Shown piece by piece: positions 1 through 64,000 of a DNA stretch of 64,000 nucleotides; positions within the stretch are counted from its first letter, which is position 1; every line of letters starts with the position of its first letter. Under the pieces are notes generated by a model. That model was not told where the DNA came from. It searched no databases and saw nothing but the letters and a program-made list of their open reading frames with translations. The translations under genes and the position numbers were made by a program. The DNA is from Chloroherpeton thalassium ATCC 35110 (GTDB lineage: Bacteria > Bacteroidota > Chlorobiia > Chlorobiales > Chloroherpetonaceae). The stretch lies in contig NC_011026.1 of the NCBI RefSeq assembly GCF_000020525.1, forward strand, positions 1,594,001 to 1,658,000, given 5' to 3'.

Positions 1-2031
1 CGATAAATCAGGATTCAATTTAGACGTATCGGGTTCGCTTAATTCCAAGTTTGCTTCAGGTGTGATTTCAGCGCCTTCCGTCTCTTGAGTTTGGCCTGGA
101 TGCCAAACGCCATCATCAAGGTTTGCGCGTTTGCCTAAAATTTCCTCGATATCCTTGTAATTCAGCACTTCGCGCTTGAGCAAATCGTTCGCCATTTTTT
201 CAAGCTTATCGCGGTTTTCCATCAAAATTTCGCGCGTTTTGTGATGCGCCTCGCGAATGATGGCCGCAACTTCCTCATCGATAATTCGGGCAGTTTCTTC
301 GCCGTATTTCTTATCAATGCCAGGGCCGCCCAAATACGGATTGCTGGAATCGAGATACGAGATGTAGCCCAATTTTTCGCTCATGCCATAAACCGACACC
401 ATGCTATACGCGATTTCCGTCACGCGCTCCAAGTCGTTTTGTGCGCCGGTCGAAATTTTTCCAAAAACAATTTCTTCCGCCACGCGTCCGCCGAGCAATG
501 CGCAAATTCGTTCGATGAGCTCGTCTTTCGTCATCAAATAACGATCCTCAAGTGGCATGTTGATGGTGTAGCCCAATGCGCTCACACCGCGCGGCACAAT
601 TGAAACTTTCTGCACCGTGTCGTTTGTCGGCAGCAGCCAGCCAATAATCGCATGGCCGGATTCGTGATAGGCCACAATGCGTTTTTCCTTCGGATTGATG
701 ACTTTATTTTTCTTTTCAAGACCCGCGATGACGCGCTCAATTGCATCTTGAAAGTCAATCATTTCAACGGCTTCTTTGCCGCGACGCGACGCAAGCAAAG
801 CCGCTTCGTTCGCAATGTTTGCAATGTCGGCCCCTGCAAAACCCGGCGTTTGCGACGAAAGCACTTTCAAATCGACGTCTTTTCCGAGCGGAATATTTTT
901 GGTGTGAACTTTGAAAATTTCAATCCGACCGTTCAAATCGGGCTTGTCGACCATGACTTGCCGGTCAAAACGGCCTGGACGCAACAGCGCGCTATCGAGC
1001 ACGTCGGGGCGGTTGGTGGCGGCCATCATAATTACGCCCTTGTCGGTTGCGAAGCCGTCCATTTCAACAAGCAATTGGTTCAAGGTATTTTCGCGCTCGT
1101 CGTTGATGCCCATCATCATGCCCTTGCCGCGACTGCGCCCGACAGCATCGATTTCATCGATAAAAATAATACACGGCGCTTTTTCCTTCGCCTGCTTAAA
1201 TAAGTCGCGAACGCGCGCTGCGCCCACACCGACAAACATTTCCACAAAGTCCGAGCCGCTGATGCTGAAAAACGGCGCGCCCGCTTCGCCAGCAACCGCT
1301 TTGGCCAAAAGGGTTTTTCCCGTTCCAGGAGGGCCGACAAGCAAAACGCCTTTTGGCAATTTGCCGCCAAGTTTGGTAAAGCGTTTTGGATCTTTCAAAA
1401 AGTCAACGACTTCCATCACTTCTTCTTTTGCCTCGTTCAGGCCAGCAACATCGGCAAAGGTTACTTTTGTGTCGTCATCTTCCTCATAAAGCTCGGCCTT
1501 GTTTTTCGCGATGTTCATCACCTGCGAGCCAGGATTCATGCGCCGGAAAACGAAGAAATAAATGCCGAGCAAAATGGCAAACGGGAAAACCCATTGCACC
1601 AGATCGGTGAACCAATTCCCATCTTGAATGCCCTGATAGCGGATCTTTTTCTCCTCAAGGCGCTCGATGAGGTTGTTATCTTTGACTGCCACCACAAAGA
1701 ATTCGCGGTTATTTCCCTTTGATCGGAAAAATGAAAATGGCTGGTTTTGCTTGTCGCGGCGAATTTCCTCGACTTCAGCTGTTCCTGGTTTGAGCAGCGC
1801 GTAAATTCTTGTGGGTGAGATTTTCACCGCATCGATTTTATCTTCTTCAATGAGTTTATGGAATTCGCTGTATGATTTTTCAGGCGTGGTGTTCGATAGA
1901 AAAAATGTGAGTTGAATGCCAATCAGCACCAAAATGGCCATAACATAATAGATCGCTGAAAACTTCGGCTTGCCGTTTTTCTTCTGTTCGTCTGAGTCGT
2001 CCGGTTCTGGATTAAAAATATTACTTGACAT
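1..2031 (-). CDS. ftsH: ATP-dependent zinc metalloprotease FtsH (C-terminus cut by window edge)
   Basis: Membrane-anchored AAA+ protease that extracts and degrades misfolded or regulated membrane and cytosolic proteins. The frame is open to the left edge, with 677 codons visible. In order: a hydrophobic helix near residues 25-46, a periplasmic segment, a second helix near 145-165, Walker A (GPPGTGKT) near 232, Walker B (IIFIDEID) near 290, the SRH region, and the zinc site HESGH near 455. The start is the ATG whose first base is 2031, giving MSSNIFN; no in-frame ATG lies upstream with comparable conservation. Only the extreme C-terminus is missing, and the visible part is Glu/Pro-rich, as FtsH tails often are. 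It reads alone leftward; the gene on its other side is divergent. Identification is very secure. Confidence 0.97.
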
Positions 2032-2359
2032 AAATGCGCGATAAGAGTTTAAAGCTAAAGAATTACTTTTGTGAAAATGAGTTGTGTGTATTTAGCATTT
2101 GATGGTTCAAAAATCAACGTGCTTTGCGCGGCGCAAACGAAAATCTATTTTTGAAACTTTAAATGCAACTTAGAGTGGTTGTTTTTTCACCTTTCGTTTT
2201 TACGGGGCTTAAGATTATTTTGTGACTTACTATCGTTTTTCAGTGTTTCCTGTTGAATTTGTGTTGAAAAAATTGATTAAGCTTTTTAGTGAAGGTTTTA
2301 AGCAGCAAAGTTCGTTCCAGCCTGCTTGCGTTTTTCGCGTGAAATTGGCCTACCGCAAA
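2032..2359. other. Divergent intergenic region between ftsH and the barrel gene
   Basis: This 328-base AT-rich gap must hold the promoters of ftsH (leftward) and of the outer-membrane protein (rightward). An open frame runs back from the barrel gene to 2222, but it encodes a basic stretch with no signal-peptide character, so the region is treated as non-coding. I see no RNA gene or clear operator in it. Confidence 0.4.
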
Positions 2360-4639
2360 ATGAAAAAATCAAATTTGTTTTTCAATGGCTTCTTTTCCAT
2401 TTGGTTTCTTTGTGTTTGGCTTTTGCCGTTTGGCAACGCGTGCTACGCCGGGCAAATGCGTTTACAAGAAGCCAGCGCAAATTCCGTAAGGTACTCAAAT
2501 TCAGATTCAAGTTCCAAGCAATTGGGTTTTCGTCCGCAAAAAAGCCTCGATGACACGGCAAAAGTGCTTTATAAGTTCCTGGAGGAACCCCCACAAATTT
2601 TTTCGCCACACGAAACCATTTCTCGGAAAAACCGCGATTTCCTTTTTCATAGCAACATTGGCGATTATTTCTCCGAGCATGCAAACATTTTTTTGCGAGA
2701 TAAAGTCGAGTTTGGCCAACTCAATGAATTGCTAATTGGTGGCCTTGGCACGCGTTATCAGCATATTTTTCTCGACGATGTGCTCTTGAACGATCCAATT
2801 ACCATGTCGCCGATTTACCAATATCTTTCCACCGAGTCGTTTTCCTCGCTGCGTTTGCAAACCGGCTATATGGCCGGCGGATATTCATGGTCGCCCATCG
2901 TTTTGGAATCAACCACGCAGCGCATGGTGGTTGCAAATGGCTTCACGCGAATTCATTATTATCAATTTTTGGAAGGAACGCTCAAAACCGATGTGACTTT
3001 TTCGGTGAATTTTTCCGAGCGCTTGAATTTTTATTGCGACTATGCGCGCGAAAGCACCGACGGGCGATTTACCAACATCGGCGGTTCTGGAACTTCGCGC
3101 TACGGCTCAAGCTACGAGGGAAATAAATTCAATGTGCAATTTCGTTATCAGTTAGGCAAACAATCCTATCTAACCCTTGCGGATTATTTCAACTCGCTTT
3201 TGCAAAAGCCCTACGGCGGTGTCGATTATGCGACCTCTGTGGCAAACGATCTTGATCCGCTCGATCCGCTCAGCGCCGTCATCAAAAATCAGTACACCGA
3301 ACGCGCTTTGAAAATGAACGCGCTTCGTGTGGAATTGCAAACCCGATTGCCGTTTTTCTCAGATTCGTCCAATGTGTTTAAAGCCTGGATTCACCAAAGT
3401 ATATTCAGCTACAATTATGAAAAAACGGAAGAGTCGCTGCAAGATTCCTCTACTTTTCATGACAAAACCAATTCCTCGCGCTGGACGCTCGGCGCTTCGC
3501 AGCTCATCAACTTGCCGTTCTTGATTTTAAAACTGCGCGGCAATTATCTCCATGATAAAATCAGCGAGCAAAATATTCTTGAAAATGAAAGTGGCGAGGA
3601 AATTTTGCCCATAAGCCAAACGCTTGCTTTGCAAGGCGCGGGGCGCATGCGATTTGACCATTTGATTTTTGGCCAAACCTTTGAGGCTGGCGGCTCGCTT
3701 GCGCTGGTCAATCAAAATGTTTCGGAAACGGGCGGCGAAGATCATTCGGGTGTGCTGTTTAATGTGGGCGCGGGCGGAAAGGTTGTTTTTCCGATTCCGC
3801 TTTCCGAAGAAAGCAAAGTTGAAGCTTTTTTGAATTTGAGCCGCACCGAGCGCTTGCCATCGCTTCTGGAAGTTTTTTCAAGTGATAGTTCGCTGAGCGG
3901 TTCGCATAGTTGGCAAAAGGAGAAAATTCGCCATCTTGAATTTGGCGCGGCCTTTTTTGCGGGGAAAAATTTTCAACTTCGAGCGTCGTTTATCAACAAT
4001 AATGTGGCTTCGCCGCTGGTGGTGGTGCAGCAAGCCGACGGCGATAGTTTGGTTAGCGCGTCGTATCGCTCGCTTGATGGCGAAAATTTGAATTACACCG
4101 GCATTGGCCTGAGCGCGAAGTTCAACTTTGGGCGATTTGAAACGACTCTCGACGCCACAACCATTTTGGATTATAGCCTGCTTAGCAATCCCGATAACGA
4201 CTACGCAGATTCGCTTTCGGCTTATGGCTACGATGAATCCGGCCTTTCAAGTAATCAGGTTTTCTATTTGCCAAAATTTTATCTTTCCTATCAAATTTAT
4301 TACAACGCGAATTTATTTGACGATGCGCTCAAATTGAAATTCGGATTGGCCGGATTTTTTATGACCGACATGTCGTCGTCGTTGCAAAGCAGCGAGCGAC
4401 AAAACACCATTTATTTTAACTTGGTTGAGCAAAACGGCACGCTCAGCGACAATAATTTGCAGTTCGGCGTGCAAGGCTTGAAATCGCGTGTGGATTTTCG
4501 GCTTTGGGCAGAATTTGGCAGCGCGGTGATCACGCTTTCTTTTGAGAATTTGCTCGACGAGGTGCTGTATAAAACCCCGATTTATCAGATGAACGAGCGC
4601 GCGCTCCGCTTTGGATTTAACTGGATTTTACTTGATTGA
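2360..4639 (+). CDS. TonB-dependent receptor-like outer-membrane beta-barrel protein
   Basis: Probable outer-membrane protein of 759 residues. The ATG at 2360 is chosen because it opens a classic signal peptide (MKKSNLFFNGFF, then a Leu/Phe/Trp core ending near ACYA-GQ). The frame is open back to 2222, but that extension has no signal character. After the signal peptide comes a region of about 150 residues like a TonB receptor plug (IFLDDVLLNDPITMSPI), then a long run of alternating aromatic/polar strands. It ends with a C-terminal strand finishing in a hydrophobic residue (ALRFGFNWILLD), typical for BAM-assembled barrels. No convincing TonB box or carboxypeptidase-like N-terminal domain was found, so the substrate is unknown. 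It stands alone; trpC follows 57 bases later. Confidence 0.7.
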   Translation: MKKSNLFFNGFFSIWFLCVWLLPFGNACYAGQMRLQEASANSVRYSNSDSSSKQLGFRPQKSLDDTAKVLYKFLEEPPQIFSPHETISRKNRDFLFHSNIGDYFSEHANIFLRDKVEFGQLNELLIGGLGTRYQHIFLDDVLLNDPITMSPIYQYLSTESFSSLRLQTGYMAGGYSWSPIVLESTTQRMVVANGFTRIHYYQFLEGTLKTDVTFSVNFSERLNFYCDYARESTDGRFTNIGGSGTSRYGSSYEGNKFNVQFRYQLGKQSYLTLADYFNSLLQKPYGGVDYATSVANDLDPLDPLSAVIKNQYTERALKMNALRVELQTRLPFFSDSSNVFKAWIHQSIFSYNYEKTEESLQDSSTFHDKTNSSRWTLGASQLINLPFLILKLRGNYLHDKISEQNILENESGEEILPISQTLALQGAGRMRFDHLIFGQTFEAGGSLALVNQNVSETGGEDHSGVLFNVGAGGKVVFPIPLSEESKVEAFLNLSRTERLPSLLEVFSSDSSLSGSHSWQKEKIRHLEFGAAFFAGKNFQLRASFINNNVASPLVVVQQADGDSLVSASYRSLDGENLNYTGIGLSAKFNFGRFETTLDATTILDYSLLSNPDNDYADSLSAYGYDESGLSSNQVFYLPKFYLSYQIYYNANLFDDALKLKFGLAGFFMTDMSSSLQSSERQNTIYFNLVEQNGTLSDNNLQFGVQGLKSRVDFRLWAEFGSAVITLSFENLLDEVLYKTPIYQMNERALRFGFNWILLD

Positions 4640-4696
4640 ACCAGTCGAAAATGCACGCCAATCAACCCGTTTTGAAAACCAATTGACTTTTGAAGG

Positions 4697-5479
4697 ATGA
4701 CCTATTTAGATAAAATTCTTGAGCATAAACGAAAAGAAATTGAGGCGTTGAAGCCGCAAAATTTCAAAAAGCAATTTGAATCGCAGGCCGAAAACTTGCC
4801 TGCTCCGCGCGATTTTGCGGCAGCGCTTCGGCGAAAAGCGCCCAGCGAGCCGCTGCGCTTGATTGCCGAGCTGAAAAAGGCATCGCCATCGCGCGGCGTG
4901 ATGGTGCATGATTTTAAGCCGCTTGAAATTGCAGAACGCTATCGCACGTTAGGCGCTTCGGCTTATTCCGTCCTAACGGATGAAGAGTTTTTCCAAGGCC
5001 ATGCAAATTACTTAAAAGCCGTTCGGGAAAATTTTGACTTGCCGGTGCTTCGCAAGGATTTTATTATCGATGAAAGCCAGATTTATGAAGCGCGGCTTTT
5101 GGGTGCAGACGCGCTTCTTTTGATTGTCGCGGCGCTTTCGCCTGAAGCGCTGTTGCAGTTTCGCGAGCTTGCCGAATCGCTTGGCATGAGCGCATTGGTG
5201 GAAGTGCATTCCAAACCGGAATTGGACATTGCGGTGGCGTGCGGCGCAACCATCATTGGCGTCAACAACCGAGATTTGAGAACCTTCAAGGTTAATATTC
5301 AAACCTCCGTTGAGCTTTTTGCAAGTTATCCTAACGATGTGATTGCTGTTTCTGAAAGTGGCATCAAAACGCCAGAAGATTTGCAGCAACTCGCCGATGC
5401 GGGATTTGATGCGGTGCTCATCGGCGAAGGGCTCATCACGAGCGAGCGTTTGGCCGCGTATGGCTGGAACGAAAAATAG
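4697..5479 (+). CDS. trpC: Indole-3-glycerol phosphate synthase
   Basis: Catalyses ring closure of 1-(2-carboxyphenylamino)-1-deoxyribulose-5-phosphate to indole-3-glycerol phosphate in tryptophan synthesis, in the cytosol. At 260 residues it is the normal length for the single-domain enzyme. Family signatures are all visible: the N-terminal helix LDKILEHKRKEIE, the catalytic LIAELKKASPSRG segment, VLRKDFIID, the GVNNRDLRTF strand, AVSESGIKTPEDL and the phosphate-binding IGEGLI. No other trp gene lies next to it, so it is unlinked from a trp operon here. The ATG at 4697 is supported by the conserved N-terminal helix beginning at once. Confidence 0.96.
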   Translation: MTYLDKILEHKRKEIEALKPQNFKKQFESQAENLPAPRDFAAALRRKAPSEPLRLIAELKKASPSRGVMVHDFKPLEIAERYRTLGASAYSVLTDEEFFQGHANYLKAVRENFDLPVLRKDFIIDESQIYEARLLGADALLLIVAALSPEALLQFRELAESLGMSALVEVHSKPELDIAVACGATIIGVNNRDLRTFKVNIQTSVELFASYPNDVIAVSESGIKTPEDLQQLADAGFDAVLIGEGLITSERLAAYGWNEK

Positions 5480-5506
5480 CGCATCGCTCGCCTAAGTTAT
5501 TCGATG

Positions 5507-5541
5507 GGTGAAGCCATCTTTTTCCACTGGATGGCTTCGCC
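5507..5541 (+). terminator. Stem-loop after trpC, possible terminator
   Basis: Bases 5507-5518 pair with 5530-5541 (12 pairs, one G-T wobble) around a T-rich loop, 28 bases past the trpC stop. There is no clear T-tract after the stem, so termination is uncertain. Confidence 0.4.
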
Positions 5542-5763
5542 TAAAAATGCGCGTCGCACTTGCCACTCTTGCGGAATTCTCGCCAAACGTTGTGATGAAA
5601 TCGCCGAAGCGCGGTTTTGCCTAACCAAGTTTTGATTTGAATGAAGCGCGGTTTTTGGCTAATTTCTTTCGATTTCCCTAAACAAAAATCCACGATGGAC
5701 ATGTGCGCTTAAAATGGCCGTTTATCCCAAACAAAATTCAAAAACCCTAAACCTTTTTCCGCC

Positions 5764-6198
5764 ATGAATGAACTCATTGAAAAACCTGAAGACATTCTCA
5801 CACACGGGCAAGAATTAATGAAGCATCCGGTGGTGAAAAATGCGGTTTTAAAAATTGTCAATTGGATTGGCACAAAAGTGTTTGCTGGCAAAAAAGCCAC
5901 GCAGGAAAAATTAGCCTTGCTTGAAGCACAAAAAGCCGATGCTGCCCTCGTTGCTGATTTGAAAGCGAAGTTGGAATTTGTGCTGGAAGATAACGACGCC
6001 TTGCGCAAGGAATTGGCAGCGCAAGTAAATGCGCTAAACGCGCAGCTAAAACAGGCCGGTGCGCAAACTCAAAAAACAAATACGGCAAGTGTTTCGGGAG
6101 AAAAAAACAACCTTATTCAAGATTCTCCCAATAGTTCAATTCATATAGGGCGGCAAATTAATCAAGGCGACGGCAGCACTTACAACGAAAACAAGTAA
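5764..6198 (+). CDS. Small coiled-coil protein with a C-terminal NQGxGSTYNE tail
   Basis: Unrecognised 144-residue protein. Residues about 1-45 are helical with a hydrophobic patch (VVKNAVLKIVNWIGTKVF). Residues 45-100 are a heptad-like, Ala/Leu/Lys/Glu-rich coiled coil. The tail is short and beta-prone: SGEKNNLIQDSPNSSIHIG followed by RQINQGDGSTYNENK. Tails of the form SGxxNxxIQDxxNSxI recur, as I recall, in bacterial proteins linked to STAND-type signalling or conflict systems, where they may mediate homotypic contacts; this is inference. The next gene starts 5 bases after the stop and repeats the RQINQGxGSTYNE peptide at its own N-terminus, so the two products very probably act together. 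No catalytic motif was seen. Confidence 0.72.
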   Translation: MNELIEKPEDILTHGQELMKHPVVKNAVLKIVNWIGTKVFAGKKATQEKLALLEAQKADAALVADLKAKLEFVLEDNDALRKELAAQVNALNAQLKQAGAQTQKTNTASVSGEKNNLIQDSPNSSIHIGRQINQGDGSTYNENK

Positions 6199-6203
6199 CC
6201 CCG

Positions 6204-8348
6204 ATGTCCGAAACGCATATCAACAGGCAGATTAATCAAGGTGCGGGAAGCACCTACAACGAAATTCATCACATCATTATCAATTCGGTTGATTATAAAA
6301 TTTTAACCGAAGAGATTGAGGAACTGAAAGCAGACATTCAAGAGGCGACTTGCGACGAGCGGCGCTTGAAAAAGTCAAAAAAATTGACGGAAAAAGAAGC
6401 GCAATTGGAAGACCTGAAGCAAACCGTCCTTCGCCTGCATGAGACTTTTACGAAAATCCCGATAAATACCGAGCGGCTCAGGCTTGCAAAGGCGCGTTTT
6501 GAGAAAGGCGAGTTTCGCGAAGCCGATGCCATTTTGGACCCCGAACCCATACGCCACGAAGTCAAGTACCTGAAAAGCGAGAAGGCGAAAAAAGAAGAAG
6601 AGATAGCGGCAATAGACGAGACGCTAAGAGATAAGGCCAACGAGTTTTTGATTAAAGCCCAGCTTTGGAAAACCTTTTATAGCAAACCGAATTGGTTCGA
6701 ACAAACCTCCCATTTTTTTGAAGAATCCCTAAGCGCCGCGCCCACGCTGGAAGGCCTGTTTCAATACGCTGTGTTTTTACATAAACACAACCAATTCCAA
6801 AAAGCGCAGCCGCTCTATGAAGAAGCGCTGCAAATCTATCGGAAGCTGGCTGAGGAGAATCCAGAGGCCTTCTTGCCCGATGTGGCCATGACCTTGAACA
6901 ATTTGGCTGTTTTGCATTCGGATAAAAACGAGCTGAGCGTGGCGCAAGCGTCTTACCAAGAAGCCCTGCAAATCTATCGGAAGCTGGCTGAGGAGAATCC
7001 AGAGGCCTTCTTGCCCGATGTGGCGATGACCTTGAACAATTTGGCTGTTTTGCATTCGGATAAAAACGAGCTGAGCGTGGCGCAAGCGTCTTACCAAGAA
7101 GCGCTGCAAATCCAAAGGAAGCTGGCAGAGGAGAATCCAGAGGCCTTCTTGCCTGATGTAGCAACGACCTTGAACAATTTGGCTGTTTTGCATTCGGATA
7201 AAAACGAGCTGAGCGTGGCGCAAGCGTCTTACCAAGAAGCCCTGCAAATCCGAAGGAAGCTGGCAGAGGAGAATCCAGAGGCCTTCTTGCCTAATGTGGC
7301 CATGACCTTGAACAATTTGGCTGTTTTGCATTCGGATAAAAACGAGCTGAGCATGGCGCAAGAGACTTACCAAGAAGCGCTGCAAATCTATCGGACGCTG
7401 GCTGAGGACAATCCTCAGGCCTTCTTGCCTGATGTAGCAACGACCTTGAACAATTTGGCAAATTTGCAACAGTCAAAAAACGAGCTGAGCATGGCGCAAG
7501 CGTCTTGCCAAGAAGCGCTGCAAATCTATCGGACGCTGGCTGAGGACAATCCTCAGGCCTTCTTGCCCGATGTGGCGATGACCTTGAACAATTTGGCTGT
7601 TTTGCAAAAGGCAAAAAACGAGCTGAGCGTGGCGCAAGCGTCTTACCAAGAAGCGCTGCAAATCCAAAGGAAGCTGGCAGAGGAGAATCCAGAGGCCTTC
7701 TTGCCTGATGTAGCAACGACCTTGAACAATTTGGCTGTTTTGCAAAAGGCAAAAAACGAGCTGAGCGTGGCGCAAGCGTCTTACCAAGAAGCCCTGCAAA
7801 TCCGAAGGAAGCTGGCCAAGGCGAATCCAGAGGCCTTCTTGCCTAATGTAGCGATGACCTTGAACAATTTGGCAGCTTTGTATTATGCAAAAAACGAGCT
7901 GAGCGTGGCGCAAGCGTCTTACCAAGAAGCGCTGAACATATATCGGAAGCTGGCAGAGGAGAATCCAGAGGCCTTCTTGCCTGATGTAGCAACGACCTTG
8001 AACAATTTGGCAGCTTTGTATTATGCAAAAAACGAGTTGAGCTTGGCGCAAGCGTCTTACCAAGAAGCGCTGCAAATCTATCGGAAGCTGGCCGAGGAGA
8101 ATCCAGAGGCCTTCTTGCCTTATGTGGCTACCACCGCTATCAACCTCAGTATTTTTTATTTGCAGGCAAAACCGGATAAGGAAACATCTATCGCGTTCGC
8201 AAAAGAGACGCTGGAAATTGCGATTCTTTTCCAGCATGTGCCCAGTGTACTTGACAATGGGAGAAAGGCCGTTCAGGTATTGCAGGCAAACGGTGTGGAT
8301 GTGAAGGCGTTTTTGGAAGAACTTGACCAAAAATATGGAGAGCAGTAA
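6204..8348 (+). CDS. Tetratricopeptide repeat protein with ten near-identical 46-residue repeats
   Basis: 714-residue, probably cytosolic scaffold or sensor protein; no signal peptide. Residues 1-25 carry RQINQGAGSTYNEIHHI, copied in the upstream protein's tail. Residues 30-160 are charged coiled coil. Residues about 160-200 are a divergent helical lead-in. Ten TPR units of exactly 46 residues follow from about residue 201 (pattern YQEALQIYRKLAEENPEAF, then LP(D/N)VA and TLNNLA), longer than the usual 34 or 42. The units are nearly identical in both protein and DNA, which points to recent expansion or ongoing homogenisation. A short capping region ends the protein (AFLEELDQKYGEQ). It is probably co-transcribed with 5764-6198. 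Function unknown; a ligand-binding partner of a signalling or conflict module is the best guess. Confidence 0.85.
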   Translation: MSETHINRQINQGAGSTYNEIHHIIINSVDYKILTEEIEELKADIQEATCDERRLKKSKKLTEKEAQLEDLKQTVLRLHETFTKIPINTERLRLAKARFEKGEFREADAILDPEPIRHEVKYLKSEKAKKEEEIAAIDETLRDKANEFLIKAQLWKTFYSKPNWFEQTSHFFEESLSAAPTLEGLFQYAVFLHKHNQFQKAQPLYEEALQIYRKLAEENPEAFLPDVAMTLNNLAVLHSDKNELSVAQASYQEALQIYRKLAEENPEAFLPDVAMTLNNLAVLHSDKNELSVAQASYQEALQIQRKLAEENPEAFLPDVATTLNNLAVLHSDKNELSVAQASYQEALQIRRKLAEENPEAFLPNVAMTLNNLAVLHSDKNELSMAQETYQEALQIYRTLAEDNPQAFLPDVATTLNNLANLQQSKNELSMAQASCQEALQIYRTLAEDNPQAFLPDVAMTLNNLAVLQKAKNELSVAQASYQEALQIQRKLAEENPEAFLPDVATTLNNLAVLQKAKNELSVAQASYQEALQIRRKLAKANPEAFLPNVAMTLNNLAALYYAKNELSVAQASYQEALNIYRKLAEENPEAFLPDVATTLNNLAALYYAKNELSLAQASYQEALQIYRKLAEENPEAFLPYVATTAINLSIFYLQAKPDKETSIAFAKETLEIAILFQHVPSVLDNGRKAVQVLQANGVDVKAFLEELDQKYGEQ
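6804..8183 (+). repeat. Tandem array of ten 138-bp coding repeats
   Basis: The TPR-coding repeats begin at 6804 and recur every 138 bases (6942, 7080 and so on to 8046). Units 1-9 are highly similar DNA; unit 10 diverges at its 3' end. Sub-families differ at fixed spots, for example HSDKNELS, QKAKNELS and YYAKNELS, and Y/Q/R after LQI. The order of sub-types suggests block duplications of two to three units. Confidence 0.93.
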
Positions 8349-8368
8349 AAAAACAAAGCCGATTAAAA

Positions 8369-8743
8369 ATGATGAAAAATCAGAAGCCAAAGGAATTGGT
8401 GGCAGCGTGGGTCGCGCTTTTCAACGCGGGCGATGCGGAAAAAATCGCGGCGCTCTATCACGAGGATGCGATCAATCATCAAGTGGCAGCCGCCGCGCCT
8501 GTGGTTGGAAAAGCGGCAATTCAAGAGATGTTTGCACGAGAGTTTTCAGCGGCAAAAATGGTTTGCCTCGTTGAAAATCTTTTTGAGGATCACGAGTGGG
8601 CTATCCTGGAATGGAAAGATCCACTTGGGTTAAGAGGCTGCGGATTTTTCCATGTTGTGGATGGGAAAATTCAGTTTCAGCGCGGCTATTGGGATCGGCT
8701 AACTTTTTTAAGGCAGCACAAGTTGCCGATTCCAAACGAATGA
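8369..8743 (+). CDS. SnoaL/NTF2-like fold protein
   Basis: 124-residue protein with the pattern of the SnoaL-like/NTF2 superfamily: an N-terminal helix KELVAAWVALFNAGDAEKI, then ALYHEDAINHQV, a GKAAIQEMFAREF helix, and beta strands ending FFHVVDGKIQFQRGYWD. The family forms cone-shaped pockets used by isomerases, hydrolases or as non-enzymatic ligand binders; the substrate here cannot be told. The ATG at 8369 lies 20 bases after the TPR gene stop on the same strand, so it could be transcribed with it, but no functional link is evident. It converges on the OppC-type gene 12 bases further on. Confidence 0.75.
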   Translation: MMKNQKPKELVAAWVALFNAGDAEKIAALYHEDAINHQVAAAAPVVGKAAIQEMFAREFSAAKMVCLVENLFEDHEWAILEWKDPLGLRGCGFFHVVDGKIQFQRGYWDRLTFLRQHKLPIPNE

Positions 8744-8754
8744 GGCGCGGCGCG

Positions 8755-9888
8755 TTATTTTTTTAATTTGGGATCGAATGCGTCGCGCAGGCCGTCGCCA
8801 AGTACATTGATGGCTAAAACGGCCAGCATAATGGCCAATCCTGGAAAAACCGCCAGCCACCAGCCGTGACCGGAAATAATATAGGCGTAGCCATCGCGAA
8901 GCATCGCGCCCCAAGAAGCGGTCGGCGGTTGAACGCCAAATCCCAGAAAGCTCATGCTGGCTTCGGCAATAATCGCATAGGCAAAATCCGCTGTGGCAAT
9001 CACCGTAATCGGCCCGAAAGTGTTGGGCAGCATATGCCGAAAAATGGTGCGGAGCGAGCCGAAGCCAAGCGCTCGGGTTGCTTCCACAAATTCCAATTCG
9101 CGCAACGACATAAACTGTCCGCGCACAATTCGCGCCGGATCGACCCAAAGCGTAAACCCAACCGCCACAAACACTTGCCAAAATCCACGCCCCAGCGCCA
9201 CGCTGATCGCAATCACCAAAAGCAACGCCGGAAACGACCAAAACACATTGATGAGCCACATAATCAGCGCGTCGGTTTTGCCCGAAAAATAGCCAGCCAC
9301 TGCGCCAAGCAAAATCCCGATGGAAAGCGAAATGGCGGTGGCAATAACGCCCACTGAAAGCGAAATACGCGTGCCATAAAGAACTCTCGAAAAAATATCG
9401 CGTCCGTATTTGTCCGTTCCCAAAAGGAAAATGGGCGTTTGATGCCAATCCGATTCTGTTTCGCCCTGAAGCTCCGAAAGCGCGATTTGAAAAGTATGCC
9501 CTTCAAAATCGATGACGTGCAGCGTGTCTCCGATTTTATCAAAGCGCTGAATGGGAACAGGTTTGCTCTGTTCTTTTCCCGCAGCAGATGTCGCCAGCTT
9601 TTTTAAGAGCAAATTTCCCTGATAAAACGGCGGCTTAATTTCATATTCATAAATCTGTTGGTTGGGCGGAAGCGGCGCAAGGAACGGCGCAAAAATGGCA
9701 ATAATCGAAAGTGCAACGGTGGTAAGCAGCCCAAACATCGCAAGATGGTTGCGCTTCAACCGGCGCCAAGCATAAAAAAAAGGACTGCGATGGCGATCGG
9801 TTTTTTCCAACTCAGCTTCAAAAGCTTGATTTCGGTTTTTTGCGATGCTGTTTTTGGCGTCTGCTACGGGCTGGTAAGATTTGCTCAT
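8755..9888 (-). CDS. ABC transporter permease, DppC/OppC family
   Basis: Inner-membrane permease for oligopeptides or similar solutes, 377 residues from the ATG at 9888 (MSKSYQPV). The frame is open further upstream into the antisense of bchL, but that part is not protein-like. Features: a first membrane helix near residues 60-80 (HLAMFGLLTTVALSIIAIFA), a long periplasmic segment of about 100 residues, the GTDKYGRDIFSRVLYGTRIS motif typical of DppC/OppC, about five further helices, and the coupling EAA loop EATRALGFGSLRTIFRHMLP. No DppB, ATPase or binding-protein gene is adjacent, so its partners lie outside the window. It is 188 bases downstream of bchL on the same strand. Confidence 0.9.
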   Translation of the reverse strand: MSKSYQPVADAKNSIAKNRNQAFEAELEKTDRHRSPFFYAWRRLKRNHLAMFGLLTTVALSIIAIFAPFLAPLPPNQQIYEYEIKPPFYQGNLLLKKLATSAAGKEQSKPVPIQRFDKIGDTLHVIDFEGHTFQIALSELQGETESDWHQTPIFLLGTDKYGRDIFSRVLYGTRISLSVGVIATAISLSIGILLGAVAGYFSGKTDALIMWLINVFWSFPALLLVIAISVALGRGFWQVFVAVGFTLWVDPARIVRGQFMSLRELEFVEATRALGFGSLRTIFRHMLPNTFGPITVIATADFAYAIIAEASMSFLGFGVQPPTASWGAMLRDGYAYIISGHGWWLAVFPGLAIMLAVLAINVLGDGLRDAFDPKLKK

Positions 9889-10076
9889 GCTTTTTTGAGA
9901 AAACAAATTGGCCAACGCTTTTCCAAAGCGGAAAGCCGGCGCGATGTTCAAAATGAGCCTTTTGGGCTTCAGAAAAATAACCGAAAAAAGAAAAAGCTGC
10001 CCTGAAATAGAGCAGCTTTTTGGCAAATAAACTTTTCTCTGGCGAGTTTTTCCTGATGGACAGGCAACGGATCGAT

Positions 10077-10901
10077 TTACATCCAGCCGCCCATGAGTTC
10101 GAAAATTTCGCGGTCGCCAAGCGATTTCGGGACGGTTGCAAACGGCTTTTCCGAAAGAAGCTGTTCGGCAAGCGCAAGATACGGCGCGATGCAAACATCT
10201 TGGCCGTCTTCTTCCATTTGGAAAAGCGTTTTGCCGGCCAAACGGCTGCGGCGAATCAAATCGTGCATCGGGACTTTTGCCACAACTTTCGTATTGACTT
10301 TGTCCGCAAATTTATCGAGTACATTTGTGCCGCCGCCATTGACATAATCGACCTTGTTGCCGATAATGCCGGCAAGCTGCACTTTGCTGCGGGCGCTTTT
10401 TTGCTCAATCGCCATGCAAAGACGGTTGGCCGCGAAAATGCTGTCGAAATCGTTGGTGGCAACGATGAGCGCATAGTCGGCATAGTTGAGCGGAGCGCTG
10501 AAGCCGCCGCAAACCACATCGCCAAGCACATCAAACAAGATGACATCGTATTTGTCATACACGCCGAATTCCTGAAGCAGCTTGACGGTTTCGCCGACCA
10601 CATAGCCGCCGCAGCCGCTTCCGGCAGGCGGGCCGCCGGCTTCAATGGCATCTACATTTGCAAATCCTTTTTTCACTACATCTTCAAACATAACCTCTTC
10701 ATGATGGAAGCCGACTTCCTCAAGCACTTCAATCACGGTTTTCTGAAGATGGCCGGTAATCGGAAACGTGCTGTCGTGCTTCGGGTCGCATCCGATTTGC
10801 AAAACCGATGCGCCTTTCATCGCAAGCGCGGTCGAAAGGTTCGCGCTGTTCGTGCTTTTACCGATACCGCCTTTTCCGTAAACTGCTATTACAATCCCCA
10901 T
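10077..10901 (-). CDS. bchL: Dark-operative protochlorophyllide reductase, iron protein BchL
   Basis: ATP-hydrolysing electron donor of the light-independent protochlorophyllide reductase, a NifH homologue. As a dimer it passes electrons through a shared [4Fe-4S] cluster to BchN-BchB. 274 residues. P-loop GKGGIGKS at residues 9-16; the cluster cysteines are visible in GSGCGGYVV and [12 protein letters not shown]; the switch II region is [13 protein letters not shown]. The start [12 protein letters not shown] leaves only the minimal N-terminus before the P-loop; many BchL proteins have a longer leader. Last bch gene of the leftward bchN-bchB-bchL set, 67 bases after bchB. bchX and bchlI-like paralogues could confuse, but the linkage to bchN and bchB settles it. 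Confidence 0.97.
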
Positions 10902-10968
10902 TTTGTCGCTTTATGTATTTATATCGAGCTTTGTTTTTTAAAATATAAAACCGATGATTTTGAGACGA

Positions 10969-12582
10969 TTAACCGCCGCCGAGCGATTCCTTTGTCAGGC
11001 GCACGACTTCCGCCGTAATCGTGGCGTAGCCGTTTTCTTTGGCAAAGGTTTCCGTGTTCAGCTTGGCTTTTTTGCGCACGAAGAACGGAATTTTCTTGAG
11101 CATGGCTTCCCCGTCGGCAGCCCAAACCGGTTCGCCGGTTAACGGTGCGCCCGGTGTGGCCGGTGCCGTAGCCGCTTCGGTCGCTTGGCCTGCGGTTTCG
11201 CCTGCAGTTGCAAGTGCTGGTTCGGCAACTTTTTCCTGCTGCTCTTCTTCATATTCCAACCCGGCGTCGCCGAAGAAATCGATCAAGTGTTTTTCAAGGC
11301 CGAGCTTTGAGGTCGTATAAACGCGGTCGGCAATGACATCCGCGCCGTCGAAGCCGAGCATCGGATAATATCCCAACAGATGGTTTTCGATATGCGTCGG
11401 CGCCGAGGTAACCATACACGGCACATCTACCTTGCGGCAACTGTGGCGTTCCATCTGCGTGCCGCAAACAAGGTCGGGCATATCGGCTTCGATGCGTTTG
11501 GCAATTTCTTGGAACTCTTCGGTCACAATCAAATCGTCGGGCAAATATCCCGCGAGTTGCTCACGAACCCATGCGGCGTGTTTGTGTAGATAAGTCCCTG
11601 CGCCGCAAATTTCCATGCCGAGTTCGTCGCGCAAGAATTTCACCATAGCGACCGTGCGGGTGGCGTCGCCGAAGACGAACGCGCGTTTCATGCTGAAGCT
11701 TTCCATGTCGGCGGAATGTGTAAACCATGGTACACCGCTCGGGGCGCTCATGCCGTCAAACGAAAATGCGGTGAGCGGCGGCATTTTCAAATTGCTTGAT
11801 TTGCCGTTTTTCGCGCCGATGGCGTTGAGTTTTTCGATCAGCTCGTTGAGCCATTTCATCGTCGGCTGAATGCCGAGCGGCGTGTCGTACATGGAACTCA
11901 TGCCGAATTTTTCTTCGAGATGTTCGGCAGCGCCGTGGCCAAGTTCTTGATACGGCACCACATTGAGCCAAGCCGCCGGCAATTTTTTCAGGTCGGCAAG
12001 GCCGGCGCTATACGGTGCAACCACATTGATTTTGACGCCGAGTGTCGCCATCATCCGGCGAAGCGAGGTCACGTCGGAACGAACATGGAATCCGAGCGAG
12101 GCGGGGCCTATAATATTAATGCTCGGCTCTTCGGTGAGGTCTTGCTTTTCGGCATATTTTTTTACCAACGCGGTAAAAAGTCCTTCGGCAGCTTCCGTTT
12201 CCTGCACGCGGAACGGATTGACCTCATAAATGAAAACTTCCGTGTCTATGTTTGCATTGCCCACAATGAGCTGAAGATTTTCCTGAAGCAAGGTGGTGCT
12301 ACAGCTTGCCGAAACAATAATCAATTCCGGTTTGAAGCGTTCTTCAACTTGGCGAAGCGTGTCCGGCAAACGGTTTGTGCCTTGCGCAAGATCTCTACCG
12401 GTGACCACGCTGGTGGTGGCACGCGGAAAGTTCGGCGTGCGCTCGAGCATGGTATGAATCACATTGACATAGTCGTCGCCAAGCGGCGCATGAAACACCG
12501 CATGAACACCTTTTAAACTGTTTGCAATTCGGCCAATGCCGTGATGGGCTGTGCCTTCATAAATCCAATAAGCCAGTCGCAT
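10969..12582 (-). CDS. bchB: Dark-operative protochlorophyllide reductase subunit BchB
   Basis: Catalytic-component subunit that, with BchN, reduces ring D of protochlorophyllide to chlorophyllide. 537 residues. It starts [20 protein letters not shown]. Asp36 (in [10 protein letters not shown]), the unusual Asp ligand of the NB-cluster, is present, as is Cys94 in SASCSTTLL. The proton-donor region [21 protein letters not shown] is also conserved. After about residue 430 come an Ala/Thr/Pro/Glu-rich linker ([20 protein letters not shown]) and a small C-terminal domain ([20 protein letters not shown]), the usual BchB tail. It is preceded by a 340-base repeat-bearing gap after bchN and followed 67 bases on by bchL. 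Confidence 0.97.
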
Positions 12583-12922
12583 AACTTTTTAAGTCCTCTT
12601 TATATGGTTTTAAGTCCCCTGACTAAAAATATTATTAAACAAATGTTTGACTTCTGTCGCCCTGAACGGAGACGGCGGGCGCTGAAAATCAAAGCATCGT
12701 CTCCCGTTTCCCATCGATAAAAAAGAATCGTTGCCATTCTGAGCCAAAGGTGAAGAATCCTCGCGCCTGTTGGATGCTTCACTGCAGTTCAGCATGACAA
12801 CAGACCGTTTGTCATTCACGAATTGATCTTTTTCCGTTTTGGAAAGATCACGCGCGCGGCCTGAGATGGCAAAAAGTCGCGCTTTATTTTTTGCTTTGCT
12901 TTCGCCCGACTACTTACATTGC
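12583..12922 (-). repeat. Dispersed intergenic repeat between bchN and bchB
   Basis: The gap between two genes of one expected operon is 340 bases and holds no protein-like frame. About 12660-12840 resembles parts of the gaps at 29930-30150 and 59740-60100. Shared elements include a gatgcttcac block (12773-12782), an imperfect inverted pair around cggagacg / cgtctccc (about 12668-12710), and a cgtttgtcattca block (about 12806-12818). The same three kinds of block occur in the other gaps, so this is a mobile or expanding hairpin-type repeat family. Its effect on bchB expression is unknown. Confidence 0.65.
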
Positions 12923-14639
<1,717 letters not shown>

Positions 14640-14789
14640 ATGAACCCACAAGATTTTCTGCATGAGGATTTCCTTCTTTTTCAAATCCCAGTGAAAAGAA
14701 AAGAAAGGGCGATTCAGTGGCTCATGGCACATCAACTACGATTTCCGTTTGGCAAGAATTTGCCTACGCTGTATATTCAGCGCCTATAA
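14640..14789 (+). CDS. Possible 49-residue small protein ahead of the M23 peptidase gene
   Basis: An ATG at 14640 opens a 49-codon frame (MNPQDFLHEDFLLFQIPVKR, then further residues, ending LPTLYIQRL) that stops 31 bases before the peptidase start. The composition is protein-like: amphipathic, basic, with aromatic residues and no low complexity. There is no clear ribosome-binding site and I do not recognise the sequence. It could be a leader peptide, a small co-transcribed protein, or chance. Confidence 0.3.
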   Translation: MNPQDFLHEDFLLFQIPVKRKERAIQWLMAHQLRFPFGKNLPTLYIQRL

Positions 14790-14820
14790 ATTGAAGTGAA
14801 GTATGGATTAAGTGTAAGTT

Positions 14821-15639
14821 ATGGCTGAGCTTAAAGGAAAAAAGAATAAAAAAAGGAATACGTTCACAGTTGCTATCGTGCCCGATGATGGCTCTGAAGC
14901 CAAAGGCTACGAAAATGTTTCCAGTCAAAAACTCGTCCTTGCGATTCTCTCATTGTGTTTGGTTGTTGCAATGAGTGTTGCTTTGCTTATCGCATTAACA
15001 CCGTTAAAGACGCTTTTGCCCGGATATGGATCGGCGACGCGTTACGAAAAACGGTTGATTGCGAACCAAATGAGATTGGACAGTTTGAGTTCGAAATTGT
15101 TGGAATTGGATCGCTACAATCAACGAATGAAAAACATATTGGGCATTACGCCCTTTCCCGATTCGGCGGCTTACATTCCTGAACGCATTGCCAATGCCAC
15201 ACCGCGTCGTCAGTTTTATGCAAAACAAGAAGCGTATTTGCCTATTCAAAATGAGGATGATCAGTTGGCTATACCGGATTATGTGGGAAATGTGGTCAGC
15301 GGAACGCTTTCTCAAGAGTTTTTGCCAGAACGAAGCCATTATGGGATCGATATTGCCACAGCTTCCAACGAGCCAATTGGTGCTTTTTCCGATGGCACCG
15401 TGCTTTTTGCAGACTGGAACTACGATTACGGCTATACATTAATTATTGATCATGGTGGCTTAATCAGTTTTTATAAGCATTGCAATAAATTGTTGGTGCG
15501 AGAAGCTGCTCAGGTGAAGCGCGGTGAAGTGGTTGCGCTTGCGGGCAACACCGGCCATGAATCTTCAGGACCGCACCTGCATTTGGAAATGTGGACAGAC
15601 GGCATTCCGGTTAATCCGGCAGATTATATTCAAAATTGA
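14821..15639 (+). CDS. M23-family (LytM-type) metallopeptidase, membrane anchored
   Basis: Peptidoglycan endopeptidase or an LytM-type regulator, 272 residues. A basic cytoplasmic N-terminus (KGKKNKKRN) is followed by one membrane helix (residues about 37-60, LVLAILSLCLVVAMSVALLI), a short coiled coil (about 75-100), and a C-terminal M23 domain. The zinc-binding set is intact: HYGIDIA (His and Asp of HxxxD), HGGLISFYKHC, and GPHLHLEMW. The active site would face the periplasm. The bactofilin gene begins 10 bases after its stop; M23 peptidase/bactofilin pairs are known in several phyla to shape cells, so it probably acts on the wall at sites marked by the bactofilin scaffold. Confidence 0.93.
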   Translation: MAELKGKKNKKRNTFTVAIVPDDGSEAKGYENVSSQKLVLAILSLCLVVAMSVALLIALTPLKTLLPGYGSATRYEKRLIANQMRLDSLSSKLLELDRYNQRMKNILGITPFPDSAAYIPERIANATPRRQFYAKQEAYLPIQNEDDQLAIPDYVGNVVSGTLSQEFLPERSHYGIDIATASNEPIGAFSDGTVLFADWNYDYGYTLIIDHGGLISFYKHCNKLLVREAAQVKRGEVVALAGNTGHESSGPHLHLEMWTDGIPVNPADYIQN

Positions 15640-15649
15640 TGAGGGAAAT

Positions 15650-16099
15650 ATGTTTGGAAAAAAAAGTGAAAATTCCGGCAGCGGCAAATTTGCCGATAAA
15701 CTCAGCATCATTGCAAACGGCGCGGTTTTCAACGGCGACATCAAAACCGAAGGCAACTTGCGGATCGATGGGAAAATTATCGGGCATTTGAATATTTCGG
15801 GAAACACGGCCATCGGAAAAACGGGGATCGTGGAAGGGGACATTTTTGCGTCGGTGTTGAAAATTTCCGGTACTGTGAAAGGAAATATAGAAGCCAGCGA
15901 CAAGCTTATTTTGGATAGTTCCGCCGTGATAGAAGGCGATGTGAAGGCGAACATCCTGAATGTAGAAGATGGCGCTGTGGTCAATGGAAAAATTGAAATG
16001 CACGCCAAACCGTCGCCGGAAAGTGCGTTTAGATTGCCAGAATCTTCTGGAAGTACGGAGAAAAAAGCCTTACCACAAAGTACTCAAACCGGAAAATAA
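15650..16099 (+). CDS. Bactofilin
   Basis: Self-assembling cytoskeletal protein, 149 residues from the ATG at 15650, which follows a GAGGGAAAT ribosome-binding site; the frame is open further upstream inside the peptidase gene, but that part is not conserved-looking. The central DUF583/bactofilin domain (residues about 20-115) is a right-handed beta-helix with the repeating pattern GNLRIDGKIIGHLNISG, then KTGIVEGDIFASVLKISGTV and KGNIEASDKLILDSSAVIEG. N- and C-terminal tails are disordered (PSPESAFRLPESSGS). Paired with the M23 peptidase just upstream. It probably polymerises at the inner membrane to position wall enzymes in a filamentous cell. Confidence 0.94.
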   Translation: MFGKKSENSGSGKFADKLSIIANGAVFNGDIKTEGNLRIDGKIIGHLNISGNTAIGKTGIVEGDIFASVLKISGTVKGNIEASDKLILDSSAVIEGDVKANILNVEDGAVVNGKIEMHAKPSPESAFRLPESSGSTEKKALPQSTQTGK

Positions 16100-16108
16100 T
16101 TGTTAGCG

Positions 16109-16384
16109 ATGGTTGTCAACCAAGGTGATCCTGAGCAAGAAAAGCCGAAATCCATTCAAAGCGATTTAGCAACGGCTTATAGAAATTTAGGCAATTATAT
16201 TGGCTTGGGTACTCAAATTGCAGCCAGTTTTGCTTTTTTTGTTTTTGTTGGAAATTGGGTTGATGAGCAGCTTCACACGAGACCGCTTTTTTTGCTGGTC
16301 GGCGTTGCGATGGGCATGGTTGGCATGATTGTATTACTATTGAGAACTACTGAAGAAGCAAATAAGAAAAAAAATAACCCCTAA
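16109..16384 (+). CDS. AtpZ/AtpI-like small membrane protein of the ATP synthase cluster
   Basis: 91 residues from the ATG at 16109; a TTG nine bases earlier is an alternative. Two membrane helices, about residues 33-51 (LGTQIAASFAFFVFVGNWV) and 59-79 (LFLLVGVAMGMVGMIVLLL), joined by a short DEQLHTRP loop, match the AtpZ/AtpI family (putative F0F1-ATPase subunit). These proteins assist assembly of the c-ring or Mg2+/Ca2+ supply to the synthase. It begins 10 bases after the bactofilin stop and leads the Fo gene group. The name is by family and position; the sequence alone cannot separate AtpZ from other two-helix members. Confidence 0.8.
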   Translation: MVVNQGDPEQEKPKSIQSDLATAYRNLGNYIGLGTQIAASFAFFVFVGNWVDEQLHTRPLFLLVGVAMGMVGMIVLLLRTTEEANKKKNNP

Positions 16385-16448
16385 CAGTTTTTCGTTAGGC
16401 GATGGTGATAACGCTTTTTTATTAAACCGATAAAACCTTATTTGAATT

Positions 16449-16841
16449 TTGAAACCTCTTTTTGATTTTCTGTTAAAGATGATTATCTTCAGCCTCACTT
16501 TGTGGGCTGCCATTTATTTCTGGCTCTCACCGGAGATAAATAGAGAACCGATTTTTTACGCATGGCTTTTAATGGCTGTCAATACCTTAGCAGGGTATTT
16601 GATTTTTGAAAATGCGTATGGAGATGATTCGGGCACATTTAATATGTATGTGTTCGGAGGGTTTGGCGTCAGAATGCTCGCCGTGATGGTGGTAGTTGCT
16701 GTTGTGATAATAAATGATTTGTTGCCGATTAAAGAGTTCTTGCTTTCAATGTTTGCGTTCTATGTCGTTTATGTGATTTTAGAAATTATCGGTTACCAGA
16801 AAAAAAACCAGTACGAAAAAACAGTTACAAAAAACAAATGA
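16449..16841 (+). CDS. Membrane protein in the AtpI position
   Basis: 130-residue protein with four predicted membrane helices (about residues 5-27, 36-53, 68-90 and 95-114), placed where AtpI usually lies, directly before atpB, whose start overlaps its stop by four bases (ATGA at 16838). It is likely an AtpI-type assembly factor but has little recognisable sequence. The start is uncertain: the frame opens with TTG at 16449 (MKPLFDFLL), and the first ATG (MIIFSLTLW) would cut into the first helix, so TTG is preferred. Confidence 0.7.
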
Positions 16842-17839
16842 TTTATTTGCATAACAAACGAAAAGGGATGTTGAAGCGCTTAAGCGCTCTGATTGTAATC
16901 GGATTGCTCATGAATCTGCCGGCGGTTTTCGCTTCGGGCGGGGAACATGCCGAAGCCGCGCACGGTGATGCCGCACATGCTGAAGCTGCACACGGCGGCG
17001 GAGCGCATCACGATCCGGAAAAGCTCGATGCTATTCACCACGTGATTGACGGCCATGAATTTGATTTTGAGCCGTTTGGCATAGTCCATCTTCCAAAAAT
17101 TGAAGTAGGCGGTTTTGACATTTCTCTAACCCGTCACGTTGTAATGATGTGGATTGCGGCTGCTATTTTACTTTTAATTATGTTCGGTGTTGGTAATCAA
17201 TATAAGAAGATGACCAAAAATCAAGCGCCGAAAGGCATGGCCAACTTGATGGAAGTGCTTGTGGATTTCATTCGTTTGGATGTCGCTAAGCAAAATATCG
17301 GTCATGGCTACGAGCGTTTTATGCCGTTCTTGCTCACCATCTTTTTCTTCATCTTAGTTTGTAATTTGATCGGTCTTGTCCCATATAGCGCAACTGCGAC
17401 CGGTAATATCAATGTGACCGCAACGCTTGCAATTTTCACTTTCCTTGTGACGCAAGCTTCCGCCATTCGTGCGCATGGCATCGGCGGCTTTTTGGCTCAC
17501 TTAACCGGCGGCACACACCCGTTGATGTGGATTATCATGGTGCCAGTTGAATTTATCGGCTTGTTTACAAAACCGTTCGCGCTCACCGTTCGTTTGTTTG
17601 CAAACATGACGGCGGGACACATTGTTATTATAAGCTTGCTCGGGTTGATTTTTGTGTTCAAAACGTATATGATTGCACCAGTTTCTGTTGCATTCGCACT
17701 CTTTATTTACTTATTAGAAATCTTGGTTGCATTCTTGCAAGCTTATATCTTTACGCTTCTTTCAGCACTCTTTATTGGTATGGCAGTTGCACATGAAGAC
17801 CATGGCGATGAAGCACATGGCCATGCGCCATCTCACTAA
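16838..17839 (+). CDS. atpB: ATP synthase Fo subunit a
   Basis: Proton-channel subunit of the F-type ATP synthase, 333 residues. The last 240 residues carry the family pattern: [19 protein letters not shown] and the essential arginine in [20 protein letters not shown], then two C-terminal helices. The N-terminus is unusual: a signal-like helix ([18 protein letters not shown]) is followed by about 35 residues rich in His, Ala and Glu ([20 protein letters not shown]), and His-rich residues return at the C-terminus ([15 protein letters not shown]). Translation may begin at 16838, overlapping the previous stop, or at ATG 16868, which would put the signal-like helix first. The c-subunit gene follows 96 bases later. 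Confidence 0.96.
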
Positions 17840-17919
17840 TTCGGGTGACTGAATACAAATTTTTTATAACCATCTCTATTAGAGAACGCTAATCGTAAAA
17901 AAAACAAAAAATACTCAAC

Positions 17920-17924
17920 GGAGG
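17920..17924 (+). promoter_or_regulatory. Strong Shine-Dalgarno sequence for atpE
   Basis: A perfect GGAGG ends 11 bases before the atpE ATG at 17936. It is stronger than the sites before most genes here, in keeping with the need for many c-subunits per synthase. Confidence 0.7.
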
Positions 17925-17935
17925 ATTACAAGAAC

Positions 17936-18169
17936 ATGGGTAATGAAGCAATGGCATTTTTAGGTGCAGGTCTTGGCGCAGGTATCGCGGCTGTAGGTGC
18001 TGGATACGGTATTGGTCGTATTGCAGGATATGCAGTTGAAGGAACAGCTCGCCAGCCACAAGCAACCGGCGATATTCGTACCACAACTATTATTGCCGCA
18101 GCTCTTATTGAAGGTGTTGCGCTTTTCGCAGAGGTTATCTGCGTATTGCTCGCTACAAAAGGCGCGTAA
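17936..18169 (+). CDS. atpE: ATP synthase Fo subunit c
   Basis: Proteolipid of the rotating c-ring, 77 residues forming a two-helix hairpin. Helix 1 is glycine-rich (FLGAGLGAGIAAVGAGYGIG), the polar loop is ARQPQA, and helix 2 carries the ion-binding glutamate in AALIEGVALFAEV. The residue after this Glu is Gly, not Ser/Thr, and helix 1 lacks the Gln of sodium-binding rings, so proton coupling is expected. The strong GGAGG upstream suggests high translation. Confidence 0.97.
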   Translation: MGNEAMAFLGAGLGAGIAAVGAGYGIGRIAGYAVEGTARQPQATGDIRTTTIIAAALIEGVALFAEVICVLLATKGA

Positions 18170-18206
18170 GATTTGATAGGTATATCGTTCTTGATTCTGA
18201 GACAAT

Positions 18207-18243
18207 AAAGCGACGGCGTTTCATTCTGAGCGCCGTTTGCTTT
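18207..18243 (+). terminator. Hairpin between atpE and atpF
   Basis: aaagc (18207-18211) and acggcg (18213-18218) pair with cgccgt (18231-18236) and gcttt (18239-18243), separated by a small internal loop. T-rich sequence follows. It may be an attenuator or mRNA-processing site that raises atpE product relative to atpF; the loop contains the tcattctgag word also seen in the dispersed repeats. Confidence 0.5.
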
Positions 18244-18281
18244 AAATTTTATTTTAACAGTAATTCCAACTTAGGCGCAAT

Positions 18282-18809
18282 ATGTTGACAACAGGAATGT
18301 TCCTTCTTGAAGGGTCTCTGCTCAGTCCAAATCCAGGCTTGATTTTTTGGACAGCCGTGACTTTTTTGTTGCTATTGTTATTATTGAAAAAACTGGCGTG
18401 GGGTCCAATTTTATCAGCATTAGAAGAGCGTGAAAAAAGCATTCAATCTGCGATAGATCGTGCAAATAGTGCAAAAGACGACGCTGAAAAGCTTCTTTCT
18501 AAGAACAAAGATGCGATGAACAAGGCTGAAGTTGAAGCCGACCGCATCATTAAAGAAGGTAAAGAATACGCTGAAAAAATGCGTAATGAGATTGTCACGA
18601 AAGCACAAGAAGAGGCAAAGAAAATTGCGGCTCAAGCGAAAGCTGAAATTGAGCAAGAAAAGCAGCAAGCGCTCAATGCCCTTCGCGATGAAGTTGCTAC
18701 ATTGGCCGTTAAAGGTGCAGAGAAAATTATTCGTATGAACCTTGACGCTGAAAAGCACAAAGCAGTGGTTGAAGGAATGCTTGAAGATCTTTCCACCAAA
18801 AGAAACTGA
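18282..18809 (+). CDS. atpF: ATP synthase Fo subunit b
   Basis: Peripheral-stalk subunit, 175 residues. A single N-terminal membrane helix (residues about 18-38, [20 protein letters not shown], with the usual W-G-P-I after it) is followed by a long charged coiled coil (about 45-160) that dimerises and reaches F1 delta. The start [19 protein letters not shown] gives a normal short N-terminus. It lies between atpE and atpH in the standard order; atpH begins 20 bases after its stop. Confidence 0.95.
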
Positions 18810-18829
18810 AATTCAAAAGGAATAAGGTA

Positions 18830-19381
18830 ATGCATTCAATTTCAATAGTAGGTCGTAGATATGCCTTAGCGTTGATGGAAGTTGCAGTAGATCAGAACAT
18901 AGTCGGTCAAGTAATGGCAGATTTTGAATTGATTGAGCAAACAATGGTTGAAGCCAAGCAGCTTCGGTTGGCAATCCAAAGTCCATTGATTCAGGCATAT
19001 AAGAAAGCCGCATTATTAAAAGAAGTGTTTGGTGGTAAGGTTTCTCAGCAAGTTGCAACGTTTCTCTTTTTACTTGCAAGCAAAAACCGTGCTGAATATT
19101 TACCTGAGGTGATTCAAGAATATCGAGCATTACTGGATGAGCAAAACGGTGTGATTTCAGTTGATATTAAAACGGCTGTTGATTTGGATGACAAGCAGAC
19201 AAAACAGTTGAAAGATAAGCTTGAGGCCTACACTTCCAAAAAAGTGCGTGTTCATCTTGCCACGGATAAACAGCTCATCGGTGGTTTGACAATTCAAATT
19301 GGCGATACGGTATTGGATGGTAGCATTCGTCATCAGTTGGCCATGCTCAAAAATAATTTGGCTGCTGGAGCTTTAAACTAA
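18830..19381 (+). CDS. atpH: ATP synthase F1 subunit delta
   Basis: Connects the peripheral stalk to the top of F1; 183 residues. The OSCP/delta family pattern is seen: N-terminal GRRYALALMEVAVDQ, the six-helix N-domain, then the C-domain segment KLEAYTSKKVRVHLATDKQLIGG and LTIQIGDTVLDGSIRHQLAML. In most bacteria atpA and atpG follow at once, but here the cluster ends and a tRNA gene follows 104 bases later, so alpha, gamma, beta and epsilon must be encoded elsewhere. Confidence 0.95.
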   Translation: MHSISIVGRRYALALMEVAVDQNIVGQVMADFELIEQTMVEAKQLRLAIQSPLIQAYKKAALLKEVFGGKVSQQVATFLFLLASKNRAEYLPEVIQEYRALLDEQNGVISVDIKTAVDLDDKQTKQLKDKLEAYTSKKVRVHLATDKQLIGGLTIQIGDTVLDGSIRHQLAMLKNNLAAGALN

Positions 19382-19485
19382 TCGCGAAACAGAGCGCTAT
19401 ACCCGATGTTAATCGTGTTAAAGCTACCCTGGCAAAAAAGTTTCCTCGTCTTTTTTATGTGTTAAAATCGTAAAGCAGCATGCTT

Positions 19486-19558
19486 GGGGCTTTAGCTCAG
19501 TTGGTAGAGCGTCTCGTTCGCAATGAGAAGGTCAGGGGTTCGACTCCCCTAAGCTCCA
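19486..19558 (+). tRNA. tRNA-Ala (anticodon CGC)
   Basis: A complete cloverleaf: acceptor GGGGCTT/AAGCTCC, D arm GCTC...GAGC, anticodon arm with loop TTCGCAA (anticodon CGC, reading GCG), and T arm AGGGG-TTCGACT-CCCCT. The G3-U70 pair, the main alanine identity element, is present. CCA is not encoded (the sequence continues ACAG after the acceptor stem). Confidence 0.96.
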
Positions 19559-19609
19559 CAGTGTAAAAAGGAGTTTCCCTAAAGGAGCTCCTTTTTACAC
19601 TGTGGAGCT
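19552..19609 (+). repeat. Perfect 22-bp inverted repeat overlapping the tRNA-Ala 3' end
   Basis: Bases 19552-19573 are the exact reverse complement of 19588-19609, with a 14-base loop. The left arm begins inside the tRNA acceptor strand (agctccaca), so the right arm holds an inverted copy of the tRNA end. The right arm contains ctttttac, so the hairpin may also act as a terminator. It may equally be the scar of an insertion at the tRNA gene. Confidence 0.85.
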
Positions 19610-19661
19610 ATAACTGTTCTCTTGATTCATAATATCCGTGGGATGATGTTTCCAAATTGCT

Positions 19662-20051
19662 TTATGGAAGCGTGCGAAATGCATCTTCAATAAAGAAAAT
19701 GTCTTCGCAAGGTTCGTTGAACGCATTTCTTTTGCTCTCGTCCAAAATAATGGCCACCACGTCGAAACGATAATCAACGCCTTGAGAGGGGTTATCGTTG
19801 ATAAAATTTTGGGCAGCTTTAATTAACTCCTTTTGTTTGCTTAAGGTAACCGCTTCCGCCGGATGGCCATAGTTTAGATTATGGCGAGTTTTTACTTCTA
19901 CAAAAGCAACGATATTGTCCTTTTTTGTAATCAAGTCAATTTCGTTATTCCCGCTGCGATAGTTTCTTCTCAAGATTTGATATCCGCATTTTTTCAAAAA
20001 AGCAGATGCCATGTCTTCACCTTTTTTTCCAAAAGCAACATTGGTATTCAT
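19662..20051 (-). CDS. yraN: YraN-family (UPF0102) nuclease-like protein
   Basis: 129-residue protein of the UPF0102/YraN family, which has a restriction-endonuclease-like fold related to Holliday-junction resolvases; its cellular role is poorly known. Signatures: GKKGEDMASAFLKKCGYQIL, RRNYRSGNNEIDLITKK (the E-x-D catalytic-like pair) and VAFVEVKTRHNLNYGHPAEAV (the E-x-K part). C-terminus RFDVVAIILDE is also typical. It lies 53 bases downstream of rnhB on the same strand; rnhB-yraN linkage is common in bacteria, which supports both calls. Confidence 0.92.
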   Translation of the reverse strand: MNTNVAFGKKGEDMASAFLKKCGYQILRRNYRSGNNEIDLITKKDNIVAFVEVKTRHNLNYGHPAEAVTLSKQKELIKAAQNFINDNPSQGVDYRFDVVAIILDESKRNAFNEPCEDIFFIEDAFRTLP

Positions 20052-20104
20052 TTTTACAAGAGGATTAAGTGAATGAAACCGTCAAAAATTGTGATAAACG
20101 CAAG

Positions 20105-20719
20105 TTATTTTTCGCCTAAACAGCTCAGCTTAAAACTTTTTCGGTGCACTTTTGATCGGCCAAACATTTTTATTGCTTCGATGTGCGCTTTAGTTGGATA
20201 GCCAAAATGCTGCGCAAAGCCATATTCAGGATAGCGTTCCGCTAAGTTTATCATGAAGTTATCACGATGGACTTTCGCAATGATCGAAGCAGCAGCTATC
20301 GAAAAAACTTTTGAATCGCCTTTTACAACTGTTTCAAATGGAATGGGCAACGTGGTTTTAAAGCGATTCCCATCAATTAGAAGAAATTCTGGTATGGGAG
20401 ATAATTGTTCAATTGCTTGGTTCATTGCTAAAAAAGTTGCCTGCAAAATGTTGACTTCATCGATGACTTCAGGGCTAATTTCAGCAATGGAAAACGATAG
20501 CGCTTGTTTTTTTATTTCGGATGAAAGCAAAACTCTTGTTTCGTGCCGCAAGGCCTTTGAGTCATCAATTTGCTCAAGAATGCCACTGGGTTCAAAATAG
20601 CGATCAAATATAACCGCAGCAGCGACAACCGGTCCGGCAAGCGGACCGCGGCCAACCTCATCAACCCCGCAAATATACTGGAACTTTTTCCAATAAGGGC
20701 TTTCAAAAGCAACATCCAT
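20105..20719 (-). CDS. rnhB: Ribonuclease HII
   Basis: Cleaves RNA in RNA-DNA hybrids and starts removal of single ribonucleotides from DNA. 204 residues, standard length. The active-site start motif ICGVDEVGRGPLAGPVVAAAV contains the first Asp-Glu pair; the later catalytic Asp residues lie in LIDGNRF and IAAASIIAKVHRDNFM. The segment YGFAQHFGYPTKAHIEAI is the usual C-terminal motif. Leftward transcription, with yraN 53 bases after it. Confidence 0.97.
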   Translation of the reverse strand: MDVAFESPYWKKFQYICGVDEVGRGPLAGPVVAAAVIFDRYFEPSGILEQIDDSKALRHETRVLLSSEIKKQALSFSIAEISPEVIDEVNILQATFLAMNQAIEQLSPIPEFLLIDGNRFKTTLPIPFETVVKGDSKVFSIAAASIIAKVHRDNFMINLAERYPEYGFAQHFGYPTKAHIEAIKMFGRSKVHRKSFKLSCLGEK

Positions 20720-20975
20720 AATAAATCATTCTTCAGATGTCTATTGTGATGTACACAACAAATTTTGGTTAATCAAGCCCCACTGTTTGAATTTCAAATG
20801 AAAGGAAAATTTAAAATAAAGTTAATGAATAAATGAGTGTTTTTTTATTTGCTTAGAGCGAAACGGTATTGATGGAAATAGTCAATCGCCATGATTAGTT
20901 AATAATCAGTTAATATTAAGATATTAAATTAATCATAAGCGGGGTGTTTTTTTAATTCTAATGACAAAAAATTAA

Positions 20976-22112
20976 ATGGAGATTGACTCAGTAAGCTCGA
21001 TCAACGTAAAGTCCAACCATGACACGGAAAGAGCAAAGCTGTCTGTAATTGAAGTGCTCAAACAAGAGAGTTCTTTTTTATTATTTATAGGTGTCGCAGT
21101 TATAATTGCCGCATTTGTATTTAATGACCCGCAGCTTGCGATGTGGTTTGGTTTTGCTTTGGCTGGTTATTCAGCGATTGCAAACGACAGCATTCAGACA
21201 ATCGGAACTTTTATTGCATCAAACCAAGATAAGCGCTGGTGGCATCTTTGGTTGTACATCGGGGGTATTTTTGTTGTTACGGTGTTTTACAGCTGGGTGA
21301 CTTATAATGGTGATGTCAGTTCTCAGCGCTTGACCGCCAAAGGATTTGCGAAAGCACCCGAATCATTCGCTTTTTTGCAAATTGCAGCCCCAATTTTTCT
21401 TTTGATCTTAACCCGCTTGCGGATGCCTGTTTCCACCACGTTTTTGCTGCTTAGTTCGTTTTCTACAAAATCAGGTGCGATTGCCAGCGTGATGATCAAA
21501 AGTGTTTCGGGTTATTTTTTAGCTTTTACAATTGCGATTGTTGTTTGGATGTTGCTTGCTAAAGTTATCCGAAAGTACATGGTCGGGAAACCTCATCCAG
21601 CCTGGACAATTGCACAATGGATTACCAGCGGATGGCTGTGGTCTGTTTGGATCATGCAAGACGCGGCAAACATTGCGGTTTATCTTCCAAGGCAATTGTC
21701 TTTGACGCAGTTTATCATTTTCGCAGGATATATTTTCTTTGGGCTCGCCATTCTCTTTTACCTTAAAGGCGATAGAATTCAAGGCGTGGTTACGGAAAAA
21801 TCCGCCATCACAGATGTGCGCGCAGCAACTTTAATCGACTTCATCTACGCAATTATTCTTTACTATTTCAAAGTTGTGAGTGTCATTCCGATGAGCACCA
21901 CCTGGGTTTTCATTGGATTACTTGGTGGCCGTGAGATTGCGATGAGTTTAACCGATGCTGAGGGAAGCGGAAAACCGCTCAAGCAAAGTCTGAGAATTAT
22001 TGGTAAAGATGTTCTATTTGCTGCAATTGGCTTATTTGTCTCTATCATTATAGCATTTGCCGTCAATCCGAAAATGCAAGAAGAGCTAAATGTGTTACTT
22101 GGCTTACTTTAA
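20976..22112 (+). CDS. Multi-pass membrane protein, distant PiT-type permease
   Basis: 378-residue inner-membrane protein with about ten hydrophobic helices and no signal peptide. Two internally related segments recall the inverted duplication of inorganic phosphate transporters (PiT): AGYSAIANDSIQTIGTFIAS with PVSTTFLLLSS in the first half, and MQDAANIAVYLP with PMSTTWVFIGLLGG in the second. PiT proteins carry GANDxAN and P-x-S-T-T-H at these places; here the His is lost in both, so substrate and even transport activity are inferred only. It is flanked by a good terminator at 22164 and stands alone. Confidence 0.6.
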   Translation: MEIDSVSSINVKSNHDTERAKLSVIEVLKQESSFLLFIGVAVIIAAFVFNDPQLAMWFGFALAGYSAIANDSIQTIGTFIASNQDKRWWHLWLYIGGIFVVTVFYSWVTYNGDVSSQRLTAKGFAKAPESFAFLQIAAPIFLLILTRLRMPVSTTFLLLSSFSTKSGAIASVMIKSVSGYFLAFTIAIVVWMLLAKVIRKYMVGKPHPAWTIAQWITSGWLWSVWIMQDAANIAVYLPRQLSLTQFIIFAGYIFFGLAILFYLKGDRIQGVVTEKSAITDVRAATLIDFIYAIILYYFKVVSVIPMSTTWVFIGLLGGREIAMSLTDAEGSGKPLKQSLRIIGKDVLFAAIGLFVSIIIAFAVNPKMQEELNVLLGLL

Positions 22113-22163
22113 GCAGCCTATTTAGCCTGTTCCGCATAAGTAAGTCTGCATTGATTTTTTTTG

Positions 22164-22211
22164 ACGACTGTCATTTTTCAAACATTCTCAAAATGGCAGT
22201 CGTTACTTTTT
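22164..22211 (+). terminator. Rho-independent terminator after the PiT-like gene
   Basis: Bases 22164-22177 pair with 22190-22203 over 14 positions (one G-T wobble) with a 12-base loop, followed by tactttttcc. It lies 52 bases after the stop at 22112. Confidence 0.75.
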
Positions 22212-22408
22212 CCCCAAATAGTTCAGTTAGCAGTCGCAAGCCTTTCGTTCATTTATTTTTCTCCAGCATCCTATTTTGGCTAATCATTTAGCTTTTCACG
22301 CAGATGAAGTCGTGCGGGCACGTCGTTTAAATTCGTACTTCGCTTTGCTGCTTGTTATATTTTCCTCTCATTTTCATTCCAAACAAGAATTTTAGATGAT
22401 CGCACGCC

Positions 22409-23974
22409 ATGAATATTAATCCGATTTTGCTCGAGGTTTTTAAAAATAGAATTTCATCCATTTCCGAAGAAATGGGGGTAACGCTCACGCGAACGGCATA
22501 TTCTTCCAACATTAAGGAACGGCGCGATCATTCTTGTGCCATTTTTGACCGCCACGGCGAAATGATTGCCCAAGCCGCACACATTCCTGTTCATCTTGGC
22601 TCGATGCCGCTTTCCGTTAAATTTGCGATTGACGCCGTTTCGTTTGAACCGGGCGACATGGTCATGCTCAACGACCCGTACAAAGGCGGCACGCATTTGC
22701 CTGACATTACGCTCGTGGCGCCAGTTTTTTTTGGTGAAAACCGTGAGCCCAGTTTTTACGTGGCAAACCGTGCACATCACAGCGACGTGGGCGGCATGAG
22801 CAGCGGATCGATGCCGCTTTCAAGCTCGATTTATCAAGAAGGGATCATTATTCCGCCGACGAAACTCCTCTGCAGCGGCACGCTTCAGCGAGCTGTTTTG
22901 GACCTTATTTTAAGCAACGTCCGCACGCCCGAAGAGCGCGAAGGTGATTTTGCCGCGCAAATCATGGCAAACGCCATTGGGGTGAGGCGAATGCGCGAAC
23001 TGATCGAGAAATACGGCGAGTCGGAAGTGGCGCGCTATGCAGAGGCGCTCATCCAATATTCAGAGACGATCACACGAAAAACCATTGAAGCCATTCCTGA
23101 TGGCATTTATGAGTTTACCGATTTTATGGAAAGTGACGGACTGGGCGCAACAACTATTCCCATTTGCCTAACGCTTGAGATTCATGGAAATTCAGCCAAA
23201 TTGGATTTTACCCAAACGGCCAATCAAGTGCAGGGAAGTATTAATGCCGTGCGCTCGATTACGCTTTCTGCTGTGTTGTATGTATTTCGTTCGCTGGTTT
23301 CGGAAAATATTCCGACAAACAGCGGCTGCATGAGGCCGTTGGAAGTGATAACGCGCAAAGGCTCGCTGGTGGATGCGGCGTTTCCGGCGGCAGTTGCGGG
23401 CGGAAATGTGGAGACTTCGCAGCGCATCGTGGATGTGGTTTTGGGCGCGTTGGCGCAGGCCGTGCCCGATAAAATTCCCGCAGCTTCCCAAGGTACCATG
23501 AACAATGTCACGATTGGCGGCATAAATCCACAGACTGGCAAACCGTTTTCTTACTACGAAACGCTCGGCGGCGGCATGGGCGCATCGGCGATTTGTGACG
23601 GCGAAAGCGCTGTTCATTCGCATATGACAAACACCATGAACACGCCGATCGAAGCGCTGGAATATAGCTATCCGTTTCGTGTGGTGCGTTATGAAATTTG
23701 TAAGGGAACTGGCGGAACCGGCCAAAAGCATGGCGGCGACGGCCTTCTGCGAGAATATGAAATGCTTGCGCCTTGCGAAGTAACGGTGCTTTCAGAGCGG
23801 CGAACCAGTGCGCCTTATGGTTTGAACGGCGGAAATTCAGGGAAATCCGGTGAAAATTATCTCGTTAGAAACGGTAAAAAAATTGAAATGCCAGCAAAAT
23901 TTCAGGTGCGGCTGCAGTTCGGCGATCGGCTGGTGCTACAAACGCCAGGCGGTGGTGGCTATGGAAAAAAGTGA
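22409..23974 (+). CDS. Hydantoinase B / 5-oxoprolinase beta-subunit family protein
   Basis: 521-residue HyuB-family protein. HyuB works with HyuA in ATP-driven opening of hydantoins or 5-oxoproline, or in related ketone carboxylases. Recognisable blocks: NPILLEVFKNRISSISEEMG at the N-terminus, RRDHSCAIFDRHGEMIAQAAH, PGDMVMLNDPYKGGTHLPD, FYVANRAHHSDVGG, and the C-terminal GENYLVRNGKKI then LVLQTPGGGGYGKK. A HyuA partner is normally the adjacent gene, often fused; none is present on either side here. The ATG at 22409 gives the standard N-terminus. Substrate cannot be assigned. Confidence 0.93.
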   Translation: MNINPILLEVFKNRISSISEEMGVTLTRTAYSSNIKERRDHSCAIFDRHGEMIAQAAHIPVHLGSMPLSVKFAIDAVSFEPGDMVMLNDPYKGGTHLPDITLVAPVFFGENREPSFYVANRAHHSDVGGMSSGSMPLSSSIYQEGIIIPPTKLLCSGTLQRAVLDLILSNVRTPEEREGDFAAQIMANAIGVRRMRELIEKYGESEVARYAEALIQYSETITRKTIEAIPDGIYEFTDFMESDGLGATTIPICLTLEIHGNSAKLDFTQTANQVQGSINAVRSITLSAVLYVFRSLVSENIPTNSGCMRPLEVITRKGSLVDAAFPAAVAGGNVETSQRIVDVVLGALAQAVPDKIPAASQGTMNNVTIGGINPQTGKPFSYYETLGGGMGASAICDGESAVHSHMTNTMNTPIEALEYSYPFRVVRYEICKGTGGTGQKHGGDGLLREYEMLAPCEVTVLSERRTSAPYGLNGGNSGKSGENYLVRNGKKIEMPAKFQVRLQFGDRLVLQTPGGGGYGKK

Positions 23975-24123
23975 AGCGATTAAAAATGGGAAAATTGATT
24001 ACAACGGTTTTGCAAACAATTGATGTAGGGCAAAGATTTGCCGAAAATTGGAGAAGCGCGTATTTTAAAGTCGTTTTTTGTAATCAGCACAGCTAAAAAA
24101 GTGCTTAATTTTTTCGTTTGTCG

Positions 24124-25080
24124 ATGATTCGTAGTGCCAAAGCAATCGTTTATCCGAAAGCTAATAAAGTTGCCCTCTTAGAAATTCCGTTCCAACCGGC
24201 TCAGCCGACCGATATTTTGGTCAAAACCATTTTGACGACGGTCGCGCCTGGGCTTGAGCGCATGCAAATCACCGGAAAATCGGTGACGCGGCGTGTGATT
24301 AAATTTCCGGTTGTGCCGGGCAGCGAGATGGTCGGCGAGGTGGTTTGGGTCGGCGAATTCGTGCATGGCATTGAGCCGGGCGAACTGGTTTATGTGCGGC
24401 AGGGCGACCGTTGGGCTGGCGCAGAGTCCCTTTTCGGATGCAACGCAAATTTCGTTTTAACCCATTTCAAACATGTAATTCCGCTCGGCACAGCGCCCAT
24501 GCAGCGCGCGGTGCTTTCCGGCTTGCTCGCCTACGCGATTTCGTCCGTCAAAAAAATTAATTTGCAGGAGCTGAATCGCGTGTTGGTTTTGGGGCTTGGC
24601 TCGGTTGGTATGATGGCGATTGAATACTTGCGCTACAAAGGCTTTACGGATATCGACGCCGTTGAATCGTTTGCCATTCGCGGGCGCATGTCTTCGGCGA
24701 GCGCCATCGGCATCAGCCTTGATGATTTTACCGAAGATTTCAACGACCGATACGATTTGGTGATTGAGGCAACCGGGCGTTTGCTTTTAATCGAACAGGT
24801 CATGCGGCTTTTGAAACCGCAAGGAAAGGTGTTGCTCATGGGAAATTACGAAGTCACCAAGTACGATTATCGCTTGATTCAAGATAAAGAGCCGGTTTTG
24901 ATTACATCCTCGCTCGTGCAAGACGAGCATTTGATAGAAGCCAAGCGCATCCTTTCGGATGCAGAATTTCCCGCCGAAAAATTTATCACGAATGTTTTTC
25001 CCGCGCATGAATACGAACACGGCTTGGAGGTTGCTTTGAACGCGTCGGAAGCCATTAAGACTGTTTTCACTTGGCGATGA
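24124..25080 (+). CDS. bchC: Bacteriochlorophyllide a dehydrogenase, BchC-like
   Basis: Probable zinc-less member of the medium-chain dehydrogenase family that oxidises the 3-hydroxyethyl group of bacteriochlorophyllide to acetyl in bacteriochlorophyll a synthesis. 318 residues from the ATG at 24124 (MIRSAKAIVYP); a TTG six bases upstream is unlikely. BchC-type features as I recall them: TTVAPGLERMQITGK, VVPGSEMVGEVVWVG, and AGAESLFGCNANFVL in place of the structural-zinc loop. The Rossmann motif is VLVLGLGSVGMMAIEYL. An alternative is another MDR protein, but the loop pattern and the phototrophic context favour BchC. An ABC ATPase gene begins 47 bases later. Confidence 0.78.
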   Translation: MIRSAKAIVYPKANKVALLEIPFQPAQPTDILVKTILTTVAPGLERMQITGKSVTRRVIKFPVVPGSEMVGEVVWVGEFVHGIEPGELVYVRQGDRWAGAESLFGCNANFVLTHFKHVIPLGTAPMQRAVLSGLLAYAISSVKKINLQELNRVLVLGLGSVGMMAIEYLRYKGFTDIDAVESFAIRGRMSSASAIGISLDDFTEDFNDRYDLVIEATGRLLLIEQVMRLLKPQGKVLLMGNYEVTKYDYRLIQDKEPVLITSSLVQDEHLIEAKRILSDAEFPAEKFITNVFPAHEYEHGLEVALNASEAIKTVFTWR

Positions 25081-25127
25081 AAAAACGGCGCAAAATAAAA
25101 AATAAGCAGAAATGAAATTCGATAGCA

Positions 25128-26675
25128 ATGAACGAAAATATTATTGAGTTAGAGGGCATTGCAAAAAAGTTCGGGTCGTTTTATGCCAATAAAAATATTT
25201 CGCTTCAAATTCGGCGTGGCAGCATCCACGCGATTGTCGGCGAAAACGGAGCGGGCAAATCGACCTTGATGAATATTCTTTACGGCATGTATGAGCCGGA
25301 CGCTGGCACGATAAAAGTTTGTGGCGAAATGGTGAATTTCACGTCGCCCACGCACGCCATTCGGCACGGCATCGGGATGGTGCATCAACATTTTATGTTG
25401 ATTCCGACCTTGAGCGTCGCTGAAAATATTGTGCTGGGGCAAGAACCGACGGAGCACGGCGTGCAAATTCCGTTTCGGGAAGTTGAATCGCAAATCAAAG
25501 TGTTGGCCAAGCAATTCGGACTTGAAATTGAGCCGACGGCCAAAGTCGGCACGCTTTCTGTCGGCTTGGAACAGCGCGTTGAAATTTTGAAAGTCCTTTA
25601 TCGCAAGGCCGATATTTTGATTTTAGACGAGCCAACCGCCGTTTTAACTCCGCTTGAAATCCAGCAATTTTTTGGCACGCTGCGCTCGCTTCGGGAGGGC
25701 GGCAAAACGATTATCATCATCACGCACAAGCTCGAAGAAGTGCTGGCTATTTCCGACTCGGTCAGCGTGATGCGGCAAGGGCAACTTATCGCGACGCTGC
25801 CAACCGCCGAGACCGACAAAGCCATGCTCGCCAAAATGATGGTCGGGCGCGATGTGCTGCTGCGCGTGGAAAAAACGCCCTCCGAGCCAAACGGCACCAT
25901 TCTTTCTGTGCAATCCATTAGCTATAAAAATGCCAAAGGCATCTCGGTTTTGGAAAATCTGTCGTTTGAAGTTCAGGCCGGCGAAGTTTACGGCATTGCC
26001 GGTGTAGAGGGGAACGGGCAATCCGCGTTGCTTTCGCTCTTGTGGGGACTTTTGGACGAGCCGCATCGAATTTCCGGTGAGGTGCTTTTTTGCGGAAAAT
26101 CCTTACTCGGGAAATCCCCGCGCGAAATTGCACGGCTCGGCATTTCTCATATTCCCGAAGACCGCCACAAACACGCGATGATTAAAGCGTTTTCCATTGC
26201 CGAAAACTTGGTTTTTGGTCGCCAGCACGAGCGAGAATTTCTTTCAGCGGTCGGATTCAATACGAAAAAGCTGGCCTCGTATGCAGCGGAGATGATTCGC
26301 GCGTTCGACGTGCGCGTCGGTGAGAAACAGGCGGCAGAGAAAATCGGAAATTTATCGGGTGGCAATCAGCAGAAAGTGGTGGTGGCGCGAGAAATCAATC
26401 GCCCGGAGCTCAAGCTGCTCATTTTGGCGCAACCGACGCGCGGCATCGACATCGGCGCAATTGAATTTATTCATCAAAAAGTCATCGAAGCTCGCGATAA
26501 AGGCATCGCTGTGTTGCTTATTTCCGCCGAACTCGAAGAAATTTTGTCGCTTTCGGATAGAATTGGCTGTTTGTTCAAGGGAAAAATTTCGCACGAGTTT
26601 TCGCGCGAAGCCGTTTTGCAAGGCCGAAAGTCGCCCGAAAACTTTGAGAAAGAAATAGGTTATTACATTACCTAA
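25128..26675 (+). CDS. Double-domain ABC ATPase for simple sugar/nucleoside uptake (BMP type)
   Basis: 515-residue protein with two fused nucleotide-binding domains, as in NupO/RbsA/MglA. Domain 1 (about 5-245): Walker A VGENGAGKST, signature LSVGLEQRVEI, Walker B ILILDEPTAVLTP. Domain 2 (about 260-510): GVEGNGQSALL, which lacks the usual Lys, signature LSGGNQQKVVVARE, and LLILAQPTRGIDIGA, all usual for the second half of the nucleoside (BMP-family) type. It would energise uptake of nucleosides or similar through two permeases and a lipoprotein; none of these is next to it in this window. Start at ATG 25128. Confidence 0.92.
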   Translation: MNENIIELEGIAKKFGSFYANKNISLQIRRGSIHAIVGENGAGKSTLMNILYGMYEPDAGTIKVCGEMVNFTSPTHAIRHGIGMVHQHFMLIPTLSVAENIVLGQEPTEHGVQIPFREVESQIKVLAKQFGLEIEPTAKVGTLSVGLEQRVEILKVLYRKADILILDEPTAVLTPLEIQQFFGTLRSLREGGKTIIIITHKLEEVLAISDSVSVMRQGQLIATLPTAETDKAMLAKMMVGRDVLLRVEKTPSEPNGTILSVQSISYKNAKGISVLENLSFEVQAGEVYGIAGVEGNGQSALLSLLWGLLDEPHRISGEVLFCGKSLLGKSPREIARLGISHIPEDRHKHAMIKAFSIAENLVFGRQHEREFLSAVGFNTKKLASYAAEMIRAFDVRVGEKQAAEKIGNLSGGNQQKVVVAREINRPELKLLILAQPTRGIDIGAIEFIHQKVIEARDKGIAVLLISAELEEILSLSDRIGCLFKGKISHEFSREAVLQGRKSPENFEKEIGYYIT

Positions 26676-26830
26676 ATAAGCGATTCCAGCTTGCTTCTGT
26701 TAAATGGCTGTCAAATCTTTCTTCAATCTTGAGAAAAAAACACTGTTTTTGTAACTTTTAGTCCCACCTTAAAATCTTATATTTAAACCAAGTAGAAGTT
26801 ATTTCTCAAAAAAACGAAAACAATAAAGTA

Positions 26831-27961
26831 ATGAATAAGCTTTTTCATGCCATTTTGATTATGGCTATTTCCGGATTTATCGCGGCGGCTGATGGCGGTT
26901 GTGGTGGCGGTTCAAAACAGGCTGACACGTTTGCCCGAGAAGGTAACTACAAGAAGGCAATTGATATCCATCAAAAAGAAATTGCCGAAAACCCGAAAAA
27001 TGATGAAGCCTATTTCAATTTGGGCAAAGTGTATTATCAAATGGGTGATTATGTGACCTCCAAAAGCAAGTTCGATTCGTCGCTCATCGTAAATCCGCAA
27101 AGCACGCGCAAAAGCGACATTCAGGAACTTGTCTACACCATGTGGGCGGTATCTTTTAACGATGGCTTGGATTTCTATCGTAAGATTTTCAAAACATCCA
27201 GCAAGAGCGAGCAGCTCGGCTATGCTGACACCGCAGCTACAAAGTTTGAAACTTCCATTGCGTTAAATCCTGACTCAGCTCAATCCTATAGCTTGCTGGC
27301 CGCGACTTACGAAAAGCTTGGCAAAAAGAAACAAGCGGTTTCGATTTTAGAATCAGCGGTTTCTAAAGGTATTGCCGATACGAGCACTTATGTAAATTTG
27401 GGCAACCTGTATTTGACTTCCGATCCGGTTCAAACCGATAAAGCCATTTCGGTTCTTGAAAAAGGAAAAATGGCTTATCCAAAAACCAAAAGCGTTGTTC
27501 GCCAACTTGCCATTGCTTATGTAACCGCTGACAATTGGGATAAGGTGAAAGAAGCTTCCAAAGAAGTGCTTGCGCTGGATCCAAATGACAAGTGGATGTA
27601 CTACTTTGCCGGACTCGCCGAAGGTGAAAAAGATAGCAAAGCGGGATATGAAGGTGCAGTTGAAATGTATTCCAAAGCGATCGAAATCGATTCTCTTTTC
27701 TCCGAAGTGGCCTTTAACCTTGCTATTGCGTATAGAAAACTCGCTGATTTTGATGAAGAAGCAAACAAAAGCAACGGAACAAAGCGCAATCCTTACACAG
27801 GCCACTATCAATATTATGAGAAAGCCGTTCAATGCTTGAAGCCTGTTGCCGAGAATGACAACAAAAAAATTCAATGGCGCTTGCTTGCAAATCTTTATGC
27901 GCGAATGGATCAGAATGATTTAGCAAAAGAAGCGCTTGAAAGAGAAAAAGAAGCCAAATAA
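26831..27961 (+). CDS. Secreted or lipid-anchored TPR protein
   Basis: 376-residue protein. Residues 1-23 look like a signal sequence (FHAILIMAISGFIAAADGG) followed by Cys24 in a Gly-rich stretch (GGCGGGSKQ), which suggests lipidation although the lipobox is not canonical. The rest is TPR: units start AREGNYKKAIDIHQKEIAEN, DEAYFNLGKVYYQMGDYVTS, SAQSYSLLAATYEKLGKKKQ, STYVNLGNLYL and others to the C-terminal NLYARMDQNDLAKEALEREK. It probably acts as a periplasmic scaffold; the partner is unknown. It has normal, diverged TPRs, unlike the near-identical arrays elsewhere in the window. A strong terminator follows. Confidence 0.82.
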   Translation: MNKLFHAILIMAISGFIAAADGGCGGGSKQADTFAREGNYKKAIDIHQKEIAENPKNDEAYFNLGKVYYQMGDYVTSKSKFDSSLIVNPQSTRKSDIQELVYTMWAVSFNDGLDFYRKIFKTSSKSEQLGYADTAATKFETSIALNPDSAQSYSLLAATYEKLGKKKQAVSILESAVSKGIADTSTYVNLGNLYLTSDPVQTDKAISVLEKGKMAYPKTKSVVRQLAIAYVTADNWDKVKEASKEVLALDPNDKWMYYFAGLAEGEKDSKAGYEGAVEMYSKAIEIDSLFSEVAFNLAIAYRKLADFDEEANKSNGTKRNPYTGHYQYYEKAVQCLKPVAENDNKKIQWRLLANLYARMDQNDLAKEALEREKEAK

Positions 27962-27983
27962 AACTTTAGAGCGACTGAAAACC

Positions 27984-28014
27984 AAAAAGCCCTGCTAAAC
28001 AAGCAGGGCTTTTT
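27984..28014. terminator. Bidirectional terminator between converging genes
   Basis: aaaaagccctgct (27984-27996) pairs perfectly with agcagggcttttt (28002-28014) around a 5-base loop. The flanking A and T runs let it serve both the TPR gene (rightward) and the phosphofructokinase fusion (leftward). Confidence 0.9.
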
Positions 28015-28047
28015 CATTTATAAAAACGAGTATTTATTCCATCGAGT

Positions 28048-29544
28048 TTAAACTCCTAAACGGTTTGCCAAGACAGCGAGATCGGAGGAAACCGTGTTAT
28101 GCGTGCGAATATCGTCGAACGGAATGGCGTATTCTTGTCCAGAAAGCACGGCTGGCATCATTTTCGTTTGGCCAGTTTGCATCAAGAAGGTGAGTTTTTT
28201 TGCCATGCGTTGCGCGAGTGTAATATCGGTGTTGTTTGGAAGCGCGCCGCGAATGTCGCGTGAAAAGGCCTCGCAAACGACACGCTGAGCTGTGTTTAAG
28301 CCAGCATCGAGCAACTCTTTGTAAAAATATTCTGCAGCACTTTCTTTAAGATTATTCGATTTACGTTCTTTGGCCCGGTAGCCTTCTGCCACCACAATGA
28401 CCGTTGCATGGCGATTTTCGATAGCTTTCGCAACGCGTTTCATATTGTAGCGCGAATCTGGCAGAACCGCCAAGTGTGCGCCTGCGCCGAGGCAAGAATG
28501 AAGTGCGTGATAGCCGCCTTCGCGTCCCATCATTTCGATGATGTAGCATCGTCCGTGTGTTCGGGCGTCTGCCATGTAGCAGCGAATTTTTTCCGCACCA
28601 ACTTCCACGCCGGTGTACTGCCCGATGCAGTCCGTGCCGTAAATATCGCTATCAATGGTAACCGGCACGAAAAACATTTGAATTTCATCTGGCAAAAGTT
28701 CCCCCAAACTTTGCATGCCGGCAAGCGTGCCGTCGCCGCCAATACCGATGATCGCTTTCACTTTTCGCTTTTTAATGTTTTCCGCTGCTCGCTTTTGGTT
28801 TTCCAGTTCTTTAAAGTCAGGGTAACGTTCGCTGCGAAAATCAGCGCCTCGCGCCTCGCGCAATGGCGGCGTGAATACAACACCATGAAAATCCTCAATC
28901 AAGCGATAAAGCGAGCCGCTATAAACCACACGCCGAAAATCCCGAAGATCACCGCTAACAAGCGAACGAAATCCTTCGGAAGCTGCAAAAACACGCCGGC
29001 CAGATTTTTCCAAAAATTCGGTCAGAAATGCGGTCACGGAATTGTAGCCCGGGGCACAGCCACCATCTTGAACCACCAAAACGTCTATTTCAGAATACAT
29101 TTCCTCCTCATGTCGGCGGCGTGTTGTCAGCAAGTAGGCAAATTGCTTACAGAGCTTGCCGTAAGCGCCCGATGTAAATTTGCTCTCATCTTGCAAGTCA
29201 GCGAGGCGAACTTCCAAAAGTTCGGTTGGCTCGGTAGCATGAATGGTGGAACTGTGCGGGCTGTTGTTAATCAAGGAATAATCCCCAAATACGTCTTGCT
29301 GATCAAAAAAACGGATGATGTAGCCGCTTTTTTCAAAAGAGAGGCGACCTTCGTGCACGAAATAGATGGTGTCGCGCATGGAGCCAACTTTATAAACCGG
29401 CTCGCCAGAGTTGTAGCTAAAAAGCTGCAATAAACTGGTAAAGCTGTTCAGCTCGGTTTCGTCTAAGCATTGCAGCAGCGGGATTTGTTTTAAAAAATCT
29501 AATAACGCCGGATCATTTGGATTGAAATTGGCTTCGATGGGCAT
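28048..29544 (-). CDS. Phosphofructokinase with N-terminal cyclic-nucleotide-binding domain
   Basis: 498-residue fusion. Residues about 20-135 are a Crp/cNMP-binding-like beta-barrel (LLQCLDETELNSFTSL, YKVGSMRDTIYFVHEGRL, then FGDYSLINNSPHSSTIHAT), the last segment sitting where the phosphate-binding cassette should be. Residues about 154-498 are a PfkA-type domain: GGCAPGYNSV (usually GGDAPGMN), GIGGDGTLAG (267-276), PVTIDSDIYGTD (294-305) and MGREGGYHAL. The GGDGT glycine favours an ATP rather than a pyrophosphate donor, but Val295 replaces the usual Gly/Lys, so the donor and even catalysis are uncertain. The role is probably fructose-6-phosphate phosphorylation gated by a bound nucleotide. 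It lies next to the PEP carboxykinase gene across a repeat-rich gap. Confidence 0.88.
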   Translation of the reverse strand: MPIEANFNPNDPALLDFLKQIPLLQCLDETELNSFTSLLQLFSYNSGEPVYKVGSMRDTIYFVHEGRLSFEKSGYIIRFFDQQDVFGDYSLINNSPHSSTIHATEPTELLEVRLADLQDESKFTSGAYGKLCKQFAYLLTTRRRHEEEMYSEIDVLVVQDGGCAPGYNSVTAFLTEFLEKSGRRVFAASEGFRSLVSGDLRDFRRVVYSGSLYRLIEDFHGVVFTPPLREARGADFRSERYPDFKELENQKRAAENIKKRKVKAIIGIGGDGTLAGMQSLGELLPDEIQMFFVPVTIDSDIYGTDCIGQYTGVEVGAEKIRCYMADARTHGRCYIIEMMGREGGYHALHSCLGAGAHLAVLPDSRYNMKRVAKAIENRHATVIVVAEGYRAKERKSNNLKESAAEYFYKELLDAGLNTAQRVVCEAFSRDIRGALPNNTDITLAQRMAKKLTFLMQTGQTKMMPAVLSGQEYAIPFDDIRTHNTVSSDLAVLANRLGV

Positions 29545-29959
29545 AGCGCAAGCTCCTTTTTTGTTAAGGGTTTGGAAAAGAAATTCAACCTATCGCTTTC
29601 GAATTTGCATCATGATCGGAAACCGACTTCTGGTTTCCAACGGAATGAATGCGATTTTTGGTGTACGAAAATTCACTTGAATTGATGAACTAAATCACAT
29701 TGGCTTGGTTTGGCTACGCGAGTGCTTGTGTCGTGTAAAAATATGCTATCAAAGCGGGGCAAACACGTCGGTCTGCCTCTACATCGAGTGTCGGTTCATT
29801 GTTAGGGACGAACCTATTTGTTTGTCCTTGCTTTGTCATGTCCACTCCAGTACGGCACAAATATTTTATCATCGGTAGCCGGTCATTTTTCCTCATCTGA
29901 AAAAGATCAATCTGTGAATTACAAAAACTTTGTCATGCTGAGCCTTCCTCTGGCGAAGC
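29545..29959. other. Intergenic region upstream of the phosphofructokinase fusion
   Basis: 415 bases with no convincing gene. It must hold the leftward promoter for the fusion gene. From about 29930 it carries words of the dispersed repeat family (actttgtcatgctgag). No RNA gene or riboswitch was recognised. Confidence 0.4.
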
Positions 29960-30147
29960 GCCCCTTTGTTCGATCGCGATAGATTCTTCGGCTAAGAAGC
30001 CTCAGAATGACAAAGTTCTTTTTCGTCATGGGCAAGCGGAGACGAAGCCTGATGCCCCTTTGTTCGATCGCGATAGATTCTTCGGCTAAGAATCCTCAGA
30101 ATGACAAGGTTCTTTTTCGTCATGGGCAAGCGGAGACGAAGCCTGAT
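29960..30147. repeat. Two tandem copies of a 94-bp dispersed repeat unit
   Basis: Bases 29960-30053 and 30054-30147 are direct copies that differ at two visible positions (gaagcct/gaatcct and caaagttc/caaggttc). Each holds a gattcttcggctaag block, a cagaatgaca block and agcggagacgaag, all also found in other gaps of the window. They lie past the end of the PEP carboxykinase gene, beyond its terminator. Confidence 0.88.
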
Positions 30148-30199
30148 TTTACAGTGACCGTCATCTTTGCACAGCCGGGCGTTAGTATAAATCTAATGC

Positions 30200-30240
30200 A
30201 AAAGCCTCCCGTGCAGAACTTCCGCGCCGAGAGGCTTTTT
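30200..30240 (-). terminator. Rho-independent terminator of the PEP carboxykinase gene
   Basis: aaaagcctc (30200-30208) pairs with gaggctttt (30231-30239), with a T-run on the minus strand. It lies 24 bases past the pckG stop. Confidence 0.75.
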
Positions 30241-30263
30241 GGCTAAAAAAAGAGTGAAAATGC

Positions 30264-32168
30264 TTAATGTTCCTCGTCGTTGTGGATAACATAGCGCTCG
30301 TGAACCATTCCCCAATGTTCCGGCGAACGCCAAAGGCTGGAAAGCATTAGCTCGCGAATGAAAATAAATTCCTTCGGCAAGCGATCGTAAAGCTTCTCGA
30401 GAAATTCTTCTTGAGAAAGCAATTCATCTTTCCAATCCTCACGATTTACCGACATGACTTTACAGAAGTCTTCAAATGAGAAATCTTCCAGGCCACTCCA
30501 GTCGATATCTTGATAGCGAGGCATCCAGCCAATCGGGCTTTCTACGGCAGCCGCACGGCCATGCACGCGGTCGACAATCCATTTTAAGACGCGCATGTTT
30601 TCGCCAAATCCAGGCCATACAAATTTGCCGTTTTCATCTTTTCTAAACCAGTTGACGCCGAAAATTCTTGGTGGTGTTGGCACGGTTCTACCGATTTGCA
30701 GCCAATGGTTGAAGTAGTCGCCCATGTGGTAGCCGCAGAAGGGCAGCATCGCGAATGGGTCGCGGCGAAGATTGCCGGTTGAGCCAGCCGCCGCCGCTGT
30801 TTTTTCTGAGCCCATGGTAGCCGCCAAATACACACCGAAAAACCAGTTTGCGGATTGGTAAACCAGTGGAACAGCTGTGGCACGTCGGCCACCGAAAATA
30901 AATGCGCTAATGGGCACGCCTTCTGGATTTTCCCAATCGGGATTGATCGATGGACATTGCGACGCCGGTGAAGTGAATCGCGCATTTGGGTGAGCGGCTT
31001 TTTTGCCACAATCGGGTGTCCAAGGGTTGCCTTGCCAATCGATGAGCTCAGCCGGCTTTTCGTCAGACATTTCCTCCCACCAAATATCGCCGTCTGGGGT
31101 CAGCGCAACGTTCGTAAAAATGGAGTTTTTGGAAAGCGACTCCATTGCGTTCGGGTTGGTTTTATAGGAAGTGCCTGGAGCGACACCGAAAAATCCAGCC
31201 TCAGGATTGATGGCGCGAAGTTCACCATTTGGGCCGGGCTTAATCCATGCAATATCGTCGCCAATTGTGGTGACTTTCCATCCGTCAAAAGCCTGTGGTG
31301 GAATGAGCATGGCGAAGTTTGTTTTTCCGCAAGCGCTTGGGAAGGCTGCCGCGACATAGGTTTTTTCCCCTTGCGGCGATTCCACGCAAAGGATGAGCAT
31401 GTGTTCAGCCAGCCAGCCTTCATCGCGAGCCATCGAGGAGGCAATTCTCAAGGCGAAACATTTTTTTCCGAGAAGCGCATTTCCGCCGTAGCCGCTGCCA
31501 TAAGACCAAATAGCGCGCTCTTCAGGAAAATGGACAATGTATTTATGATCTGCGTTGCATGGCCAAGCCACATCTTTTTGGCCGGGTTCGAGCGGCATGC
31601 CAACTGAGTGCATACACGGCACAAAGTCGCCATCGCCAAGCACTTCAAGCACTTTTGAACCCATGCGAGTCATAATCCGCATGTTTACCACAACATACGG
31701 CGAGTCGGTAATTTCAATCCCGATATGAGCAATCGGCGAACCGAGCGGCCCCATGCTAAATGGAATGATGTACATGATGCGGCCTTTCATGCAACCGTCG
31801 AAAAGGCCAAGCAGCGTGGCTTTCATTTCTTTTGGCGGAATCCAGTTGTTGGTTGGGCCGGCATCTTGCTTGCTGATACTGCAAATGAATGTTCTGTCTT
31901 CAACGCGAGCGACATCGCCAGGATCGGAACGGCAAAGGTAGCTGTTGGGACGTTTTTCCTCATTCAACTTGATGAATGTGCCAGATTCGACCATTTGAGC
32001 ACAAAGCTGGTCGTATTCTTCTTGCGTGCCGTCGCACCAGTGAACTTTATCTGGCTTGCAAAGGGCGACCATTTCTTCCACCCATTTGCGAAGGCGCTCG
32101 TTATTTAAATGAGTTGGGAAATTGATTTCCGTTAGAGTTCCTCCTTGAGATTGAGCTATGCTGCTCAT
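30264..32168 (-). CDS. pckG: Phosphoenolpyruvate carboxykinase (GTP)
   Basis: Interconverts oxaloacetate plus GTP with phosphoenolpyruvate, CO2 and GDP; cytosolic, gluconeogenic or anaplerotic. 634 residues, the GTP-type length. Signatures: [60 protein letters not shown], the P-loop-like [13 protein letters not shown], and [12 protein letters not shown]. The C-terminal [22 protein letters not shown] also fits. In a green sulfur bacterium it links the reductive TCA cycle to sugar synthesis. Its neighbour is the regulated phosphofructokinase fusion, the opposite direction of the same pathway, but the repeat-rich gap and separate terminator suggest separate transcripts. Confidence 0.97.
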
Positions 32169-32268
32169 AAGTACTCCTTTTCTGTTTGAAATTAAGAAGG
32201 CGAGAACATAAACAATAGCTGAGCGAATGTTAAAAGAACGAAGAATTCATCTAAAATTCAACAGCAGA

Positions 32269-32862
32269 TTACTTGAACCAAAATGTGTTCGGATATTTTT
32301 CATAAAGCTTTCTATCAAGTCCAAACCAGTGTCCAGAAGGAAGGCACATGAACAGCAACGCAAATGACATTAACGGAATCGAAGTATGAAATTGGAAATA
32401 TCCTCCAGCTGCAAAGTTAACTAAAATAAATAAAGCAAATGCAGCATTCAGCCTGACAGATAATCCTGAAAGCAAGCCCAACCCAATAATAAGCTCGCCG
32501 ATGCTGACCACCCAAGCTATTGGCAAATAGAACGGAATCGCAAAATATTTGAGGTAGAGCGGTTCAAGCGCATATAAAGGGGAATCCGGTTCTACTGAAG
32601 ATAAGGCTTGGTTGCCGTGCAATTGGTGAATGTAGAAGTCGTTTAGTTGGGTGAGCGTTTCTAATTGATGTTGAAAAACGATTTGAAGCTTGTTTGTCCA
32701 GAGCCACTGCTTGGATACTTTATAAGTAAATCCGAGCATAAAGTAGGCGCCAAAAAGAAATCTAAGCATCAAAATAAAGACAACACCCAAAGTTTTAAAA
32801 GGATGCTGAAGTATGTAGTTTTTCTCCCATTTAAAGCCGTTCGATGGTGAATCAACTGTCAT
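32269..32862 (-). CDS. DoxX/DoxD-like membrane protein
   Basis: 197-residue inner-membrane protein with about four helices: residues about 25-45 (LGVVFILMLRFLFGAYFMLG), 110-133 (IPFYLPIAWVVSIGELIIGLGLL), 135-155 and 160-175. The GELIIGLGLLSGLSVRLNA segment is the hallmark of the DoxX/thiosulfate:quinone oxidoreductase small-subunit (DoxD) superfamily. Roles known in the family range from electron transfer from thiosulfate to sulfhydryl stress; a sulfur role would fit a green sulfur bacterium but is not shown here. Between helices 1 and 2 lies a periplasmic segment of about 60 residues. Transcribed leftward, 100 bases before pckG. Confidence 0.75.
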   Translation of the reverse strand: MTVDSPSNGFKWEKNYILQHPFKTLGVVFILMLRFLFGAYFMLGFTYKVSKQWLWTNKLQIVFQHQLETLTQLNDFYIHQLHGNQALSSVEPDSPLYALEPLYLKYFAIPFYLPIAWVVSIGELIIGLGLLSGLSVRLNAAFALFILVNFAAGGYFQFHTSIPLMSFALLFMCLPSGHWFGLDRKLYEKYPNTFWFK

Positions 32863-33226
32863 GATATTAACTTTTTTTTGAATGGCATTCGCTTTAAAGG
32901 GGGATGGTTTAGAAACAGAAACAAAGATAAAGAAATTTTGTGGGCTGCAACAGCATGTTCATGTTTTTATTACTTCGAATAGATTTTTTTATTTTTATCC
33001 AGTTGAATACATCGTGAATGATTTTATCCTCAAAAAATGATTAAATAGATACGATGTTTTTTATAGTCACGATTGCCAAGGTAAGCACTTTGCGGAGTAG
33101 CTCTGCATTCTATTTTAAATACTTCTCATTTGTTGCGCCTTTTGCCGAAAGTCGCAAACTTTTTAGATTCTTGCGGCAAGTTATCTTTCATGAATTACTT
33201 TTTGAAGAGCACCTAAATTTGACGAT
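32863..33226. other. Divergent AT-rich intergenic region
   Basis: 364 bases between the DoxX-like gene (leftward) and the ATPase gene (rightward). A frame from 33054 exists but encodes a Phe/Ser-rich stretch overlapping the ATPase start in another frame, and is not believed. The region likely carries promoters for both directions; no confident box was placed. Confidence 0.4.
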
Positions 33227-34564
33227 ATGTCCGATTTATTATCGGTTTATGAACGATTTTCCCCCGAACCTTTGAGCGGCGACGGCCTGAAAAAATTTTA
33301 TGTCAATGCGTTTGAAGGAAGAGGAGACCAGCCTGTTAAAAAGTTGGCTCGCCGACTCAAAAATAAACCGGACGGTAAACTTCAAATTCTTTTTTCCGGC
33401 TATCGTGGCTGCGGAAAAAGTACCGAGTTAAACAAGCTTCAGAAAGACATCGGCGATGAGTTCGTTTCGCTTAACTTTTCGGTGGCTAAAGAGCTTGACC
33501 CCGTGAATATCCGTTACAGCGAGATATTCATCATTACGATGGAAAAGCTCTTTGAACTGGCTGATACACATCACCTGTCTATCGAGCAAGACATTTTAAC
33601 CCGTATTCAAAAATGGTATAGCCATGAAGAATTGAAGGAACTTCAAAGTTTCACAGGCGAGCTGACGGCTGAAATCGGCGTTGAAGGAAAGTTCGGCGTT
33701 TCATTACTGGCCAAAATTTTCGGGAAACTTCGCGCCGCCGGAAATGCCAGTTTCAATACCAAAAAGCTCATCACTCAAAAAATAGAACCGCGCCTCTCGG
33801 ATTTAATCGGTCATTGCAACACCTTGATTCGTGAAATCAAAAACAGGCTGCCCGACATCGGCAAAAAAGGCTTGCTCATCATTATCGAAGACCTTGACAA
33901 GCTTTCGCTTAGCAAAGCCGAAGAGCTTTTTTTCAAACATAGCCACATACTGAACGGCCTGCAAACGCATGTCATTTTTACCTTTCCCATCTCGCTCCGG
34001 CATCATAACAAATCGACGATTATCAAATCAAATTTTGATGAAGATTTTGAACTGCCGATGGTGAAGGTGAATGACAAAAACGGAAATCCTTATGGCGACG
34101 GCAGAGAGGTTTTACAAAAGATTATTCAAAAACGAATCAATTTAAACTGTTTTGAAAATCGGGCGTTGATAGAAAAATTCATTGCGATGAGCGGCGGTTG
34201 CATTCGTGATTTGTTTCGCATGATTATGGACGCGGCTGATAGCGCGTTAGACAATGAACGCGAACAAATTACGGAAGCCGATTTCAGAAAAAGCTTTCTG
34301 CGGCTCAAACGCGATTATGAAAATACCGTTGCCGAAAAGCGAATTGACCACCAAATCGTCATTTCGGTTGAGGAATATTATCGGACATTGAAAGACGCTG
34401 CCGAAAGCCGAACGAAGAAGATAGATAACACCGATGCGGCGCTTGACCTCAGACAAAACCTTTGCATTCTCAGCTATAACGACGAAGGTTGGAGCGATGT
34501 GCATCCGATTGTTCGCCGGATTTTAGAAGAGCGAGAACTCATTAGTCCGCCGTGCAATGAGTGA
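33227..34564 (+). CDS. STAND/AAA-type P-loop ATPase
   Basis: 445-residue cytosolic ATPase. Walker A is GYRGCGKST (residues 58-66). Walker B is LLIIIEDLDK (216-225), with the Asp-Leu-Asp form seen in STAND and KAP-like switches. A sensor-like strand THVIFTFPISL follows near 247-257, and a helical and winged-helix-like C-terminus ends SYNDEGWSDVHPIVRRILEE. No transmembrane or nuclease segment was found. The stop overlaps the next gene by 8 bases, so the pair is translationally coupled: this ATPase supplies the switch and the downstream TPR protein the sensor. In most STAND proteins these parts are one chain. Biological role unknown; defence or signalling is inference. Confidence 0.85.
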   Translation: MSDLLSVYERFSPEPLSGDGLKKFYVNAFEGRGDQPVKKLARRLKNKPDGKLQILFSGYRGCGKSTELNKLQKDIGDEFVSLNFSVAKELDPVNIRYSEIFIITMEKLFELADTHHLSIEQDILTRIQKWYSHEELKELQSFTGELTAEIGVEGKFGVSLLAKIFGKLRAAGNASFNTKKLITQKIEPRLSDLIGHCNTLIREIKNRLPDIGKKGLLIIIEDLDKLSLSKAEELFFKHSHILNGLQTHVIFTFPISLRHHNKSTIIKSNFDEDFELPMVKVNDKNGNPYGDGREVLQKIIQKRINLNCFENRALIEKFIAMSGGCIRDLFRMIMDAADSALDNEREQITEADFRKSFLRLKRDYENTVAEKRIDHQIVISVEEYYRTLKDAAESRTKKIDNTDAALDLRQNLCILSYNDEGWSDVHPIVRRILEERELISPPCNE

Positions 34565-36473
34565 GTCGCTTGCCGAATATCAGGAGAACCTGAAACGCGC
34601 CGAACGCTTTTTTTTAAAAACTGAACGCAGCGCTTTTTTATTTGCGGTTGCCGATAACGATGTGGCGGAAAGAGATGCGTGCAATGCGTTACGCGCGTCG
34701 ATTCAAGAAAAGGGCAAAATCGTTCGGCTCTTTTCATGGAAACCGGACGAAAACGAAAAAGAGCGCGAATTGCCGTTGACTCGCCTCAGAAATTTCTTAG
34801 CCGAACATCCCAAAACCGACGGTCTGATTTTTACCGGCATTGATGCGGCTCAAAAGGAAAACGCTTATTTTCTCACCCAACTTAATTTTGCCCGCGAAGC
34901 GCTTTCCGAGTTTGGTGTTCCCATGCTTTTTTGGCTGCGCAAAGAGGCATTAAGCCAAATGGGCTTTGAAGCCATTGACATTTACAACCAACGCGCCGGC
35001 TCAAATTTGTACTTTGAAAAAGCCGCAGAACCCACACAAAAAAGAGAGCTTGAATTTGACGGCTCTTATGAAACGCACGAATACATAGACACCCAGCTTG
35101 CCCCGCTGCTCCGGCAATTGGACGAGGCCGAAAAAGCCCGCCGTGAACCCGCAACGCTTGCAAACGACATGGTGCTTGAGATTTTAAAGCTTCTCGTCAA
35201 GCTTCCGAAAAAAGAACACGAAGTAAAATCCTTGATTGAGAAATATGCCGCTCATTTTGACGAGGCCAATCCAAAAACATGTCAAGTTTTAGGAGACTCT
35301 TTTGACTATGTAATAGACTATGAAAAAGCCCGTTATTATTATGAAAAATCGCTTTTCGTTTATGAGAAACTTGCCGAAGAAAATCCCGATGCGTATTTGC
35401 TTGATGTGGCTGAAAGTCTGTATAATCTTGCTATTGTGATGTATCAACAAGGCAGATACGAAGAGGCTGAACCGCTTCATAGACAGGCATTAAAAATCCG
35501 TGAAGAGAAATTGGGTGACGACCATCCCGATGTGGCTTCAAGTCTGAATAATCTTGCTATTGTGATGTCTAAACAAGGCAGATACGAAGAGGCTGAACCG
35601 CTTTATCAACGGGCATTAAAAATCCGTGAAGAGAAATTGGGTGATGACCATCCCGATGTGGCGAAAAGTCTGAATAATCTTGCTATTGTGATGCATCAAC
35701 AAGGCAGATACGAAGAGGCTGAACCGCTTCATAGACAGGCATTAAAAATTCGGGAAGAGAAATTGGGTGACGACCATCCCGATGTGGCGAAAAGTCTGTA
35801 TAATCTTGCAAGTGTGATGTATGAACAAGGCAGATACGAAGAGGCTGAACCGCTTCACAGACGCGCACTGAAAATTCGTGAAGAGAAATTGGGTGATGAT
35901 CATCCCGATGTGGCTTCAAGTCTGAATAATCTTGCTATTGTGATGCATCAACAAGGCAGATACGAAGAGGCTGAATCGCTTTATCAACGGGCAATAAAAA
36001 TTCTGGAAGAGAAATTGGGTGACGGCCATCCCGATGTGGCTACAAGTCTGTATAATCTTGCAAATGTGATGTCTAAACAAGGCAGATACGAAGAGGCTGA
36101 ACCGCTTTATAGACAGGCATTAAAAATTTGGGAAGAGAAATTGGGTGACGACCATCCCGATGTGGCTTCAAGTCTGAATAATCTTGCTATTGTGATGTCT
36201 AAACAAGGCAGATACGAAGAGGCTGAACCGCTTCATAGACAGGCATTAAAAATTCGTGAAGAGAAATTGGGTGATGATCATCCTTATGTGGCGCACAGTC
36301 TGAATAATCTTGCTCTTATGATGTCTAAACAAGGCAGATACGAAGAGGCTGAACCGCTTTACCGACGGGCAATAAAAATCGCTGAAAAATCGCTTGGTAA
36401 GAACCATCTTTACACAAAATTATACCGCAAAAATCTTGAAGCGCTATTAAGAGCTAAAAGCCCAAATCCCTAA
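34557..36473 (+). CDS. TPR sensor protein with alpha/beta N-terminal domain, partner of the ATPase
   Basis: 638-residue cytosolic protein. Residues 1-165 form an alpha/beta domain with LFAVADNDVAERDACNALRA, TDGLIFTGIDAAQ and LNFAREALSEFGVPMLFWL. I recall similar L-N-x-x-R-E...P-x-L-F-W-L segments in bacterial STAND/TPR proteins. Residues 165-285 are helical. One 46-type unit (YEKLAEENPDAYLLDVAESLYNLA) resembles the TPRs of the 6204-8348 protein. Eight 42-residue TPRs follow (N-N-L-A-I-V-M, GRYEEAEPL, KIREEKLGDDHPDVA), nearly identical to one another, like kinesin-light-chain repeats. It ends RKNLEALLRAKSPNP. The ATG at 34557 overlaps the ATPase stop by 8 bases. It probably binds a ligand or partner and controls the ATPase. 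Confidence 0.85.
   Translation: MSESLAEYQENLKRAERFFLKTERSAFLFAVADNDVAERDACNALRASIQEKGKIVRLFSWKPDENEKERELPLTRLRNFLAEHPKTDGLIFTGIDAAQKENAYFLTQLNFAREALSEFGVPMLFWLRKEALSQMGFEAIDIYNQRAGSNLYFEKAAEPTQKRELEFDGSYETHEYIDTQLAPLLRQLDEAEKARREPATLANDMVLEILKLLVKLPKKEHEVKSLIEKYAAHFDEANPKTCQVLGDSFDYVIDYEKARYYYEKSLFVYEKLAEENPDAYLLDVAESLYNLAIVMYQQGRYEEAEPLHRQALKIREEKLGDDHPDVASSLNNLAIVMSKQGRYEEAEPLYQRALKIREEKLGDDHPDVAKSLNNLAIVMHQQGRYEEAEPLHRQALKIREEKLGDDHPDVAKSLYNLASVMYEQGRYEEAEPLHRRALKIREEKLGDDHPDVASSLNNLAIVMHQQGRYEEAESLYQRAIKILEEKLGDGHPDVATSLYNLANVMSKQGRYEEAEPLYRQALKIWEEKLGDDHPDVASSLNNLAIVMSKQGRYEEAEPLHRQALKIREEKLGDDHPYVAHSLNNLALMMSKQGRYEEAEPLYRRAIKIAEKSLGKNHLYTKLYRKNLEALLRAKSPNP
35412..36419 (+). repeat. Tandem array of eight 126-bp coding repeats
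   Basis: Units start at 35412, 35538 and so on every 126 bases to 36294. Six to seven are nearly identical; variation is concentrated at a few codons (MYQQ/MSKQ/MHQQ/MYEQ, LHRQ/LYQR/LHRR/LYRQ), which would lie on the TPR binding face. Confidence 0.92.
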
Positions 36474-36629
36474 CGCTATTTTCTTCCCACGAAAAAACCG
36501 TTTGCCGCTCTAAAAAAGCGGAAAAAATTATTAAACTTTGTGGAATCCGATTTGTCCAAAACCGTGAAGCCTTTGGAAAACGGCCATTTTGCAGCAATCG
36601 CTGAACTTTAGAGTAGAGACCACAAGCGG

Positions 36630-37196
36630 ATGAAATCAGACCATGAACTGATTGCCGAGTTTAAACAAGGCAATGCGATACGGCGTGAAAAAGCTTTTAC
36701 CGAGCTGATTCGGCGTTATCAGGAAAAAATTTACTGGGTGTGCCGCCGCATGTTGAAATCGCATGACGATGCCGACGACGTTGCGCAAAATGTCTTTGTT
36801 AAAATCTATCACGCACTGGATAAGTTCAATGAGGCCTCGCAGTTTTTCACTTGGGCGTATCGCATCGCCGCGAACGAGTCGATTAATTACATGCGTTCGC
36901 AAAAAGTGCGTCAGGCCGTCGGCTTGGATACGCTAATGAGCGAACCTGCCGGAAAAGAGTCGCATCCTGATGAACACCTTGAAAAAACTGAACAGAGCAA
37001 ACTCATTGAAGAGGCCATTGCACGATTGCCTGAAAAACAACGAAAAGTATTTGTCATGCGCTACTACGAAGAGCTTTCTTATGAAGAAATTGCCGAATCG
37101 CTCGGCACAAGTGTAGGCGGACTCAAAGCCAATTACTTTCATGCGTTTAAAAAAATTGAGGAAATTCTCAAAAAAAGCTTTGTTCAAGGAGCTTAG
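36630..37196 (+). CDS. ECF-family RNA polymerase sigma factor
   Basis: 188-residue sigma factor of the extracytoplasmic-function type. Region 2 lies at about residues 22-88 (FTELIRRYQEKIYWVCRRML, DDADDVAQNVFVKIYHAL, FFTWAYRIAANESINYMRS). Region 4 lies at about 128-180 (AIARLPEKQRKVFVMRYYEE, SYEEIAESLGTSVGGLKANY). No region 1 or 3 is present. The next gene starts 2 bases after the stop and encodes a single-span protein, as anti-sigma factors do, and the third gene encodes a Spy-like protein that is a likely target or sensor. The likely trigger is envelope stress or metal. Confidence 0.95.
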   Translation: MKSDHELIAEFKQGNAIRREKAFTELIRRYQEKIYWVCRRMLKSHDDADDVAQNVFVKIYHALDKFNEASQFFTWAYRIAANESINYMRSQKVRQAVGLDTLMSEPAGKESHPDEHLEKTEQSKLIEEAIARLPEKQRKVFVMRYYEELSYEEIAESLGTSVGGLKANYFHAFKKIEEILKKSFVQGA

Positions 37197-37198
37197 CC

Positions 37199-37852
37199 AT
37201 GCTACCGGAAACCGAACAATATTTATACGAACTGCCCGATTACATTCAGGGCAACACGACGCCGGAAGTCGCAGCGTCGATTGAAAAATTACTGCGCACC
37301 GACGCCTTATTTTTAGCTGAATACGAACAGCTTAAGCAAACAATGGGCGAATTGGATCGCCTGACATCAACTTGTGAGGCTGACATGCGAGCAGAAATTC
37401 CAAACGGTTACTTTGGTTCGTTTGCCGATCGTCTTCAAACGAAGCTTCATGCTCGAGCTCGGCGGCGAAACTTCCGCGAGGAGATTTTTGAAATGCTCTC
37501 TGGCTTCTTTTCGCCTGCGCCGATTGCCGAATTTGGGGCGGCTATCGCGGGTTTTGCCGTTGTCGTGGTCATGTTTGCCTTTGCTTTCACTTGGCAGAGC
37601 GAGTCGAGCATAACGGCTGAAATGGCCAGCGCAATCCAAACGCTTTCGAGCGAAGAAGACAATTATCTATCGACGCTGAATTTTTCCGATAAATACGCGT
37701 CTATGTCTCAAATGCTCAGCCTAACCGACGAAGAAGCCTCGCAAGTGCTTGAGACGATCAATGAAGTGCTTCCTGAAAATGCCTCTGATGCCACAGATAG
37801 CTATGAAGTGCTTTCGCCGGAGGAAGCTTCTGAAATTTTGAACTTATTGTAA
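37199..37852 (+). CDS. Putative anti-sigma factor, single membrane span
   Basis: 217-residue protein. A cytoplasmic part (about 1-100) starts with ETEQYLYELPDYIQGNTTPEVAASIE, similar in layout to anti-sigma domains that bind ECF sigma factors (E-L-x-D-Y-x-x-G). A single membrane helix lies at about 115-133 (IAGFAVVVVMFAFAFTW), then an acidic periplasmic tail (LSLTDEEASQVLETINEVLP). No zinc-binding HxxxCxxC motif was seen, so it would be of the zinc-free kind. It directly follows the ECF gene and precedes the Spy-like gene by 21 bases. The call rests on position, topology and the N-terminal pattern. Confidence 0.7.
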   Translation: MLPETEQYLYELPDYIQGNTTPEVAASIEKLLRTDALFLAEYEQLKQTMGELDRLTSTCEADMRAEIPNGYFGSFADRLQTKLHARARRRNFREEIFEMLSGFFSPAPIAEFGAAIAGFAVVVVMFAFAFTWQSESSITAEMASAIQTLSSEEDNYLSTLNFSDKYASMSQMLSLTDEEASQVLETINEVLPENASDATDSYEVLSPEEASEILNLL

Positions 37853-37873
37853 CCATTAAAACCAGTTTGGGCT

Positions 37874-38440
37874 ATGACACGCAACCATACATTTTTTTTC
37901 TTTCGGTATTTTTCTTTAGGGGCGTTGCTCTTGTTGCTTTTTCAAGCGGAAGGGTTGGCGCAGCCAGGCTGCCCACCTGATTTTGTGGGAGAGCCTGGTA
38001 TGGAACCCCGGCAGCTTTCGCCTGAAAAGCGCAAAGCACTCATGGCGCGAATTGAAGAATTGAAGGTTTGGAAACTTACTGAACGGCTGAACTTAACGGA
38101 GGCGCAGTCCGTGAAATTTTTCCCAAAGTATAAAGCCTATCAGGAAAAGTCTGCGGAGCATTTTGAGCAAATGCACGAGCAAATGCAAGCGCTTCGGGTC
38201 ATGCAAGAGGGCAAAGCTTCTGAAAGTGAGATCGATGCTAAAATCGATGAGTTTCTGAAAACTCAAGCGGCGATGCCGGAATTGCTTCATCATCATATTA
38301 AAGAATTTCGCGAAGTGCTCTCAGCGCGTCAAGTTGCCGAACTGATTATTTTTGAACGAGATTTTATGCGAGATTTGAAAGGTATTTTGCGGAAAGCCAA
38401 TCGGCGCGGTGGGCGATTTAACAGCAACGATGACGATTAA
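37874..38440 (+). CDS. Spy/CpxP-like periplasmic protein
   Basis: 188 residues with a signal peptide (FFFRYFSLGALLLLLFQAEGLA-Q, split here by the membrane core) and a helical mature part. The segment LTERLNLTEAQSVKFFPKYK carries the L-x-L-T-x-x-Q pattern of the Spy/CpxP/ZraP family, followed by the long helix AYQEKSAEHFEQMHEQMQAL and the helix EFREVLSARQVAELIIFERD. These proteins are periplasmic chaperones or metal-stress sensors and are often encoded with ECF factors in the Bacteroidota/Chlorobiota group. The tail is Arg/Gly/Asn/Asp-rich. A terminator follows at once, so it ends the three-gene unit. Confidence 0.82.
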   Translation: MTRNHTFFFFRYFSLGALLLLLFQAEGLAQPGCPPDFVGEPGMEPRQLSPEKRKALMARIEELKVWKLTERLNLTEAQSVKFFPKYKAYQEKSAEHFEQMHEQMQALRVMQEGKASESEIDAKIDEFLKTQAAMPELLHHHIKEFREVLSARQVAELIIFERDFMRDLKGILRKANRRGGRFNSNDDD

Positions 38441-38457
38441 ATAATCGGTTAAAAAAG

Positions 38458-38484
38458 AAAAGCGGCTTTTTTCAGCCGCTTTTT
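38458..38484. terminator. Bidirectional terminator
   Basis: aaaagcggct (38458-38467) pairs with agccgctttt (38474-38483), with a 6-base T-rich loop and flanking A/T runs. It serves the sigma-factor operon and the converging ferritin-like gene. Confidence 0.88.
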
Positions 38485-38503
38485 CATTTGAATTAAAAAG
38501 TGA

Positions 38504-39016
38504 TTACAATCTTATTTTTTTGATGTCCTCTTTCATCCGATTCAGATCGACGATCCAATCTTCAATATCTTGTTCGTGTTCCAACTCCTCATTCAAAATC
38601 GTAGTAACAATTTGATGCGTGGTGTGATCTTTGCCGTTTGTCATGTTGGCCAGTTCACTGTAGCGCTTAATTGCGCATCGTTCGCCTTTTAAGTTTTGTT
38701 CAAGAATGACTTCTACGTAAGGATCGGTTGGCGCATCGTAATCGCAGCTGCTTAATTTCATCCAATCTTGTGGACTCATCACCGGTGTGCCGCCTAATTG
38801 AATAATTCGATTAACAATTTGGACGGCGTGGTTCAATTCTTGATCGGCATGAATGAGAAGCTCCGGTTCGATCTCACTGCGCATAGGCCCTTCCATTAAG
38901 CGGGCGCCAACCCAGTATTGATAAAAAGCAAGCCACTCTTCGGAAAGAGCTTCGTTAAGTTTAGAAATGAGTTCGTTTACGTCCAATTGCAAAATATCGA
39001 CAGCGCGTTTTCCCAT
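38504..39016 (-). CDS. Ferritin-like (Dps-like/bacterioferritin-type) di-iron protein
   Basis: 170-residue four-helix-bundle protein. Carboxylate/His ligands are visible in ELISKLNEALSEEWLAFYQYW, EPELLIHADQELNHAVQIVN, VILEQNLKGERCAIKRYSEL and ILNEELEHEQDIEDWIVDL: the E...E-x-x-H pattern occurs twice, as in ferroxidase sites. Two cysteines (in KLSSCDYD and GERCAIKR) recall the thioferritin motif of Dps-like proteins (DPSL) from archaea and anaerobes; that is inference. It may store iron or detoxify peroxide, useful to an oxygen-sensitive DPOR-containing anaerobe. It stands alone between two terminators. Confidence 0.8.
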   Translation of the reverse strand: MGKRAVDILQLDVNELISKLNEALSEEWLAFYQYWVGARLMEGPMRSEIEPELLIHADQELNHAVQIVNRIIQLGGTPVMSPQDWMKLSSCDYDAPTDPYVEVILEQNLKGERCAIKRYSELANMTNGKDHTTHQIVTTILNEELEHEQDIEDWIVDLNRMKEDIKKIRL

Positions 39017-39235
39017 AATGAAGTTTTTTTTGGTTAGGATAAAACGGGAGCAGAATACACCTGTTAGAAGTAATTATTCCTCTTAGCAAGCTGATTTGTT
39101 TCTTTTTCGAGCAACTTTTCTGAAATAAGCTTATAATTTTAACGTTTTTCTAATGTAGAATCAAACATTCCTAACAAATGTTCTAAGCAAGCAGGGTTAG
39201 TTAAATGTCAATATTTCTTACAGTTAATCGAATAA

Positions 39236-39262
39236 AAAGGGGCTTGTTCTAAAAGCCCCTTT
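39236..39262 (-). terminator. Terminator of the flavoprotein gene
   Basis: aaaggggct (39236-39244) pairs with agccccttt (39254-39262), with a T-run on the minus strand, 38 bases past the stop of the gene at 39301. Confidence 0.8.
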
Positions 39263-39300
39263 CTTGTTTATTCCTTGTAGCTAAACCGTAGCGATTATGG

Positions 39301-40164
39301 TTAGTTTGAAGCTTGCGCTTGAATTTGCTTTTCCAATTTGCAGTCGGTTTCGAAATGCTCTAAAGCTGCTTTTTCATGTACGTTGTACATGCGATTTCTA
39401 TCAGCAAGGTTTTTGAAATCAACAAGGTGCGCGTCAAATTCAGGACCATCCACACAAGCGAATTTGGATTCACCGCCGACTACCACGCGGCAGCCGCCGC
39501 ACATGCCCGTTCCGTCAACCATGACTGGATTCAAGCTCACAACCGTTTTGATGCCATACGGGCGCGTGACTTCCGCAACCGCACGCATCATCGGAATTGG
39601 GCCGATGGCCAAAACGAAATCGAGCTTTTCGCCGCCGTCGATAAGCGCCTGGAGCTTTTGCGTCACGAAACCGTGAAAGCCGTAAGAGCCGTCGTCGGTC
39701 GTCACATACGCTTCGTCGCTGACCTTTTTCATCTCGTCTTCCAAAATGACCATGTCTTTGTTGCGCGCGCCGTTGATGGTGATAACTTTATTGCCAGCTT
39801 CTTTGAGCGCAACCGCCGTTGGGTAAGCAATTGCTGCTCCAACGCCGCCGCCGATGCTGACCGCCGTGCCGAAATTTTCGATATGCGACGGCTGACCTAA
39901 CGGTCCAGCCACATCCAAAATCGTGTCGCCCGCTTCTTTCAGGTTCAACTTGCGCGTGGTTTTTCCCGCGCCTTGAACAATAATCGTAATCGTGCCTGTC
40001 TCAACATTGGAATCGGCAATTGTCAGTGGAATTCTTTCTCCTTGCTCATCTAAACGAACAATCACAAACTGTCCGGCTTTGCGGCGCTTGGCAATTCTTG
40101 GTGCCTCGATTTCAAACATCTTGATGTTTTCAGCCAAAAACCGTGCAGAAACAATCTTGTACAT
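39301..40164 (-). CDS. Ferredoxin-NADP+ reductase-like flavoprotein (NfnA/SudB type)
   Basis: 287-residue cytosolic FAD/NAD(P)-binding protein. The FAD domain (about 1-100) includes RRKAGQFVIVRLDEQGERIPLTIAD. The NAD(P) domain (100-220) includes AVSIGGGVGAAIAYPTAVAL and VLAIGPIPMMRAVAEV. The C-terminal [2Fe-2S] loop has GTGMCGGCRVVVGG with a later cysteine in SKFACVDGPEFDAHLVDF. This order is that of NfnA, SudB and the HydG-like subunits of electron-bifurcating transhydrogenases. The large partner (NfnB/SudA) is usually the next gene but is absent from this window, so it is either elsewhere or the protein has another partner. Confidence 0.9.
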   Translation of the reverse strand: MYKIVSARFLAENIKMFEIEAPRIAKRRKAGQFVIVRLDEQGERIPLTIADSNVETGTITIIVQGAGKTTRKLNLKEAGDTILDVAGPLGQPSHIENFGTAVSIGGGVGAAIAYPTAVALKEAGNKVITINGARNKDMVILEDEMKKVSDEAYVTTDDGSYGFHGFVTQKLQALIDGGEKLDFVLAIGPIPMMRAVAEVTRPYGIKTVVSLNPVMVDGTGMCGGCRVVVGGESKFACVDGPEFDAHLVDFKNLADRNRMYNVHEKAALEHFETDCKLEKQIQAQASN

Positions 40165-40464
40165 AAAAATTTTGCTCTTTTGATTGAATTTTTGATAGGC
40201 TTAAAGCAACTTTTTAACCGAGACTCGCCATCAATTTTGAAAAGTTTCTCATCTCAGCCCGCTGTTGTGAATCATTCCTGTATTAGAAATGTTCTCGTTC
40301 ATACCTCTCCAAACGATTGAGGAGCGCATGTTTCGTGAATCAAGCCGAACTTCAAATTTCCTTGCTGATGGGCTTTTGACGGAAAACTTTTAAAAATCGC
40401 AGCAAATCTTAATCAAGCGCTTAGAATAAAACTTAATACTCGAAATTCAAAACGAAATTCTTTT
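40165..40464. other. Divergent intergenic region
   Basis: 300 bases between the flavoprotein gene (leftward) and the YyaL-like gene (rightward). No gene-like frame, repeat or RNA was found; it presumably contains both promoters. Confidence 0.4.
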
Positions 40465-42597
40465 ATGAGCAACCCAAAAAAAGAGCCGAACCGACTGAGC
40501 CGCGAAAAAAGTCCTTACCTGTTGCAACACGCCTACAATCCGGTTGATTGGTTTGCTTGGGGCGATGAGGCGTTTGAAAAAGCGCGGTCGGAAGAAAAGC
40601 CGATTTTCCTGTCTATCGGCTATTCCACCTGCCATTGGTGTCATGTCATGGAGCGCGAATCGTTTGAAAACGAGGAGATCGCCCGGATTTTGAACGAACA
40701 TTTTGTGTCGATTAAAGTCGACCGTGAGGAGCATCCCGACCTTGACAAAGTTTATATGACCTATGTGCAAGCCAGCACGGGAAGCGGCGGCTGGCCGATG
40801 TCGGTTTGGCTGACGCCCGAGTTGAAGCCGTTTTTCGGCGGCACATACTTTCCGCCGTCGGATAGTTACGGGCGTCCCGGTTTCGGATCGATGCTGCTCA
40901 AAATCGCCGAAAGTTGGCAGCAAAGCCGCGAGCGCGTGCTGCAAGCAGCCGGAAATATTTCCGAGCAACTGCAAGCCTTTTCCGAAATGCAGGCCGAAGC
41001 GGGCGCAAAAGTGCCGGACGAGGCCGCATTCCAAAACACCTTTGCGCAGTTTGAATCCGTTTTCGATAAAGATTGGGGCGGTTTCGGCAACGCGCCGAAA
41101 TTTCCGCGACCGGCGATTTTGAATTTCCTTTTCACCTTTTTTCATCAAACCAAAAACGAGGCCGCGCTTCGAATGGCGCTTCACACGCTGCGCAAAATGG
41201 CCGACGGCGGAATGCACGACCACATTTCCGTGCCGGGCAAAGGCGGCGGCGGATTTGCCCGCTACTCGACCGACGCTTATTGGCATGTGCCGCATTTTGA
41301 AAAAATGCTTTACGACAACGCCCAACTTGCCTCCGCTTATCTCGACGCCTATCAAATCACGAGCGACCGATTTTTTGCCGACACGGCTCGAGACATTTTC
41401 AACTATGTGCTTTGCGACATGACCGCGCCCGAAGGCGGCTTTTATTCGGCGGAAGACGCCGACAGCCTCGCCGCGCCCGAAAGCCCGGAGAAAACCGAAG
41501 GCGCATTTTATGTTTGGGAACGCGCCGAAATTGACGCGCTGCTCGGCGACGAGGCCAGTCAAATTTTCAGTTTTATTTATGGAGTTCATCCGGGCGGCAA
41601 TGCGTCCGTCGATCCGCATGGCGAGTTTAAAGGGAAAAATATTTTGATTCGCCGGGCAACTTTAAGCCAAGCCGCGCAGGAATTTGGTAAAAGCGAGGCT
41701 GACATTGCGGAAGTGATGGCCAAAAGTCGGGAACGGCTTTTCGACGCGCGACTTCAACGCCCGCGCCCGCATCGGGATGACAAAATCCTAACGGCTTGGA
41801 ATGGGCTGATGATTTCCGCATTTGCGAAGGGCTACATGGTTTTGGACGAGGCAACATATCTTCACGCCGCGCAAAAAGCGGCAGATTTTGTCATCGAAAA
41901 GCTTTATAACAAAGAAACCGGCGGGCTGTTGCGCCGCTATCGTGACGGCGAGAGTGCCATTGACGGCAAGGCCGACGATTACGCTTTTTTTGTTCAGGCA
42001 TTAATTGATTTATATGAAGCGTCTTTTCAGTTCAAATATTTAAGCTTGGCGCTGGATTTGGCTGAAAAACAAAATGCGTTATTTTATGACGCTCAAAACG
42101 GCGGCTTTTTTAGCTCGACTTCGGAAAACAAGTCCGTGATTTTTCGCCTGAAGGACGACCAAGACGGCGCCGAACCGTCGGCCAATTCCGTTGCCGCGCT
42201 CAATTTGTTGCGACTTTCGCAAATGGCCGACCGCGAAGATTTTCGGCAAAAAGCCGAAGCGACCGTGAATTTCTTTGGAAAAATTTTGTCCGAAGCCGGA
42301 AACCAAATGCCGCAAATGTTCGCGGCGCTTAGCTTTCTCAAGCAAAAGCCGAAGCAGATTATTTTGACCGGTGCGCCGGACTCGCCTGAACTGCGTGCGC
42401 TTCGCAAGGCGATTGACTCGGTTTATGAGCCGGTAAAAGTCTTGCTGCATGCAACGGAGGAAACAGCCGGTTTGACATCGTTTTTAAGTTCACTTTCGCT
42501 CGGTTCACAAAAGCCTACGGCGTATATTTGTATTAATTATGCGTGCCGGTTGCCGACGAGCGAGCCGGCAAAGGTGCGCGAATTTTTAGTTGAGTAG
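40465..42597 (+). CDS. YyaL/Spata20-type protein: thioredoxin-fold plus (alpha/alpha)6 barrel
   Basis: 710-residue cytosolic protein of the DUF255/YyaL/SSP411 family. Residues about 5-165: a thioredoxin-like domain beginning [21 protein letters not shown], with a CxxC in [14 protein letters not shown] and [20 protein letters not shown]. The rest (about 180-650) resembles the N-acylglucosamine 2-epimerase/cellobiose-epimerase barrel, with [43 protein letters not shown] and [20 protein letters not shown]. The family is widespread, yet its reaction is not firmly known. Its stop overlaps the region leading to hisH; hisH starts 17 bases later, and there is no obvious functional link. Confidence 0.93.
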
Positions 42598-42613
42598 ACG
42601 GTTTCAAACATCT

Positions 42614-43219
42614 ATGATTTGCATTATCGATTACGGTGCGGGCAATCTGCACTCGGTGAAAAAGGCTTTTGATTTCATCGGCGTCCCTGCAAAAGTCACC
42701 GATTCGCCCTCGGAGATTCGGGACGCCGACAAACTTTTGGTCCCCGGCGTTGGCGCATTCGGCAAAGGCATGGAGGCGCTTCGGCGGCAGGGATTCACCG
42801 ACGCGATTTTGGGGCATGTGGAGAAAGGTCGTCATATTCTCGGCATCTGCTTGGGAATGCAGCTTTTCTTAACCGATAGCGTGGAAATGGGCGACAACAA
42901 TGGTTTGGACTTAATTCCCGGACATGTGTTGCGATTTGATTCGGCGCAGGCCAAAGTGCCGCAAATCGGTTGGAATTCGCTGGACTTTCAGCGCGAATCG
43001 CCGCTGTTTGCTGGAATTTCGCCGGGCACGTATTTCTATTTCGTCCATTCTTATTTTTGCGAGCCGAATGATGAGGAGGCGACAGTTGCAACGGCGAGTT
43101 ACGCGGGAAGAAATTTCTGTGCCGCAATTGAAAAAAATGGTATTTTTGCCATTCAGTTTCATCCCGAAAAAAGCGCTTCCAACGGATTAAAAGTGCTGGA
43201 GAATTTTGCAAAGCTTTGA
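42614..43219 (+). CDS. hisH: Imidazole glycerol phosphate synthase, glutaminase subunit HisH
   Basis: Supplies ammonia to HisF in histidine synthesis (glutamine to glutamate). 201 residues from the ATG at 42614 (MICIIDYGAGNLHSVKKAF), the family's normal beginning; the frame is open a little further upstream. The catalytic nucleophile is in GICLGMQLF, and the His-x-Glu pair is in FHPEKSASNGL. The oxyanion segment PGVGAFGKGMEAL is present. It is followed 34 bases later by hisA, the usual pair order; hisF is not in the window. Confidence 0.96.
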   Translation: MICIIDYGAGNLHSVKKAFDFIGVPAKVTDSPSEIRDADKLLVPGVGAFGKGMEALRRQGFTDAILGHVEKGRHILGICLGMQLFLTDSVEMGDNNGLDLIPGHVLRFDSAQAKVPQIGWNSLDFQRESPLFAGISPGTYFYFVHSYFCEPNDEEATVATASYAGRNFCAAIEKNGIFAIQFHPEKSASNGLKVLENFAKL

Positions 43220-43253
43220 TTAATTATTACAAGTAGCGAAAGGCAGGTAAAAG

Positions 43254-44042
43254 ATGCTGATTATTCCTGCAATTGATATTAAAGGTGGGAAATGTGTTCG
43301 GCTGACTCGCGGCGATTTTGAGCAAGAAAAGATATACCTTGACGAGCCGAGTGACATGGCAATTATTTGGCGCAAACAAAATGCAAAGCTCATTCATGTT
43401 GTGGATTTGGATGCTGCGCTAACCGGAAAACCGGAAAACTTCGATAAGATTAAGCAAATTGTTGACACGCTCGACATTCCGATTGAAATCGGCGGCGGCA
43501 TTCGCACGGCTGAAGATGCGGCGCGTTATTTGGACATCGGCGTGTATCGTGTGGTTATCGGTTCGGCGGCGGTCAAAAATCCGTCGTTGGTTTCACAGTT
43601 GATTGAAAAATACGGGCCTCGCAAAATCGTGGTCGGCATCGACGCGGAAGACGGCATCGCCAAAATCAGCGGTTGGACGGAATCGTCACAGAAAAAAGAT
43701 TACGAGTTGGCGCTTGAAATGAAAGATCGCGGCGTGGAGCGAATTATTTATACCGACATCACCCGCGACGGCACGCTGGAAGGCGTCGGCTACGAAACTA
43801 CGAAGGCCTTTGCGGAAAAAGCGCAAATGCGCATCACGGCGTCCGGCGGCGTGTTCGGCAAACAAGACCTCTCGAAGCTTTGCAAGCTCGAGCATCTCGG
43901 CGTCGACTCGGTAATTATCGGCAAGGCGCTTTACGAGGAGCGTTTCCCGTGCCAAAAGCTTTGGCATTTGTTTGAGGAAAGCATCTCGCTCGACACGAAT
44001 TTCTCGACGGCTGAACAAAAACAAAATTCCGTTGCCGGATAA
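43254..44042 (+). CDS. hisA: ProFAR isomerase HisA
   Basis: Isomerises ProFAR to PRFAR, the fourth step of histidine synthesis. 262 residues. The TIM-barrel catalytic aspartates are in IPAIDIKGGKCVRL and in IIYTDITRDGTLEGVG; the phosphate-binding motifs IEIGGGIRTAEDAARYL and ITASGGVFGKQDL are present. The C-terminus extends slightly past the usual end with a polar tail (TNFSTAEQKQNSVAG). Second gene of hisH-hisA; an AAAGGCAGG-like ribosome-binding site precedes the ATG. Confidence 0.97.
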   Translation: MLIIPAIDIKGGKCVRLTRGDFEQEKIYLDEPSDMAIIWRKQNAKLIHVVDLDAALTGKPENFDKIKQIVDTLDIPIEIGGGIRTAEDAARYLDIGVYRVVIGSAAVKNPSLVSQLIEKYGPRKIVVGIDAEDGIAKISGWTESSQKKDYELALEMKDRGVERIIYTDITRDGTLEGVGYETTKAFAEKAQMRITASGGVFGKQDLSKLCKLEHLGVDSVIIGKALYEERFPCQKLWHLFEESISLDTNFSTAEQKQNSVAG

Positions 44043-44240
44043 ATTTCATTTTTGTGCATCCCCCAGCACATCCATTTGGATTACTCAACATTTCTGCATC
44101 CTCCCCGAAATAAACAATTCCTTTTTTCAAATTAGATAAGGGTTTGAATTGCTTTGGCTAAAGCAATTTTTGCTGCTTCCAAAGTGAGAACGGCGTTTTG
44201 AAAAGGTCGTTTTTGGTGAAATGGTGAAGGAAGGAAAAAC

Positions 44241-44272
44241 AAAAGGGGCTACCGTTTGTGGCGCCCCTTTTT
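44241..44272 (-). terminator. Terminator of the carB gene
   Basis: aaaaggggc (44241-44249) pairs with gcccctttt (44263-44271), with A/T runs. It lies 10 bases past the carB stop on the minus strand. Confidence 0.82.
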
Positions 44273-44281
44273 GAGAATGGG

Positions 44282-46150
44282 TTACTTCGATTCGTAGCCA
44301 ACGTATTCTTGCAAGCTCTTGACTTCAAAGTTTTGCTGGCGAATGCACTCAATGCCCATCACCGCAGCTTCAGCCGCTTCGACTGTGGTGACAAACGGTA
44401 CGCCGGAAAGAATTGCCGCCGCGCCGATGGCCTCCTCGTCGTAGCGCGCTTTTTCGCCTCGTGGCGTGTTGATAATGAATTGCACTTTGCCTAAACGAAT
44501 GATATCAAAAATATTAGGACGCCCTTCTCCAACTTTATAAACCGCTCTGCATTCGATTCCATATTTTTTGAGGTGATCGCTTGTGCCGACGGTTGCTAAA
44601 ATATCAAACCCAATGCCATAAAGACGCTTTGCCACATGAATGGTATGTTCGTTTTTGTCGGCATCGCTAACGCTGATAAAAACAGTGCCTGATGTTGGCA
44701 ACTTCATTCCTGTGGAAAGTGATGATTTGGCAAATGCTTCTCCGAAACCAGTGGCAAGGCTCATGACTTCACCGGTGGAGCGCATTTCAGGGCCAAGATA
44801 GACGCCGGATTTTAGGAATTTTGAGAAAGGAAAAACAGGCTCTTTCACTGCCAAGTGCTTTAAGTCGAGATGGTCGCAGTCGGCAAGGCCGTATTTGCCT
44901 TTGACGTCTGCTAGTTTTTCGCCGAGCATCAAGTTGCAGGCCACTTTCACGATTGGCAGTCCGGTTGCTTTGCAAACGAACGGAACGGTGCGGCTCGCGC
45001 GTGGATTGACCTCAATTACAAAAACTTCTTCGTCCTGAACCGCAAATTGAATATTCACTAACCCAACTACTCCCAGCGCTTGAGCCATTTTGCGCGAATA
45101 TTCTTTCATTTGTTCAATAACCGTTGTCGAGGCATTGTATGGTGGCAGCACAGAAGTCGAGTCGCCACTATGCACGCCGGCAGCTTCGATGTGCTCCATA
45201 ATGCCGCTGATAACGCAATCTGTTTCATCGGCGAGCGCGTCAATATCAAATTCTTTGGCGTGTTCAAGGAAACGGTCGATGAGGAGCGGATGCTCTTCAG
45301 AAACCACGAGCGCTTGCTCGATGTATTCTCTGAGCGAATCGTCGTTATAAATGATTTTCATCGCACGACCGCCCAGCACATAGCTTGGGCGAACCAAAAC
45401 CGGATAGCCAATTCTATCTGTCAACTCTAAAGCTTCATCAATGCTCGCGGCAATGCCATAGTCGGGATGTGGAATGTTGAGCCGGTCGAGCAATTCACCA
45501 AATTTTTTGCGGTCTTCGGCTACATCGATCCCTTCAGAAGACGTGCCGAGAATTTTAATGCCGGATTTTTCAAGCGAAGTTGAAAGGCGCAAAGGGGTTT
45601 GCCCACCAAAGCTGACAATAACACCAATGGGCTTTTCGTGCTCAAGGATGTTCATGGTGTCTTCAAACGTGAGCGGCTCAAAGTAGAGTTTATCCGCAAT
45701 GTCATAATCCGTAGAAACGGTTTCGGGGTTGCAGTTAATCATGATGGCTTCGTAGCCGGCCTCTTTTAACGCAAAAACGGCCTGCACGCAGCAATAATCA
45801 AACTCGATGCCTTGGCCAATTCGGTTCGGCCCGCCACCTAAAATAACCACTTTGGGTTTGTTGGACGCGACAGACTCGTTTTCAAACTCGTAGGTCGAGT
45901 AGTGATAAGGCGTTTTCGCATCAAATTCAGCCGCGCAGGTATCGACGGTTTTGTACACCGATTCAACGCCATAAAACTTGCGTAGCTGGCGAATGTCGTG
46001 CTGCGTCACTTTAAATATGTGAGCAAGTTGTAGGTCGGAAAAGCCAAGACGTTTGGCTTTCAACAAATACTCTTTGGATAGTTTTCCCGAAAGTGGATGC
46101 GCAAGAACCGGGTTCTCCGATGTAGTAAGCACAGTTGGCTCTTTGGACAT
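44282..46150 (-). CDS. carB: Carbamoyl-phosphate synthase large subunit, C-terminal half (split CarB)
   Basis: 622-residue protein that covers only the second half of the usual 1070-residue CarB. It opens with the end of the oligomerisation domain (LSKEYLLKAKRLGFSDLQLA, LRKFYGVESVYKTVDTC). The second ATP-grasp domain follows, phosphorylating carbamate (VVILGGGPNRIGQGIEFDYC, INCNPETVSTDYD, YPVLVRPSYVLGGRAM, VIEVNPRASRTVPF). The last 150 residues are the allosteric MGS-like domain (GTVFISVSDADKNEHTIHVA). The N-terminal half, with the bicarbonate-phosphorylating ATP-grasp, must be a separate gene outside the window. Split CarB is known in some archaea, Aquifex and, as I recall, green sulfur bacteria, so this is not a pseudogene. 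Confidence 0.94.
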   Translation of the reverse strand: MSKEPTVLTTSENPVLAHPLSGKLSKEYLLKAKRLGFSDLQLAHIFKVTQHDIRQLRKFYGVESVYKTVDTCAAEFDAKTPYHYSTYEFENESVASNKPKVVILGGGPNRIGQGIEFDYCCVQAVFALKEAGYEAIMINCNPETVSTDYDIADKLYFEPLTFEDTMNILEHEKPIGVIVSFGGQTPLRLSTSLEKSGIKILGTSSEGIDVAEDRKKFGELLDRLNIPHPDYGIAASIDEALELTDRIGYPVLVRPSYVLGGRAMKIIYNDDSLREYIEQALVVSEEHPLLIDRFLEHAKEFDIDALADETDCVISGIMEHIEAAGVHSGDSTSVLPPYNASTTVIEQMKEYSRKMAQALGVVGLVNIQFAVQDEEVFVIEVNPRASRTVPFVCKATGLPIVKVACNLMLGEKLADVKGKYGLADCDHLDLKHLAVKEPVFPFSKFLKSGVYLGPEMRSTGEVMSLATGFGEAFAKSSLSTGMKLPTSGTVFISVSDADKNEHTIHVAKRLYGIGFDILATVGTSDHLKKYGIECRAVYKVGEGRPNIFDIIRLGKVQFIINTPRGEKARYDEEAIGAAAILSGVPFVTTVEAAEAAVMGIECIRQQNFEVKSLQEYVGYESK

Positions 46151-46191
46151 TGACGGCAGAAAATTTTTGGTTAGTGTAATCCCATGAATAT

Positions 46192-46216
46192 AAAAAAACC
46201 CGGCAACTTTGCCGGG
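46192..46216 (-). terminator. Terminator of the small gene at 46260
   Basis: cccggca (46199-46205) pairs with tgccggg (46210-46216) around a 4-base loop, and a run of seven A on the plus strand (46192-46198) gives a T-run on the minus strand. It lies between that gene and carB. Confidence 0.82.
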
Positions 46217-46259
46217 CTGAATTCTGTAAAAATTATCCCGTTTTGAGAATCTATTTTTA

Positions 46260-46475
46260 TTAGAATTCCATTACGACAAGTTTCCCGTATTCAAGCTGGC
46301 AAATGGCTGCTTTGGCTCGCGCACTTTTTTCCTCATCTTCGAGTCCCATTTCTTTCAGGCCTCGCTCTGGGTTGGAGGCTTTAAAAAAACCGATGATGCC
46401 AAAATCCATGTCGCGCACCTGAATTTGATCAGGAACAGCGCCATTTCCCTTACTTTTCAGCAGATAAACTTTCAT
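46260..46475 (-). CDS. Small protein of unknown function
   Basis: 71 residues from the ATG at 46475 (MKVYLLKSKGNGAVPDQIQV); a start 15 bases upstream is possible. The sequence is mixed beta/alpha, soluble, without signal peptide or membrane helix: VRDMDFGIIGFFKASNPERG, then KEMGLEDEEKSARAKAAICQ, ending LEYGKLVVMEF. I do not recognise a family. The single cysteine and the compact, well-ordered look suggest a real small domain. It has its own terminator and lies 110 bases upstream of carB on the same strand. Confidence 0.7.
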   Translation of the reverse strand: MKVYLLKSKGNGAVPDQIQVRDMDFGIIGFFKASNPERGLKEMGLEDEEKSARAKAAICQLEYGKLVVMEF

Positions 46476-46814
46476 GGTTTTGTGTCGCAAAGGTTAAAAG
46501 TAGTTTTGGTTTTTTGAACTTTGTCTGCGCCATTTCAGCCAAAGTCGAAAGCACTCTTGGAGAGAGGAAGATACCAACTTTCGCTGATGTGGCTAAGATG
46601 GTAAGTTGTTAAAAATATAGCCAAAAGAAATCAAACTGATGGGGCGCTTCCGCAGGCATTTTAGCGCTTTTGTCGGGGAACAGAATTCCGCTTGGTTTGT
46701 TGTATCTTCTTTGAAACTCTCAGGCCGATTCATGACTTTTTCAAGTGCGACTTTAGTAGATTTGGCGCAACCAAAAATGGATTTTGAAAATTAATGAGCC
46801 GATAAAAAAGGACG
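46476..46814. other. Divergent intergenic region
   Basis: 339 bases between the small gene (leftward) and the ABC ATPase gene (rightward). I see no gene, repeat or RNA in it. Confidence 0.4.
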
Positions 46815-47561
46815 ATGCAAGCAAACACAAAAATCCCTGAAAAAAAATATCCCTTGTTAATTGAAGCCCAGAATGTCAATAAGGTTTACAATCTTGAAGC
46901 GGCTCCAATCAAAGCGCTTCATAATGTGAGTTTTTCAATTCAAGAAGGCAGTTTTGTTTCCGTTGTAGGAAAATCGGGCAGTGGAAAATCTACTTTGCTC
47001 AATTTAATTGCGGGAATGGACAAACCGACTTCGGGCGAAATGGTCGCTGCTGGAAAACTGATTTCGAAGATGACAAGCCATGAACTGGCTGCGTATCGGC
47101 GGACAGCCATCGGCATGATTTTCCAGTCGTTCAATTTGATCAATAGCATGACCGCGCTGCAAAATGTGGCGATGCCGCTTCTTTTTTCGGGCGAAACGGA
47201 AGCCAATCGTAATCGACGTGCGGCGCAGCTGCTCGAAAGCGTCGGGCTGGAAAGTCGCGCAAAGCATCGCCCAACGGAGCTTTCTGGTGGTGAGCAGCAG
47301 CGAGTGGCCATTGCCCGCGCGCTCGTCAACGATCCTTTTTTTCTACTGGCCGATGAGCCCACTGGAAATTTGGATTCCAAAACTTCCGAAGATATTTCCG
47401 CTTTGCTCAAACGAATTCACAGCCAAGAAGGGCGCACCGTGATTATGATTACCCACGATTTGCAATTGGCGCGAAAACTTTCTACGCGCGTTTTGACCTT
47501 AAAAGACGGTGAAATTATTTCCGATGAAACCGTTGCGCAAGAAGCTTGCCTCACCAAATAA
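46815..47561 (+). CDS. ABC transporter ATPase, LolD/MacB type
   Basis: 248-residue ATPase that powers the membrane protein encoded 24 bases downstream. Walker A VGKSGSGKSTLLNLIAG (residues about 55-71), Q-loop IGMIFQSFNLINSMT, signature LSGGEQQRVAIARALVND, Walker B FLLADEPTGNLD, H-loop MITHDLQLA. These match the LolD/MacB/FtsE group, which drives extraction of lipoproteins or outward transport, or transmits signals across the envelope by mechanotransmission. Start at ATG 46815 (MQANTKIPEKKYPLLIEAQN). Confidence 0.94.
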   Translation: MQANTKIPEKKYPLLIEAQNVNKVYNLEAAPIKALHNVSFSIQEGSFVSVVGKSGSGKSTLLNLIAGMDKPTSGEMVAAGKLISKMTSHELAAYRRTAIGMIFQSFNLINSMTALQNVAMPLLFSGETEANRNRRAAQLLESVGLESRAKHRPTELSGGEQQRVAIARALVNDPFFLLADEPTGNLDSKTSEDISALLKRIHSQEGRTVIMITHDLQLARKLSTRVLTLKDGEIISDETVAQEACLTK

Positions 47562-47585
47562 CGCACTTGAAAGGACCCTGAATAC

Positions 47586-48959
47586 ATGAATTTCAAAGAT
47601 TTGTTTTCCTTTTCCTTACAAAATCTTTTTCGTTCAAAATTGAGAACCTTGCTGACGACGCTGGGTGTGGCAATTGGAACAGGCGCGCTTGTGGCAATGG
47701 TTTCCTACGGCGTGGGCTTGCAAAAAACTTTTTCGGATGAATTCAGTGATTTGGAGTTATTTAGTTCCGTTAGGATTACTTCCTCACGAATCGATCTGGA
47801 CAATATTTTTTCATTTTCAAAACGAACAGTCAGAAATACCAACGAGCACGTCGATATGAACTTCGTGGTGCTAACGGATTCCATTGTGCAAGCCGTACGC
47901 ACAAAAGTCGATTCGCTCTACCCGGGCACGCTGGTTTATCCAGAAACGGTTTTTCCTGCCAAAGTCCGAATGGACACGCTTCAAACAGCTGTCATGATAG
48001 AAGCGTTGCCGGCAAACATCCGGCAATATGCAGGCTATAACAAAATTAAATATGGGCGATTTTTTGAATCCGATAGCGCCGACCAAGTCGTTATTTCTGA
48101 AATTTTGCTCAAGCGAATAGGATTTGAAAAGCCGGAAGCGGCCATCAACAAAACGCTGACGGTGAGTACCATTTCCCTTGATCCAAATAAAATTATGGCG
48201 TATGCCATGTCGCCGTTAAGTTTCATGGGCGGACTTCCGCTCAAAGAAGAGCAGCATAAGTTGAAAATCGCGGGTGTTCTGAGCGAGGACATTCAAAAGC
48301 TTTCGAGCGGCTTTCGCATGATTATTCCTATCGAAACATCCAAAAAAATGCGTCGGCTGAATTTCATGTCGACGGTTGATTTACTTAAAAGCTCAAAGCA
48401 AAAAGGCGGATATTCGGCCATTATTGTCAGGGCAAAAAATCAACCGCAGGCCGAAGAATTAAAACACGTCATTTCAGAGATGGGGCTCAATCCGCTGAGC
48501 TTCACCGATCAATTCAATCAGTTCAAAAAGTTATTTCTCGTATTCGATTTGGCCTTAGCCATTATTGGCATGATTGCGCTGGTTGTTGCCACACTTGGCA
48601 TCACCAACACGATGATCATGTCCATCATGGAGCGGTATCGTGAAATTGGCATTATGAAAGCCGTTGGCGCTTCCGATGCTGATGTAAGAAAAATTTTCTT
48701 TGTGGAAAGTGCTGTTATTGGCTTTATGGGCGGCATTTTGGGGATTATTTCGGGAAAGTTAGTGACCGTGGCGATTAATCGTTTGGCCAATATTTATGTG
48801 GTCAAGCAAGCCGGAACGGAGCTGGTCTTTTTCTATTTCCCGTTTTGGTTGATTAGCTCAGCGCTCTTTTTTGCAGTGATGATAAGTCTTTTGGCCGGCA
48901 TGTATCCGGCAAACCGCGCCGCGCGCATTGAGCCGGTTGAAGCCTTGCGCTATCAATAA
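47586..48959 (+). CDS. ABC transporter permease, MacB/LolC/FtsX superfamily
   Basis: 457 residues with the type-VII topology: one helix near residues 18-42 (LRTLLTTLGVAIGTGALVAMV), a large periplasmic MacB-type domain (about 45-315), then three helices near 320-345, 375-400 and 415-440 (LFLVFDLALAIIGMIALVV; ESAVIGFMGGILGIISGKLV; FFYFPFWLISSALFFAVMI). The conserved MERYREIGIMKAVGASDADV and C-terminal PANRAARIEPVEALRYQ are FtsX-superfamily signatures. It works with the ATPase just upstream. Substrate unknown; no adaptor (MacA) or TolC gene is next to it. Confidence 0.92.
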   Translation: MNFKDLFSFSLQNLFRSKLRTLLTTLGVAIGTGALVAMVSYGVGLQKTFSDEFSDLELFSSVRITSSRIDLDNIFSFSKRTVRNTNEHVDMNFVVLTDSIVQAVRTKVDSLYPGTLVYPETVFPAKVRMDTLQTAVMIEALPANIRQYAGYNKIKYGRFFESDSADQVVISEILLKRIGFEKPEAAINKTLTVSTISLDPNKIMAYAMSPLSFMGGLPLKEEQHKLKIAGVLSEDIQKLSSGFRMIIPIETSKKMRRLNFMSTVDLLKSSKQKGGYSAIIVRAKNQPQAEELKHVISEMGLNPLSFTDQFNQFKKLFLVFDLALAIIGMIALVVATLGITNTMIMSIMERYREIGIMKAVGASDADVRKIFFVESAVIGFMGGILGIISGKLVTVAINRLANIYVVKQAGTELVFFYFPFWLISSALFFAVMISLLAGMYPANRAARIEPVEALRYQ

Positions 48960-49114
48960 CGGTTGGTTTCAGGAACGCTGCCGCTGTTTTTAGCAGATAT
49001 TTTTGTCAGTGTTTTGTGGCAGGTAAAAAAATGCGAAGGCAAAACCGTCATGCGGATTGCCTTCGCGAGCAAAATAGTTGGCGCGGATGGGCTTAGCACA
49101 ACGAGCGCGATTGC

Positions 49115-49696
49115 CTAAAACAGGTCAAATAGAACTTGCGCCCAAAGCTGAATATGGTTTGATGTGCCTTCGCCGTCATCTTTTCCAATTAAGTTGTTTA
49201 GGCGGTATTTGGCTTCGATATCGAATGTGATGGGCAAAACGGGCAGGCTGATTTCTGTGCCCACGCCAAATCCGCAGCCAAAGCGCGAAAAGGAATCGAT
49301 CTGATCGCCGGAAAAGAAGTTCATCGCAGCATCAGCGCTAACGTATGGATGGATCAGCGGAATGGGAAGCACGCTATACTCGATGCCCGCACCGACTGAA
49401 ACAATCTCAACACTCACGTCTTCAGTTTCTGCGCCCAGCTGGGTTAGCACTCTTTGTTGATCGTCTTCAAGCGAGTTGTAATGCACATGGCCAACCACCT
49501 TTACTGGCAGCATTTTTACATCCAGTTTCAACTTTCCGCCAAGATTATAGCCATTGTAATCCGAAAGATCGCTTTGCCCTAACGACAATCCGCCGCCTAA
49601 TCCGCCTTGAATAGATAAGGGTTTCACAGATTGGCCAAATGCTTGGCTGGAAAACGCGCAGAGCATGATGAAAATTGCAAGGATGGTATTTTTCAT
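49115..49696 (-). CDS. Small outer-membrane beta-barrel protein
   Basis: 193 residues with a signal peptide (MKNTILAIFIMLCAFSSQAF-GQ); an ATG 9 bases upstream at 49705 is possible. The mature part alternates hydrophobic and polar residues like an eight-stranded OmpA/OmpW-type barrel: GGLGGGLSLGQSDLSDYNGY, GGKLKLDVKMLPVKVVGHVH, VSVGAGIEYSVLPIPLIHPY, then FDIEAKYRLNNLIGKDDGEG, and it ends WAQVLFDLF with a terminal Phe, the BAM recognition residue. Function unknown. It is convergent with the permease gene and divergent from sprA. Confidence 0.8.
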   Translation of the reverse strand: MKNTILAIFIMLCAFSSQAFGQSVKPLSIQGGLGGGLSLGQSDLSDYNGYNLGGKLKLDVKMLPVKVVGHVHYNSLEDDQQRVLTQLGAETEDVSVEIVSVGAGIEYSVLPIPLIHPYVSADAAMNFFSGDQIDSFSRFGCGFGVGTEISLPVLPITFDIEAKYRLNNLIGKDDGEGTSNHIQLWAQVLFDLF

Positions 49697-49705
49697 AGCG
49701 TCCAT

Positions 49706-49905
49706 TATTTGTGGGATTAAGTAAAATTTGAGTTGATTGCCAAAAAGCGATCATAAAATACACATTTTGTAATGGAACTGATAGTCCTGCATGTCCTGCT
49801 GCGCCATGAAAACGCTTCGATGCCCCACTTCATCGACGAATGCAAATTGCCGCAAAAAAATATCGCTTTTAGGGAAACTCGCCGTAGCGTCCCTGCAATG
49901 GTGCA
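49706..49905. other. Intergenic region upstream of the small barrel gene
   Basis: First part of the 427-base gap between the small barrel gene and sprA. No gene-like frame. It should contain the leftward promoter of the barrel gene; I could not place it. Confidence 0.35.
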
Positions 49906-49935
49906 TTGACATTTCTTGGCCTATCTCGCTATATT
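49906..49935 (+). promoter_or_regulatory. Candidate sigma-70-type promoter upstream of sprA
   Basis: TTGACA (49906-49911) and TATATT (49930-49935) are separated by 18 bases. It would give a leader of roughly 180 bases before sprA. This is a sequence match only; chance occurrence in AT-rich DNA is possible. Confidence 0.38.
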
Positions 49936-50123
49936 TGGCGCATTATTTTGTTTGATGCGCTTAGGAATTTTGATGATTGAGTCAAAGCTCGTCTGCCGTG
50001 CCTCAGGCATACCATTTTAAATTCATTTTATAACCATAAAAAAGAAGCAGTCTGTCGATTTTGTTCAGCAGGAAATCAAGGCTGAAGAAGCTGTTCCCAT
50101 CCACTTGTCCCTCGTGCTTTGGC

Positions 50124-53100
50124 ATGATGTTCAGGGTTGCAAATTCTTGGCCTGCTCGCATACTAACGGTCGGCATGGTGTTTATTTTCGCGCTGACGGA
50201 CGCGTTGCCGATTTTTGCCAAAATTGGTTTGCGAAGCCGATTTTCCAATCATTTAGCTGAGCTCTTTTCAAACGAAGATTGCAAAACGCCTGCGCCATTG
50301 CCGCCCAGAATTGAGCCGACCATGCTCAAGCTGTATTTGGCAAAAGACACGAGTTCTTATAGCGCAGACTCGCCAGAGGAGAAATTTTTAGCAAAAGCCG
50401 AACCGAAAAATCCCACCGACTCGCTTGTGCTGGCATATGAGCAGGCAAGCCATTTGCTTTCAGCAAAAAGTTTGGCAAATCCATTTCATTATCCGGCTCT
50501 TTTTCACGAGAAGCCTTTGGCAAGCATGAACGCTTTTGGGCGATTGGGACTTTTTGGGTTTTCATTAAATCACGAGGCGCTATTGCAAGCCCCACCGGAT
50601 TCAAATGAATTTGCAGGCGGCCCGCCGCCGGATTCTTTACGTACGGAAAACATGGGTGACGCCCCGCCGCAAAGTCCGAATGAGAAGCGCAAGCCCGGCG
50701 CAACGGCAGGCAGCGGTTCAAGCGCTCAGGTAGACACAAGCAGCTTATCGCCGCAGCAAAAAGCGTCGCTCGATTCGTTGAACCGGCTTTTAGATAATCC
50801 TGACGTTTGGCACGAACAGTTTCGGCTGAAACCAAAACCTCAAATTGCAGCGCGTCCTATTGATCAAACCGCCTCCCCATTTTTCTTTAAGGAAAACAGC
50901 ATTCAGCGTCAAGTCGATTTGGATTCGCTGGGGCAGACGCTCACAATTACAGAACAATTGGACGGCTATGATGTTCGAACGCCGATTCAAGTTCCGTTTG
51001 ACCTCTACCGCGACTTGCGATTGAAAGCCGCCATCCGTAGCAATTTCGAGAGCCTCATTTCCGAACAAACGCGATTTGAACAAGGCGACGCGCTTGAAGA
51101 AGTGATGGGCAAACTGACAAAGCTAAAAATTTACATTCCTGGCGGCGAGAATTCATTTTTCTCGACGCTCTTTGGTCCGCCAACCGTAAGCCTGCAAATC
51201 ACCGGAAATATTGATATCGACGCGTCGTACTCGATGACAGACACGCAAAACCCGACACTGGTGGCCGCTGGAACCAATGTGACACAAGATCCGAACTTCG
51301 ACCAAGCCGTTAGTTTAAACTTATCAGGTGAAATTGGCGATAAACTAACCATTTTAGCTGATTGGGACACCGACCGCCCGTTTGATTATGAAAACCAACT
51401 GAGCATTAAGTATCAAGGCTATGAGGACGATATCATTCAATCCATTGAAGCGGGAAATGTCTCGCTGACGCTGCCAACATCGCTGATTAGCAGCAGCCAA
51501 GCGCTTTTTGGTGTGAAGGCAAGTACACAGCTCGGTGGCTTGTCGCTCACGGCTATTGCCTCGCAAAAACAAGGAAAAAACCAAACCCTATCCATTAGCA
51601 GCGGTTCTGAAGAAACGGAAGTCGAGATTCGTGCATGGAACTACGACTACAACCAGCACTTTTTCCTGAGCAATTTTTTTATCACAAATTGGGACGATGC
51701 GTTTTCAAGCACTGAGCCACTGATTCAAGTGCCAACCGATGATCTAGGTCGCCAGCTTGGCCGCGTTGATGTTTGGGTTTGGAAGCCATCGTCTACCAGC
51801 ACTGACCGAAATGCGGTGGCGGCGTTTCTATACTTGGGCGATCAGCCAAGCACAAACGTGTCTGGTGATTATTCTTTTCCCAGTGAATATTACTACAAGT
51901 CGGATGGCACGCAGCTTAGCTTGGAAACAATCGAGGAATATCGAGATACCATTCCGGAATCAGCCGATAATAAAACCGTTGTCGTCGGTAATTTCCAGCG
52001 CCTTGAGGAAGGAACGGACTACGTTTTAAACACATCGCTCGGCTACATTTCATTTATCACCCAGATCAACGACGAAGACGCCATCGCGGTCGCCTACGAA
52101 TTTTCGAAAACGGGCGTAGATCCAATTACGATTGGTGATTTTGTCGATGATGACGATGTGGATAAAGACAAGCGACTCATTTTAAAACTCGTGAAGCCGC
52201 CAAATATGACGTCGGAATATTTGGCTTGGGACTTGATGCTCAAAAATATCTATTCTCTTGGCGCAACCAATGTTCAGGAAGATGGATTCGAACTGGATAT
52301 TGTGTATGAAACGCCAGGCAACGCGCAGTCTGAAACGCAGGTGCTTCCCTCGAGTCCAGAGCTTTCGAGCAACTTACTCAACGTGCTGGGGCTCGATCGA
52401 TTTGACGAATCCAACGCGGTATCGTATGATGGTAATTTTGATTATATGGAAGGCCTTACCATTAACGCCACGCGCGGCTGGATTATTTTTCCCTATATCC
52501 GTCCTTTTTCAACACGAATCACGGAAGTGTTAGAAGCAGTTGGCGCCAGTGCTACGGATTTTTCCTATGACAAAATTTATGAGGATGAGCAGTCGTCGGC
52601 AAAGCAAGACGCCGATAAAAACCTTTATATCATTCGCGCCAATTATAAAAGTGAGGCGCAATCGACGTACAGCCTTGGATTTAACTTGGTCGAAGGAAGT
52701 GTGGTGGTTACAACCAGCTCTGGAAAGCTCACCGAAGGCGTCGATTATGAAGTGGACTATCAGCTGGGAACAGTGAGCATTTTAAATAGCAATGCGCTGC
52801 AAACCGGTTCTAATTTATCCATTACGTATGAGCAAAATGAGCTGTTAACCATTTCCTCTAAAACGATTCTGGGCGCGCGTGCCGAATATGATTTCAGCGA
52901 CGATTTTCAAGTTGGCTCTACCTTTTTGCGATATAGCGAAGAGCCGCTCACCGAAAAAATTCGAGTGAGTGACGAACCGGTTCAAAATAGCATTTATGGA
53001 TTTGATACCCAGTTCTCGACCAAAATCAATTGGCTGACCAAGTTAGTCAACGCATTGCCGCTGATTAGCACGAAAACCGCCTCCGAATTTACGATTAGCG

Positions 53101-56100
53101 CCGAATATGCGCATGTGTTGCCGAGCCATCCCAGCGAATTGAATACCAGTACCGACCCGGACGGCGTGAGCTACATCGATGACTTCGATGCTACCAAAGA
53201 AGTCATTTCGCTTGGGAAAGATTTTAGCTCCTGGTCTATGGCTTCTCCGCCGATTTTTGGAGACGATAATAAAACAGACACGAAAGAAGCCAAAGAGCGG
53301 CTCAATCAGAAGGCTTTGCTGGCTTGGTATAATTACACGCAAGATAACGCGCTGCTGGTAACGGATATTTTCCCCGAACGAGACGTGGCCAGTAACGAAA
53401 AAACAATCATTCCGCTCGTATTGGATTATTATCCAAGCAAGCGCGGTGCGTACAACTTTTCCTCAGATTTGAAAACGACGCTCTATGAAAATCCTGATAG
53501 CGCTTGGGGTGGAATGATGCGCCTTTTGCCGCAATATGCCCGAAAGCTTGAGGAATCCAACGTCGATTTCATAGAGTTTTGGTTGAAAGTAGATGAAATT
53601 GACGGCCTTAGCTCGGATTCCGGCTACTTGTATATTGATTTGGGAACGATCAGTGAAGATGTGTTGCCGAACGGTCAACTCAACACGGAAGACGGTATGC
53701 CGCTCACCAGCACAGAAGGCACCAGCTCCGGCCAGCGTGATGACGATTCCCGCTATGGAAAAGACGATTACGGGCGCTACTTACTCAGCTCTGCCACGGC
53801 TTTTCTGGTGAACTCGATTCTCAACAGCGATGCAAGCAACAGTAGCCTGACTGAAGACATTGGCATCGATGGCCTGACGGATGATGAGGAATTAAGCTAT
53901 GAACCCTTTGTCGAATTTGTGGAGTCGGCTACGGCTTCACTGAGCGGCGACGCAAACTATCAGGAAGAACTGGCGCGCATTAAAGCTGATCCCAGCGGCG
54001 ACGATTACAGCCCGCCTGACGATTATGATGTATCTGAAGATTATATCGGGTACAATGGCGTGGAAGGCAACTCGCGCACGGGCATCCGAGTTACAAGCAA
54101 TTTGCCTGAAACCGAAGACTTGAACAGCAACAATGTGGTGGATTCGCAGAATGAATTTTTTCGCTACAAAATTGCAATTCGCCCAGAGATATTTCAATCG
54201 ATTTCGCCTGAGGGAAAATATGTGGTGGGCGGCGGACAGAGCAACGACAATTTTGTGCAATTTCGAATTCCGTTAGATGCGCCTGACGACACGGTCGGTT
54301 CAGCTCCCAGTTTGAACAGCGTCTCTTACGTCCGAATTTGGGTTGGTGGATTTAAAAAGCCGCAGCGTTTTGAATTTGCATCGCTCGATTTTATTGGTTC
54401 GCAATGGTATGCTTATCCGACCAGCGATCCTGATGAAAACGTGGCAATTTCTGCCATCAACATCGAAGAAAACAGTGCCAATTACGCGCTTCCGCCAGAT
54501 GTGGATCGCGAGCGCGACCTCTCTAATACGGAGGAAACGGTCTATGAAAACGAGCAATCCATTGTCCTAACGGCGTATAGTGTTGAACCCGATACATTTC
54601 GCGCCATTTCCCGTGACCTGACTTATGGCAGTAGCTCCTTAAACTTGAACCCATATAAGCGCCTTCGGGCTTACGTGCATGGCGAGTATGACCCAATGGA
54701 TACGCGAAACGACAGCTTATATGCGTTTATCCGATTTGGCTACTCCGAAACGAACAACTACTACGAGTATCGAATTAAAATTCAAAATCCGACTTACAAA
54801 AAAGCGGTCAGCACACCCGCCAGCAGCAAAGAGCGAGAAGCTCTTTGGCCAAGCGAAAATGAGATCGACATCGATCTAACCAGCCTTTCTGCCTATAAAC
54901 TGAGCACGCCAGACTCGATTACCGGACTCATTCAGCGAACGCTGGACGATGGCAATGAGCTGGTGATTAAAGGCAGTCCATCGTTAGGAAGTATTCGTTA
55001 TTTCGTGTTAGGTCTTTTGAACAAAGGCGAGTACACGGTCGATACGGCGGCGGTTTGGTTCAATGAACTCAGGGTTTCGGGCTACGAAGAAAGTGAAGGC
55101 TGGGCGTTTAAGACAAGTGCGACGCTCAAGCTGGCGGATTTTATTACGATGAGCGGTTCTTATCAAAAGCAGACCGCGGATTTTCACTCAATTTACGTTC
55201 GGCAAAATGCGTTGAGCAGCCAAAACGAAACCAAATCATGGTCTGTTTCCTCAACGGTGAACGCGGATAAATTTTTGCCAGTGGAAGATGGCTGGAAAAT
55301 TCCCGTTACGGCGGAGCATACCGAAGCGCTTTCTGTTCCGAAATATAGCCCGACCCAAACCGACGTGCTGTTGGAAAAATTAATTGAGCGCGCGATTGCC
55401 GATACGATCGCCAATGGTGCGACCGAAGAAGACGCCAAACGCTATGGCGAAACGCTCCGCACCGAAGCTGAAACCTATTCGGTTTCGAACCGCTTGAGCA
55501 TGTCGAGTATTCAGAAAGCGAATGCGTCCGATTTTTGGCTAAGTCGCTACACGCTCGATCGGCTCACGCTCAGCTTTAATTACACGAATAGTTATTCGCG
55601 TTCGCCAACCATCAAATCCTACGATGTGTGGTCGTGGCAATCGAGTTTGAATTATGGTTTGCAGTTGCCGGAGTTTTACATTGAGCCGTTGGGCTTTTTA
55701 GGCGCAATTCCACTGATTGGGATTTATAAAGATTTTCGGCTGTATTATCTCCCACAAACGTATGCACTGAGCGTGAGCATGAATCGGCAGCGCTCACAAA
55801 AAGAAATGCGCAGTGAATCTTCAACGGGCTCATTTAGCAGCACGCTTTTGGCTACGCGCGGATTGAATTTCAATTACAAACTAACAGAGACGTTCAATTT
55901 GAAATATACTTCTCAAATGACGTCCAGCTTGAATAACTATGTCTACTATATCGATTCGGTGCAAGTCGATACGGTAATTAACAATGTGGATACGACCGTT
56001 ACCACCGCTGTTTCGCGAGAGGTGGCCGGTTCAGCAACGCTGGACTCCGTTCTCAACGATATATCTAACTTCACGCTCGGCAACGACAAAAGCTTTTCTC

Positions 56101-57638
56101 AAACCGTTGCCATGAGCTGGAAGCCAAAAATGATTGCGCCACTGAATTGGATATCGCTGAACCTCGATTACACTTCCCAATACACCTGGACAAACCCAAC
56201 GCCAGATCGTGTGAACACGCAAGGAAACACCGCAAAGGTGGTTTCGAATTTTAAAGTGCAATCGACGCTCAATGTGAAAAGCGTTTTGGAAACGATTGGG
56301 CTTCGGGAAAGTTCCAGCTCAAAAGCGGTTGTCCCCGATCAAAGTGGCATCAAGCGCAAAATGCCACCTAAGCAAGATGGTGTGGAAACGGACACTTCGC
56401 AAGCCAACCAGCTATTTGCTGTGCTTAAAGGCATTGGGTTGCTGGCGTCGACTTTGACGCAATTTGATCAAGTGAGCATGAACTTTTCACAGACCAACAC
56501 CAAGCAAAATGCGGGCTTGACAGGCACGCCTGGATGGCTATACTTTTTCCCATTTGATCAAATTTCCAAAGCCGATTCAACGAAAACGCCGGCATCGCTC
56601 GGCTATCAAATGGGACTTGGCAGCTATGCGGGCAGCCACATTACAGGATCGTCGCTGCAATTTACCGATCAGTATGCGCAAACGAACACCTTCACGGCGT
56701 CAACCACATGGTCGCCAGCATCAAATTTTCGGGTATCGTTTTCGTGGAGTTCGAGTTGGAGTTCCAATAAGCAAGTGGTTTCAACAAGTGATACAGTCTC
56801 GCAGGTGACGCGCACGGGAAGCCTAAGCCGAACGCATATTTCGCTGTTTCGCGATGTCAATGACTTCCGAAAAAATCTGGATTCAACGATAACCTCGAGT
56901 ACGCTAAAACTATCTCGGGCGTTTGAGCGGAATATGGAGCCAACCGGCTTGGGGCGTTTTGCCGGAAATCTTTTTGGGCTAAGCGCGGCGGGCATCGAGC
57001 TGTTGCCATTGCCCAATTGGCAAATTTCTTGGTCTGGGTTGGAGACGTTGCCGATTTTGAATCTGTTTGCAAAGACGGCTTCCTTGGAGCACGCCTACTC
57101 GTCAACTTATGCCAGTTCCTACACGCAGTCTGCAACCGTCACTGAAAAGCAAGTGCAAAGCGCCACGATTACTGAGCAAATCTCGCCACTCATTGGCCTC
57201 AACATTGGTTGGTATTTTGGCTTAAGCTCCCTTTTTAGTTATACCAAAAGCCGCAGCATTCAATTGAGCCCGAGCAATAATTCCATCTCGCAAACCAAAA
57301 GCTCTCAGTTTAGCGTCACACTCAGCTATCAAAAGCAAGGATTCAAAATTCCACTCTTTGGCGGCACGCTCAACAACAATTTGGGATTCGCTTTTACCTT
57401 TGCGATGGCTGATGAAGAAACGCAGACCTTCACATTCGACACGGAAGAAGATTTGCCCGTAAGCGGCACCACTCGCCTCAGCTTTGAACCGCGCCTCAGC
57501 TATGATATTAGCAGCAAGGTAAGTTCAAGTATTTATTGGAATTATAGTCATGTGATGCCCAAAGAATCCGGTAGCAGCACCTATGAAACCACAACACAAG
57601 AAGTTGGGTTTAGCTTTAGAATTTCCATCGGAGGATAA
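50124..57638 (+). CDS. sprA: SprA-type outer-membrane translocon of the type IX secretion / gliding system
   Basis: Giant protein of 2504 residues. The ATG at 50124 (or 50127) opens a signal peptide (VANSWPARILTVGMVFIFAL, DALPIFA); the frame goes back to a TTG at 50061. SprA forms the huge barrel through which type IX substrates, including gliding adhesins, cross the outer membrane. Typical blocks: DIDASYSMTDTQNPT, LTILADWDTDRPFDYENQL, QSIEAGNVSLTLPTSLI, LFGVKASTQLGGL, then VSYIDDFDATKEVISLG and SNLPETEDLNSNNVVD. The rest is beta strands rich in Ser/Thr/Tyr, ending VGFSFRISIGG. The length fits Bacteroidota SprA (about 2400). No other type IX gene is nearby. It stands alone between a small barrel gene and uvrC. 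Confidence 0.92.
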   Translation: MMFRVANSWPARILTVGMVFIFALTDALPIFAKIGLRSRFSNHLAELFSNEDCKTPAPLPPRIEPTMLKLYLAKDTSSYSADSPEEKFLAKAEPKNPTDSLVLAYEQASHLLSAKSLANPFHYPALFHEKPLASMNAFGRLGLFGFSLNHEALLQAPPDSNEFAGGPPPDSLRTENMGDAPPQSPNEKRKPGATAGSGSSAQVDTSSLSPQQKASLDSLNRLLDNPDVWHEQFRLKPKPQIAARPIDQTASPFFFKENSIQRQVDLDSLGQTLTITEQLDGYDVRTPIQVPFDLYRDLRLKAAIRSNFESLISEQTRFEQGDALEEVMGKLTKLKIYIPGGENSFFSTLFGPPTVSLQITGNIDIDASYSMTDTQNPTLVAAGTNVTQDPNFDQAVSLNLSGEIGDKLTILADWDTDRPFDYENQLSIKYQGYEDDIIQSIEAGNVSLTLPTSLISSSQALFGVKASTQLGGLSLTAIASQKQGKNQTLSISSGSEETEVEIRAWNYDYNQHFFLSNFFITNWDDAFSSTEPLIQVPTDDLGRQLGRVDVWVWKPSSTSTDRNAVAAFLYLGDQPSTNVSGDYSFPSEYYYKSDGTQLSLETIEEYRDTIPESADNKTVVVGNFQRLEEGTDYVLNTSLGYISFITQINDEDAIAVAYEFSKTGVDPITIGDFVDDDDVDKDKRLILKLVKPPNMTSEYLAWDLMLKNIYSLGATNVQEDGFELDIVYETPGNAQSETQVLPSSPELSSNLLNVLGLDRFDESNAVSYDGNFDYMEGLTINATRGWIIFPYIRPFSTRITEVLEAVGASATDFSYDKIYEDEQSSAKQDADKNLYIIRANYKSEAQSTYSLGFNLVEGSVVVTTSSGKLTEGVDYEVDYQLGTVSILNSNALQTGSNLSITYEQNELLTISSKTILGARAEYDFSDDFQVGSTFLRYSEEPLTEKIRVSDEPVQNSIYGFDTQFSTKINWLTKLVNALPLISTKTASEFTISAEYAHVLPSHPSELNTSTDPDGVSYIDDFDATKEVISLGKDFSSWSMASPPIFGDDNKTDTKEAKERLNQKALLAWYNYTQDNALLVTDIFPERDVASNEKTIIPLVLDYYPSKRGAYNFSSDLKTTLYENPDSAWGGMMRLLPQYARKLEESNVDFIEFWLKVDEIDGLSSDSGYLYIDLGTISEDVLPNGQLNTEDGMPLTSTEGTSSGQRDDDSRYGKDDYGRYLLSSATAFLVNSILNSDASNSSLTEDIGIDGLTDDEELSYEPFVEFVESATASLSGDANYQEELARIKADPSGDDYSPPDDYDVSEDYIGYNGVEGNSRTGIRVTSNLPETEDLNSNNVVDSQNEFFRYKIAIRPEIFQSISPEGKYVVGGGQSNDNFVQFRIPLDAPDDTVGSAPSLNSVSYVRIWVGGFKKPQRFEFASLDFIGSQWYAYPTSDPDENVAISAINIEENSANYALPPDVDRERDLSNTEETVYENEQSIVLTAYSVEPDTFRAISRDLTYGSSSLNLNPYKRLRAYVHGEYDPMDTRNDSLYAFIRFGYSETNNYYEYRIKIQNPTYKKAVSTPASSKEREALWPSENEIDIDLTSLSAYKLSTPDSITGLIQRTLDDGNELVIKGSPSLGSIRYFVLGLLNKGEYTVDTAAVWFNELRVSGYEESEGWAFKTSATLKLADFITMSGSYQKQTADFHSIYVRQNALSSQNETKSWSVSSTVNADKFLPVEDGWKIPVTAEHTEALSVPKYSPTQTDVLLEKLIERAIADTIANGATEEDAKRYGETLRTEAETYSVSNRLSMSSIQKANASDFWLSRYTLDRLTLSFNYTNSYSRSPTIKSYDVWSWQSSLNYGLQLPEFYIEPLGFLGAIPLIGIYKDFRLYYLPQTYALSVSMNRQRSQKEMRSESSTGSFSSTLLATRGLNFNYKLTETFNLKYTSQMTSSLNNYVYYIDSVQVDTVINNVDTTVTTAVSREVAGSATLDSVLNDISNFTLGNDKSFSQTVAMSWKPKMIAPLNWISLNLDYTSQYTWTNPTPDRVNTQGNTAKVVSNFKVQSTLNVKSVLETIGLRESSSSKAVVPDQSGIKRKMPPKQDGVETDTSQANQLFAVLKGIGLLASTLTQFDQVSMNFSQTNTKQNAGLTGTPGWLYFFPFDQISKADSTKTPASLGYQMGLGSYAGSHITGSSLQFTDQYAQTNTFTASTTWSPASNFRVSFSWSSSWSSNKQVVSTSDTVSQVTRTGSLSRTHISLFRDVNDFRKNLDSTITSSTLKLSRAFERNMEPTGLGRFAGNLFGLSAAGIELLPLPNWQISWSGLETLPILNLFAKTASLEHAYSSTYASSYTQSATVTEKQVQSATITEQISPLIGLNIGWYFGLSSLFSYTKSRSIQLSPSNNSISQTKSSQFSVTLSYQKQGFKIPLFGGTLNNNLGFAFTFAMADEETQTFTFDTEEDLPVSGTTRLSFEPRLSYDISSKVSSSIYWNYSHVMPKESGSSTYETTTQEVGFSFRISIGG

Positions 57639-57652
57639 AAGATTCACGATAG

Positions 57653-57696
57653 AAAAAGCCGTTTTTCTGGATAAATCTTTCGGTTAATCGGCTTTT
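57653..57696. terminator. Weak hairpin between sprA and uvrC
   Basis: aaaaagccg (57653-57661) pairs with cggctttt (57689-57696) across a 27-base loop and overlaps the uvrC stop. It may be a shared terminator of the two converging genes. Confidence 0.4.
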
Positions 57697-59612
57697 CCCT
57701 GAAAATGCGCAAAAATGCGCTCCGCTGCTTTTTTCCCGACCGCCTCCGCAAGCGCTTCTGCCGATGCTTTTTTGACCTCAGCCACCGACCCAAACGTCTT
57801 GAGCAACTTTTCCGCCTTCGTTTTTCCGATGCCTTCAATTTCTGTTAGCTCGGTTTGCAGCGTGCGTTTTGAGCGCAATTCTCGATGGAATGTAATCGCA
57901 AAGCGATGCGCTTCGTCTCGAACTTGCTGCAAAAGCTTGAGCGACGATGAGGTTTTTGGCAAATTGTGAGGCAGTTGCTCATTTGGAAAAAAAACTTCCT
58001 CCAACCGTTTGGCAAGGCCGATGACCGGAACGCCCACGCCCGATTTTTGCAACACCGCATACGCGCTCGAAAGCTGCCCTTTGCCGCCGTCCACGACGAT
58101 CAAATCGGGCATTGGGAGCGATTCGGCGAGCGAGCCGGTGTAGCGGCGCTCAATGATTTCGGCCATCGAGGCAAAATCGTTTGCGCCCTCGACGGTCTTA
58201 ATTTTAAATCGTCGATAATCGGATTTTTTCGGCTTGCCATCGACGAAGCAAATCATGGACGCGACGGGGTCGGTGCCTTGAAAATTTGAATTGTCAAAAC
58301 ATTCGATGCGGCGCGGCGGCTTTGCAAGGCGCAAGTCCCGCTCGAGCGAGCGCACGGCGTGCGGAATGGCTTTGGCCTCACCGCGCTTTTGCTTCTGAAG
58401 CTGATATTCGCTGAGCAAATGCTTAGCGTTAGCCGCGCACATGTCCACGAGCTTGGCCTTGTCGCCAATTTGCGGAATCACAAAATGAACTTTCTTTTGC
58501 TCGCCTATTTCGCTCATGCGCTTTTGCAGCAGCGCCTCAATGGCGTCTTGATTGCTGGGCTGTTCGGCGGTGAAAATTTCATTTGGCAAAATGTCCGTTG
58601 TCTCCAAGTAATATTTTTCAAGCAGCCGCCCGACGAGGTTTGCCATCGGTTCGTCCTCGACATTTGAAAAATAAAAATGCTGCGAGCCGAGCAATTTCCC
58701 GTCGCGCACCTTGAAGACCGTGCCGCAAGCGTCATCGCCTTCGCGGGCGACGGCAAAAATATCGCGGTCGATTTCGTCCGTTGTGAGCACTTTTTGCCGC
58801 GCCGAGTAACGCTCGAGCGCCTCAAGCTGCCGCTTGATTTCAGCGGCGTATTCGAATTTCAGTTCCTTCGCGTAATTTTTCATGCGCGATTCGAGTGAGC
58901 GGACGATGTCTTTGGTTTTGCCGCGTAGCAGCTTTTTCACCTCGTCAATCATCGCGTCATAATCTTCGCGGCTTTGGAGCGCCTCGCACGGACCGAGACA
59001 TTTTTTGATATGATAATCCAAACAAACTTTGAATTTCCTCGCCGCAATGTTTTCGTCCGTCATGTTCAAACTGCAACTGCGCACTTGAAAAATTTCGCTG
59101 ATAGCGTCGAGCAGCATTCGCATTTGGCGCGTTTCGGTATAGGGACCGTAATATTTTGAGCCGTCGCGCCGGACATTTCGCGTTGGGAAAACGCGCGGAA
59201 ATGGTTCGTTCGTGACCACAATATAGGGGTAGCTTTTGTCGTCTTTGAGGTTGATGTTGTAGCGCGGCTTGAGCTGCTTGATGAGGTTGTTTTCCAAAAT
59301 GAGCGCCTCGACTTCCGTACCGGTCAAAATCAATTCCAAATCCATGATGCGGCGCACGAGCAGGCGCGTTTTTCCCGAATGCTCCGACAAATTTCGGAAA
59401 TAGGATTGCACGCGAGCGCGCAAATTTTTCGCCTTGCCGACATAAATCACCCGCTCGTCTTTATCTTTAAATTGATACACGCCGGGTGAGGTCGGCAGGT
59501 TTTTCAATTTGAATTGAAGTGCTTCCGAAAGCTTTTTCTCCGATGTTTCGCCGTTTTCGTTTGGCGAACCGGCTGCTGAATTCGGCTCAAGTGATTCTTG
59601 ATTCATTTTCAA
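57684..59612 (-). CDS. uvrC: Excinuclease ABC subunit C
   Basis: Makes the two incisions in nucleotide excision repair. 642 residues. The GIY-YIG nuclease domain (about 38-115) has SPGVYQFKDKDERVIYVGKA; the UVR motif is near 230 (MKNYAKELKFEYAAEIKRQL). The RNase H-like second nuclease domain has IECFDNSNFQGTDPVASMIC and DLIVVDGGKGQLSSA. A double helix-hairpin-helix domain ends the protein (IEGIGKTKAEKLLKTFGSVA). The N-terminal 25 residues are polar and could be trimmed at a later Met, but the ATG at 59612 is the first good start. It converges on sprA. Confidence 0.97.
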   Translation of the reverse strand: MKMNQESLEPNSAAGSPNENGETSEKKLSEALQFKLKNLPTSPGVYQFKDKDERVIYVGKAKNLRARVQSYFRNLSEHSGKTRLLVRRIMDLELILTGTEVEALILENNLIKQLKPRYNINLKDDKSYPYIVVTNEPFPRVFPTRNVRRDGSKYYGPYTETRQMRMLLDAISEIFQVRSCSLNMTDENIAARKFKVCLDYHIKKCLGPCEALQSREDYDAMIDEVKKLLRGKTKDIVRSLESRMKNYAKELKFEYAAEIKRQLEALERYSARQKVLTTDEIDRDIFAVAREGDDACGTVFKVRDGKLLGSQHFYFSNVEDEPMANLVGRLLEKYYLETTDILPNEIFTAEQPSNQDAIEALLQKRMSEIGEQKKVHFVIPQIGDKAKLVDMCAANAKHLLSEYQLQKQKRGEAKAIPHAVRSLERDLRLAKPPRRIECFDNSNFQGTDPVASMICFVDGKPKKSDYRRFKIKTVEGANDFASMAEIIERRYTGSLAESLPMPDLIVVDGGKGQLSSAYAVLQKSGVGVPVIGLAKRLEEVFFPNEQLPHNLPKTSSSLKLLQQVRDEAHRFAITFHRELRSKRTLQTELTEIEGIGKTKAEKLLKTFGSVAEVKKASAEALAEAVGKKAAERIFAHFQGKAD

Positions 59613-60213
59613 TGTTGGCTAAACGCTGATGCCATTTTTTTTCAACCGAAAAAGTCTGTTACAGCAAAAATAAAATTACTTATACGTGTTGCGCTGAACG
59701 GTTTCCGATACGGAAAAAGATATCGGTGAATGGCAAAAACTTTGTCATACTGAACGCAGTGAAGCATCCGTCGGACGAGTGGATTCTTCGCTAAGAAGCT
59801 CAGAATGACATGATTTTTCTTTGTCATCGGCAGCGTAGACGAAGAGCGGCTTCTTTAAAGGCAAACGGTCTTCGTCTACGCTACCGATGGACAACTTTTT
59901 TCTTGTCGCAATGAGCGTAGACGAAAAGCGGCTTCTTTAAAGGCAAACGGTCTTCGTCTCCGCTACCGATAACAAAAAAGAACTATGTCATTCTGAGGAT
60001 TCTTATCCGAAGAATCCAACGTTATCGGACACAGAGATGCTTCACCTAAAAAGGCTCAGCACCACAATGCGCGGTTTGTCATTCAACCATTTAATCTTTT
60101 CCCATTTCGGAAAAATCGCAGGCTCAGCCGGGCATGAGCTCCGTTTAAGTCAAAGATGCTATACTTTTACTTAAATACATTTTTCATCAAAACCTCGAAC
60201 GCATTATTTCGTC
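59613..60213. repeat. Repeat-rich intergenic region with hairpin elements
   Basis: 601 bases without a believable gene, carrying two nearby copies of one hairpin element. Copy 1: agcgtagacgaag (59832-59844) pairs with cttcgtctacgct (59870-59882), extended outward by catcgg/accgatg. Copy 2: agcgtagacgaa (59914-59925) pairs with ttcgtctccgct (59952-59963); both share the cggcttctttaaagg loop. Flanking words (tgtcatactgaacgc, aagctcagaatgaca, cggtttgtcattcaa) match the gaps at 12583-12922 and 29930-30150. The right end must also hold the promoter of the amidohydrolase gene. Confidence 0.82.
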
Positions 60214-61014
60214 ATGCCAAACGCTTTAACACTCGCGCTGATTCAATTTGCGCCGGATTTTTCGGACAAGAAGAAAAATTTATCTCGGATTGCCAATTTA
60301 ACCAAAAATATCGCTGCCGATATTTTGGTTTTGCCCGAGCTTTGCACCACGGGCTATGCGTTCGCGTCGAAATCGCAAACTGCGCCGCTGGCCGAATCGC
60401 TGGACGGCGAAACGGTTCGCTTTTTTCAAGCGCTTGCTAAAGAAAAAAACGCGCTGCTTGTGGCTGGATTGATTGAAAAATCGGGCGACGAAATTTATAA
60501 CGCCGCGCTAATTTGCCGCCCCGAAACAGAGCGCGTGGCGATTTACCGAAAAACGCATTTGTTTTACAAAGAGCCGCTCGCATTTGATTGGGGAAATAGC
60601 GGATTTTTTACGGTGAAAGATGAGGCGCGAGATATTTCCATCGGCGTGATGATTTGCTACGATTGGCGATTCCCTGAAGTGACGCGCAAGCTCGCGCTCG
60701 CCGGCGCGGATTTGGTGGTTTGCCCGTCGAATTTGGTGACGGATGTTTGGCGAAAAGTCATGCCGGCGCGAGCGATTGAAAACAAGGTGTATGTGGCGAT
60801 TGCCAATCGCATCGGAGCGGAACGGCTTGGTGAGGAAACGCTTCAATTTTCCGGCGAATCGGCGATTTTTCATTACAATGGCGCAACCCTCGCCGAAGCC
60901 GGAAAAAGCACTGAACAAGTTATTTTTGCCAAAATTGAGCCAAGAAAAACCCGCCAAAAATCCATCAATTCTGAGAATAATATTTTCTCTGACCGCCGCG
61001 ATGAATTTTATTAA
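60214..61014 (+). CDS. Nitrilase-superfamily carbon-nitrogen hydrolase
   Basis: 266-residue cytosolic amidohydrolase. The Glu-Lys-Cys triad is visible: Glu42 in VLPELCTTGYAF, Lys113 in IYRKTHLFYKEPL, Cys148 in VMICYDWRFPEVTRKLALAG. The layout (ALIQFAPDFSDKKKNLSRIA at the start) resembles omega-amidase/YafV- and Nit-like branches, which clear alpha-ketoglutaramate, deaminated glutathione or similar amides. Which amide is used cannot be told. An ATG at 60214 agrees with the family N-terminus. It stands alone; the EF-G-like gene starts 183 bases later. Confidence 0.9.
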   Translation: MPNALTLALIQFAPDFSDKKKNLSRIANLTKNIAADILVLPELCTTGYAFASKSQTAPLAESLDGETVRFFQALAKEKNALLVAGLIEKSGDEIYNAALICRPETERVAIYRKTHLFYKEPLAFDWGNSGFFTVKDEARDISIGVMICYDWRFPEVTRKLALAGADLVVCPSNLVTDVWRKVMPARAIENKVYVAIANRIGAERLGEETLQFSGESAIFHYNGATLAEAGKSTEQVIFAKIEPRKTRQKSINSENNIFSDRRDEFY

Positions 61015-61197
61015 GTGACGAAATTAAAATGAGTTAGTAAACAAATCGTACTATAAAATTTTGGACAAAACCCGTTGAAAAACCGCTCAAGCAAATCAAT
61101 TTTTTACTTACCTTTAAAAATGTTTCGAAATTCACCGCCTCGGCTGTGAAGATAAGATGTAACCAACGCTTCACCTTAAAAAACGGGGGATTCTGCT

Positions 61198-63285
61198 ATG
61201 ACAACCTACCATCCTGATCACATCCGCAACATCGCCATCGCTGGACATGCAGGCTCAGGAAAAACCATGCTTTGCGAAGGCTTAGCGCTGACGATGGGGC
61301 TGACCACTCGCCTTGGGCATATTGAAGACGGGAACACCCTTTCTGACCACGCACCCGACGAAATTGCCAGAAGGCACAGTGTAAACTCCAGTTTGATTAC
61401 CGGTATTTGGCGAGAGCATAAGCTGAACTTTATTGATACACCGGGTTTCACGGATTTTCATGGCGATGTTAAATCTGCGATACGGGTTTGCGACACCGTG
61501 CTTCTGACAGTCAATGCGGCAACGGGCGTTGAGGTCGGCACCGATCTTATTTGGGATTACGCGCAGGAATTTTATAAACCGACGGCTTTTGTGGTTACCA
61601 AGTTGGACGCCGACCGCGCTGACTACAACAAAACCATTGATGAATTGAGAGAACATTTTGGGACAAATGTAGTTCCGGTTCAATTTCCAGCCGAAGAAGG
61701 GCTTGGCCATCATGTATTGATCGATGTGCTGTTGATGAAACAGTTTGAGTTTTCATCCGATCAGCCTGGCGCGATGCAAGTCAGCGAGATTCCAGATCTG
61801 TATCGCAAGCGCGCGCAGGAACTTCATCACGAGCTGGTTGAAAGTGTTGCAGAAACAGACGAAGCGTTGATGAATAAATATTTTGAGGAAGGTTCACTTT
61901 CAGAAGATGATCTTCGGGCGGGCATCAAACATGCGATGGTGTCAAGAACATTTTTCCCTGTTTTTTGTACATCGCCGCTGCATCTTATTGGCACGGAGCG
62001 GTTATTAAATGTGTTCGTGAATATTTTCCCAACGCCAATTGAACGCGGCCCCGAACACGCCATCATGCGCGATACGCAGGAAGAGTATCTCGTAGAGCCG
62101 AATCCAGAAGGCGAAACCGTGGCATTTATTTTTAAAACAGTTTCCGAACCGCATATCGGGGAAATTTCCCATTTGCGCGTTTATTCCGGGCATATTGAAA
62201 GTGGCCATGAATTAGTAGATGCTCAAACCGGGCAGCCGGAAAAGCTCGGTCAAATTTTTACGATGGTTGGCCATGAAAAAAAGTCGATCGATAAATTGCT
62301 GGCTGGCGACATCGGCGTTGTGGTTAAACTGAAAGATGCGCATACCAACGACACGCTGGCGGACAAAGGCGTCGGCTATATTATTAAACCGGTTGAATTT
62401 CCTCAGGCTGTTGTGCAAATCGCCATCAAGCCGCTTGCGCAAGGCGACGAGGAAAAAATTTCTGCAGGATTGCACCATCTACATGAAGAAGATCCCAGTT
62501 TTCAGATTAAGCATGAAAAAGAGTTCAACCAAATTGTGCTTTGCGGACTTGGTGACACCCATGTTGAAACGGTTGTGCGCCGGCTAAAGGAAAAGTTCAA
62601 TGTAGAAGTGGAAGTTGTGCCGCTAAAAATTCCGTATCGCGAGACCATTTGCGCAATAGCCAACGCGCAAGGAAAATTCAAGCGTCAATCTGGCGGTCGC
62701 GGCCAATACGGCGATGTGTGGATTCGGATTGAACCCAAAGCGCGTGGCGAAGGCTTTGAATTTGCAAGCGAGGTGGTCGGCGGTGTTGTTCCAACTCGAT
62801 ATTTGCCAGCGGTTCAAAAAGGTATTGAGGAAACCATTGTGCAGGGCGTTTTGGCTGGCTATCCTGTCATTGATGTGAAAGCGATTGCATACGATGGTTC
62901 GCATCACCCAGTTGATAGCTCGGAATATGCCTTTAAAGTGGCGGCCAGCATGGGGTTCAAAGCCGCATTTGAAAAAGCCAAGCCAATTTTGCTCGAACCT
63001 ATTTACAAGCTGACTGTCTACACGCCCGATCAGTTTACGGGTGAAATTATGGGTGAAATTTCAAGCCGGCGCGGCAGAATGCAAGGCATGGACGCTGAAG
63101 GGCGCTTACAAGTGCTGCTGAGCATGATGCCGCAGGCGGAATTGCATACGCTTCATAGCGCGCTCAATCGACTAACGCAAGGACGGGCGCGTTATATTTA
63201 TGAGTTCAGTCATTATGAAGAAGTTCCGTTTGACATTCGAGAAAAGCTGGTTGCAGAAGCAAAATTGCAAAAGGCTGAGGCTTAG
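61198..63285 (+). CDS. EF-G-like translational GTPase (FusA2 type)
   Basis: 695-residue five-domain GTPase. The G-domain P-loop is GHAGSGKT (classic EF-G has AHIDAGKT), switch/G3 is FIDTPGFTDFHGDV, and G4 reads TKLD rather than NKxD. Domain IV has GRGQYGDVWIRIEPKARGEGF, and the C-terminal EF-G domain has MGEISSRRGRMQGMDAEGRL. These departures fit the EF-G-like/FusA2 group, a second EF-G of poorly defined role that may bind the ribosome without normal translocation, not the main fusA. It has a GGGGG-type ribosome-binding site before ATG 61198 and its own terminator. Confidence 0.92.
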   Translation: MTTYHPDHIRNIAIAGHAGSGKTMLCEGLALTMGLTTRLGHIEDGNTLSDHAPDEIARRHSVNSSLITGIWREHKLNFIDTPGFTDFHGDVKSAIRVCDTVLLTVNAATGVEVGTDLIWDYAQEFYKPTAFVVTKLDADRADYNKTIDELREHFGTNVVPVQFPAEEGLGHHVLIDVLLMKQFEFSSDQPGAMQVSEIPDLYRKRAQELHHELVESVAETDEALMNKYFEEGSLSEDDLRAGIKHAMVSRTFFPVFCTSPLHLIGTERLLNVFVNIFPTPIERGPEHAIMRDTQEEYLVEPNPEGETVAFIFKTVSEPHIGEISHLRVYSGHIESGHELVDAQTGQPEKLGQIFTMVGHEKKSIDKLLAGDIGVVVKLKDAHTNDTLADKGVGYIIKPVEFPQAVVQIAIKPLAQGDEEKISAGLHHLHEEDPSFQIKHEKEFNQIVLCGLGDTHVETVVRRLKEKFNVEVEVVPLKIPYRETICAIANAQGKFKRQSGGRGQYGDVWIRIEPKARGEGFEFASEVVGGVVPTRYLPAVQKGIEETIVQGVLAGYPVIDVKAIAYDGSHHPVDSSEYAFKVAASMGFKAAFEKAKPILLEPIYKLTVYTPDQFTGEIMGEISSRRGRMQGMDAEGRLQVLLSMMPQAELHTLHSALNRLTQGRARYIYEFSHYEEVPFDIREKLVAEAKLQKAEA

Positions 63286-63294
63286 TAATATGAG

Positions 63295-63325
63295 AAAGGC
63301 GTGCTGTCCAAAATGGCACGCCTTT
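63295..63325. terminator. Terminator after the EF-G-like gene
   Basis: aaaggcgtgc (63295-63304) pairs with gcacgccttt (63316-63325); T-rich sequence follows (gtattcttttt). It lies between the converging EF-G-like and glycosyltransferase genes. Confidence 0.85.
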
Positions 63326-63372
63326 GTATTCTTTTTGTTTGAAAAGCAGGATTCCGTTTCAAACGGAGAAAA

Positions 63373-64000
63373 TCACAATTTTCCGAAAAGTTGCTTAAGC
63401 CGCAATCGCCAAACCATCAAAATGGCTTCCCAAATAATTCTCCGAGACATTTTTGATTTTCCAACAGTTCTATCCACAAAAACGATAGGAATTTCCTTGA
63501 TCCGAAAGCCTTTTCGCCAAACTTTAAAGTTCACCTCAATCTGAAACGAATAGCCACCAGAGTGAATATCATCTAAGTTAATAGCTTCTAAAACCTTACG
63601 ACGAAAGCACTTAAACCCTGCTGTTGTATCGTACACAGGCAAACCGGTGACCATGCGCGTGTAGATGCTCGCACCTTTGGAAAGCACCAGCCTGCGAAGT
63701 GGCCAGTTCACAACATTGGCGACTTCGCCGCCCATATATCTCGAGCCGATGACCAAATCTGCGTCGTGCATCGCTTTCAGAAAAAACGGAATCATGGTAG
63801 GATCGTGAGATAAATCGGCATCCATTTCCATGATATAATCATATTTGTGCTCAATGGCGTATTGGAATCCACGCACATAAGCCGTGCCGAGTCCTAATTT
63901 TCCTTCGCGTTGGATCAGCTTGAGATGATTGTTTTTAACGGCGATTTTTTTTACAGTTTCACCTGTTCCATCCGGCGAATTATCATCCACAACCAGAATA
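63373..64000 (-). CDS. DPM1-like family 2 glycosyltransferase (N-terminus beyond the window)
   Basis: 209 codons of a gene that enters from the right edge; the frame stays open to 64000 (ILVVDDNSPDGTG), so the real start with the P-T-Y-N-E motif is outside. It is a polyprenyl-phosphate mannose/glucose synthase-like GT2 enzyme of the cytoplasmic membrane face. Seen: the DDNSPDGTG nucleotide-binding loop, the metal-binding MDADLSHDP, then IGSRYMGGEVANVVNWPLRR and DTTAGFKCFRRKVLEAINLD, and the KSKMSRRIIWEA acceptor-side motif. It ends RLRLKQLFGKL without membrane helices, like bacterial soluble DPM1 forms. It would make lipid-linked sugars for glycans or protein glycosylation. Confidence 0.9.
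   Translation of the reverse strand, partial: ILVVDDNSPDGTGETVKKIAVKNNHLKLIQREGKLGLGTAYVRGFQYAIEHKYDYIMEMDADLSHDPTMIPFFLKAMHDADLVIGSRYMGGEVANVVNWPLRRLVLSKGASIYTRMVTGLPVYDTTAGFKCFRRKVLEAINLDDIHSGGYSFQIEVNFKVWRKGFRIKEIPIVFVDRTVGKSKMSRRIIWEAILMVWRLRLKQLFGKL

Follow-up and report, generated by a model that had tools for sequence, protein, structure and literature searches.

Two overlapping genes on the forward strand of the DNA analysed here, a stretch of 64,000 nucleotides (the window) from Chloroherpeton thalassium ATCC 35110, whose genome is a single contig of 3,293,456 bp, raise the question of whether a P-loop ATPase and a TPR protein can be the two halves of one molecular device, and what such a device would serve. 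The answer that we favour, and consider probable, is that they are the switch and the receptor of a conflict network, with an anti-phage or self/non-self function as the most likely role. The features to which the argument refers are as follows.

33227..34564, + strand: AAA+/KAP-like P-loop ATPase gene, 445 aa (ORF and translation, Pfam)
34557..36473, + strand: TPR receptor protein gene, 638 aa (ORF and translation, Pfam)
34557..35021, + strand: N-terminal domain of the receptor (N-domain), aa 1-155 (AlphaFold2 model, Foldseek, invariant columns)
35076..35309, + strand: helical linker between the N-domain and the TPR array (helices in the model)
35346..36420, + strand: 42-residue TPR array, kinesin-light-chain type (Pfam TPR_12/TPR_10)

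The stop of the ATPase gene and the start of the receptor gene share exactly 8 bp (ATGAGTGA, 34557-34564), as an earlier note on this DNA had claimed, and both ORFs are free of internal stops and intact, with all motifs kept. Upstream of the pair are PEPCK and a DoxX-like gene and downstream is an ECF sigma-factor operon. No defence-island neighbours are present among the flanking ORFs; nor does any MoxR, vWA or VMAP gene among the neighbouring ORFs adjoin the pair. Scans for promoters and terminators gave nothing above the shuffled background. The ATPase has no paralogue in the host genome, the window copy being the only one. The G+C content of the pair is 0.44 compared with 0.47 in its surroundings, and the genome of a sister genus (G001) keeps the sigma-factor operon with the ATPase absent both there and elsewhere in the genome, so the pair has been either gained or lost. 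With regard to an origin in foreign DNA, these two observations together suggest gain or loss and fall short of proof of transfer. The sister genome has the sigma-factor operon without the pair, and for this reason we discarded regulation of that operon as the pair's principal role.

The product of the first gene is, by its motifs, an active AAA+/KAP-like ATPase. It contains an N-terminal FYVN...RG motif, a Walker A motif (GYRGCGKST), a Walker B motif (LLIIIEDLDK) and a sensor-2-like SGGCIRDLF segment, and has no repeats, in agreement with the first description of the protein as carrying these two Walker sequences and no sensor repeats. Both Walker sequences are conserved in the close homologues, and in an alignment of 30 ATPases the two Walker motifs are near-universal, as are an N-terminal F/Y-Y-x-[DN]...R-G pattern and a sensor-2-like SGG-x-x-R pattern. 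The sole accepted Pfam match is to KAP_NTPase (2.1e-6, with a score of 27.7 bits where the cut-off is 20), with AAA_16 remaining below its cut-off and PADLOC giving a weak P-loop match only; no NACHT, NB-ARC or nSTAND Pfam match was obtained, and the designation as a STAND-type ATPase could not be maintained. When a profile of 17 homologues was compared with solved structures, the closest sequence was that of the AAA+ protein VchTnsC (E=7e-4), in the region from Walker B to sensor-2. In many KAP NTPases, though not all, the NTPase domain is interrupted by membrane helices; the window ATPase is like the KAP P-loop NTPases in passing the Pfam cut-off, but unlike them it is free of membrane segments (19-residue hydropathy at most 0.98) and is accompanied by a near-constant partner gene for a putative pseudo-ATPase.

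This last designation refers to the N-domain of the TPR protein, which has no family match in Pfam, NCBIfam or PADLOC. An AlphaFold2 model based on an alignment of three sequences shows a fold in which alpha and beta elements alternate (pTM 0.73, mean pLDDT 73), and the alpha/beta domain reported earlier is thus present, although the domain proper covers about residues 1-155 rather than some 165 and is followed by a helical linker. A Foldseek search, which the earlier note had recommended, returned P-loop NTPases or complexes thereof as all 50 of the best 50 PDB matches; the best match is DnaC (E=1.5e-4, TMq 0.60), followed by RecA, phage P4, NSF, KaiC, ClpC and an origin-recognition/MCM complex. 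With a longer construct the matches were of almost the same kind. In all lineages aligned, however, the Walker A motif is absent from its expected place. The three lineages compared (Chlorobia, other Bacteroidota and cyanobacteria) have four residues in common without exception (F27, N110, R113 and D141), forming in part a conserved N110-x-x-R113 pattern, and each of them also has an arginine (R146) just ahead of the last strand; an arginine-finger role for R113 or R146 is our conjecture from the sequence. Comparisons of N-domain and ATPase profiles, both separate and merged, detected no sequence similarity, and it is therefore the fold that carries the pseudo-ATPase assignment. Inactive subunits of AAA+ rings have lost catalysis and retained their shape, and the N-domain is probably similar, with a P-loop NTPase fold that has lost its catalytic function and now serves for docking. 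Since the predicted fold is that of a P-loop NTPase without Walker A, we read it as a docking pseudo-ATPase and not as an effector; of the two roles that the earlier note had offered, effector or adaptor, it comes close to the latter.

The linker (about aa 174-250) is modelled as helices at residues 174-193, 198-213, 220-233 and 239-251. Beyond it, a tandem repeat array with a period of 126 bp is evident at the DNA level (35403-36379), corresponding to TPR units of 42 residues at a constant 42-aa spacing, and Pfam TPR_10 matches the receptor in 8 stretches (E=1.5e-129). These had been described as eight near-identical TPRs, of which the number and the unit length hold, but the first motif-bearing unit is diverged, with 19-23 of its 42 residues identical to those of the others, whereas units 2-8 have 30-40 of 42 residues in common. 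PADLOC gave generic TPR matches for the receptor. The best PDB match of the array is kinesin light chain 1 (1.8e-64), and the likeness to proteins of that type is confined to the 42-residue repeats of the sensor; outside these the receptor is unrelated to kinesin light chain.

The pairing of the two genes is conserved. The ATPase has a patchy distribution in the class Chlorobia (22 of 98 genomes), where 17 loci have an intact N-domain partner directly 3′ of the ATPase gene, the ATPase itself being broken or cut by a contig end at some of them; at 5 loci the ATPase is followed by N-domain remnants with in-frame deletions or broken genes, at 3 by the same C-terminal protein minus the N-domain, and at 2 the contig ends too early for there to be downstream sequence. 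Profile searches of 395 genomes of the phylum found the ATPase in 26, the N-domain in 23 and both in 22 (Fisher P about 5e-31, a value that ignores the relatedness of the genomes), and in the lone N-domain genome without an ATPase match (G036) a stub with the N-terminal 29 residues of the ATPase remains upstream. Pairs are also present in other Bacteroidota (L097-L100). Most partners begin inside the end of the ATPase gene or no more than 5 bp away from it; the measured cases from Chlorobia and Bacteroidota all do so, with overlaps of 4, 8, 11 or 20 bp where there is one. In intact homologous pairs the putative switch and sensor are in separate genes, as they are in the window. Because both proteins and their adjacency are conserved, chance pairing is excluded and the proposal of two separate, paired proteins, which might also be made in the fixed ratio that the earlier note supposed, is supported. 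The possibility that homologues of the two would be found mostly apart, which had been named as fatal to it, does not apply, since ATPase and N-domain co-occur and adjoin one another across genomes, with 22 of the 23 N-domain genomes also having the ATPase. TPR-only partners like that of the window occur at seven other Chlorobia loci and at six diverged Chlorobium or Bacteroidota loci, with varying repeat numbers, and in the Chlorobium group broken or internally deleted copies occur frequently (L048, L049, L052, L061, L062 and L068). The patchy spread, the deletions and the damaged copies are in keeping with a conflict gene that turns over rapidly. No homologue of the ATPase or of the TPR protein was found in viral contigs, nor of the ATPase in phage records.

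At six Chlorobium-group loci the N-domain-TPR protein extends to about 1,580 aa. In the one long form that was scanned (L043), Pfam identifies a metallophosphoesterase, a NACHT and an FGE-sulfatase (C-type-lectin) domain; the phosphoesterase region is also matched by the PADLOC candidate PDC-S60. At three loci (L044, L045 and L049) the final 132 bp of the long-form-type gene are duplicated elsewhere in the locus, and in L045 this copy (2269-2400) is located 3′ of an RVT_1 reverse transcriptase gene (1250-2254). Taken as the template, the L045 copy differs from the 3′ end of the receptor gene at 27 positions, 18 of which are template adenines (P=1e-8); its 18 differences from a second local target are at template adenines without exception. 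In L044, 21 of the 24 mismatches between template and receptor 3′ end are at adenines (P=1.8e-14). The retroelement is complete in L045, is represented by template and variable repeat in L044, and has a broken reverse transcriptase in L049. As the template mismatches are concentrated at adenines, the receptor in these Chlorobium-group relatives is, judged by this signature, the target of a diversity-generating retroelement. A search of the window's genome for a homologue of the L045 reverse transcriptase found none, although this is an uncontrolled negative. The window protein has no lectin domain, its C-terminal end being made up of TPRs, and no effector was found in the window copy, which is a minimal TPR-only form.

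More distant relatives are carried by cyanobacterial plasmids. A search of plasmids with the ATPase yielded 8 cyanobacterial records at 24-27 % identity, and in 6 of these the next gene begins with a related N-domain. These partners were reached via the ATPase and not by an N-domain search, a tblastn comparison of the window N-domain with plasmids having given no match, but the cyanobacterial N-domain profile aligns with that of Chlorobia (hhalign, P=1.3e-6) and with that of the Bacteroidota set (P=4.9e-6). The longer cyanobacterial partners end in WD40 arrays, and one of the three scanned has an nSTAND1 match. One ATPase copy in Calothrix is fused to a TIR domain. A Nostoc plasmid (C057) carries a fusion of the ATPase with a SAV_2336-annotated protein, adjacent to genes for MoxR and VMAP-C; judged by this gene content, the ATPase there belongs to a ternary conflict system such as those set out in PMC7159879. 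The defence or signalling setting proposed in the earlier note is thus supported, at the level of predicted domains, by NACHT, nSTAND1, metallophosphoesterase, TIR, VMAP/MoxR and the retroelement in relatives of the pair.

How might such a pair operate? We infer a switching complex with an arginine contact, a ligand and an immune role, in which the ATPase would be the switch and the pseudo-ATPase N-domain would anchor the receptor next to it within a mixed oligomer, in the manner of an inactive AAA+ ring subunit. The remainder of the receptor would be an exchangeable sensor, which in the window is the 42-residue TPR array, and a ligand on this array, probably a protein or peptide as with other TPRs, would shift the ATP-dependent assembly of the pair. 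Output in the long forms may be through the fused metallophosphoesterase and NACHT domains. The TPR-only form of the window contains no effector, and its output would for this reason have to pass through a further partner.

The missing effector could also be explained if the TPR-only pair were a decayed remnant of the metallophosphoesterase-NACHT-FGE long form with little function left, and the frequency of damaged copies in the Chlorobium group is in keeping with this. We nevertheless think it unlikely, as TPR-only partners recur at seven other Chlorobia loci and six diverged ones with varied repeat number, and the two window ORFs are intact with every motif in place. There is similarly little to recommend a housekeeping function, with the ATPase and a TPR scaffold assisting assembly in the manner of a chaperone, for instance, or regulating the ECF sigma operon. 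TPR scaffolds are indeed common in the host genome and ordinary metabolic and stress genes flank the pair, but it is present in only 22 of 98 genomes of the class, the sigma-factor operon of G001 does without any ATPase, and relatives bear immune-type fusions.

Very unlikely, in our estimation, is that the N-domain is an enzymatic effector or toxin held inactive by the ATPase. An effector-first layout is common in STAND proteins, and the domain is a compact alpha/beta unit with invariant N110, R113 and D141; its predicted fold, however, is that of a P-loop NTPase, the effector-like domains of the long forms lie C-terminal to it, and it stays constant while the remainder is swapped, as is expected of a docking part.

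The module is real, conserved and little-described, and is a variant among conflict systems in which an active and an inactive NTPase are split between proteins. In the literature it comes nearest to the nSTAND2 two-gene counter-invader systems, in which adjacent active and eroded NTPase cores are proposed to form a mixed oligomer and the inactive core is fused to variable modules, mostly GT4 or HEPN (Kaur et al. 2021, PMC8195603). Both proteins of those systems have a conserved arginine finger, for which R113 or the arginine ahead of the last strand would be possible candidates in the N-domain. The window pair resembles these systems in having an active ATPase adjacent to a partner of predicted P-loop fold without Walker A, a likeness of layout, and differs in that the inactive partner carries TPRs and, in relatives, NACHT-FGE with metallophosphoesterase or nSTAND1-WD40. 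The iSTAND of the MoxR-vWA ternary systems (2020, PMC7159879) is likewise a catalytically inactive NTPase, as the N-domain appears to be, and the Nostoc ATPase-SAV_2336 fusion beside MoxR and VMAP-C is like these systems, whereas MoxR, vWA and VMAP are absent beside the window pair. Classical single-chain STAND NTPases have in common with the window ATPase the Walker A and Walker B motifs, but the latter has no STAND profile match and its sensor is on a separate chain.

NACHT-lectin targets of retroelements have been described as putative antigen sensors, many with N-terminal extensions lacking characterized domains (Dore et al. 2024, PMC10907252). The Chlorobium-group relatives, with a retroelement-targeted FGE-type lectin end, NACHT and metallophosphoesterase, are like these diversified STAND/FGE sensors, unlike the window copy, which is without lectin domain and for which no retroelement was found. 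The N-domain-TPR module with its dedicated upstream ATPase gene is one such uncharacterized extension, and the text of that paper, as searched, contains no description of this combination (PMC10907252). It is possible, and we put this forward tentatively, that the pairs are a previously undescribed, cross-phylum kind of split immune receptor, with an AAA+ switch and a constant pseudo-ATPase plug to which different sensors and outputs are attached, including retroelement-diversified lectins, and of which the window copy is a minimal TPR-only receptor. If so, switch and receptor would be separate proteins with an eroded ATPase domain as the link between them, the exchangeable or hypermutable receptor end would allow the sensed target to change with no rebuilding of the switch, and the uncharacterized N-terminal extensions of retroelement-diversified NACHT-lectin sensors would acquire a testable function. 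We note that the TPR-only version is small and convenient for biochemistry.

Homologues of the window ATPase are carried, among others, on two cyanobacterial plasmids:

L095:5926-9381, tandem ATPase-family genes, Calothrix plasmid
L094:2090-7263, ATPase-family fusion, Nostoc C057 plasmid

The second of the two tandem Calothrix copies carries a fused TIR domain and is followed by a WD-40 gene. On the Nostoc plasmid a protein annotated as SAV_2336 is fused to the ATPase family within an operon of the MoxR/VMAP ternary type.

Three Chlorobium-group loci bear on the receptor:

L048:10046-10387 and L052:9358-9633, receptor genes with the N-terminal alpha/beta domain (N-domain) mostly deleted
L045:473-603, 1250-2400, 4475-4606 and 14934-15065, parts of a diversity-generating retroelement

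In L048 and L052, which come from separate genomes, a similar in-frame deletion removes most of the N-domain and leaves the receptor start and the linker; this shared deletion is either a true variant or a MAG assembly artefact. The L045 retroelement has a single reverse transcriptase and a single template, together with three variable copies; among these copies, one forms the terminal part of the N-domain-TPR-NACHT-FGE receptor.

Two further features lie in the window itself:

6204-8348, + strand, second TPR gene, 714 aa
29960-30147, tandem repeat, two 94-bp units

The TPR product has about nine repeats of 46 residues, of the same type as in Chlorobium N-domain proteins, preceded by a 190-aa N-terminal region (beginning INQGAGSTYNEIHHIII) for which no Pfam match was found, and it may be another conflict-type adaptor. 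The 94-bp unit is an abundant interspersed repeat, with 54 full or partial copies scattered across the chromosome in a genome search.
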